From contig JAMDAA010000013.1 in NCBI GenBank assembly GCA_023484045.1, positions 1 through 39,617 on the forward strand: 39,617 nt of DNA, in the 5' to 3' direction. This DNA is from Patescibacteria group bacterium (lineage in GTDB: Bacteria > Patescibacteriota > Microgenomatia > Levybacterales > UBA12049). Of the stretch, positions 1 through 39,617 are shown one piece after another. Both the position numbers and the translations under genes were made by a program. How positions within the stretch are numbered: the stretch's first letter is position 1; each line of letters starts with the position of its first letter. The notes under the pieces are model-generated. The model was given only the letters and a program-made list of their open reading frames with translations. It was not told the DNA's origin and did not search any database.

Positions 1-329
1 ACGATCTACAAAACTTTACTTTAATCAGTTTTCAAGTTCAAATCGCAAAGCGCAAATTTCAAAACTACAACTTAAATCTTAAAATTTTTTTAATCGATTT
101 TAATTTTGAGGTGTAATTTTGAGTTTTGATTTTTGACTTTTGAGATTCTCTTAAATCTCCACTCACCGTATGGGGGATTACCCCTTCTTTCGAAAAGCTA
201 TACCCCACTCGAAGGTAGATTTGTACGCGTTACTCACCCGTCTGCCACTGCTTCCTTGCGGAAACCGTTCGACTTGCATGCTTAAGGCACGCCGCCAGCG
301 TTCATCCTGAACCAGGATCAAATTCTCAA
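1..329 (-). rRNA. 16S rRNA gene, 5' portion (partial, continues past left edge), apparently interrupted by an AT-rich insertion from about position 150 down
   Basis: Reverse complement reads TTTGATCCTGGTTCAGGATGAACGCTGGCGGCGTGCCTTAAGCATGCAAGTCGAACGG...GGCAGACGGGTGAGTAACGCGTA, the canonical 16S 5' end. Confidence 0.93.
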
Positions 330-502
330 AAAAAATTGACTCAGTCAATTTTTTGAAGTCCGCCAAAGATCGCTCCTTGAGCCGCAGTTCGAATGAACTA
401 AGGCGAAAGGGAAGATCGGGCGGGCAAAAAAATTAACCTTGTCTTGTTCCTACCACTTTCTGATTACCAGGTTAGATAATTAGAAAGTTCTATTAAAATA
501 AA

Positions 503-514
503 CTTTCAAAGAGC
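503..514 (-). promoter_or_regulatory. boxA-like antitermination element in the 16S leader
   Basis: Minus strand GCTCTTTGAAAG resembles bacterial rrn boxA (TGYTCTTTGAAA type). Confidence 0.45.
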
Positions 515-699
515 TCTTCAGCTACTTCGTAGCTTCAGAGTAAACTTTCTTTTTTAAAAAAGCTTACTCCAACCTACCAAGTATTAGCTTGCCCTGAGGA
601 GCGAAGCGACGAAGTGACAAAAAATCCCGCCAAAGGCGGGCTCTAAATCCCAGTCTGCTTTGCAGACCCTTGGCAAGAAAAACTCACATACCAAGATAC

Positions 700-727
700 A
701 TTATAGTTTAATTTGTGGATTTGTCAA
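700..727 (-). promoter_or_regulatory. rRNA operon promoter (TTGACA-N16-TATAAT)
   Basis: Minus strand TTGACA (727-722), TATAAT (705-700), upstream of the 16S gene. Confidence 0.75.
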
Positions 728-1251
728 GGTTTTTTCATTACCTCATATAGTACAATCCCAAGACACACCATCACATTAAGCGAAACATTCACTCCCCACA
801 TCGGAAGCTCTACTATTTGGTCTGCAATTTCGAGAACCTCTTTTGAAACACCACTTGTTTCATTCCCGACAACTAGCGCAATCGGAAAGCGATAATCAAC
901 TTTATCGTAAGGCATGCTATTTGAGTTTTGTTCTATTGCTACCACATTTAAATTCTGAATTTTGAACTTTAAATTCTGAATTGCAGAAATCGCAGTTTCT
1001 GCGTATTCCCATTGGACCCATTCTGTTGTGTTAATCGACGCCTTTTTGATTCGAGTATTCGGCGGAGTCTCTGTCTGTCCACATAAAATTACTTTTTTCG
1101 CCGCGACCGCATCGGCTAATCGAAAAATAGCACCAACATTATAAGTATCTAAAACATTATCTAAAATAATATAAATTTCGTTTTTCTTAATTTTTTCGAT
1201 GTCTTCAATTTTTGGCAAAGTCGTCCTAAGTTCAAAAGCACGCAATTTCAT
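724..1251 (-). CDS. TrmH/SpoU family RNA 2'-O-methyltransferase
   Basis: Motifs NVLDTYNVGAIFRLADA, ALVVGNETSGVS and LPMWGVNVSLNVMVCLGIVLYEV are typical of SpoU methylases. Confidence 0.88.
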   Translation of the reverse strand: MKLRAFELRTTLPKIEDIEKIKKNEIYIILDNVLDTYNVGAIFRLADAVAAKKVILCGQTETPPNTRIKKASINTTEWVQWEYAETAISAIQNLKFKIQNLNVVAIEQNSNSMPYDKVDYRFPIALVVGNETSGVSKEVLEIADQIVELPMWGVNVSLNVMVCLGIVLYEVMKKP

Positions 1252-1356
1252 ATATCGATTTTACTAAAATGAACAAACTTTAACAAACTGTATCTATTAG
1301 AAATTTGACATTTGAGATTGATTTGTTTATTTGAAATTTGTAGTATTTGCTTATTC

Positions 1357-2340
1357 TCAAGGACTTGAGGTAGGTGTTGGGGTTCCTGTGGCTTGCGGAG
1401 TCGGGATTTCTTCTCCGTCGAGAATCGCTTGTGTTTTTCCAAATTCATCCGCCGCTTGCGAAGCCGCTTTTAGAGCTTCTTTCGCTTGATCAAGCGCGCT
1501 CGTTTGGGCTCCTAAAAGCTTTGTCTGTTTTTCTTTTTCTTGATTTAATAATTGTTCTTGAGTTTTGACTAATGCCTCATTTTTTTGCTGAATTGTTTTA
1601 TTTAAAGCCTCTTCGCGCCTTGCCAGCATTTGTTTAGATGCTTCAAGCGCCTGATTGTTTAGTTCGTCGATTTGTTCCTGAAGCAATTCCACTGAATCGA
1701 TCGTTTCGCGGACACCCGATTTGATTCTTCTTGCTAAATCGTATCTAATTTCGTTGTCTAAATCGGCAAGTGCTAACGAATCTTCTCCTTTAATTTTTGA
1801 TGCAAGGAGTGATTCCTGAACGCTTTCTATCCTTGCCTTTAATTCTCCTGTTGTTTGTGATTGCAATTGATCGAGTACCTCCTGTTTTTCTTTAATACTG
1901 TCGTTTATTGTTTTTGCCAGTTTAGAAACGTTTTTTCCGCGCATCTGTGCCTGATTTACTTCATTGACTGCCATTTCCAAATTATTTTTTACTCCGTCGA
2001 GCGTTAACTCGACACCTTGTTTATTATTTCTCGCTAACATAAATCTAAGTTCTGCAAAACGCTCTCCTGCGATCTCTTTATAGATCTGTGCTTTTGTCTC
2101 GGGCGTAATCGCTGTATAAATCCGAGCCTCTTGTTTTAGTTCATCGAGGAAAAAAAGCGGGCTATCGGGAAGGATAAGGCCGGGTCCTTCGACAGTCGGT
2201 GGAATCGAGAGTTGCTGTGAAGTCGTCGCGACACCTAAAATTTTTGCGTGACGGTTTGCGAAAACACGAGGTGTAAAAACCGTGGTAAAAACGAGAAATA
2301 AGATGAAGAAAAAAACAAGAACCCAAGAATTTTTTCTCAC
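1357..2340 (-). CDS. Exported DUF5667-like coiled-coil protein; start re-assigned to GTG at 2340
   Basis: N-terminal TM/signal (RKNSWVLVFFFILFLVFTTVF), GPGLILPDSPLFFLDELKQEARIYTAITPETKAQIYKEIAGERFAEL resembles DUF5667; the track's TTG start coincides with a -35 TTGACA. Confidence 0.65.
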   Translation of the reverse strand: MRKNSWVLVFFFILFLVFTTVFTPRVFANRHAKILGVATTSQQLSIPPTVEGPGLILPDSPLFFLDELKQEARIYTAITPETKAQIYKEIAGERFAELRFMLARNNKQGVELTLDGVKNNLEMAVNEVNQAQMRGKNVSKLAKTINDSIKEKQEVLDQLQSQTTGELKARIESVQESLLASKIKGEDSLALADLDNEIRYDLARRIKSGVRETIDSVELLQEQIDELNNQALEASKQMLARREEALNKTIQQKNEALVKTQEQLLNQEKEKQTKLLGAQTSALDQAKEALKAASQAADEFGKTQAILDGEEIPTPQATGTPTPTSSP

Positions 2341-2429
2341 AACTATATTGTGTCTTAATTTTACCAAAAATGTCAAGCCCTTTTGAGAAACTTGACATAC
2401 CCTGATTTAATTAGTCTATAATAAATTTT

Positions 2430-2480
2430 ATGACTCATTCGACTAGCGCTCAGAGTCATGGTGAGGTCCCCAAACCATGA
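2430..2480 (+). CDS. Putative 16-aa leader ORF (MTHSTSAQSHGEVPKP) overlapping the downstream start codon as ATGA
   Basis: TATAAT at 2417-2422, ATG 2430, stop TGA 2478-2480 overlapping the ATG at 2477. Confidence 0.35.
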   Translation: MTHSTSAQSHGEVPKP

Positions 2481-2920
2481 CAGCAACAGGCCACGCGATA
2501 ATCGGATCTGTTATTGCAGCAAAAATCGGAAATCCGGAACTTGCAGTCCCCATAGCATTTGCCTCGCATATCTTAGCAGACTTAACTCCACACTGGGATT
2601 TAGGAACAAACGGAAACGCAAAAAAAGATAAAAATATATTAATTAAAACTTTTATTGATATTACGATCGGTTTTATTTCAGCTTATATCTTACTCGCTCT
2701 ACTTTTTCCAAACACCGATCTTTACTACGCATTTTTTATTATCATAACGAGCCAGCTTTTGGACTGGATTACTATGCCCTATTTATATTTTTATGTACCT
2801 CCTTTTACCTGGTTTTATAAATTTCAGAAAAAGTTTCATTGGCAGATGGAAAAACCGTGGGGAATTATTATACAGGCTTTAATCCTCTTTTTAATAGTCG
2901 TCCTCGCAAAAATTTATTAA
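2477..2920 (+). CDS. Multi-TM membrane protein, function unknown
   Basis: 147 aa ORF with several hydrophobic segments and HxxxD-type motifs (ASHILADLTPHWD). Confidence 0.6.
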   Translation: MTATGHAIIGSVIAAKIGNPELAVPIAFASHILADLTPHWDLGTNGNAKKDKNILIKTFIDITIGFISAYILLALLFPNTDLYYAFFIIITSQLLDWITMPYLYFYVPPFTWFYKFQKKFHWQMEKPWGIIIQALILFLIVVLAKIY

Positions 2921-2957
2921 TTTGACACACGCTCCGATTTAATGAAATACTTAATTC

Positions 2958-3986
2958 ATGGAAGAAAAAATCGAAGAGGAAATTTCTGATGTCGCGAGTC
3001 AAACCGAAATAAAACCCGAAGAAGTTGAAAAAAGTTTAAAATCGATAAAATCCCCCCGAAGGTTTCCGATCCCGCTAAAAATATTATTTCCGGTTTTACT
3101 TGTTATAATCATAATTATTCTGGTCGTTATATTTAATCCTTTTAAAAAACTCGGGACGATATCGAATAAACCGACTCCGACACCAACAAAGATTTTACCG
3201 ACTCCGACACCAACACCGAGTTATAATTCCTGGAAAACTTATAAAAACGAAAAATACGGTTTTGAATTTAAATATCCGCCAAAAGGCGCAGTCCATGGAG
3301 AGAGTGAGGACATAGAAGGAGAATGCGGAAATGCGATCAAAGAAACAGGCAGTGAAATAACTATTGATAATTTTTACACGATTCAGGTTTTTGATTGGAC
3401 GGGAACAATCGACGATTATCTTTTGAAGAAAGGCGCTAAAGATAAATACGAATTTTCAGAAATTAAAAATTCCAACGCCGACGAGGCTGTAAAAGTCGGA
3501 GATATAAAAGCGGGAAAAGAAATCGTTTCGGTCGGCTACCCACCGCTTATGTATATTCCTGCTATCTATAAATATAATGATAAATTATTTGTAATAACGC
3601 AGGTCCAAACTCCAAAGAATATCGGCGGCTGCTTGCATCCGTCACTCGTCGATGTCGCGAAATACCAGGATTTGAAAAACGAAAAATGGGACGTCACAAA
3701 AACGTTTAAATTCTTAAAGAAAAATAATATCGAAAATTGTATTGATAAAAATACAAGCGTAAAAATGGATTTTTCTGCCGCTGAAAAAATCGCAAGTGCG
3801 AGCTGCAGTTTGGACGGAACTTTAAAACAAACTCATATGTGCAACGAAAATACTGGGACTTTGTGGATAGATCTAACACCTAATCAGCCGAAAAGCGGAT
3901 GCAATCCGGCATGTGTTATCGATGTGAATACTAAAAAGGCTGAGGTTAATTGGAGATGTACCGGCTTAATCGAGCCGACAAAATAA
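2958..3986 (+). CDS. Membrane-anchored surface protein, TPTP linker plus 'WKTYxNxxYGFEFKYP' domain (paralog 1)
   Basis: Single TM after a cytosolic tail, PTPTPTK...PTPTPTP linker; shares a domain with the two following ORFs. Confidence 0.75.
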   Translation: MEEKIEEEISDVASQTEIKPEEVEKSLKSIKSPRRFPIPLKILFPVLLVIIIIILVVIFNPFKKLGTISNKPTPTPTKILPTPTPTPSYNSWKTYKNEKYGFEFKYPPKGAVHGESEDIEGECGNAIKETGSEITIDNFYTIQVFDWTGTIDDYLLKKGAKDKYEFSEIKNSNADEAVKVGDIKAGKEIVSVGYPPLMYIPAIYKYNDKLFVITQVQTPKNIGGCLHPSLVDVAKYQDLKNEKWDVTKTFKFLKKNNIENCIDKNTSVKMDFSAAEKIASASCSLDGTLKQTHMCNENTGTLWIDLTPNQPKSGCNPACVIDVNTKKAEVNWRCTGLIEPTK

Positions 3987-5293
3987 TGGAAAGTTCTATT
4001 AATAACAACGTTTCTATACCCACTTCTCAAACAGGAGCTCCCGCTCCACCAAATACTACTATTCCAGAAAATAAAATTGGCAAAATCATAATTGTTATTC
4101 TCTTTTATATTTTTTTAGCTCCGATCGGTTTAATTTTAATGTGGCTATGGATGAAAATTTGGCCTAGATGGTTAAAAATAATATTAAGTATCTTTGCAGT
4201 CATTCCAATAATCGGAATTACAGGAGCAATTCTTCTAGCTTCCCAAAATCCATATAAACAGCTCGGGAAGGTAAAAGCAAAAATAACTCCAACCCAAACA
4301 GTTTCTCCAACCCCAACTGTCGATCCAACCGCTAACTGGAAAACATATACAAATTCGAAATTTAGATTTAGTTTTAAATATCCTCCCGATATTAAAATCT
4401 CATCCACTAGTGGTGAGTTTGAAAATGGACTTAATCTTGAGTTTGGGAAAGAAAATTCTGGAATGCCAATATTGACCGTGTGGCTTACTACCGGAGATTA
4501 TGTTAAGGGCCGACAAAACGATCTTAATACAATATTATCAACTAACAAATTAGATGACTATAATTATCAAATCTCAGCTAAAAAAATCGACGGAAAAAAT
4601 CTATATGTTTACACTCAAGAATTCGATTCTTCCTCTAATAAATTTGCTCCCCCTGGCGGACCACTCTATCGCGTTGGAGCATTAGGAACGATCAACAATA
4701 TTTTTTTTGATATTTTTTATAATTCTAATAAGGAAACATCAAAACAAGATCAACAGATTTTTGATCAGATCCTTTCCACTTTTAAATTCCTAGACCAAAA
4801 CCAAACAATAGACAGTTCCAGTTGGGCACTTATACTTACAAATAAAACATATGGCTATTCTGTAAAGATTCCAAATGGATGGAGCTACAAAGAGAACGAC
4901 AGCGGAGATCTTTCAATTATTCCTCCAGGAGCAGATTTGTTTCCCCCAACTCAGAAAAGTACTCCAGGAGAGGGACAACCTTCACCTGCAATCAATATAT
5001 CCATTATAGGCAAACCATTTAATCAGCCCGACATCCAGACAAAAAGCGCAATGAGTAAGTATGGGCTAATAGCAGATGGAGTTACTGGACAATATTATTT
5101 TGTTGCTGCGGCACCAATGACCTGGACAAACTTTGATTTACCTTTTAATAACGGAAATAAAACTTTAAGATTTAGTTTTCCAAATCCATTTCAGGACTTT
5201 GAAACATTTAATCCTAAACATGAACCCAATATGGCAAAATTTGATGAAGAAACTTTTAAACAAATAATTTCGACTTTTAAATTTACAAATTAA
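3986..5293 (+). CDS. Membrane-anchored surface protein with two 'KYPP' type domains (paralog 2)
   Basis: TAATG overlap with the upstream stop; TM, TPTQTVSPTPTVDPTANWKTYTNSKFRFSFKYPPD and a second SSWALILTNKTYGYSVKIP repeat. Confidence 0.75.
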   Translation: MESSINNNVSIPTSQTGAPAPPNTTIPENKIGKIIIVILFYIFLAPIGLILMWLWMKIWPRWLKIILSIFAVIPIIGITGAILLASQNPYKQLGKVKAKITPTQTVSPTPTVDPTANWKTYTNSKFRFSFKYPPDIKISSTSGEFENGLNLEFGKENSGMPILTVWLTTGDYVKGRQNDLNTILSTNKLDDYNYQISAKKIDGKNLYVYTQEFDSSSNKFAPPGGPLYRVGALGTINNIFFDIFYNSNKETSKQDQQIFDQILSTFKFLDQNQTIDSSSWALILTNKTYGYSVKIPNGWSYKENDSGDLSIIPPGADLFPPTQKSTPGEGQPSPAINISIIGKPFNQPDIQTKSAMSKYGLIADGVTGQYYFVAAAPMTWTNFDLPFNNGNKTLRFSFPNPFQDFETFNPKHEPNMAKFDEETFKQIISTFKFTN

Positions 5294-5294
5294 T

Positions 5295-6176
5295 ATGGAT
5301 AATAATGTCCAAAATACAAATCAGTCAAAATTAGCTCAACAATCGGAAACTGAAATAAAGACTAAAAAGAATAATACTCTTAAATTTATTATTATTTTTG
5401 CCGGAATTTCTTTTCTAGTCGCCTTTTTAGTTGGTGGTTTTGTTTTAGGAACTTATGGAACAAAAAATAATGCATCAAAAATAACTCCAACCCCAGTTGC
5501 AAAAATCTCCCCAACTCCCGACACGACCGCCAATTGGAAAACATATATAAATAAAGATTGGAATTTTTCTTTTAAATATCCATATCGCGATGAAATAAAT
5601 CTCTCCTCAGATGGGACAGTAGATGTTGATTTGAAAAATGAGGTAGGAAAATGCTTGGGAGGAACAAATATAGATACATTTATGATTGGCGCTGATAGAT
5701 TCTCGTCTGTACAAGAGTTTAAAAATACTAGATTTAGTCCCAATTATCCCTTCAAAGAAATAAACTTTAAGGGAGAGAAAGCTACTCGGCTTTACTATCC
5801 AGGAATTGATCAAACAGGGGGTCCACAAGTAATACTATTTGTTATGCATAATGGTAAAGGCTACGAAATAATCTACAGATTCTGTGCAAAACCAGGCACG
5901 ATACTAAATGAGTCTGAGATTACCAATATAAATCCCGATATCCTCTCCACCTTTAAATTCACTGATCGCAGTCCTTCTCCAACATGTATTCCACGGCCGG
6001 CGTGTCTTGATGCAACACATCGTTGTTTGATCCCCGAAACAGCGGACATGTGCCCGAAAGCGACACCAATTCAAACTAGCGTTGTTTGTACGATGGATGC
6101 AAAACAATGTCCGGATGGATCGTATGTTTCGAGAGATTCTTCGAATAATTGCGAATTTAAAGAATGCCCCAAATAG
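5295..6176 (+). CDS. Membrane-anchored surface protein with Cys-rich C-terminus (paralog 3)
   Basis: TM plus PTPVAKISPTPDTTANWKTYINKDWNFSFKYPY; Cys-rich tail CIPRPACLDATHRCLIPETADMCPK...CPDGSYVSRDSSNNCEFKECP. Confidence 0.75.
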   Translation: MDNNVQNTNQSKLAQQSETEIKTKKNNTLKFIIIFAGISFLVAFLVGGFVLGTYGTKNNASKITPTPVAKISPTPDTTANWKTYINKDWNFSFKYPYRDEINLSSDGTVDVDLKNEVGKCLGGTNIDTFMIGADRFSSVQEFKNTRFSPNYPFKEINFKGEKATRLYYPGIDQTGGPQVILFVMHNGKGYEIIYRFCAKPGTILNESEITNINPDILSTFKFTDRSPSPTCIPRPACLDATHRCLIPETADMCPKATPIQTSVVCTMDAKQCPDGSYVSRDSSNNCEFKECPK

Positions 6177-6229
6177 TTATATTTTGAACTATTGAAATTG
6201 GCTCAAAAAAGATATATCGTAATTAAACT

Positions 6230-6547
6230 ATGTTAACAAAAACCGATCTTTCGGAAATTAAGAAAATAATAAGAACTGAGATACGCAAACAACTTAAGAT
6301 CGAAAAGAGAAAAATAAGAAAGGAGTTTAAATCCGAACTCAAACTTTTGGAAAAAAAATTAACTACGGAAATAGAGAAAATTGAAAAAAGGGTAGAAAAA
6401 ATTAATGGATCTTTGAATAGAAGTGAAAACAAAATTTTAGAATTTAAGAAATACGTTTTGGGAATTATGTCTTTCTTTGAAAAGAATTCTACAACTCTTA
6501 AAAAAAGAATAAAAGTAAATCAAGAACACCTTGAAGTAGTAAATTAA
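6230..6547 (+). CDS. Small coiled-coil protein, unknown
   Basis: Lys/Glu-rich heptad-like 105 aa ORF; stop overlaps the topA stop (TTAA). Confidence 0.55.
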   Translation: MLTKTDLSEIKKIIRTEIRKQLKIEKRKIRKEFKSELKLLEKKLTTEIEKIEKRVEKINGSLNRSENKILEFKKYVLGIMSFFEKNSTTLKKRIKVNQEHLEVVN

Positions 6548-8643
6548 TTTTGAGATTTGCTCTTTGGATTTGAATTTTGAATTTTGAGATTTGATTTTCC
6601 GCTGAGGTCTTCTAGTTTCCAAGTCGCAAAATCGCAATTCGGATAATTTGAACAACCGTAAAAAATTCTGCCTTTTCGGGTTTTTCTGACTATTACATTT
6701 CCCCCGTCTTTTGGGCATTTAAAACCAGTTTCCTGAATAAATGGTTTTGTAAAATTACATTCCGGAAATTTAGAACACGACAAAAATTTTCCGAATCTTC
6801 CGATTCTAACGACTAAAGGCGCACTACACTTTTCGCATTTTTCATCCGTTTTTTCGACTTCTATTTTTACTCTTTTTGCGTCTTTAACTTTTTCGAGTTT
6901 TTTCTCAAACGGCTTATAAAATTCTTTCATCATCGGTTCCCAATCCCTTCTGCCGTCTGCGATTTCGTCCAATTCGTCTTCCATAAGTGCTGTAAACGGA
7001 ATGTCATCGATGTCAGAAAAATTATCGACCAAAAATTCGTTGACAGCGTTTCCAACAGTTGTCGGGATAAATCTTCCTTCCTCTCTTTCGATATATCGTC
7101 TTGATTCGATCGTTGAAACAATCGACGCATAAGTCGACGGCCGCCCGATCCCTTTTTCCTCTAAAGTTTTAATGAGCGAGGCGTCGTTATACCTTGGTGG
7201 CGGAGGCGTTTCGTGAAATTCTTTGTCAGTATCTATAAGTTTTAATTTTTCCTGAGCTTTAAATTCCGGGAGTTTTGTGTCAGAAAGTGCTTGTGGATTA
7301 ACTTTTAAAAAACCTTCGAAGACTAAAACCGATCCGCTTGCTTTTAATTTATAAGTATCTTCTGAACCGGTCGTATCGACCAAGACGGCCGTCGACTCGG
7401 TTATTGCATCCGCCATTTGCGAAGCAACCGCGCGCTGCCAAATAATTTCATACAACTTACCGAATATTCGTCCCAGATCTTTTGTAACAGCAGCCGTTGT
7501 TGATGCAACTTTTGTTGGACGGATCGCTTCGTGCGCTTCCTGTGCTAATTTTTGTTTTGCAGTATAAACCCTTGGGCTTTCGGGCAAATATTTTTCGCCA
7601 TACTCACTTTTAACAAAATTTATAATCGATTTTTGCGCGGACGTTGCCATTACAACCGAGTCGGTTCTGTGATAAGTAATGTATCCCTCTTCATATAATT
7701 TTTGCGCCAAGCTCATCGTTTTTCGTCCGTTTAAACCCAATCTTCGAGATGCGTCTTGCTGTAGCGTTGATGTTGTGTACGGCGCTTGCGGCGATCTTTT
7801 CATTTCCTTTTGAACGACTTCCGAAACGACAAATTGATCTTTTTTTAAATCATCGACAATTTTTTTTGCCTGAGTTTCCTTTCCGAGAATTGTCTTTGTT
7901 ACCGTATATTCTCCGTCGTATAAATTAAACGTTTTTTGTAATTCGATCTTATCTCCGTTGATTTCAACAAGATCGAAACTCGTTCCTTCTTGTTTTGAGT
8001 TTTGAGTTTTGCCGCCTCTGGCGAGCCTCGCCTTTGGCGGGAGTTTTGAGTTTACCAGAACCGTAGCGATGGTATAGTATTCTTCTTTTTTAAATTTTTC
8101 GATTTCTTTTTCGCGCTCAACGATTAATCTTAGCGCGACCGATTGAACCCGCCCGGCAGATAATCCCCTTCTTACTTTTCTCCACAAAAGCGGCGAAAGT
8201 TTATAACCAACCAGTCTGTCGAGAACTCTCCTCGCAGTCTGGGCATCGACTAAATGACCATCTATTTTGCGCGGATTGTTAAGCGCTTCTTCGACTGCTT
8301 CTTTTGTGATTTCGTGAAAAACTATTCTTTTAATATTATCTTTTTTAGACTTAATTAAATCTTTAACATGCGCGGCGATCGCTTCTCCTTCACGGTCCGG
8401 ATCTGTCGCGAGAATTATCAAATCCGCTTTTTTTGCGATCGTTTGGAGCTCTTGAACAATATCGCTTTTGTCGGGAATTAATTCATATAAAGGTTTAAAG
8501 TTATGATCCACGTCTACCCCTAACACACTTTTTGGCAGATCTAAAACATGTCCCATCGAAGCTTTTATCTGATAACCATTGCCCAAAAATTTTCCGATCG
8601 TCTTTGCTTTTGTCGGAGATTCAACGATAACTAAATTATTCAT
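6544..8643 (-). CDS. topA: DNA topoisomerase I
   Basis: NNLVIVESPTKAKTIGKFLG, ATDPDREGEAIA, YITYHRTDS, RPSTYASIVSTI; two C-terminal Cys4 zinc ribbons. Confidence 0.97.
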   Translation of the reverse strand: MNNLVIVESPTKAKTIGKFLGNGYQIKASMGHVLDLPKSVLGVDVDHNFKPLYELIPDKSDIVQELQTIAKKADLIILATDPDREGEAIAAHVKDLIKSKKDNIKRIVFHEITKEAVEEALNNPRKIDGHLVDAQTARRVLDRLVGYKLSPLLWRKVRRGLSAGRVQSVALRLIVEREKEIEKFKKEEYYTIATVLVNSKLPPKARLARGGKTQNSKQEGTSFDLVEINGDKIELQKTFNLYDGEYTVTKTILGKETQAKKIVDDLKKDQFVVSEVVQKEMKRSPQAPYTTSTLQQDASRRLGLNGRKTMSLAQKLYEEGYITYHRTDSVVMATSAQKSIINFVKSEYGEKYLPESPRVYTAKQKLAQEAHEAIRPTKVASTTAAVTKDLGRIFGKLYEIIWQRAVASQMADAITESTAVLVDTTGSEDTYKLKASGSVLVFEGFLKVNPQALSDTKLPEFKAQEKLKLIDTDKEFHETPPPPRYNDASLIKTLEEKGIGRPSTYASIVSTIESRRYIEREEGRFIPTTVGNAVNEFLVDNFSDIDDIPFTALMEDELDEIADGRRDWEPMMKEFYKPFEKKLEKVKDAKRVKIEVEKTDEKCEKCSAPLVVRIGRFGKFLSCSKFPECNFTKPFIQETGFKCPKDGGNVIVRKTRKGRIFYGCSNYPNCDFATWKLEDLSGKSNLKIQNSNPKSKSQN
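7993..8053. repeat. In-frame palindromic/AT repeat insertion in topA
   Basis: TTTTGAGTTTTGAGTTTTGCCGCCTCTGGCGAGCCTCGCCTTTGGCGGGAGTTTTGAGTTT encodes PPKARLARGGKTQNSKQ. Confidence 0.75.
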
Positions 8644-8725
8644 ACTATTTATCTAGTTTAATGTAATTCGCATAATGTTTGTCAATAAGGAAAAACAATT
8701 ATATCATCGCTGTCAAGTCATAAAC

Positions 8726-9874
8726 TTAAAAATGAATGGAATATAAATTATTATTAATACTTTTTATCATCCCTTTTATTTCCATCATCGAAAGTATCGA
8801 ACCGAGATTCGACGCATTAATTTTTGATTTTCTGACGATTTGATCAAACCCTAAATCTTCATTTTGTAAAATATCTAAAATTTTCCGTTCTTCTTTTGTC
8901 AGGTTCTTAAATTTTGAACTTTGAATTGCCCGCTTCGCCAAAGCTTGAGCGAGGCGAGTAGTTTTGATTTTTGACTTTTGTCCTTCGACAAGCTCAGGAT
9001 CTGACAAAATTATGAATTCTTTTAAAATATCTTCTACCGATGTTACTAATTTTGCGCCTTTTGAAATTAGCTTAAAAGGACCTTTTGATAAAGTCGATGT
9101 GATCGGCCCCGGCACCGCAAAAACTTTTCTTTTGTTTTCAAAAGCATATTCTGCAGTAATTAAAGCACCACTGTCTTCTGCGCCTTCTGTAACCAAAACT
9201 CCGAGCGATAAACCGGCAATAATTCTGTTTCTTGAAGGGAATGAACCACGCGATGGTGATTCGCCGATCGGAAATTCTGAAACAACCGCGCCGGATTTTT
9301 CGACGATACTATTATATATAGCCCTATTTGACAACGGAAAACATAAATCAACACCACTTCCTAAAACTGCTATAGTTTGACCATCGTTCTCAATTGCGGT
9401 CTGGTGTGAAACCGCATCGACCCCAAAAGCTAGCCCCGAAATTATCGTAAAACCCGCGTCGACTAAATTTTTGGTGAACTCTCCCGTTACTTCTTTTCCA
9501 TACTGTGTTATTTTCCGCGTTCCCACGACTCCGATTGTTTTATCGTTTTTGAATACGTCGATGTCGCCCTTAAAATATATTACAAACGGCGGATTTTTTA
9601 TCTGTTTTAAAAGTTTCGGATATTCCTTATCCATCAAACATGTAAAGGTTACACCTTTACATGTTAGTACTTTCGAATAGTTATCGACCGAAAAAGTTTT
9701 TCTAAAATTTTCAAATTTAACTGTCAATGAATCACCGATTACTAATTTCAATTCTTCTGAATTTGCATTCCACGCTTTTTCCGCCGACTTAAATTTATCG
9801 AAAAGCTTTCGAAATTTAATCGGACCGACCCCCGAAAACGCTGAAAACCCTAACCAATAAAATCTCTCATCCAT
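8726..9874 (-). CDS. dprA: DNA processing protein DprA
   Basis: VGTRKITQYGKE, ISGLAFGVDAVSHQTAI, TIAVLGSGVD, SEFPIGESPSRGSFPSRNRIIAGLS. Confidence 0.96.
   Translation of the reverse strand: MDERFYWLGFSAFSGVGPIKFRKLFDKFKSAEKAWNANSEELKLVIGDSLTVKFENFRKTFSVDNYSKVLTCKGVTFTCLMDKEYPKLLKQIKNPPFVIYFKGDIDVFKNDKTIGVVGTRKITQYGKEVTGEFTKNLVDAGFTIISGLAFGVDAVSHQTAIENDGQTIAVLGSGVDLCFPLSNRAIYNSIVEKSGAVVSEFPIGESPSRGSFPSRNRIIAGLSLGVLVTEGAEDSGALITAEYAFENKRKVFAVPGPITSTLSKGPFKLISKGAKLVTSVEDILKEFIILSDPELVEGQKSKIKTTRLAQALAKRAIQSSKFKNLTKEERKILDILQNEDLGFDQIVRKSKINASNLGSILSMMEIKGMIKSINNNLYSIHF
8908..9005. repeat. In-frame composite repeat insertion in dprA
   Basis: AT-repeat + GCCCGCTTCGCCAAAGCTTGAGCGAGGCG + TCCTTCGACAAGCTCAGGA, encodes LSDPELVEGQKSKIKTTRLAQALAKRAIQSSKFKN. 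Confidence 0.75.
9637..9665. repeat. Perfect 13-bp-arm palindrome inside dprA
   Basis: AACATGTAAAGGT-TAC-ACCTTTACATGTT. Confidence 0.85.
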
Positions 9875-9910
9875 TATCTAATCGTAGAATTTAATGAGGA
9901 AATAGTAAAG

Positions 9911-11698
9911 CTATTTCGAAAAATAATTTTCCAAAACTTTTTTTGCGATCGGGGCCGCGACATTTGAACCTTCGCCTGAAGATTCTGCGAGAACCGTAAC
10001 AACGACTTGTGGATTGTAAGCTGGCGCAAAAATAGTAACCCATGCGTGAGGTAAAGTTTTCTCGTCACCGTGTTCTGCAGTTCCGGTTTTGCACGCGATC
10101 GAAACTTTCCGCATGTCCGCAGAACCAGATGATGAATTTACCTCGAGAAAATTTCTTCCATCAATTCTTAATTCTGAATTCTGAACTCTGAATTCGAATA
10201 ATGGCCACGCGACTCCTCCTTCTTTACAACTTTCTTCCATGCCTTGCTGAATCAAAGAAATAGTTTTGCCACTTAAAAAATTTTGATTTTTAATTACTGG
10301 TTTTTTATTTTTTAATAAATGTGGTTCGTATAAAATGCCGCCGTTTGAAATAACTTCTGTCATCGCATTAATCTGTAACGGTGTTGTTAAAAGATATCCC
10401 TGTCCAATTCCGTAATGATACGTATCTCCTAAATACCACGGTTCGCCGATTGTTTCTTTTTTCCATTCTTCTGTCGGGACGAGGCCTTTTTCTTCACCTG
10501 TTAGGTCTATTCCGAGTTTTTGGCCCAAACCAAATTTATTTGCCATAAAAGACATTTTATCGATGCCAACCATTTCCGCACTTTTATAAAAGAAGATGTC
10601 GTTTGAACGTTTAATCGCATCAACGATATTTATCCAACCTTCTGTTTTCCCGTATTGTGTAAAATACCAATTCGCAAAAGAAAAATTTCCGATTTTTAAA
10701 ATCCCTGTGTCTTCGATTTTAAAATTCTCGTCTATTACCTTGTTCTCTAAACCAGCGGCCGCGTTAACAATTTTAAAAGTCGATCCAGGCGGAAATTGTC
10801 CGGAAATCGCGCGATTAATAAGCGGCTGATCACTTGAATCTAAAAGCACTTGTGTAATATTTTGATAAGTCGAATTAGAATCCGGCTTATACTCATCACC
10901 CAATGTAAAAAGATTCGGATCAAAAGAAGGTTTTGACACAAGCGCCAAAATTTCACCTTTAGAGGTCGAAACGATTAAGGCGCCTTTTTTAACATCTTTC
11001 ATCGCATCAAAAGCTGATTGCTGGAGTTTTACATCTAAGGTCAAATAAACATTTTCGCCGGAAATTGGATCTGTTTGTCCTAATGTTCTAATCGCTTTTC
11101 CGGTCGTATCGACCTCAATCAGTTGTTTTCCATCAACTCCCTTAAGTTTTTTTTCGTAAGATTTTTCTATTCCGGTTTTTCCGACGAAATCATCGGGATG
11201 ATAATTCGAGAATTTTGAATCTTTTAACTCTTCTTTTGAAATTTGTCCCGTATAGCCCAAAACGTGAGAAAAAATTTCTTTATACGGATATTGTCTAAGA
11301 CTATCGATCTCTAAATCTTTCTTTCCCGAAGCGATTAATGGTAACGCTTCTTCGCGGGTTAAAGGAATACTTTTGTCTTTTATCTTTTCGCGAAATCCCG
11401 GGATATTAAAAACAAGAGGAGCACCATTTCGGTCAAAAATTGTACCCCTGGGCGCGTGAACAATATTTGTTTTTATTCTATTACTATCCGATAAATTTCT
11501 GTAGTAATTTCCCCGAAAAACCTGAATCGATAAGAGCTTTATAAAAATTAAAAATAATAACAAAAAGAGAGATAGCAAGAGAACATAGCCCCGAATATTT
11601 CGACTATGGTCGCTACTATTTTCAAAATCGGTCTTTATTCGATGCGACGGTTTTTCTTGTTTTATAAAATCCGGAAATGCGGCCCCAACTTTTATCAT
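9911..11698 (-). CDS. mrdA: Penicillin-binding protein 2 (class B transpeptidase)
   Basis: PRGTIFDRNGAPL, GQFPPGSTFKIVNAAA, SND, CKTGTAEHGD; in line with mreBCD. Confidence 0.93.
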   Translation of the reverse strand: MIKVGAAFPDFIKQEKPSHRIKTDFENSSDHSRNIRGYVLLLSLFLLLFLIFIKLLSIQVFRGNYYRNLSDSNRIKTNIVHAPRGTIFDRNGAPLVFNIPGFREKIKDKSIPLTREEALPLIASGKKDLEIDSLRQYPYKEIFSHVLGYTGQISKEELKDSKFSNYHPDDFVGKTGIEKSYEKKLKGVDGKQLIEVDTTGKAIRTLGQTDPISGENVYLTLDVKLQQSAFDAMKDVKKGALIVSTSKGEILALVSKPSFDPNLFTLGDEYKPDSNSTYQNITQVLLDSSDQPLINRAISGQFPPGSTFKIVNAAAGLENKVIDENFKIEDTGILKIGNFSFANWYFTQYGKTEGWINIVDAIKRSNDIFFYKSAEMVGIDKMSFMANKFGLGQKLGIDLTGEEKGLVPTEEWKKETIGEPWYLGDTYHYGIGQGYLLTTPLQINAMTEVISNGGILYEPHLLKNKKPVIKNQNFLSGKTISLIQQGMEESCKEGGVAWPLFEFRVQNSELRIDGRNFLEVNSSSGSADMRKVSIACKTGTAEHGDEKTLPHAWVTIFAPAYNPQVVVTVLAESSGEGSNVAAPIAKKVLENYFSK

Positions 11699-11700
11699 AT

Positions 11701-12183
11701 TTATAATATTATTTCAAATTCGATTTCATCTTCTATCGGAATTCCACCTTTCCCAATAAAGGGAATCTCTGGTTTTAGTTTTCGCGATTCTTTAATTGCG
11801 TCAGGATATATTTTTACTAATCGAAAACCTCTATTTTTATAAAAACGTTGTGCTTCTAAATTATCGTTTGTAGTTACAACCCATACTCTTTTGCAATTAG
11901 AAGATTTAGCGATTTCTTTTACCGATTCTATTAGTGACGACCCAATGCCTATCCCTTTTTCAAAACTATTTAGAACTATTATTTCGCACTCGTTATTTTC
12001 AGTATTATAAAGAATAAGTCCAATATTTTTACCGTCTTTTTCGGCGATAAAACCTGGTAATAAATCTACCCTATGAATCTTCCCTCGTGAAACAATTTTT
12101 GAAGAACCCCAGTTTTTCTTTGTTACTTTGTTGATCCATTCCGAATCCTTTTTTTGCAAAGGGCGAATGTTAAATTTAGGCAT
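11701..12183 (-). CDS. GNAT family N-acetyltransferase
   Basis: EKGIGIGSSLIESVKEIAKSSNCKRVWVVTTNDNLEAQRFYKNRGF acetyl-CoA binding signature. Confidence 0.88.
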   Translation of the reverse strand: MPKFNIRPLQKKDSEWINKVTKKNWGSSKIVSRGKIHRVDLLPGFIAEKDGKNIGLILYNTENNECEIIVLNSFEKGIGIGSSLIESVKEIAKSSNCKRVWVVTTNDNLEAQRFYKNRGFRLVKIYPDAIKESRKLKPEIPFIGKGGIPIEDEIEFEIIL

Positions 12184-12192
12184 TTTAAAACA

Positions 12193-12612
12193 TTATTGAT
12201 ACTCTATCTTTTTAACAAAAAAGCGATTCAGAAGCAAAAAGGAAATTCCGGCGATTAATGAATTTATTATCGCCACAATAAAAATATTTGTAAAACTGGA
12301 AATCCATAAAAATCCGAGCGATCCCAAAAAAGAAAATATTAGAACAAAAGGCAAAGTGTCGATTTCAAATTTTTTTTCATAAATCGAGGCAATAAAAAGA
12401 AATGAGATTAGATAAATACTACTTTGTCCAATATTTTGGACGGAAAAAATATCGATCATTATTCCAAAAATAACCGCCAATAAAAAAACCGAAATATCTC
12501 TTTTTTTGATATATAATAAAAGTAAAATACTCAATACTATCGGAAGATTTATTATCGTCCCTTCGAGTAAACTGGCGATAAAAAGCAAAATCCAAATTAA
12601 CAAGCGCGACAT
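12193..12612 (-). CDS. mreD: Rod shape-determining protein MreD-like membrane protein
   Basis: Polytopic 139 aa protein directly downstream of mreC. Confidence 0.7.
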   Translation of the reverse strand: MSRLLIWILLFIASLLEGTIINLPIVLSILLLLYIKKRDISVFLLAVIFGIMIDIFSVQNIGQSSIYLISFLFIASIYEKKFEIDTLPFVLIFSFLGSLGFLWISSFTNIFIVAIINSLIAGISFLLLNRFFVKKIEYQ

Positions 12613-12616
12613 AATT

Positions 12617-13432
12617 TTAAAATGAAGTTATTACAAAGACTGTCGAAAGCTTAGAAAAATCGACCAAACTTTTAACTTTTGCTTTTTGAAAAAGGTCACT
12701 CGGTTTTTTATCGACCGATAATATTTTTCCGACGACCAGATTAGGTGGATAACCCGATCCGTCTTCTTTTATACTTCCGTAAGTTGTTACGACATTATTA
12801 GTTTTGATATTTTCCGATAGAACCACATTCTCTAAAAGCATTTCGTTATTCCCTCTTCCTTTTATAATTCCTAAAATTTGAGAGTTGTTTTCTTTCACTG
12901 TTATAACTCTTGCCGTAAATGACGAACTAAGATTAGATAAAAATTCGACTACCGATAAATTCTGAGTTGTTTTTTTAACTCTACCGATCAAATTATTTTC
13001 GTAAACGACTACTTGTCCCGGCTTTATTCCGTCTTTTTCTCCCCTGTCGATTATAAAATTTTCCGGCATAGAAATACCGGGAATAAAACCCGGAGCCCCG
13101 ATTATTTTTGCCGGTAAAAGTTTTTGCGATTTCGGGTAAGAAATTTGGAATTGATCTTTTAAGGCTTTATTATCCTTTTCAAAAGTTCTAAGATTTATTA
13201 GTTCTTTTACAAGTTCCGCATTTTCTTTTTTTAATTCTTGCGATTTTGGATCATCAAAAAAAATCGGAAAACCGTTAAATATTCTGAACGTCGCGCTTTG
13301 AAAAGGAGTTAATATCTTTTCTAAAAAAGAATTTACTCCGGTAAAATATTTTGTTCTCGAAAGTCCAAAAATTACGAGTAAAAAAAATAGAAAAATCAAA
13401 AATGCAGAAATTACCCTTTCATTTTTTCTCAT
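12617..13432 (-). CDS. mreC: Rod shape-determining protein MreC
   Basis: IIDRGEKDGIKPGQVVVYENNLIGRVKKTTQNLSVVEFLSN..., next to mreB. Confidence 0.92.
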   Translation of the reverse strand: MRKNERVISAFLIFLFFLLVIFGLSRTKYFTGVNSFLEKILTPFQSATFRIFNGFPIFFDDPKSQELKKENAELVKELINLRTFEKDNKALKDQFQISYPKSQKLLPAKIIGAPGFIPGISMPENFIIDRGEKDGIKPGQVVVYENNLIGRVKKTTQNLSVVEFLSNLSSSFTARVITVKENNSQILGIIKGRGNNEMLLENVVLSENIKTNNVVTTYGSIKEDGSGYPPNLVVGKILSVDKKPSDLFQKAKVKSLVDFSKLSTVFVITSF

Positions 13433-13450
13433 AAATCACGTACAGGGGGC

Positions 13451-14578
13451 TTATTTTAAACCACCGGTAACTTTTACCCTCTGAAGAAGTGAATCATCTT
13501 CTAAAACTTTTCCTATTCCTCTCGCAACGCTCGTTAACGGATCATCGGAAACAATAATCGGCATATGAGTTCTTTCTAATATCAAACGATCGAGTCCGGA
13601 AAGCATTGCCCCTCCACCTGTTAATACAATCCCATGCTCCAATATGTCGCTTGTTAATTCGGGAGGCGATTCTTCTAAAGTGTTTGCAACCTCCTCGATT
13701 ATCTTTGAGAGCACCGGCGCTAAGGCTTCTCTAACTTCAACTTCTGTAATTCTGATGCTTTTAGGAAGACCGGTCTCGATATCGCGACCTCTTATAATTG
13801 CCATTTTTTCCGCTAATTCCTTCTCGCTTTTTTCTTCTTGGTTTTGATCTTTAATTTTTTCGTCCAGAGGACGACCGGCCTTTGGCCGGGAACTTTTTTT
13901 ATACGCGCTTCCGATTTTTATTTTTAAATCTTCTGCCTGACTTTCACCGAGCAGCAAACCGTGTCGAAGTCTTATGTAATGTACGATCGCCTGATCCATT
14001 TCATCTCCCGCAATTTTAAGTGAGTGACTCACAACGATTCCGCCTAAAGAAATAACAGCGATTTCGGTCGTCCCACCGCCGATATCCACGATCATCGCGC
14101 CCGTCGGCTGAAAAACCGAAACTTCTTCGCCGATCGCGGCCGCCATCGGTTCTTCGATTAAATACGCTTCTCCTGCACCCGCGGAAAGTGCGGCCTCCCA
14201 AACTGCGCGCCGCTCGACTTCTGTAACAGACGACGGGATTCCGACGACGACTTTAGGTTTACTAAAATAAGTAGTTAAAAAATTATTGCTCTCATGGATT
14301 TTTTGGATATAGTTTGAGATCATCGCAGATGTTATGTCGAAATCCGAAATAACTCCGTGCCGAAGTGGTCGTATTGTTTCGATCGTCCCAGGAGTTTTAC
14401 CCATCATTTTTTTCGCTTCTCCTCCGATCGCGATCACTTTTTTTGTTTTTTTGTGAATCGTGACGATCGAGGGCTCACGGATAACAACCCCTTTATCTTT
14501 TACCCAAACAAGTGTATTTGCGGTTCCTAAATCGATCCCAACATCATGGGAAAACAATGAAAATAACTTATCAAACAT
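13451..14578 (-). CDS. mreB: Rod shape-determining protein MreB
   Basis: HDVGIDLGTANTLVWVKDKGVVIREPSIV, EEPMAAAIG, VDIGGGTTEIAVISLGGIV. Confidence 0.97.
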   Translation of the reverse strand: MFDKLFSLFSHDVGIDLGTANTLVWVKDKGVVIREPSIVTIHKKTKKVIAIGGEAKKMMGKTPGTIETIRPLRHGVISDFDITSAMISNYIQKIHESNNFLTTYFSKPKVVVGIPSSVTEVERRAVWEAALSAGAGEAYLIEEPMAAAIGEEVSVFQPTGAMIVDIGGGTTEIAVISLGGIVVSHSLKIAGDEMDQAIVHYIRLRHGLLLGESQAEDLKIKIGSAYKKSSRPKAGRPLDEKIKDQNQEEKSEKELAEKMAIIRGRDIETGLPKSIRITEVEVREALAPVLSKIIEEVANTLEESPPELTSDILEHGIVLTGGGAMLSGLDRLILERTHMPIIVSDDPLTSVARGIGKVLEDDSLLQRVKVTGGLK

Positions 14579-14666
14579 AATAATTTTTGCAAATTTATTT
14601 AATCAAATCATAACATCTTGTTCGAATTTTGCCAATATGTTAAGATTAAATCTCTATAATTTATCG

Positions 14667-16940
14667 ATGAAAATACTAAAAATCTGTAATCGCATCATCG
14701 AATACTCTTTTTATTTAATCCTTTTTTTAGTTCCACTTGCCATTTCCGGTAAAACTTTTGAACTTTTTGAATTTAATAAAATGTGGTTAACTTTTGGGTT
14801 AACGATAATTTTAGGTACTTCTTGGTTTACAAAAATGATTTTTCAAAAAAGGATATTTATTCAAAAAACACCGCTCGATATCCCGATTATCCTTTTTTTA
14901 TTATCACAAATAATCTCGACAATTTTTTCGATCGACTCGCACATATCTTTCTGGGGTTATTATTCAAGATTCAACGGCGGGCTTCTTTCGACGATCACCT
15001 ATATTTTTCTTTATTACGCTTTTGTCTCGAATTTAAACGATATAAAATTTGTAAGACGCGCTATTATCGTAAGTCTTTCCTCTGCCGTAATTGTTTCTTT
15101 GTGGGGATTTCCGTCGCATTTTGGGTACGACCCGACGTGCTATATGTTTCGGGGAACTTTTGATGTTTCCTGCTGGACCGATGCGTTTCAGCCGCGGGCG
15201 AGAATTTTTTCGACACTCGGCCAACCCGATTGGCTCGCTTCCTACCTTGCGATTATGATCCCGATCTCCGCCGCCCTGTTTTTAAAGAATTTTAAAATTA
15301 AAAAGAAAGATAACGGAAAATTATCGATTTCAAAGAAAAATTTTTTATTTTCAATCTGCTATCTATTTCTCGCTATTTTATTTTTTATCGATCTTCTTTA
15401 CACTGGGTCTAGATCTGTATTCGCCGCTTCTTTAATATCCCTGGCTGTTTTGGCTTTAGGCTATATTATAGTTACAAAAAAAGAAATATTGAAATTTTTG
15501 TCCCTAATTATATTTGCGATTTTAATTATTTTCTCTACTTTTTTTGTTGGAACGCCGATATCAAGATTTAATAAATTTTCCTATCAAGAAGTAATAAAAA
15601 TGTTTGTGAAACAACCGGCTGTGACATCCCCTGTAACTTCTGCAAAATCTACTCCAAATAAAATAACCGGCGAGATGGGAGGCACTGATTCGGGTAAAAT
15701 TCGTTCTTTTGTCTGGCAAGGTGCCATCGACATTTGGTTTGCTAATCCGATATTCGGAAGCGGAGTCGAAACTTTTGCGTTTGCTTATTATAAATATAAA
15801 CCAGTCGGTCACAACCTTACATCGGAATGGGACTATCTTTACAACAAGGCACACAATGAATATTTAAATTATCTTGCAACTACCGGAATTTTAGGACTCG
15901 GGACTTATCTTTTGATGATCGGCTGGTTTCTTAAAAGTTTCTTTACGAGAAACCATTTAAATTTTTTCTGGTCTTTAATAAAAAGGGCGGAAAATTTAGT
16001 TTGCACCTCTCCTAAACAACAAAATCAATTATTAACTTTAGGATTATTGTCCGGATATATATCAATTTTGGTCGGAAATTTTTTCGGATTTTCGGTCGTA
16101 ATCACAAACATCTATCTGTTTTTAATTCCCGGATTTGTTTACGTCTTGAGAGGTGATCCTGATATTAATCGTTTGCTAATTTTTCCAAGGAATAAAAAAG
16201 ATTCTGTGCAAATTTCTAGTGGACAATGGATCGGAGCGACACTTTTAACAATAATTTCTCTTTATTTAATACTACTTTTATACCAATTCTGGCAAGCGGA
16301 TAAAGCTTACGCGCTCGGCTACAATCTAGATCGGGTCAGCCAGTATCAACAAGCCTACCCATTATTAAAAGATGCTGTTTCTAAACGTGAAGGCGAACCG
16401 ATTTTCAAAGACGAATTAGCAGTAAACAGTGCAGTTTTAGCGGCTGCGTTTTATATGCAGAAAGATTCTTCGACCGGCGCAAAACTCGCACAGGAAGCGA
16501 TCGATTTAAATAATAATGTAATTTCCGAACACCCGAATAACCTGATTTTTTGGAAAGACAGAGTCCGTATCTTTTATACGTTGAGTCAGGTCGACAAACA
16601 ATACTTGCCGATAGCATTAACCGCGATTATAAAAGCGAGTGAACTTGCGCCTACAGACGCTAAGGTAACATATAATTTGGGACTTCTGTATGGACAAAGC
16701 GATAATCCGCAAAAAGCGGTTACGGCGCTTGAAAAAACTGTAAAACTAAAACCCGATTACCGCGACGCGTATTACGCTTTAGGACTTTATTACCGAACTT
16801 CAGCAGTCGATAAAAACGGAAAAGTGATTAACCAAGAATACGCGCAAAAAGCGAGAGATACAATGAATTTTATATTGCAAAATATAGCAGAAAACGATAC
16901 CCAGGCAAAAGACGCCCTCAAAAGTTGGGGTATGCTATAA
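14667..16940 (+). CDS. O-antigen ligase (Wzy/WaaL)-like polytopic membrane protein with C-terminal TPR repeats; start re-assigned
   Basis: Many TM segments, GSGVETFAFAYYKYKP...YNKAHNEYLNYLATTGILGLGTYLLM, TPR-like C-terminus; TATAAT 6 nt before ATG 14667. Confidence 0.85.
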   Translation: MKILKICNRIIEYSFYLILFLVPLAISGKTFELFEFNKMWLTFGLTIILGTSWFTKMIFQKRIFIQKTPLDIPIILFLLSQIISTIFSIDSHISFWGYYSRFNGGLLSTITYIFLYYAFVSNLNDIKFVRRAIIVSLSSAVIVSLWGFPSHFGYDPTCYMFRGTFDVSCWTDAFQPRARIFSTLGQPDWLASYLAIMIPISAALFLKNFKIKKKDNGKLSISKKNFLFSICYLFLAILFFIDLLYTGSRSVFAASLISLAVLALGYIIVTKKEILKFLSLIIFAILIIFSTFFVGTPISRFNKFSYQEVIKMFVKQPAVTSPVTSAKSTPNKITGEMGGTDSGKIRSFVWQGAIDIWFANPIFGSGVETFAFAYYKYKPVGHNLTSEWDYLYNKAHNEYLNYLATTGILGLGTYLLMIGWFLKSFFTRNHLNFFWSLIKRAENLVCTSPKQQNQLLTLGLLSGYISILVGNFFGFSVVITNIYLFLIPGFVYVLRGDPDINRLLIFPRNKKDSVQISSGQWIGATLLTIISLYLILLLYQFWQADKAYALGYNLDRVSQYQQAYPLLKDAVSKREGEPIFKDELAVNSAVLAAAFYMQKDSSTGAKLAQEAIDLNNNVISEHPNNLIFWKDRVRIFYTLSQVDKQYLPIALTAIIKASELAPTDAKVTYNLGLLYGQSDNPQKAVTALEKTVKLKPDYRDAYYALGLYYRTSAVDKNGKVINQEYAQKARDTMNFILQNIAENDTQAKDALKSWGML

Positions 16941-16947
16941 TTCCTAC

Positions 16948-17499
16948 ATGTTAAAAATTGTCACTGCTCCAAATAGTATTCTTTCGCAAAAAGCGAGAGA
17001 AATAAAAAATATCGACAAAAAAATTTTAAAACTCATCGAAGAAATGAGGATAACTTTAAATAATACTAGGGATCCAGAAGGAGTGGGACTCGCCGCGCCG
17101 CAGGTCGGGGAGAATCTTCAACTTTTCATCGCAAAGCCTTCGAGGAAATCTCCAATATTGACTTTTATCAATCCGAAAATAATCTCGATCGATAAGATAA
17201 TTCCGGATGCTTCTGATGAACAAAAAATAAATCATCAGAAACTTGAAGGCTGTTTGTCGCTTCCAAATATTTGGGGGGGTGTCTCTCGAAACCCAAGTAT
17301 TACTCTGTCGTATTTAGACGAAAATGGAAAAGAGCACAAAAGAAAATTCACCGGATTTTTGGCAACAATTATTCAGCATGAGTACGATCATTTAGACGGA
17401 ATTCTTTTTCCAAAACACGTTTTAGCGCAAAGAAAAAAACTTTTTAAATCCCATAAAAATAAAAAAAACGAGGATGTCTTCGAAGAAATTGAGATATAA
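16948..17499 (+). CDS. def: Peptide deformylase
   Basis: EGVGLAAPQVG, EGCLSLP, QHEYDHLDGILF. Confidence 0.97.
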   Translation: MLKIVTAPNSILSQKAREIKNIDKKILKLIEEMRITLNNTRDPEGVGLAAPQVGENLQLFIAKPSRKSPILTFINPKIISIDKIIPDASDEQKINHQKLEGCLSLPNIWGGVSRNPSITLSYLDENGKEHKRKFTGFLATIIQHEYDHLDGILFPKHVLAQRKKLFKSHKNKKNEDVFEEIEI

Positions 17500-17514
17500 T
17501 TAATTCGTAACTTT

Positions 17515-18381
17515 ATGAAATCGATTTTTTTCGGATCTTCTTCTTATGTTATCTCGATAATTAAAGTTTTAAAAAGTAATTTTGGATTAAGCCTTGTCGT
17601 TACAACCGAAAAAGAAGGCGAGGTATTAGATTATTGTAAAATGAATTCTATCCCCTATCTTCCGATTTCGTCTTTCGATAAAACCACAAACAATAAACTA
17701 TTTGCCATTAACGCGTCCGTTGGAATTCTTGCTGATTTTGGATTGGTCATTTCGGATGAAATTATAGAATTTTTTCCAAAAGGAATTTTAAATATTCACC
17801 CGTCGCTTCTCCCAAAATTCCGCGGACCAACACCCGTCCAAACCGCGATTTTAAACGGAGACAAAACAACCGGCGTATCGTTAATAAAACTCGATAATAA
17901 AATCGATCACGGACCGATACTCGCGCAAAAAGAAGAACCGATATTAAAAACCGATACGTCCGAAACTTTATACAAAAGACTTTTTGAAATCGGCGCAAAA
18001 TTATTAAAAGAAAATTTAAAAAAATATGTTGATAACAAAATTAAACCTGCTGAACAGAATGACGCAAAAGCGTCGATGACAAAAAAATTAACCCGAAACG
18101 ATGGATATATTGACCTTCCAAAAATTAAATCAAAAGAAGAATTTGAAAAAATGGTTCGCGCTTATTATCCCTGGCCGGGAGTTTGGGCAAAATTAAGACT
18201 ATCGGCCAAAACTGAAGATAGAGAATGTCGCGCGAAGCAAGATCCCGCTCAGCGGGAGAAAATCTTGAAGTTTCTACCGAATCATAAACTTCAAGTAGAG
18301 GGCAAAAAACCGATGACTTATAAAGATTTTGAAAACGGATATCCTCACGCAAAAGAAATAATAAAATATTTTTACTATTAA
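17515..18381 (+). CDS. fmt: Methionyl-tRNA formyltransferase
   Basis: FPKGILNIHPSLLPKFRGPTPVQTAILNGDKTTGVSLIKLDNKIDHGPIL. Confidence 0.95.
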   Translation: MKSIFFGSSSYVISIIKVLKSNFGLSLVVTTEKEGEVLDYCKMNSIPYLPISSFDKTTNNKLFAINASVGILADFGLVISDEIIEFFPKGILNIHPSLLPKFRGPTPVQTAILNGDKTTGVSLIKLDNKIDHGPILAQKEEPILKTDTSETLYKRLFEIGAKLLKENLKKYVDNKIKPAEQNDAKASMTKKLTRNDGYIDLPKIKSKEEFEKMVRAYYPWPGVWAKLRLSAKTEDRECRAKQDPAQREKILKFLPNHKLQVEGKKPMTYKDFENGYPHAKEIIKYFYY

Positions 18382-18391
18382 AGCTACCTCA

Positions 18392-18420
18392 TTGACAATT
18401 GAAAAAATGCCATATATACT
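18392..18420 (+). promoter_or_regulatory. Sigma70-type promoter TTGACA-N17-TATACT
   Basis: TTGACA 18392-18397, TATACT 18415-18420. Confidence 0.7.
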
Positions 18421-18434
18421 CATCCATTAATCAT

Positions 18435-18674
18435 ATGGAAAGAGGAGAAATTACGCCCCAACGTGCAGATCGAGAATTTCGGGCAACCCAACTAAAGCTT
18501 CGCAACGGAGTTTCTGAAGAAACAGAGTGTTATTTACGGGCACGCTTAGACAAAATCGAACCCGCTATACTTCAGACACATGAAGAATCTCCTCCGTCGT
18601 ACGAAAATCCAGAGCAAATACTATTGGAACTAAAAACGCTTGAAAGAATGGGAAAAGAAACTCGTCGATGTTAG
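18435..18674 (+). CDS. Small hypothetical protein
   Basis: ATG 18435 shortly downstream of a consensus promoter; stop overlaps that of convergent rpmB (TTAG). Confidence 0.55.
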   Translation: MERGEITPQRADREFRATQLKLRNGVSEETECYLRARLDKIEPAILQTHEESPPSYENPEQILLELKTLERMGKETRRC

Positions 18675-18955
18675 GTAGCCGCTGTCATTTTTTTATATTT
18701 CTCTGAAGTTTCCTCCGTTATCGTTTTTTCTTTCAGTTTTATATCCTCTTTTACAATCCTTAAACACTTAGTACAAAGTCTGACTCTTTTTGTAAATCCA
18801 TCGACTTTAATTCGCGCGGAGTGGAGGTTTGGTTTAAAAATTTTTACTGTATGTGGCGCCCTTTTCTTCCATCGGCCTCCGGCAACACCCGGATGGTGCT
18901 TGTGTTGACGTCCGATCATTTTCCCTTTTCCGCATAAATAACATTTCATCGCCAT
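18671..18955 (-). CDS. rpmB: Ribosomal protein bL28
   Basis: MKCYLCGKGKMIGRQHKHHPGVAGGRWKKRAPHTVKIFKPNLHSARI. Confidence 0.92.
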   Translation of the reverse strand: MAMKCYLCGKGKMIGRQHKHHPGVAGGRWKKRAPHTVKIFKPNLHSARIKVDGFTKRVRLCTKCLRIVKEDIKLKEKTITEETSEKYKKMTAAT

Positions 18956-19016
18956 AGTAATAAAAATTTCAATATTATGAGTATATATGATATCATATTA
19001 ACACTCACTAAACAAT

Positions 19017-19661
19017 ATGGAACTGATCTTGGGTTTAATAATTTTACTTTTTTCCGCGATCTTACACGAAATTGCACACGGTTATGTTGCTGATCGCTTG
19101 GGCGATCCTACGGCAAGACTTTCGGGAAGATTAACTCTGAATCCAAAAAGCCATATCGATCTGTTTATGAGTATTATCTTTCCCCTTTTGCTTTTACTTT
19201 CCGGTTCACCCGTAATATTCGGCGCCGCAAAACCCGTCCCAATCGATCCGTTTAACCTAAAAGAAGGAAGAAAGGATATTGCTCTTGTCGCACTCGCCGG
19301 CCCGTTAACTAATATTATTGTCGCGATCATCGCGAGTTTAATTCTTCGATTTTTAAATTTGTCCTTTGTGATGAACGCGGTCCCTTATGTTCTATTCACT
19401 TTTATATTTTCGTTTTTTGTTTTAATTATGAATTATAACCTTCTTTTAGCGATTTTTAATTTAATTCCGATTCCGCCTTTGGACGGCTCAAAAGTTTTCT
19501 CGCTTCTTTTACCCGAAAGAGAAGCAAATATGTATTTAGCGCTCGAGTCGATTGGGATGTTTATAATCTTTTTTTTGCTCCTTTTCCCATTTGGAGGTTT
19601 TTCCCTCGGGAGTTTAATTTTTAGGCTTTTTTCCTTTTCCCAAGGTCTGCTTTTACCATAA
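19017..19661 (+). CDS. Site-2 protease (peptidase M50) family membrane protein
   Basis: SAILHEIAHGYVADRLGDPTARLSGRLTLNPKSHID ... NLIPIPPLDGSKV. Confidence 0.93.
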   Translation: MELILGLIILLFSAILHEIAHGYVADRLGDPTARLSGRLTLNPKSHIDLFMSIIFPLLLLLSGSPVIFGAAKPVPIDPFNLKEGRKDIALVALAGPLTNIIVAIIASLILRFLNLSFVMNAVPYVLFTFIFSFFVLIMNYNLLLAIFNLIPIPPLDGSKVFSLLLPEREANMYLALESIGMFIIFFLLLFPFGGFSLGSLIFRLFSFSQGLLLP

Positions 19662-19676
19662 AAGTCTTATAAGATA

Positions 19677-19705
19677 TTGACAAAAGAATATAAAATATCT
19701 ATACT
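19677..19705 (+). promoter_or_regulatory. Sigma70-type promoter TTGACA-N17-TATACT upstream of ncRNA candidate
   Basis: TTGACA 19677-19682, TATACT 19700-19705. Confidence 0.7.
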
Positions 19706-19708
19706 ATG

Positions 19709-19890
19709 TCTGCTCTTTGATATCGGAGGGGTTAGAAGTTTTTCCTCTACAAGTTCACACGATTTGAGGTAGTCCTGCTTTGCAGGATAACGAGGCACAT
19801 TGTCTTGGCTCCGTGGAGCCGGATTGAGCTTTCCTGAATATTTCAATCGGGGAAATCCTAACCAACTCTGTATCAAAGGCAGATTTTATT
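19709..19890 (+). ncRNA. Structured ncRNA candidate, 6S-RNA-like architecture
   Basis: Closing helix TCTGC(t)CTTTGATA (19709-19722) / TATCAAAGGCAGA (19871-19883), then GGTTAG/CTAACC and TTTCC/GGAAA helices, ending in a T-rich tract; consensus promoter just upstream. Confidence 0.5.
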
Positions 19891-19988
19891 TAATTTATTA
19901 ACCTCTCTTTTACCTCTTTTGGGGAATAAACTTTTTTTTGATTCGTCCTTGCTCGAAATCTCTAGCTTTGGTAAAATTAGCTTGGCTT

Positions 19989-20092
19989 GCCGAGATAGCT
20001 CAGTTCCCGCATGAGCGGATAAAGTCCGACCTGCCCGCATTGCTACGCAAAGCGTTGCAGGCGGGGCGATTGTTTTGTCCCAGTAAAATCGG
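19989..20092 (+). pseudogene. tRNA-like sequence interrupted by a palindromic repeat (degenerate)
   Basis: GCCGAGATAGCTCAGTTCCCGCATGAGC 5' half, palindrome 20030-20066, then ...TTTTGTCCCAGTAAAATCGGC; no canonical anticodon arm or T-loop. Confidence 0.45.
20030..20066. repeat. CCTGCCCGC family palindrome
   Basis: CCTGCCCGCATTGCTACGCAAAGCGTTGCAGGCGGGG. Confidence 0.8.
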
Positions 20093-20095
20093 CTT

Positions 20096-20167
20096 GCCGA
20101 AGTAACTCAGTGGTAGAGTAGCTGTTTTGTAAACAGCAAGTCGTGGGTCCGAATCCCACCTTCGGCT
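20096..20167 (+). tRNA. tRNA-Thr(TGT)
   Basis: GCCGAAG acceptor, anticodon arm GCTGT-TTTGTAA-ACAGC, T-arm GTGGGTCCGAATCCCAC. Confidence 0.92.
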
Positions 20168-20241
20168 CTAAACCAGTGACGAGTTATGAGATGTTAGTTT
20201 TGACTCATAACCAATAACCTTCGACTCATAACTATTTTACG

Positions 20242-20325
20242 CTGAGGTGGCGGAGTAGCAATCGCATCTGGCTGTAGACCAGACGTCCGAAAGGACTTCG
20301 GGGGTGCAATTCCCTCCCTCAGCAC
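20242..20325 (+). tRNA. tRNA-Tyr(GTA)
   Basis: Anticodon arm TCTGG-CTGTAGA-CCAGA, long variable arm GTCCGAAAGGAC, acceptor GCTGAGG/CCTCAGC. Confidence 0.93.
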
Positions 20326-20348
20326 ACTGAGGAACGAAACGACGAAGT

Positions 20349-20425
20349 ACCGAAGTGGCTCAGTGGCAGACCTGCCCGCCATTGCAAGGCATTGCAGGCG
20401 GGGCGAGTCGTTGGTCCCAGCACTT
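20349..20425 (+). pseudogene. tRNA-like 5' half plus palindromic repeat and collapsed T-arm (degenerate tRNA)
   Basis: ACCGAAGTGGCTCAGTGGCAGA then CCTGCCCGCCATTGCAAGGCATTGCAGGCGGGG then GCGAGTCGTTGGTCCCAGC. Confidence 0.5.
20371..20403. repeat. CCTGCCCGC family palindrome
   Basis: CCTGCCCGCCATTGCAAGGCATTGCAGGCGGGG. Confidence 0.8.
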
Positions 20426-20479
20426 TCTAGTAACTTTTGATAAAATTTGCCTTAGAAATGCGGGATCCCGTAGATCTAA

Positions 20480-20554
20480 GCCGACATAGTTTAGTGGTAA
20501 AACGATTCATTGGTAATGAATTGAGTATGGGTTCGATTCCCATTGTCGGCTCCA
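20480..20554 (+). tRNA. tRNA-Thr(GGT), CCA encoded
   Basis: GCCGACA acceptor, anticodon arm ATTCA-TTGGTAA-TGAAT, T-arm ATGGGTTCGATTCCCAT, ends TGTCGGCTCCA. Confidence 0.93.
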
Positions 20555-20580
20555 TCATATATTGAAAGGAGGACAGTAGT

Positions 20581-20757
20581 ATGGCAAAAAAAAGCGAACA
20601 CAGAGTAACACTCGGTCTTTTCTGTTCGGTCTGTAAAAACAGAAATTATATTACTTATCGAAATAAATTAAATACAACAGAAAAACTGGTGCTGAAAAAA
20701 TATTGCAAGCATTGCAAGAAAAAGACTGATCACAAAGAAGTCGAAAAATTGAAATAA
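20581..20757 (+). CDS. rpmG: Ribosomal protein bL33
   Basis: MAKKSEHRVTLGLFCSVCKNRNYITYRNKLNTTEKLVLKKYCKHCKKKTDHKEVEKLK; SD AAAGGAGG upstream; 58 aa, below the ORF-track cutoff. Confidence 0.93.
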   Translation: MAKKSEHRVTLGLFCSVCKNRNYITYRNKLNTTEKLVLKKYCKHCKKKTDHKEVEKLK

Positions 20758-20787
20758 TTGATTGACAAAAAGATTCATATTTACTAT

Positions 20788-20813
20788 TGTATAATAAGTT
20801 AGTATATTATACA
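20788..20813. promoter_or_regulatory. 26-bp palindromic operator-like site upstream of trpR-like gene
   Basis: TGTATAATA-AGTTAGTA-TATTATACA, perfect 9-bp arms. Confidence 0.7.
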
Positions 20814-20818
20814 TTGAT

Positions 20819-21226
20819 ATGCCGCATGTTTCTCGTAATAAATTATCAAAAAAGGCCGAAGCGAAGCTTATAGACAGCTTCAATCAGGTTTTAACCCACA
20901 TAACAAGGGGTGACGAAATGGTGTCTTTCCTGGATTCCCTTTTGACTCCTACCGAAAAAATCATGCTCGCAAAAAGACTCGCAATTATTGTTTTGATTGA
21001 AGAAGGTTTACCGGATTCTCAAATTTCCAGCATCCTTAATGTAACCCGCATGACTGCTTCGAAAATGCAATTGTTTTACGAAGCGCGCGGAAGCGGGTTT
21101 AAAATCGGATTAAAGAAACTTGAGGAATTAAACAGGATGGAATCGTTTAAGAAGTTCCTGATTTCTCTCGCAAAATACTCTGTCCGCGCCGCGGGAGGCT
21201 ACGTAAAACCCGGAATTCTCGATTAA
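20819..21226 (+). CDS. TrpR-like (YerC/YecD-type) helix-turn-helix regulator
   Basis: LLTPTEKIMLAKRLAIIVLIEEGLPDSQISSILNVTRMTASKMQ matches the Trp repressor fold/HTH. Confidence 0.88.
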   Translation: MPHVSRNKLSKKAEAKLIDSFNQVLTHITRGDEMVSFLDSLLTPTEKIMLAKRLAIIVLIEEGLPDSQISSILNVTRMTASKMQLFYEARGSGFKIGLKKLEELNRMESFKKFLISLAKYSVRAAGGYVKPGILD

Positions 21227-21234
21227 CCAATCTA

Positions 21235-21260
21235 TGTATAATAAGTTAGTATATTATATA
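21235..21260. promoter_or_regulatory. Second copy of the palindromic operator-like site, between trpR-like gene and tRNA-Trp
   Basis: TGTATAATAAGTTAGTATATTATATA, 25/26 identical to 20788-20813. Confidence 0.7.
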
Positions 21261-21422
21261 TTAAGACTTATGAGAGAACATTTCAAATTTCTAGTCATGT
21301 CATTCATTCTTTTATTGCTCCCTGCCCTAATGGCCACCAAAAGGCGAAAGGATGATTCAAAGTAGCTTATCTTGCGTGCAATGTTGAGAAAATATATAAT
21401 GTTTGAGGCTAGCATCAGATCT

Positions 21423-21475
21423 GGGTCGGTAGTTAAATGGAATAAGCTAGATGTACGGGGTCCCGAAGTTCTAAG
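21423..21475 (+). pseudogene. Degenerate tRNA-Trp-like fragment
   Basis: GGGTCGGTAGTTAAATGGAATAAG resembles AGGCCAGTAGTTAAATGGTATAAC of tRNA-Trp, without a proper anticodon arm. Confidence 0.4.
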
Positions 21476-21485
21476 CAGACAACAT

Positions 21486-21559
21486 AGGCCAGTAGTTAAA
21501 TGGTATAACTGAGGTCTCCAAAACCTCTGTTGGGGGTTCGATTCCCTCCTGGCCTGCCA
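21486..21559 (+). tRNA. tRNA-Trp(CCA), CCA tail encoded
   Basis: AGGCCAG/CTGGCCT acceptor, anticodon arm GAGGT-CTCCAAA-ACCTC, T-arm GGGGGTTCGATTCCCTC. Confidence 0.94.
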
Positions 21560-21598
21560 CAAGCAGTTTACATGCTTGTGGCGTGCCACTTTTATTTT
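21557..21598 (+). terminator. Hairpin CCACAAGCA-GTTTACA-TGCTTGTGG plus T-rich tract after tRNA-Trp
   Basis: 9-bp perfect stem then CGTGCCACTTTTATTTTC. Confidence 0.5.
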
Positions 21599-21617
21599 CT
21601 CCTGATATAATTTCTTT

Positions 21618-21869
21618 GTGTATTATGTTTACATTCTTCAGAGCTTAAAAGATAAGGGACTTTACATAGGTTATACACAAGACCTCAAAAAAAGATTGAA
21701 GGAGCACCAGAGCAAGGAGTCTTTTTCGACAAAAGGAAGAGCACCATTTCTGTTAATACATTTTCAAGGATTTATGTCAAAAGAAGATGCAATTGCAACA
21801 GAAAAATATTTAAAAACAACAAGAGGTTGGGAAAGAATTCACAGAATGCTTAAGAATACACTTACATAG
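21618..21869 (+). CDS. GIY-YIG domain endonuclease (GTG start)
   Basis: YYVYILQSLKDKGLYIGYTQDLKKRLKEHQ. Confidence 0.93.
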   Translation: MYYVYILQSLKDKGLYIGYTQDLKKRLKEHQSKESFSTKGRAPFLLIHFQGFMSKEDAIATEKYLKTTRGWERIHRMLKNTLT

Positions 21870-21930
21870 CCAGTCCCAATCTGCTGAATATTACACCCTT
21901 ATACGGATTCGAACCTGCTACAATTACCTC

Positions 21931-22434
21931 ATGGAACAATATGCTATTGTCTATTTCCCTAAAATAAACCTAGAGAAGATAAATGCGTTTAGAGAAAACT
22001 ATGATCCACATTGGAATATCATTCCACCACATATTACGCTAGTCTCCCCTTTTTCAGACATTCCAGAAGATCAAATTTTTAAACATCTGAAAAAAGTTAC
22101 AGAAGATTTAAAACCCTTCCAAATACATTTACATGGTCTGCTGAAAACCGATGATCATCTTCTTTTTCTTCGAGTTAAAGAAGGTCGTGATGAAATAATT
22201 AATGTACACAATAAACTTTATTCAGGAATATTAAGTTTTCTAGAGCAAAAATACATCTTCGACCCCCACATGACTTTGGGAAAAATTAGTGCCAAAGATA
22301 ATCTCGAGGATATTGCGTATACAACAGCCGAGGCAATGAATTTAGATATACACTCTACTTTTGATAATATATCGCTTATAAAAGGAGATGGGGTTTCACC
22401 CGCAAAAAAAGTTAAGGTTTTTAACCTCAAATAG
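21931..22434 (+). CDS. 2'-5' RNA ligase / 2H phosphodiesterase family protein
   Basis: Two HxT-like motifs: PPHITLVSPF and DPHMTLGKIS. Confidence 0.88.
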   Translation: MEQYAIVYFPKINLEKINAFRENYDPHWNIIPPHITLVSPFSDIPEDQIFKHLKKVTEDLKPFQIHLHGLLKTDDHLLFLRVKEGRDEIINVHNKLYSGILSFLEQKYIFDPHMTLGKISAKDNLEDIAYTTAEAMNLDIHSTFDNISLIKGDGVSPAKKVKVFNLK

Positions 22435-22446
22435 TGTAATAAAAGT

Positions 22447-22473
22447 TTCCAACATAGTTACTCAAGGCCTGCA
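22447..22473 (+). repeat. Intergenic repeat copy 1: TTCCAACATAGTTACTCAAGGCCTGCA
   Basis: Near-identical to 23104-23130 and 25949-25969. Confidence 0.85.
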
Positions 22474-22524
22474 AAATATCTTACAGTTTAATATTTTGCA
22501 TCTTTTTCGCTATAATCCTCTTCT

Positions 22525-23097
22525 ATGTCGCAGAATCTGGAAAGAAGAGCAGGACAATTAGCTCTTTATGAGGCCCGAAGCTTAAAACAATATCCGAATA
22601 TTGTAGAGTCCGCTAGATGGTTGGCCCGGAATCACCAAGAATCGCTACAACGGGAACAGACTTTCACGTATATCATCGAAACAATTAACATCACGCAAAA
22701 CTATGCAGGAGCATTTAGAGACGTAGGAAAACTAAAAATTTTAATAGAAAATGAACAACTACCTACACTTGGACAAATTATCAAGCAGGGAAATGAAACG
22801 CTTTGTCAGACAGTCCAAGAAGCAAAACAAAAGTATCCAGAATGGGCAGACAAGAAATTTAGAGCTAAAGGTACTCCCGTGTGGAGCATGATAATCGAAG
22901 GATATGGTATGTATCTTGGGAAAAAATATGGGGAAGAGAATGAAGATAAAAGACAAGAAATAAATCGAACTTTTGTTTTAGCATTCGAAGCAGTTGCATT
23001 TACCAATTATCGAGATTCTGCTCTAGTTAGTGATGTTATTGACTGGATGCGTGAAGAAAAGAATGATTTTCCTTCGGATATAGCAACCCAGCTCTAA
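22525..23097 (+). CDS. Hypothetical protein
   Basis: 190 aa ORF preceded by TATAAT 8 nt upstream. Confidence 0.6.
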   Translation: MSQNLERRAGQLALYEARSLKQYPNIVESARWLARNHQESLQREQTFTYIIETINITQNYAGAFRDVGKLKILIENEQLPTLGQIIKQGNETLCQTVQEAKQKYPEWADKKFRAKGTPVWSMIIEGYGMYLGKKYGEENEDKRQEINRTFVLAFEAVAFTNYRDSALVSDVIDWMREEKNDFPSDIATQL

Positions 23098-23103
23098 AAT
23101 ATC

Positions 23104-23130
23104 TTCCAACATAGTTACTCAAGCCCTGCA
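23104..23130 (+). repeat. Intergenic repeat copy 2: TTCCAACATAGTTACTCAAGCCCTGCA
   Basis: 1 mismatch to copy 1. Confidence 0.85.
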
Positions 23131-23242
23131 CTCAAAAACCACTGCGGCGACCGAAATCCCTCTTTCACTTCTTTTAACAACAAGTTTTTCGTGGGGAGAA
23201 AGCTCTGTAACCTGATCATCGGTATTTACTTCGCTTCTCAAT
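23121..23242 (-). pseudogene. Possible C-terminal fragment of a decayed CDS
   Basis: Minus strand reads ...RSEVNTDDQVTELSPHEKLVVKRSERGISVAAVVFECRA-stop, no start or upstream continuation. Confidence 0.35.
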
Positions 23243-23384
23243 CAAAATTAGAACAAAAATCATAACCGCAAAATTCTCCTCACGAGCAACCTAAAAGCCA
23301 ACCCCAAGCCGTACTGCCAAACCCGCCAGCGGTCAATAAGAATAATGAAAAGAAAAAATAATCGACAAATGATACAATAAAATT

Positions 23385-24323
23385 ATGAAACTGCCTGCTC
23401 TCTTTGCAATACAATTTCTAATAATAATCTTGCTTGCCGGAACTTCAATTAAGTCTCAACAAGCTCAGATAGCAAGACATTCCCTAAAACAAGTTTTGGG
23501 AGCAAGATATATTGCCCAGGAAGTCCAACCGGAAAACCCGCCACCCGATCAAACAAGTCCGCCAGATACAACACAACCACAACAGACCCAAAATTCCGAC
23601 AGCAATGCGCCAAATACAACACCCGATGCGCCAACGAATACAGGAAATTCTCAAGAACAAACTCAACCTTCTCCCTCGGATCAAACAACTCCAACCACAC
23701 AATCTGTCCAACAACCTTCAGATCAACCTTTGCAGACAGATGAAACAAGCCTAATTAATCAAAATCCAACGCCAATAGAAGGACAGAGCGCGCAAATTAC
23801 TCCTCCTCCAATAATAACCGTTGAACAACAAACTTCAGACAGCCAGCAAAGAAATATGCAAGAGATCGTAGACACTACCTCGGAGAATAATGCATCTTCT
23901 CTTATTAACCTGCCAGTAATTGATTTCGAGGCAACAATTGCAGAACCAAAAACAATTGATACCGCTATAATTGACAAAGTAGATCAAGAAGACAAACAGC
24001 TGCAAGAGACAAAAGACCCGCAACGGCAAACAGAAACGTTAATCAATTTTGCTAAAAATAAAACAGTCGACCTTAATCGAACAATTTCCAAGAATGATTT
24101 TTCAACAACATCATTTCTTATTCAACGGCTTTCTGATCAAATAGATAAGGCCCAGGAAAATCTGCAGCAAATGGATATTATTAAACGGACATTAGTGGAA
24201 AAACAATTAAAAATATTTTGCAAGCAAGCCGACCTGGGACTTAAAACCGAACAGCTCATTGTTCCCGAAGAACTCGAACAAGATTTCGAAATCGCAAGAG
24301 GATCATGTTTGGTAACACAATGA
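23385..24323 (+). CDS. Secreted Pro/Gln/Thr-rich low-complexity protein with helical C-terminus
   Basis: N-terminal signal (LPALFAIQFLIIILLAGTSIKS), PxTQPQQ-rich segment; ATGA overlap with next gene. Confidence 0.7.
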   Translation: MKLPALFAIQFLIIILLAGTSIKSQQAQIARHSLKQVLGARYIAQEVQPENPPPDQTSPPDTTQPQQTQNSDSNAPNTTPDAPTNTGNSQEQTQPSPSDQTTPTTQSVQQPSDQPLQTDETSLINQNPTPIEGQSAQITPPPIITVEQQTSDSQQRNMQEIVDTTSENNASSLINLPVIDFEATIAEPKTIDTAIIDKVDQEDKQLQETKDPQRQTETLINFAKNKTVDLNRTISKNDFSTTSFLIQRLSDQIDKAQENLQQMDIIKRTLVEKQLKIFCKQADLGLKTEQLIVPEELEQDFEIARGSCLVTQ

Positions 24324-25888
24324 AATCAAAAATTTTATATTTCTATGCCGTACTTATCTTTCTTTTTGTTTTATTTGATATTATTCTTCTTGTAGACAAT
24401 TTCCAAAATACTCTGCCGATTGTCGGGCTCAAATTTGAAGGAAAGAATATTTCTTTTTTGGGAAAGACAGCGCTTGAAAAAATTGTTGCAGAAAAAGCAT
24501 CTTTTAATAATCGTCCTCTTATGCTTTCCTATGGAGATAAAACATTTACTGTTTATCCCTCTGATATTGGATATAAGATAAACCCATCTTTTACTACAAA
24601 TAAAATCCTACTTAGCGGGCGACAAGGCAATACACTCCAAAAATTGATTACACAAGTTAAAGCATTGTTTGGCATAGAGAATATGCAACTTTCCGGAAAC
24701 GTCTCTCAAACGTTACTTACTCTTCAAATATTACGAATAAAAGATCAAATTAACCATAATCCTATCCCAATCCACCCTGATTTTGTTAGTGATATGACAA
24801 AAACTGTTCCTGCCCAACCTGGAGCGCAAATTGACACAAAACAACTTGCAGCTCTAATTGTAAAAAATATTAGTCTTCCACCGCTTGAACCAATAACCCT
24901 TCCTGTTAATAAAATTAATCCCTTTTTTCATGCTGAAAACGAATTAGCGCCTCTTCGGGAACAAGCTACTCGCTTAACACAATCATCTGTCTCAATCGCA
25001 AGCGGTGGACAAGTTTTTACTTTAACGCCGGAAGATTTGAAAGTAATGCTAATGGTGGTCGAACGCCCCAATCCAAATAATCCTAAAAAAACAAGACTTT
25101 CGCTAAGACTAGACGATAAATTGTTGAATCAAAAACTGGGAATCTTTGCTGCCAAAATAGAAATGTTCACTCGTGCGGAGTTTGATGATGATGACGCGCG
25201 AACTGCAATCTATGCACAATTTTATTCGGGGAAACACAAAACAAAGATTATTCCAACTGGAGGAACACTGCGCGCAAAAAATGTTTTAGGAATACAAGAT
25301 AAACCCGGACCAAAAACCGCCTATCTTACTTTTGACGATGGGCCAAACACTATTTATCATCCGCTTATTTTAGACATCTTAAAACAGTATAACGCCCGTG
25401 CAACATTTTTCCTTATAGGACAAAATATTCCTTCTGCTCGTGACGCGGCAGTCAGAACATTTACAGATGGTCATATTTTAGGAAATCATTCCCTTACTCA
25501 CTCATTTTTGCCAAATTTTTCCTCTTCTTTTATTTTTAATGAACTTGAAAAAACAGATAATATTTTACAATCGATTAATGGAAATAAACCAGTTGTATTC
25601 TTCAGACCCCCCTATGGGGGATTAAATTCTTACGTAACAAGTGACGCTCATAATTTGGGACTTCGAGTTTTTTTGTGGGATGTTGATCCGAGAGATTGGT
25701 CAGAGCCATCTATAGACGATTTAGTTGGGCGAGTCGTAAACGCAACACATGATGGATCTAATATTGTCATGCATTCAAATCATTTAGCAACAGTCAGGGC
25801 ATTGCCGCGGATTATAGAAACTTTACAATCACAAGGATACACCTTTAAAACACTAAACATGTATCCCCGCCAGGAACAGCTTTGGTAA
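24320..25888 (+). CDS. Polysaccharide deacetylase (NodB) with N-terminal peptidoglycan-binding-like (VanW/PG_binding_4-type) region
   Basis: KTAYLTFDDGPNTIYHPLILDILKQYNARATFFLIG, HILGNHSLTH, FFRPPYGG; ATGA coupling to upstream stop. Confidence 0.92.
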   Translation: MKSKILYFYAVLIFLFVLFDIILLVDNFQNTLPIVGLKFEGKNISFLGKTALEKIVAEKASFNNRPLMLSYGDKTFTVYPSDIGYKINPSFTTNKILLSGRQGNTLQKLITQVKALFGIENMQLSGNVSQTLLTLQILRIKDQINHNPIPIHPDFVSDMTKTVPAQPGAQIDTKQLAALIVKNISLPPLEPITLPVNKINPFFHAENELAPLREQATRLTQSSVSIASGGQVFTLTPEDLKVMLMVVERPNPNNPKKTRLSLRLDDKLLNQKLGIFAAKIEMFTRAEFDDDDARTAIYAQFYSGKHKTKIIPTGGTLRAKNVLGIQDKPGPKTAYLTFDDGPNTIYHPLILDILKQYNARATFFLIGQNIPSARDAAVRTFTDGHILGNHSLTHSFLPNFSSSFIFNELEKTDNILQSINGNKPVVFFRPPYGGLNSYVTSDAHNLGLRVFLWDVDPRDWSEPSIDDLVGRVVNATHDGSNIVMHSNHLATVRALPRIIETLQSQGYTFKTLNMYPRQEQLW

Positions 25889-25918
25889 CTCCAAGTACTG
25901 TACGATATCTGTAAAAAG

Positions 25919-25969
25919 TTCCAATCCTTCGACCCAACTCAGGATAAAGCATAGTTACTCAAGGCCTGC
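25919..25969 (+). repeat. Intergenic repeat copy 3, split by a 25-nt 'TCCTTCGAC..AGGAT' element
   Basis: TTCCAA-[TCCTTCGACCCAACTCAGGATAAAG]-CATAGTTACTCAAGGCCTGC. Confidence 0.8.
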
Positions 25970-26016
25970 TGATATAGTTTGATATAGCATTGCTTTTCCT
26001 CTATAATATCTCATTC

Positions 26017-26286
26017 ATGGAAATTATTAGAACTTCCTTATATACCCAAGAAACAATAGTTTTTCGAAGCGGTTTAGAAAACACAGATACTTTAAAACCA
26101 ATATCTGTCTATGAAGATCTGGGCGGAAATCAAGCAATAGCCGATGGGAATCATCGTGCGTATAATGCCTACATAAGGGGCGCTCTTTCTGAATTACCCA
26201 GAGAGATTATTGGCAAGATTTCTAAAGATGTTTCAAAAGATCCAAATTACAGAGTAATTGCTGAATTGGATATTATAGATAAATAA
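26017..26286 (+). CDS. Hypothetical protein with ParB/nuclease-like 'IADGNHRAY' motif
   Basis: TATAAT 9 nt before ATG 26017; motif IADGNHRAYNAYI. Confidence 0.55.
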   Translation: MEIIRTSLYTQETIVFRSGLENTDTLKPISVYEDLGGNQAIADGNHRAYNAYIRGALSELPREIIGKISKDVSKDPNYRVIAELDIIDK

Positions 26287-26400
26287 GACAACAGGCTTTT
26301 TTGTAATTTCACTGAGCGCTCCTTTTCCCGGCCTGTTTTTGTTGAGTTTATCCATGTTTGGTGCTAGAATTCTTTAAAGATTAATAAATTTTAAATTATT

Positions 26401-26772
26401 ATGGTCGCTGTTGAACAAAAAGGATCACCTCTTCCGTCTGAAGAAGAACGAAGGGTGCGATTAGAACAAACTCAAAGGGAAATTCAAACAAAACTTAATC
26501 AATATAAAACATGGCTAAATGCCCATGAATTGAAAACGGAAGAATGTGGTGATAAACTTTTCCGAGTATGGGCCATATATATTGCACCACGCGATGGCAC
26601 CGAAGCGCATCGACAAATTCTCTTAATGGCACACGGCGATCTCGATCACGCACAAGCTTATATCGAAAATAAGGGCAATCCTGTAGCCAAAGATGGCGAT
26701 ATAATAACAAGTGAAAAAGACCAAATATTAAAAATATATCGAGCAGAAGGATATAGCGGATTAGAAATTTAA
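26401..26772 (+). CDS. Hypothetical protein
   Basis: 123 aa ORF, soluble, no recognised motif. Confidence 0.5.
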   Translation: MVAVEQKGSPLPSEEERRVRLEQTQREIQTKLNQYKTWLNAHELKTEECGDKLFRVWAIYIAPRDGTEAHRQILLMAHGDLDHAQAYIENKGNPVAKDGDIITSEKDQILKIYRAEGYSGLEI

Positions 26773-26786
26773 AGAGATTATGTTAT

Positions 26787-27371
26787 TTAATGTTCTTCTA
26801 AATACAAACCAAGCACGTATTTAACCTCATCGATTACGTCAACTGCTTGTTTCGTAACCGGCCTGTTGAGTTTCCCCTGTACTACTTTATATTCTTCTGT
26901 TCGGAGTGTTCCACCTTTTGATTTACGATCCAAGATTGTAAAATTTCCGCTCTTTTCTATTGTAAATTCTACATAAACAGACGGATAACTTTCCCCTGAT
27001 TCAGATTGACCGCTGCTTTTATATTCACCGCGTAATTCTCTGTCTTTTGGTTCGCCTGTGGTTAAAACTAAATCGACTTCCAAAACATTAAAATAAAAAT
27101 TCTTTCTATATTCGATCGTAAATATATCGGCGGGATTTGTGGTTACCAGAACACCCGTTTCTCTAAAAGAAACCATCTTATTTTCTACGGTATTTCGTAA
27201 AAGAGGCATTTGACTCACGAGTTTTTTAATTTTTTTTCCAAGAGCTATTTTTTCTTTTGTCGTTTCAAAATAATCTGAAATCATAATTGGGAACTCTGAA
27301 TCCCCAACAATAGAATGGCTTTTTAGTCTTTTTGCTCTTGTCATCGCCATTCTTTCTGCACCGATAATCAT
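26787..27371 (-). CDS. Hypothetical protein; start re-assigned to 27371
   Basis: TATAAT (minus 27383-27378) 6 nt upstream of ATG 27371; 194 aa. Confidence 0.55.
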   Translation of the reverse strand: MIIGAERMAMTRAKRLKSHSIVGDSEFPIMISDYFETTKEKIALGKKIKKLVSQMPLLRNTVENKMVSFRETGVLVTTNPADIFTIEYRKNFYFNVLEVDLVLTTGEPKDRELRGEYKSSGQSESGESYPSVYVEFTIEKSGNFTILDRKSKGGTLRTEEYKVVQGKLNRPVTKQAVDVIDEVKYVLGLYLEEH

Positions 27372-27436
27372 ACTGAAATTATAATTTTTAACAAACCGTA
27401 TTCTAATGCGGAGGCATAAAAAATGCAAATAATAAT

Positions 27437-28165
27437 TTAAACGACGCTAGTAGAATAGACTTCTAAAATTTTTCCAATATCATCAATAGCAAAACTTGTT
27501 TTCTCATTAGTTATAGCTTCTTCCGATTTCTGAGTAATTTGATGTTGCTCGATTGTCTCCTCGTCTAAATTACACTTATTAATCAAAAACGTACCATCTT
27601 TATTTATGAAAATTTGATCGTTTACAAATCTTTCTACGTCATTAGAATCTGTGTAATAAACTTTTTTATAACTAATCAGCAACAAACCGTCGTCTGGGCC
27701 GCCTTTTGTATAAGAAATGTCTAATTCTCCGTCTTCAAAAAATATTTCTAAACTATAATCTGCCGCCATCGTTCTATTATCGCCCGAGATAACCTTGTAT
27801 TTATCAACCCGTGTTCGTTTGTCTCTTTTTATTTTCTTTACAAATTCATTATGAATTTTTTTCATTCGGTCTTTATATTTGTTTAATCTCTCATCTGTAA
27901 CACTCTTTTCTTCTTTGATAACGGCTTTCTCTCTCAAGAATTTATCAATCTCATCTATTATGTTTTTATGTTTTATTGGTTCAACCTGATCTTCGTTTAA
28001 TCTACCTGTCGAAATAAGAAATTTTGTAAATATCGCCGCTTTTGTTGAGGGCTTATCAAGTAAATACTCGTGTCTTTCTCCCCGTTTAACATCTTCTTTT
28101 AGCGCTTCTAGTCTAGTTTTTTCTTCCTTTGTAAATTCAATTTTTTCCGCTATATCGTCTATCAT
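27437..28165 (-). CDS. Hypothetical protein
   Basis: 242 aa ORF; TATTAT 7 nt before ATG. Confidence 0.55.
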   Translation of the reverse strand: MIDDIAEKIEFTKEEKTRLEALKEDVKRGERHEYLLDKPSTKAAIFTKFLISTGRLNEDQVEPIKHKNIIDEIDKFLREKAVIKEEKSVTDERLNKYKDRMKKIHNEFVKKIKRDKRTRVDKYKVISGDNRTMAADYSLEIFFEDGELDISYTKGGPDDGLLLISYKKVYYTDSNDVERFVNDQIFINKDGTFLINKCNLDEETIEQHQITQKSEEAITNEKTSFAIDDIGKILEVYSTSVV

Positions 28166-28250
28166 AATTCTGATAATATCACATTTTTAAAATTTAAGCG
28201 GTAAATTTTTTTGCCAAAAACAGAAATTTTAGGTATAATTACTATCGGAT

Positions 28251-28463
28251 ATGGGAAAAGAGTTGTGTTTTGACTGCCAAATTCTGAAGGAATGTTGGTT
28301 TAGGAAGGAAGTAGATAGAATTAAGGCAGGCATTGGCAAAAAAGGAGAAGGTGCAGAAGAAGCACACGTAAAAATCGCAAGCCTCAGAATTGAGGCGCGA
28401 GATATACATAATTGTCCTCGTGTAAATTATACTCCACGTTTCCGAGGAAGAAAAAATTTATGA
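28251..28463 (+). CDS. Small hypothetical protein with CxxC
   Basis: MGKELCFDCQILKECW..., TATAAT upstream. Confidence 0.45.
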   Translation: MGKELCFDCQILKECWFRKEVDRIKAGIGKKGEGAEEAHVKIASLRIEARDIHNCPRVNYTPRFRGRKNL

Positions 28464-29096
28464 TTTGGGCTGAATAAAAATATAAGAAATAAGTCCCAAA
28501 CCCAAGCCCAACAACATTCCGCCGATTACATCCGACATCCAATGCTCTCCCAAATAAGGCCTACTCGCAAACATGGCGAAATCATAAATTAAAACAAAAC
28601 CCAAAATAATATATTTTTGATTTTTAGAAAGTTTTTTTGAGTTCATCGTAAAAAGGCAGATTAAAATTGAAATAAATGTTGCTCTAGCCGCATGCCCCGA
28701 CGGATAAGAATTTTCGGTGCGCACATAAAATTGGGGAAACTCGATAAATTTTTCGGTCCTAACCATAAAAAATGGCGGCGGCAAATGATTAACGAACGTT
28801 TTTCCGTAAAGCTCAAAAACATGAATTAAACCATAAATAAATAAAACAATAAATCCAAGCAGTCTCCTTGTGTAAATTAAAAAAATGATTAAAATTATCG
28901 TCGCGACTTCGAAGCCACCGATAACGCTCAACCAAGAAGATAAATCGTCGAATATTTTTTTCGCGTGGTTTTGTAATTTTACCGTCGTATCGAAATCAAA
29001 CCGCGTGAATAAATTTTTATGAACAAGATAAGAGAAAAATACAAAAATAAGAAAAATGGATATTCCGTATATAGCATACTGCAGTTTTTTCGACAT
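28458..29096 (-). CDS. PAP2 (phosphatidic acid phosphatase type 2) family membrane protein
   Basis: SYPSGHAARATFI and SRPYLGEHWMSDVIGG motifs with TM segments. Confidence 0.9.
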   Translation of the reverse strand: MSKKLQYAIYGISIFLIFVFFSYLVHKNLFTRFDFDTTVKLQNHAKKIFDDLSSWLSVIGGFEVATIILIIFLIYTRRLLGFIVLFIYGLIHVFELYGKTFVNHLPPPFFMVRTEKFIEFPQFYVRTENSYPSGHAARATFISILICLFTMNSKKLSKNQKYIILGFVLIYDFAMFASRPYLGEHWMSDVIGGMLLGLGLGLISYIFIQPKS

Positions 29097-29103
29097 TCTA
29101 TTA

Positions 29104-29781
29104 TTATATGCTAGACGCCGGTCTGCTTACAACCCAAGCAATCGACCCTTCGTGTCCCCAGATTCCGGCGAAGGATCCTCTAGCGTCTTTTTTTGCGAGA
29201 ATAATATTTTGCAGTTTTAACAGTTTTCTTCCTGCCAAGATTTTTTGATCAAATTTATTTCCGATCAAAACATCGTATTCAAATTTTACATACGAGGCGA
29301 TCAAAAAAGGACGCGGATAAAAATTTCCATTCGAAGCGACTTCCAGTATTTTCTTCTCTTCGTTTTCAGTTCCTTCGATAAAAAGCCGGAATTGGTTATC
29401 TTCTGTAAATTCTGTCTTGAAAACCGGGTTTTGAAAAATCATTTTTTCGATACGTGATTTTTTTGTCTTGTCGGAATAAAAACGATCAACCCTAGTAATT
29501 TCAACCGAATCACCTTTAGACAAATTTATTCCGTAAGCTAATCCGTGCGATCCGTCTTCGATAACGACTGTTCTACCTGCATCTAAATTTTTCTTAATAT
29601 TGTCGGCAACAAAATTTCCTGCCTCACCCTTATTTGATTCGTCCACTATCTGGCTATTTCGAACTTCCTCCGGCCATCTTAATGGCAAATTATTTGCCGC
29701 AGAAAGAATCGCACTCAAATCAGTATCGATTACCTCGCTATTACCAGAATAATAATTACAAATGGGTATTTCTTTAGACAT
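29104..29781 (-). CDS. Hypothetical protein; start re-assigned (MSKEIPICNYY)
   Basis: The track's start codon lies in the TATAAT region; ATG at 29781 is 9 nt from TATAAT. Confidence 0.55.
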   Translation of the reverse strand: MSKEIPICNYYSGNSEVIDTDLSAILSAANNLPLRWPEEVRNSQIVDESNKGEAGNFVADNIKKNLDAGRTVVIEDGSHGLAYGINLSKGDSVEITRVDRFYSDKTKKSRIEKMIFQNPVFKTEFTEDNQFRLFIEGTENEEKKILEVASNGNFYPRPFLIASYVKFEYDVLIGNKFDQKILAGRKLLKLQNIILAKKDARGSFAGIWGHEGSIAWVVSRPASSI

Positions 29782-29807
29782 CGAGGAACAATTATACAAC
29801 TACAAAT

Positions 29808-30686
29808 TTATAAATCCAAACTCTTGAGGAATTTGCGGAATTCGCCGTTAATATCAGGATGCCTTAACGCGAACTCGACGACTGTTTTCATGTATTCGAT
29901 TTTGTTTCCTGTATCGTAGTAAACTCCATTTTCGATTTCACACGCAAAAACCGGATAACCGGTTTTAATTAATTCGTCGATCGCTTCCGGTAAAGATATT
30001 TCTCCGTTTTTCCCGGGTTTTTGATTTCGTAGAATATTAAAAATTTCCGGCGGCAAAACATACGCTCCGTGGGTTGCAAAATCCGACGGGGCCTCATCCG
30101 GTTCCGGCTTCTCGACAATCTTTTCAATTCTATAAACATTATTTTCGACCTTCTCGACCTTTGCGATTCCGTAGCGTTTTAAATCTTCCTTTTTTTTGAT
30201 TCGAACGGCCGATATTACCGCCCCGCCGTATTTTTCGTGAACTTTAATCATTTGCGAAAGCCTCGGCGGATCACTGTAAATAAATTCATCTCCCCACATA
30301 ACAGCAAACATTTCGTCCTCGATCGCGGGCTCTGCCGACAAAACCGGAGTGCCGTTTCCGTACATTCCTTTTTGACGGATATAAATAAAATTCGCCATTT
30401 CGGAAATCTTTTTAACTTCTTCCAATAATTTTTGTTTTCCGCCGGCTTCGAGGTTTTTTATGAGCTCTGCGCTTGGAGTATCAAAATGATCTTCGATCGC
30501 GCGCTTAACATAACCCGTTACTATTATTATATCTTTAATTCCCGAATTTACAGCTTCTTCGACGACGTATTGAATAACGGGTTTATCCACGATCGGGAGC
30601 ATTTCTTTGGGCATCGCTTTTGTTTGGGGCAGAAATCTGGTACCGAAACCAGCGGCTGGGATTACGACTTTACGAATTTTTGACAT
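29808..30686 (-). CDS. galU: UTP--glucose-1-phosphate uridylyltransferase
   Basis: VVIPAAGFGTRFLPQTKAMPKEMLPIVDKPVIQYVVEEAVNSGI. Confidence 0.96.
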   Translation of the reverse strand: MSKIRKVVIPAAGFGTRFLPQTKAMPKEMLPIVDKPVIQYVVEEAVNSGIKDIIIVTGYVKRAIEDHFDTPSAELIKNLEAGGKQKLLEEVKKISEMANFIYIRQKGMYGNGTPVLSAEPAIEDEMFAVMWGDEFIYSDPPRLSQMIKVHEKYGGAVISAVRIKKKEDLKRYGIAKVEKVENNVYRIEKIVEKPEPDEAPSDFATHGAYVLPPEIFNILRNQKPGKNGEISLPEAIDELIKTGYPVFACEIENGVYYDTGNKIEYMKTVVEFALRHPDINGEFRKFLKSLDL

Positions 30687-30921
30687 AATTTATTAGAATT
30701 TTTGATCTTGATTTTTTGAAATCTTGAGCTTTTTGATCGAAATTTCAAGTGATCAATTATTCCCCGGCCTCGCCAAGCGAAGCGGGGCGGGCAAAATCAA
30801 GGACATCAAAGATATCCAACCTCAAATATATCTATATTCTAACGGCCTCCCCTTTACATGTCAACTAACATTTGGTAAAATTAAGGCAATTACATCCGCC
30901 TTTGGCGGAAGTTTATTTGTT

Positions 30922-31104
30922 ATGACGACACCGGTTAAGTTTTTGTTGGAAGTAAGGGACGAATTAAAAAAAGTCACCTGGCCGACACAAAACGAAGTTA
31001 TAAGATTAACCCTTGTTGTTATCGCGATAAGTATGTTAGTCGGATTTTTTATCGGCGGATTCGACTTTATCTTTACAAAATTAATGGAGCTGATAGTAAA
31101 ATAA
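30922..31104 (+). CDS. secE: Preprotein translocase subunit SecE
   Basis: FLLEVRDELKKVTWPTQNEVIRLTLVVIAISMLVGFFIGGFDFIF; directly before nusG; start trimmed from track ORF. Confidence 0.93.
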   Translation: MTTPVKFLLEVRDELKKVTWPTQNEVIRLTLVVIAISMLVGFFIGGFDFIFTKLMELIVK

Positions 31105-31176
31105 TTTTAAATTCTAAATTTGAAATTTAAAATCAAATCTAAATTTTAAAAATTAAAACATTAAAAATTTACAATT

Positions 31177-31761
31177 ATGGATGACCAACAGCAAACAGAA
31201 AATAAAATAGACGAAAAAAAAGAAGATACTTCGAAGTCTGAGGGGAAGTGGTATATCATACACACATATTCCGGTCACGAAGACAAAGTCGCAAAATCCT
31301 TAAAACAGCGAATTCAAACTTTGGGTTTTGAAGACAGGATTTTTGAAATCATTGTCCCGACAAGAAACACGATCAAAGTTTCCCAGGGTAAAAAAGAGAC
31401 GGTCAGAGAAAAAATTTTCCCAGGATACGTTTTGGTCCGGATGATTTTAGACGACGAAACGTGGTTACTCGTTAGAACGACACAGGGTGTAACGGCTTTC
31501 ATCGGTGCCGGAAATAAACCGACCCCGATTTCCGAAAAGGAAGTCGAAGCGATTCAAAAGTTTTCCAAAACCGAAGAACCTTTATACAAAACTGCTTTCT
31601 CTGTTGGAGAAGCGGTTAAAATTACCGACGGCCCGTTTGCAGATTTCTTAGGAACAATCAACGAAATCGACCAGACAAAGGGGAAGCTGAAGGTTTTAGT
31701 ATCAATATTCGGCCGTGAAACGCCAGTTGAGTTGGACTTCCTTCAAGTAGCTAAATTATAA
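31177..31761 (+). CDS. nusG: Transcription termination/antitermination protein NusG
   Basis: [23 protein letters not shown]..., [56 protein letters not shown]. Confidence 0.97.
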
Positions 31762-31797
31762 TAGTAGTCCAACGAAATACTGAGGAAATCGAAGTAT

Positions 31798-31830
31798 TGA
31801 ACTAGACTTCCTTCAAGTGGCGAAGCTGTA
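31798..31830 (+). pseudogene. Remnant of a second nusG 3' end
   Basis: ATTGAACTAGACTTCCTTCAAGTGGCGAAGCTGTAA region encodes (I)[10 protein letters not shown]-stop, same peptide as the nusG C-terminus with synonymous differences. Confidence 0.6.
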
Positions 31831-31906
31831 AAGCGAGCATCTCTTTGAGCCTGAGACTCAGAGCCGAAGGCCTGAGCGAAGTCGAAGGATCGCTAAACTA
31901 TAAATT

Positions 31907-32152
31907 ATGAATAAAGAAAGAGTAACCGATATAAAAACAAAAGCCAGGGGATTTTTTACTAATGAATTTCTTGACAACGTTCTCGGACCAGAACAGCCAA
32001 TAATAGATACTATTGTACAGACTGGAGCTATGGCCTTTTTAATAGGGATGGTTTTATCTTTAGAAGACAGAGTAGTTGGATATTCAATAGCAACATTGGG
32101 AGCGACCATAATGATCGGATCATTGATAAAAAAAGATTTCGAAAATAAATAA
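31907..32152 (+). CDS. Small membrane protein of unknown function, inserted between nusG and rplK
   Basis: 81 aa with two hydrophobic segments; ends 2 nt before rplK ATG. Confidence 0.6.
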
Positions 32153-32154
32153 CC

Positions 32155-32577
32155 ATGGCAAAGAAAATTAAAACATTAATAAAATTAACAATTCCGGCAG
32201 GAGCCGCGACTCCCGCACCACCGGTTGGCCCGGCGCTCGGACAGCACGGACTTCCGATAATGGAATTTGTAAAGGCCTTTAACGACAAAACCGCCGATCA
32301 AAAAGGCACGGTTATTCCGGTTGTCATTACTGTTTACGAAGACCGAACTTTTTCTTTTATTACCAAAAAACCGCCTGTTGCAGAAATGATCAAAAAAGCG
32401 ATCGGAAAAGAAAAAGGTTCTCAAAAACCTGGAAAAGAAACGGGCGGAACATTAACTAAATCCCAAGCCGAAGAGATCGCAAAAGCAAAAATGGAAGATT
32501 TGAATACGACTGACGTTGCCCAAGCAACAAAGATAGTGGAAGGTACTGCCCGAAGCATGGGGATCGAGGTGAAATAA
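32155..32577 (+). CDS. rplK: Ribosomal protein uL11
   Basis: [34 protein letters not shown]. Confidence 0.97.
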
Positions 32578-32578
32578 A

Positions 32579-32848
32579 ATGGAAAAGAAACGATTTACAA
32601 ATTTAGGAAGGCGCCTTCTTAATGAAAATTTTCTTCAAACAGCCGGTGTTGGAGTTACAGGTATAGGAATAAGTAATTTCATTCCCGTTGGTTGGACGAA
32701 TCATGAATTAGGAGCTATCGAGATTGGAGTAGGTGGTGCCATCTTTGGAACTCCGTATGTAAGGGAACTATTTACTTCTGATAATCGAGTTTCTCGATTT
32801 ATGGGAAGGGCAAAAGAAAAAGTAGTTTTTGTTGCAAAAAGAAGGTAA
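32579..32848 (+). CDS. Small membrane protein of unknown function, inserted between rplK and rplA
   Basis: 89 aa, hydrophobic Gly-rich core, starts 1 nt after rplK stop. Confidence 0.6.
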   Translation: MEKKRFTNLGRRLLNENFLQTAGVGVTGIGISNFIPVGWTNHELGAIEIGVGGAIFGTPYVRELFTSDNRVSRFMGRAKEKVVFVAKRR

Positions 32849-32952
32849 ATTTTAAGTTCAAAACTACAACTTTTGAATTTTTCGGAATTAGAATTTTGAA
32901 ATTATTTAGGATTTGAGATTTTTTGAATCTGGAATTTTCCTGAAAGGGATTT

Positions 32953-33864
32953 ATGGGAAAAATAAGAATTAAAACATTAGGAGACGAGGAAATTGAAAAA
33001 GAGCAAAAAAATGAGCTCAAAAAAAAGAGGGAGCAGAAAAAGCTCACTAAAACGCCCGGATTAAAGGGTGGATCTGCCTTGCTGCAAGGCAGACGCGTCG
33101 TCGAAGTCGGGCCAAGCGCCGAAGAACTCGAAAAAGCTGAAGTTAAAATTGAACAACCGCAAGAAAAACCAGAGGAAAAAAAGGTAAAAACCACAAAGAA
33201 AAAAGACAAATTTGTAAAAAAACAAACAAGATCAGATAAGTACAAAAAGGCTGTCGTTTTAGTCGAAAAGAATAAATTTTATCCGCTCTCAGAAGCTTTA
33301 GAACTTTTACCGAAAGTCCAAATGGCAAAATTTGACGAGACTGTCGAATTGCATATTAATCTAAACGAGGGCGGAGTTTCGGGAAGCGTCAATCTCCCCC
33401 ACGGATCGGGCAAAAAAACAAGAGTCGCGATTGCCACAGATGAATTGATCAAGCAGATTGAAAAAGGCCTGCCCGCCAGTGCTGACGCTCAGGCGTCTGG
33501 CAGGCGGGGAAAAATCGACTTTGATATTTTGCTCGCAAAGCCCGACATGATGCCAAAACTCGCAAAAGTTGCGAGATTCTTGGGACCAAAAGGTCTTATG
33601 CCAAACCCAAAAAACGGTACGATTACTCAAAATCCCGAAAGTATCGCAAAAAAGTACGAAGGCGGACACATGAATTTTAAATCCGAAGCAAAAGCGCCGA
33701 TTGTCCATATGATCGTCGGGAAAATGTCGTTTGGAGACAAAAAACTCGAAGAAAATATAAAAGCCGCGCTAAAAGCGGTTCAAATTCCAAAAATAAAAAA
33801 CGTTACGCTAAAATCGACAATGTCCCCAGGAATAAAACTTAACTTCTCAAGTTTAGGGGTTTAA
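32953..33864 (+). CDS. rplA: Ribosomal protein uL1 with long charged N-terminal extension
   Basis: SDKYKKAVVLVEKNKFYPLSEALELLPKVQMAKFDETVELHINLN... FLGPKGLMPNPKNGTIT. Confidence 0.96.
   Translation: MGKIRIKTLGDEEIEKEQKNELKKKREQKKLTKTPGLKGGSALLQGRRVVEVGPSAEELEKAEVKIEQPQEKPEEKKVKTTKKKDKFVKKQTRSDKYKKAVVLVEKNKFYPLSEALELLPKVQMAKFDETVELHINLNEGGVSGSVNLPHGSGKKTRVAIATDELIKQIEKGLPASADAQASGRRGKIDFDILLAKPDMMPKLAKVARFLGPKGLMPNPKNGTITQNPESIAKKYEGGHMNFKSEAKAPIVHMIVGKMSFGDKKLEENIKAALKAVQIPKIKNVTLKSTMSPGIKLNFSSLGV
33073..33093. repeat. Perfect palindrome in rplA N-terminal region
   Basis: TCTGCCTTGC-T-GCAAGGCAGA. Confidence 0.85.
33468..33509. repeat. Nested palindrome in rplA
   Basis: CCTGCCCGCCAG-TGCT-GACGC-TCAG-GCGTC-TGGCAGGCGGGG encodes LPASADAQASGRRG. 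Confidence 0.85.
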
Positions 33865-34585
33865 CCCCTATGGGTCAACTATAAGACGTTCTATCTTTCC
33901 TAAAGATTTTATATAGTCCTCTTGATCAAAGATAAATTCTTTGTAAGCCTGCTTTCTGGGGAAATATCCTAAGATTAGGTTTTTATTACAAATTCCTCTG
34001 TCCATATTTCCAACATACTCTAAATAACTTGACCACTTATAGTTTTCTAGAACATCTACTAACTCAGAGGCTATGGGATTTAAATGGACATAACGAGAAA
34101 CGTGAATTAATAATTCATCTGTTGTAATTTCCGCTGCTTTAAAACTACCCTGCATTAATCCTCCGACTCTCGCATATTTTTTATTGAAATATTGTGTATA
34201 GGCATTTGTTACTTGTTTGATTAATTTTGAGACGGCATTGATACTCGATTGCCTAAGTAGAAGATGAAAATGATTAGGCATAAGACAATATGCGATCACT
34301 TCTATATGTTCGTTTAAGTTTTTATTGCGAAGACGAATCGGAAGCCTTGGATATGATAATACCACTTTTTTTAATGGCGCTGTATAGACAAAAAGATAAT
34401 AGAGAAATATTTTGTAGTCTTGGACGTCTAAAAATAAACTTCTTTTCTCGACTCCACGATTAAAAACGTGATACACGCCTCCCTCAACAAATCGGCGAAC
34501 CGTATATTTTGATGGCATTTAAAAAGTATATCATATCCTCTTTCCTTTTTAGGGGTTAAACCCCTGAGGGTGAGTTATAGGACTA
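33855..34585. mobile_element. REP-associated tyrosine transposase (RAYT)-type element with flanking palindromes
   Basis: AGGGGTTTAACCCCT (33855-33869) and AGGGGTTAAACCCCT (34551-34565), each followed by a similar ~20-nt sequence, flank a Y1 transposase gene. Confidence 0.75.
33868..34518 (-). CDS. REP-associated tyrosine transposase (Y1/TnpA_REP, IS200-like fold)
   Basis: GGVYHVFNRGVEKRSLFLD, IAYCLMPNHFHLLLRQ (HUH), Y in NAYTQYFNKKYARVGGLMQGSFKA, VHLNPIASELVDVLENYKWSSYLEY. Confidence 0.93.
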   Translation of the reverse strand: MPSKYTVRRFVEGGVYHVFNRGVEKRSLFLDVQDYKIFLYYLFVYTAPLKKVVLSYPRLPIRLRNKNLNEHIEVIAYCLMPNHFHLLLRQSSINAVSKLIKQVTNAYTQYFNKKYARVGGLMQGSFKAAEITTDELLIHVSRYVHLNPIASELVDVLENYKWSSYLEYVGNMDRGICNKNLILGYFPRKQAYKEFIFDQEDYIKSLGKIERLIVDP

Positions 34586-34668
34586 AAAGGATAGTTCCTA
34601 ATTACTCTCTATAATCATTAAACTTCCTAGTATTCGAACTTTCGGTTAAATTATGATATAACTTCTTT

Positions 34669-34860
34669 ATGGCAGATGAAAGCGACTTAGATACAGTACC
34701 TCCTACGGATTCGCAGGAAAACTCCGAATTAAAAAGCGCAGCAACACAACAACGAGCAAGTATTATTAGAGATATTCTGGCAGAAACTGGAAAAACAATA
34801 TGGATTCATGGAGTTCGGCTGCCTACGAAAGACGATTTATCCTTGACTGATTTTAAATAA
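34669..34860 (+). CDS. Small hypothetical protein
   Basis: 63 aa; TATAAC 6 nt before ATG. Confidence 0.45.
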   Translation: MADESDLDTVPPTDSQENSELKSAATQQRASIIRDILAETGKTIWIHGVRLPTKDDLSLTDFK

Positions 34861-34884
34861 TTTGATAAACTACCCTTATCCTAA

Positions 34885-34980
34885 GACAGTAGGTCGAGCA
34901 AACAAGCTAGATAAATCCAGCCTTCGCTGAAGCTTCGGCAAGGCAAGCCTACCGAGGAGTCACAAGAAATTAGAACTTAT
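34885..34980 (+). promoter_or_regulatory. L10 (rplJL) leader candidate
   Basis: AGTAGGTCGAGCAAACAAGC ... AAGCCTACCGAGGAGTCACAAGAAATTAG; location directly upstream of rplJ. Confidence 0.5.
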
Positions 34981-34981
34981 G

Positions 34982-35003
34982 ACACCCTCGAGGGTGTTTT
35001 TTT
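34982..35003 (+). terminator. Intrinsic terminator/attenuator just upstream of rplJ
   Basis: Perfect palindrome ACACCCTCGAGGGTGT followed by T run. Confidence 0.7.
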
Positions 35004-35012
35004 ATTATAAAT

Positions 35013-35579
35013 ATGGACAATACAAAGATTAGTAAAAACAAGGAGAAGAAAGCACAAATTGTCGCCGAAGTTGCGCAAAAAGTTGACAAATCCAAGATAT
35101 TGATATTTACAAATTATCAGGGAATGACACACCAACAAATCGAGGAATTGAAAAAGTCGCTAAAAAAGACTGACGCGGAATACGCGATAACAAAAAATAC
35201 ACTTTTGGCAAGATCTTTCAAAGAGCCAAACGATTCTGTCTCTGCTCTTTCGGGTCCGACAGGTACTATTTTTGGTTACGCTGATCCGATTGCTCCGCTT
35301 AAAGAGCTTGTAAAGATAATCAAAAAATTAAAACTTCCGTTAATAAAATTTGGAATTTTTTCCGCCAAAGACGGATCGGCCTCTGGCCGAGAAGGATGGA
35401 AATTACTTTCAGAAAATGACATTATTCAGATGTCAAGTCTCCCACCTAAGGAAGTTTTACTCGCAAAACTTTTTGGTTCGATGAAATCTCCGATCAGTAA
35501 TTTAGTTTTTGTTCTAAACGGGAATATTCAAAAATTAGTAATAACATTGAAAGCAATAGAGATTAAAAAGAATTCTTGA
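35013..35579 (+). CDS. rplJ: Ribosomal protein uL10
   Basis: KAQIVAEVAQKVDKSKILIFTNYQGMTHQQIEELKKSLKKTDAEYAITKNTLLA. Confidence 0.94.
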   Translation: MDNTKISKNKEKKAQIVAEVAQKVDKSKILIFTNYQGMTHQQIEELKKSLKKTDAEYAITKNTLLARSFKEPNDSVSALSGPTGTIFGYADPIAPLKELVKIIKKLKLPLIKFGIFSAKDGSASGREGWKLLSENDIIQMSSLPPKEVLLAKLFGSMKSPISNLVFVLNGNIQKLVITLKAIEIKKNS

Positions 35580-35708
35580 AGTTAGAAGTAAGATTTTTTG
35601 ATCTTGATTTTTTGATAAATATAATCTTTGATCAAAAATTCAAATATTCAAATTTAAAGACATCCAACTTCTCACTTCAAGGATTTCAATCAAAGGGGGT
35701 GAATTATA

Positions 35709-36101
35709 ATGGCAAAAATTTCAAAAGATGATTTGATGAAAGCGATCGAGGAAATGTCAGTATTAGAACTTTCTGACTTAGTAAAAGCTTTGGAAGAAAA
35801 ATTTGGCGTATCAGCACAAGCAATGGCACAAGCTGCGCCGACAAATGGCGGAGCGGCAGCCGCGGATGCGGAACCAAAAGAAGAACAAACTGTATTTAAT
35901 GTTGTAATCGCAAGTTCCGGAGCAAATAAGATCGCGGTCATCAAAGCTCTAAGAGAATTAGTCCCGACTTTGGGACTTAAAGAAGCAAAAGATTTAGTCG
36001 ACCAAGCACCAAAAGAAGTAATGACAGCTGTTAATAAAAAAACAGCAGAGGAGGCCAAAACCAAATTGACCACCGCTGGTGCTACTGTCGAACTTAAGTA
36101 A
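35709..36101 (+). CDS. rplL: Ribosomal protein bL12 (L7/L12)
   Basis: [21 protein letters not shown] ... [43 protein letters not shown]. Confidence 0.97.
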
Positions 36102-36180
36102 TAAAGTGTGAAAGAAGAAGTTGAATCTCGAAAAATGAAATCCAGCTCAGCTGGGGAAAAAACAATAATATAATTATATT

Positions 36181-36214
36181 AAAAAGCTCAAGCCGATAGG
36201 TCTTGAGCTTTTTT
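36181..36214. terminator. Bidirectional intrinsic terminator between rplL and the GH-like gene
   Basis: AAAAGCTCAAG-CCGATAGGT-CTTGAGCTTTTTT. Confidence 0.8.
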
Positions 36215-37543
36215 AGTGGAATCCGCCTCGGCTTCTCTTTTTAATATATCTTCTTGATATTTTTTCTTCTCTTCCTCGCTTAAAGCTAAATAGTCATACC
36301 ATATCTTTAGAGCTTCCTCTGTTGGTTTTCCCATTGGAAGTTTTAAATAAGAAATAAGTTCGCTTAATCTTGATTCTCCTTTTGTCGGATCATAAAGTTT
36401 TCCCTTCAAAATAAGCTTCCTTTCACCCTCGTCATTTCTCATTCCCCAATCAAATTCAGGATAAGGAGTTTTTCTCATAATTTGCCCCGTTAAATTTCTG
36501 GGCGGTTCGTTTCTTGCCTGATAAAATCCGATTCTTTTTGGGAGCTTAATTCCTTTTTCTTGAAATTTATTTAACATATGTCTAAAAGATCTTGAGAATA
36601 CATTATAAAAGTATCTCTGCCTTCTCTCGTTTCCCCAATAAACTCCCTTTGAAGGAAATCCTGTTTCTCCTAGTTCGTAATCAACTCCCCAAGTCGCAAC
36701 TTCTTGAGCAACTTGCTCAAATAACGACATATCCGCAAACATTTTTTTATATTCTTCTTTCTGAGGAAATAAAACTCTTTTAAATAAGTTTTTAAATTTA
36801 TTTCCATCCGAAATTGGACGCTGCCATCCTCCCGGATAATAATCTATTCCCAAAACATCAAATTTATCTTTAATCTCTTTTAATTTAGGAAGAAATGTTC
36901 TAATATTTTCGGAAAATCCTGCTTTATTCGTCGCATCCGGCAATGTCGCAGCCATTACGCTGACCATTATTTTTGTATTGGGATTTTCTTCGCAAAAAAC
37001 TTTCTTTGCAATGTCACAAAGTCTTCCGATACCTTGCAAGTCTGTTATCGGCGTATATGCGGGATTGTTTAATTCATTTAATACTTGAACAGTTTCTGGC
37101 TTTCCACCTACTAAACATATAGCATTTCTTATGTTTGTTGCAAATTCTCCAAACTTAGTAAAGAATTCTTCTTTATTTGTTCTATAAAGTTCTTTTGCCC
37201 AAGAAGGTAAAGAAGATAAAATGATCGTTGGTTCTTTAAGACCAACTTCGTGCATTATCTTTGCGACGTCTGCATATTTTTTTAATTGTGCCTCGTTTGT
37301 TCGCCCTCTTTGAGCCTCAATTAAAGACCAACGAAAATCAAATCTAACAGAATCAACTCCATCACGTTTTATATCTTTATAATGCGCTCTTAAATCGTCT
37401 TCTGTTGCTTCCGGATAATCGGGCCTGTGATCTGTAACATAAAATTCACCCTTAAATCCGTTATCTATTTTTTTGGATTCGATTAGAGAAGGCTTAATTT
37501 CTGATTCAGAAGCAACACTTTCTTCCATAGTTTCTATACTCAT
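36188..37543 (-). CDS. Cellulase/glycoside hydrolase-like TIM barrel protein
   Basis: DSVRFDFRWSLIEAQRG, VQVLNELNNPA (acid/base-like NE), DYELGETGFPSKG (nucleophile-like E). Confidence 0.75.
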   Translation of the reverse strand: MSIETMEESVASESEIKPSLIESKKIDNGFKGEFYVTDHRPDYPEATEDDLRAHYKDIKRDGVDSVRFDFRWSLIEAQRGRTNEAQLKKYADVAKIMHEVGLKEPTIILSSLPSWAKELYRTNKEEFFTKFGEFATNIRNAICLVGGKPETVQVLNELNNPAYTPITDLQGIGRLCDIAKKVFCEENPNTKIMVSVMAATLPDATNKAGFSENIRTFLPKLKEIKDKFDVLGIDYYPGGWQRPISDGNKFKNLFKRVLFPQKEEYKKMFADMSLFEQVAQEVATWGVDYELGETGFPSKGVYWGNERRQRYFYNVFSRSFRHMLNKFQEKGIKLPKRIGFYQARNEPPRNLTGQIMRKTPYPEFDWGMRNDEGERKLILKGKLYDPTKGESRLSELISYLKLPMGKPTEEALKIWYDYLALSEEEKKKYQEDILKREAEADSTKKAQDLSA

Positions 37544-37619
37544 AGTATTTCCTTTTCTTTAATAAAGCAATATACTCTTAAATTTGAAACAAATCAAATT
37601 AGTTGATATAAATAAGCTA

Positions 37620-38381
37620 ATGGCAGAAGAGTCAAATAGTGAAATCAAACAATCACCTACAATTAAATACGACGTTGCGACACCGAAAAGATTAAGCGAG
37701 AAACTTGGTAAACACCCAAGACTTCAAAGACTCTTTTTAGAAGCGGCGAAAAAAAGAGCAAAGGACACTTTCGAAAAAAGCGGGATCGGGAAGGAAATTA
37801 AACCCGGAGAAAGAGTGTTAGATATTGGCACGGGGACCGGACACGTAGCACAAGTTGTGGAGCAACAAACAGGGGCTAATTTCTTTAAGCTCGATTTAGC
37901 AGATTTAAGATCGCCAGATACAAAAGATAATAGATTTATTATCGCAGATGCTTCTAAATTACCATTCTCGTCCGGATGTTTTGATATTGTCAGTCTTATG
38001 GATGTTTTACACCATTGTCCCAATCAGGAAGAAATACTATCAGAAGCAATGAGAATTTTAAAACCTGGCGGAAAAATAATTATTATCGAAGACACGCTTC
38101 CGGAGAAAGACTTCAAGCAAGAAAGATCCGCGGTTAAAGCTCTGCGAAAATTTATAGATGACTTGCTGAATCGTCAATCTGCTGAATCCAATCCTTATAA
38201 TTATCATTCTATAAACGAGTGGAAAGAAAAACTCGTAGCTACGGGCTTTGCCCAAGAAAACATTACTGCAAAAAGCTGGAAATGGGGCCTAGGAGACTGG
38301 TTGCCGGGAAACCCAAAAAACCTTGATTTTTTCGATGAAGGACTCATTGTGGCCACAAAAAGTAAAACTGATACTATTTGA
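37620..38381 (+). CDS. Class I SAM-dependent methyltransferase; start re-assigned to 37620
   Basis: RVLDIGTGTGHVAQVVEQQ, FDIVSLMDVLHHCPNQEEILSEAMRILKPGGKIIIIED. Confidence 0.92.
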   Translation: MAEESNSEIKQSPTIKYDVATPKRLSEKLGKHPRLQRLFLEAAKKRAKDTFEKSGIGKEIKPGERVLDIGTGTGHVAQVVEQQTGANFFKLDLADLRSPDTKDNRFIIADASKLPFSSGCFDIVSLMDVLHHCPNQEEILSEAMRILKPGGKIIIIEDTLPEKDFKQERSAVKALRKFIDDLLNRQSAESNPYNYHSINEWKEKLVATGFAQENITAKSWKWGLGDWLPGNPKNLDFFDEGLIVATKSKTDTI

Positions 38382-38841
38382 TATATTTTAATTTTGCAAC
38401 ATTCTATATTTCTGACTTTCTGTTTTCCATTTTAAAAATAGTGAATCTTCGAACCTTCTTTGAATAGAATAATTGAACAGAATTTTGGTTAAGAACTAAA
38501 AATTTGTTCAATTTAAAAACGGCTAGATTTTTATTTAAATAATTTTTATAAATCCATCATTCGTCTTTTTTTATTAAAATTATTGGCGAGAGAACCGTAA
38601 TCATCTTAAATTTTAATTCCCGAATTTTTTAAATCCTTGTGTCGCAGAATAAAATGAGTGAACTGATTTCGCGTCGTAGAATATAATTAAAAACTTCTCC
38701 CCCGTTTTTCCACACCCGCGTCGCAAAAAGTAATAATTCCCGAATAATAATATCCTACTCCTTGACCCAACAAATCTTATACCGTTCGCCTTTCTAGTAC
38801 TATTAGTACACGGCTCACGGAACGATATTTGGTGGGTCTAC

Positions 38842-38879
38842 GCCCCAAAAAAGTTTTTGAAAAAACTCATTTTTGGGGC
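38842..38879. terminator. Long hairpin (17 paired bases, 2-nt bulge) abutting a -35 box
   Basis: GCCCCAAAAA-AGTTTTT-GA-AAAAACT-CA-TTTTTGGGGC. Confidence 0.6.
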
Positions 38880-38908
38880 TTGACAATTTTGTTACACTTT
38901 GTTACTTT
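38880..38908 (+). promoter_or_regulatory. Promoter TTGACA-N17-TACTTT upstream of HTH gene
   Basis: TTGACA 38880-38885, TACTTT 38903-38908. Confidence 0.5.
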
Positions 38909-38957
38909 ATAAATGATTAAAAATCAAATTGATTAATAAAGAAATAGTCTTGAGCCT

Positions 38958-39167
38958 ATGATCAATCAAACGCTATCAATCAATAATCTTCCAGATCTTT
39001 TGACAGTAAGAGAAGTTGCGCAAGTCCTTCGTGTTTCTCCTTTGACAATCAAACGCTGGGGTAAAAGAGGAAAGTTACCCGCGATCAGAATCAATTCCAG
39101 AGGCGACAGACGTTATAAAAAAGAGGCTGTAATGTGGTTACTTGGAATCCAGAGTAAAACTGAATAA
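38958..39167 (+). CDS. Excisionase/MerR-type helix-turn-helix DNA-binding protein
   Basis: LLTVREVAQVLRVSPLTIKRWGKRGKLPAIRINSRGDRRYKKEAVMWLL. Confidence 0.88.
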   Translation: MINQTLSINNLPDLLTVREVAQVLRVSPLTIKRWGKRGKLPAIRINSRGDRRYKKEAVMWLLGIQSKTE

Positions 39168-39188
39168 AAATAACTAGTTAGGAATTAA

Positions 39189-39617
39189 CTACTTGCTTTC
39201 CCCCAATATCACAAGGATATCCGTCTGAGGCTTAACTTCTTCTTTAGGAAGCACCGTAACCTCTGCATTCAGCTCTTTTGCAATCTCATTTACTTTAGTT
39301 GCCTGATTCCCAGAAACATCAATCACAAAATTTTTAGCATAATTCCCTTTTGCGTTATCCTTTGCAATAACTTCTATGCCTGTAATCTTTTCTTTTAGTT
39401 GTTTTTCAATAGTTTTTGCCAAACCTGCAATTTTAGTACCATTATATAGAGTCACGTTTACGGGTTTTGCCGAAATTGATTCTTGATTGCTGTTTCCTAA
39501 ATTAAGAGTAGCAACTTCAATTATTTTATCTGTACTAGGTCTATACAAAATCGCCTTTTTAGCCTGTGTGTATATTAAAACTTTATCCCCATTCTCTGTA
39601 TTGTTAAAAAAAGCCTG
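39189..39617 (-). CDS. LytR_C-domain protein, partial (continues beyond right edge)
   Basis: [20 protein letters not shown]...[20 protein letters not shown]; reading frame stays open to 39617 ([27 protein letters not shown]). Confidence 0.75.

Follow-up and report, generated by a model that had tools for sequence, protein, structure and literature searches.

The window (the whole stretch of 39,617 nucleotides that was analysed) contains a gene for a TrpR-like protein that lies between two nearly identical 26-bp palindromes, the whole cassette being situated between rpmG and a tRNA-Trp gene. The features, in order of position, are:

20581..20757, + strand: rpmG, ribosomal protein L33, to the left of the cassette (PF00471, E 2e-16; synteny in relatives)
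20762..20790, + strand: putative promoter of the TrpR-like gene, TTGACA (20762-20767), 17 bp, TATTGT (20785-20790), read from the sequence
20788..20813, no strand: upstream palindrome TGTATAATAAGTTAGTATATTATACA, predicted cognate site and likely operator
20819..21226, + strand: TrpR-like protein gene, 135 aa, six helices, TrpR fold (PF01371, AlphaFold2)
21235..21260, no strand: downstream palindrome TGTATAATAAGTTAGTATATTATATA, a direct repeat of the upstream copy, 8 bp past the stop codon
21270..21365, + strand: small putative ORF, 31 aa, with one hydrophobic stretch and a basic tail
21372..21400, + strand: putative tRNA-Trp promoter TTGCGT-17-TATAAT, read from the sequence and separate from the second palindrome
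21486..21559, + strand: tRNA-Trp(CCA), ancestral neighbour of rpmG

Upstream of the TrpR-like gene lie rpmG and a tRNA-Thr/Tyr/Thr group, and downstream of it lie the 31-aa ORF and tRNA-Trp. The two 26-mers differ only at position 25, and a search of the window allowing up to 3 mismatches returned just these two copies, compared with 0 in dinucleotide shuffles; a general excess of palindromes was looked for in the window and none was found. An earlier, sequence-only reading of this DNA had correctly placed both 26-mers with their one-base difference, the TrpR-family gene between them and their position upstream of tRNA-Trp(CCA); the perfect 9-bp arms that it described hold for the first copy, and one of these outer pairs is lost in the second. 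The predicted -10 element of the TrpR-like gene runs into the upstream palindrome and the start codon follows that palindrome by 5 bp, so the mRNA would be leaderless or nearly so. The promoter-like boxes of tRNA-Trp lie ~110 bp beyond the second palindrome. The 31-aa ORF directly after this palindrome had no match in Pfam or NCBIfam searches and could encode a small membrane peptide. Two other features adjoin tRNA-Trp: a stretch just 5' of it (21424-21480, GGTCGGTAGTTAAATGG...) that resembles a decayed copy of its 5' half and was not detected by ARAGORN or Rfam, and, just downstream (21618-21869), a gene for a stand-alone GIY-YIG domain protein of 83 aa.

The 135-aa product matches the Pfam Trp_repressor family (PF01371, E 1.5e-7, 31.8 bits against a curated cut-off of 27), and its AlphaFold2 model (pLDDT 86) has the TrpR fold, the best PDB matches being 3kor, 3frw, 3g1c and 1trr (probability 1.00, TM 0.56-0.60 by query length, E 0.08-0.12). 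Beyond the TrpR core the protein carries a C-terminal helix and tail, an extension common to the family. The tryptophan pocket of E. coli TrpR, which we take to consist of T44, R54, T81, R84, G85 and S88, is only partly preserved: T43, R53 and T79 are kept in the window protein, R84, G85 and S88 are replaced by K82, M83 and F86, and the family is variable at these positions. Domain searches of the flanked gene matched Trp_repressor and helix-turn-helix only, with no HUH/tyrosine transposase domain, and neither a conserved catalytic motif in the family nor an evident catalytic domain on the TrpR fold was seen.

TrpR-like genes (E ≤ 0.001) are present in 61 of 100 relatives, with four copies in the window's own genome (G000), eleven in G050 (the most) and none in the congener G001. 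Named carriers are Patescibacteria (Levybacteria, Nomurabacteria, Roizmanbacteria and others), and a few records are titled only 'bacterium'. The four genes of the own genome have four palindromes, each of the other three copies being flanked by its own pair. With a flank match defined as a 26-bp stretch upstream agreeing with one downstream at ≥19 positions, a matching palindrome was found on both sides of 70 of 86 TrpR-like genes from Patescibacteria, versus 10% for mismatched gene pairs, and flank identity was 0.87 for a gene's own pair versus 0.41 across genes. For asymmetric palindromes, the flanking copies form direct repeats in 41 cases versus inverted repeats in 5. Every protein clade has its own palindrome sequence, and the more alike two proteins are, the more alike their palindromes tend to be (Mantel r 0.64, a value reached in 0 of 2000 permutations). 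Among relatives, a TTGACA-like box precedes the palindrome centre by 20-24 bp at 14 upstream sites, compared with 0 downstream sites, and across the family the start codon often falls within a few bases of the upstream palindrome. The idea that the two sites keep a constant distance was dropped, since their centres are anywhere between 428 and 566 bp apart. We regard it as almost certain that the palindromes are the TrpR-like gene's own sites. Given the clade-specific pairing, the upstream copy in the promoter and the nearby start codon, the cognate protein most likely binds the palindrome and is likely to repress itself. Thus, of the earlier proposal that the regulator represses both itself and tRNA-Trp, the first half stands as likely, the upstream palindrome overlapping the promoter region, and the second is not supported. 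We found no recurring partner gene (e.g., a recombinase) beside TrpR-like genes, no relative and no palindrome in the viral contigs searched for phage carriage, and no description of a TrpR-like gene/palindrome module in a literature search.

Comparison of G000 with G001 revealed three presence/absence sites of the kind looked for in a mobile element: at the window, C9 and C32 loci the congener has neither the gene nor the palindromes, and its L33-tRNA-Trp spacer is 55 bp with no such palindrome. These empty loci rule out the idea that the palindrome is a target site left behind where the gene is missing. The indel at C9 is larger than the bracketed unit, and among the relatives compared, which are too diverged for such a comparison, neither precise excision nor insertion with a target duplication was seen at base resolution. 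The Nomurabacteria copies have the same neighbours across species, read by sequence as threonyl-tRNA synthetase and gyrase B, and both palindromes are kept; this joint retention indicates that selection probably maintains both sites there, and the synteny is as compatible with a maintained regulator as with a mobile element. Of four sites compared between the congeners G050 and G109, two occupy the same position with a different palindrome sequence that stays largely palindromic, and the other two are absent.

The palindromes also occur alone. In pattern searches, on which the solo counts for the own genome rest, a slightly loosened pattern (up to 3 mismatches) found only the two window copies in the 900-kb draft, and the looser family pattern added a related solo copy at G000:C19:959. 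Across nine genomes the family pattern (up to 3 mismatches) gave 2-21 sites per genome, cassette flanks included, versus 0-3 for the reversed control. As a rule, the solo copies that were fetched have 26-28 bp in common, with unrelated flanks and no TrpR-like gene nearby, and several agree at every one of the 26 bp, the core included. Spacers hold most of the solo copies, many of them 3-30 bp past stop codons or between tandem genes, such as those reading as gatA and gatB or tsf and frr, and not in promoters. About a dozen of some fifty are inside ORFs of >100 aa, including RsmI, MiaB, FolD, DHFR and PepQ, some of them in frame. A second, unrelated palindrome family behaves in the same way, with solo copies in G000, G051 and G055 and none in five genomes that lack that protein clade (four searched that have no close gene of this kind, and G011). 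In PepQ of G044, nine residues that are absent from solved homologues coincide exactly with the palindrome, in a loop that varies among kin, whereas the palindromes in FolD and in PepQ of G055 add no residues and leave the length unchanged relative to homologues. In-frame insertion as a general rule is weakened by these cases, and because of the unchanged lengths some intragenic sites may have arisen by substitution and not insertion. The own-genome solo loci at C19 and C13 had no alignable spacer in the congener. Several solo sites have peculiarities of their own: three different palindromes, one of them of the window family, lie abreast in one own-genome spacer (L154, G000:C19, 915-1040); solo copies in G011 (L009, L148, L181) have 60-159 bp of flanking sequence in common, either among themselves or with the downstream side of the cassette, which is longer than elsewhere; and PepQ carries two unrelated palindrome families in frame at different positions (L206 in G055, L179 in G044).

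The analysis thus observed genes bracketed by palindromes in direct orientation, palindromes specific to each protein clade, several gene copies per genome, presence/absence differences between relatives, and palindromes standing alone. Taken together, these features lead us to lean modestly toward an autoregulated TrpR-like/palindrome module that regulates itself and spreads, akin to REP elements and their REP-associated tyrosine transposases (RAYTs) without the transposase. Such a module would consist of a single gene for a TrpR-fold DNA-binding protein between two direct copies of its predicted target: the upstream copy, overlapping the promoter, would serve to repress the gene, and the downstream copy would be a retained second binding site, perhaps for looping across the gene. 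The coming and going of modules between close relatives, their multiple copies within genomes and the solo palindromes in spacers and some reading frames fit such spreading, with a TrpR-like protein in place of the transposase. In the REP/RAYT system, too, a palindrome-bracketed gene is accompanied by lineage-specific palindromes scattered mostly between genes (PMC2817692, PMC3116915), and here likewise the gene is flanked by palindromes that are also dispersed, mostly between genes, each protein lineage having its own. The differences are that the gene encodes a TrpR-fold DNA-binding protein lacking a HUH/tyrosine transposase domain, that copy number is ~2-20 and not over 100, and that some copies lie in reading frames and the palindromes are AT-rich. 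The module would thus work like REP/RAYT (PMC2817692), and we do not file it as a member because the transposase is missing. With the TrpR/YerC-like Trp_repressor family (PF01371; 3kor, 3frw, 1trr) it shares the fold, the helix-turn-helix and likely self-repression at a palindrome, and it differs in the C-terminal extension, the unconserved tryptophan pocket, the two bracketing sites and the multicopy state. Rickettsia palindromic elements are palindromic repeats of ~100-150 bp that lie in frame inside housekeeping genes. These elements, which are among the small mobile sequences reviewed in PMC2229807, resemble the palindromes found in frame in housekeeping genes here, which are unlike them in being 26-28 bp long, in lying mostly between genes and in their link to a cognate protein gene.

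The same distribution could arise if the proteins were ordinary transcription factors with dispersed regulons, repressing themselves and acting on other genes through solo sites that come and go by point mutation. This account, which we regard as possible if unlikely, is consistent with clade-specific sites that track the protein, with the shared site positions and changed yet largely palindromic sequences of G050 and G109, with the unchanged lengths of FolD and the G055 PepQ and with the syntenic Nomurabacteria copies. It does not readily explain why many solo sites lie just past stop codons or between tandem genes and not in promoters, why some are inside genes, why several are identical throughout the 26 bp, core included, or why the two flanks keep direct orientation. 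A regulatory role would yield a large set of regulator-site pairs whose DNA-binding specificity could be read straight from sequence, since every gene carries its own operator twice. We consider it doubtful that the module is outright selfish, with the TrpR-fold protein, lacking a transposase domain, driving the spread or conversion of the ~26-bp palindromes and the bracketed gene, presumably via recruited host recombination or replication; this would be a new class of element, and a protein family of which only repressors are known would have a part in the spread of DNA. A chromosome-organising protein in the manner of MatP-matS or Noc, bridging or looping dispersed palindromes, would suit their low copy number in spacers and reading frames and could use the family-wide C-terminal extension beyond the TrpR core for bridging; it is made improbable by genomes that hold several paralogues, each with a different site, and by the presence or absence of whole families between congeners. 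Whichever applies, Patescibacteria, for all their very small genomes, carry this gene family in multiple copies together with dispersed palindromes that sometimes fall within core genes.

There remains the earlier reading itself, in which a repressor responding to tryptophan uses the two palindromes to control both itself and tRNA-Trp. In its favor, 8 of 86 TrpR-like genes are followed within 900 bp by a tRNA-Trp on the same strand, which is above chance, and seven of these belong to the window's clade of 17, indicating a real positional preference of this clade for the tRNA-Trp neighborhood, either as an ancestral location or by repeated insertion; the L33-gene-tRNA-Trp order also recurs in G044. 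Most two-palindrome homologues, with their downstream palindrome, are nowhere near tRNA-Trp. The order tRNA-Thr, Tyr, Thr, L33, tRNA-Trp is an old block in relatives, and in 18 of 29 relatives fetched L33 is followed after 16-523 bp by a same-strand tRNA-Trp without a TrpR-like gene. These gene-free pairs, the 55-bp spacer of G001 and the separate promoter-like boxes of the tRNA indicate that the cassette sits inside a pre-existing L33-tRNA-Trp pair that is independent of it, and on the same grounds tRNA-Trp control was rejected as the main function. Since, in addition, the G044 gene has an in-frame TGA and pocket residues such as Gly85 and Ser88 are not conserved, we judge a tryptophan-responsive repressor of tRNA-Trp very improbable; in the self-regulating, spreading module that we prefer, the site beside tRNA-Trp would reflect location in the old spacer and not control of the tRNA. 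The idea that the cassette travels together with a particular tRNA-Trp lineage was also rejected, as cassette-adjacent tRNA-Trp genes do not group together. Separately, in G005, a genome without a TrpR-like gene, a degenerate 26-mer (TGTATAATGCATTTACGCTCTATACA, L121, 2174-2199) abuts tRNA-Trp and may be only a tRNA promoter. Finally, tRNA-Trp differs strongly between the congeners G000 (window 21486-21559) and G001 (L097), which suggests that one of the two has had its tRNA gene replaced.
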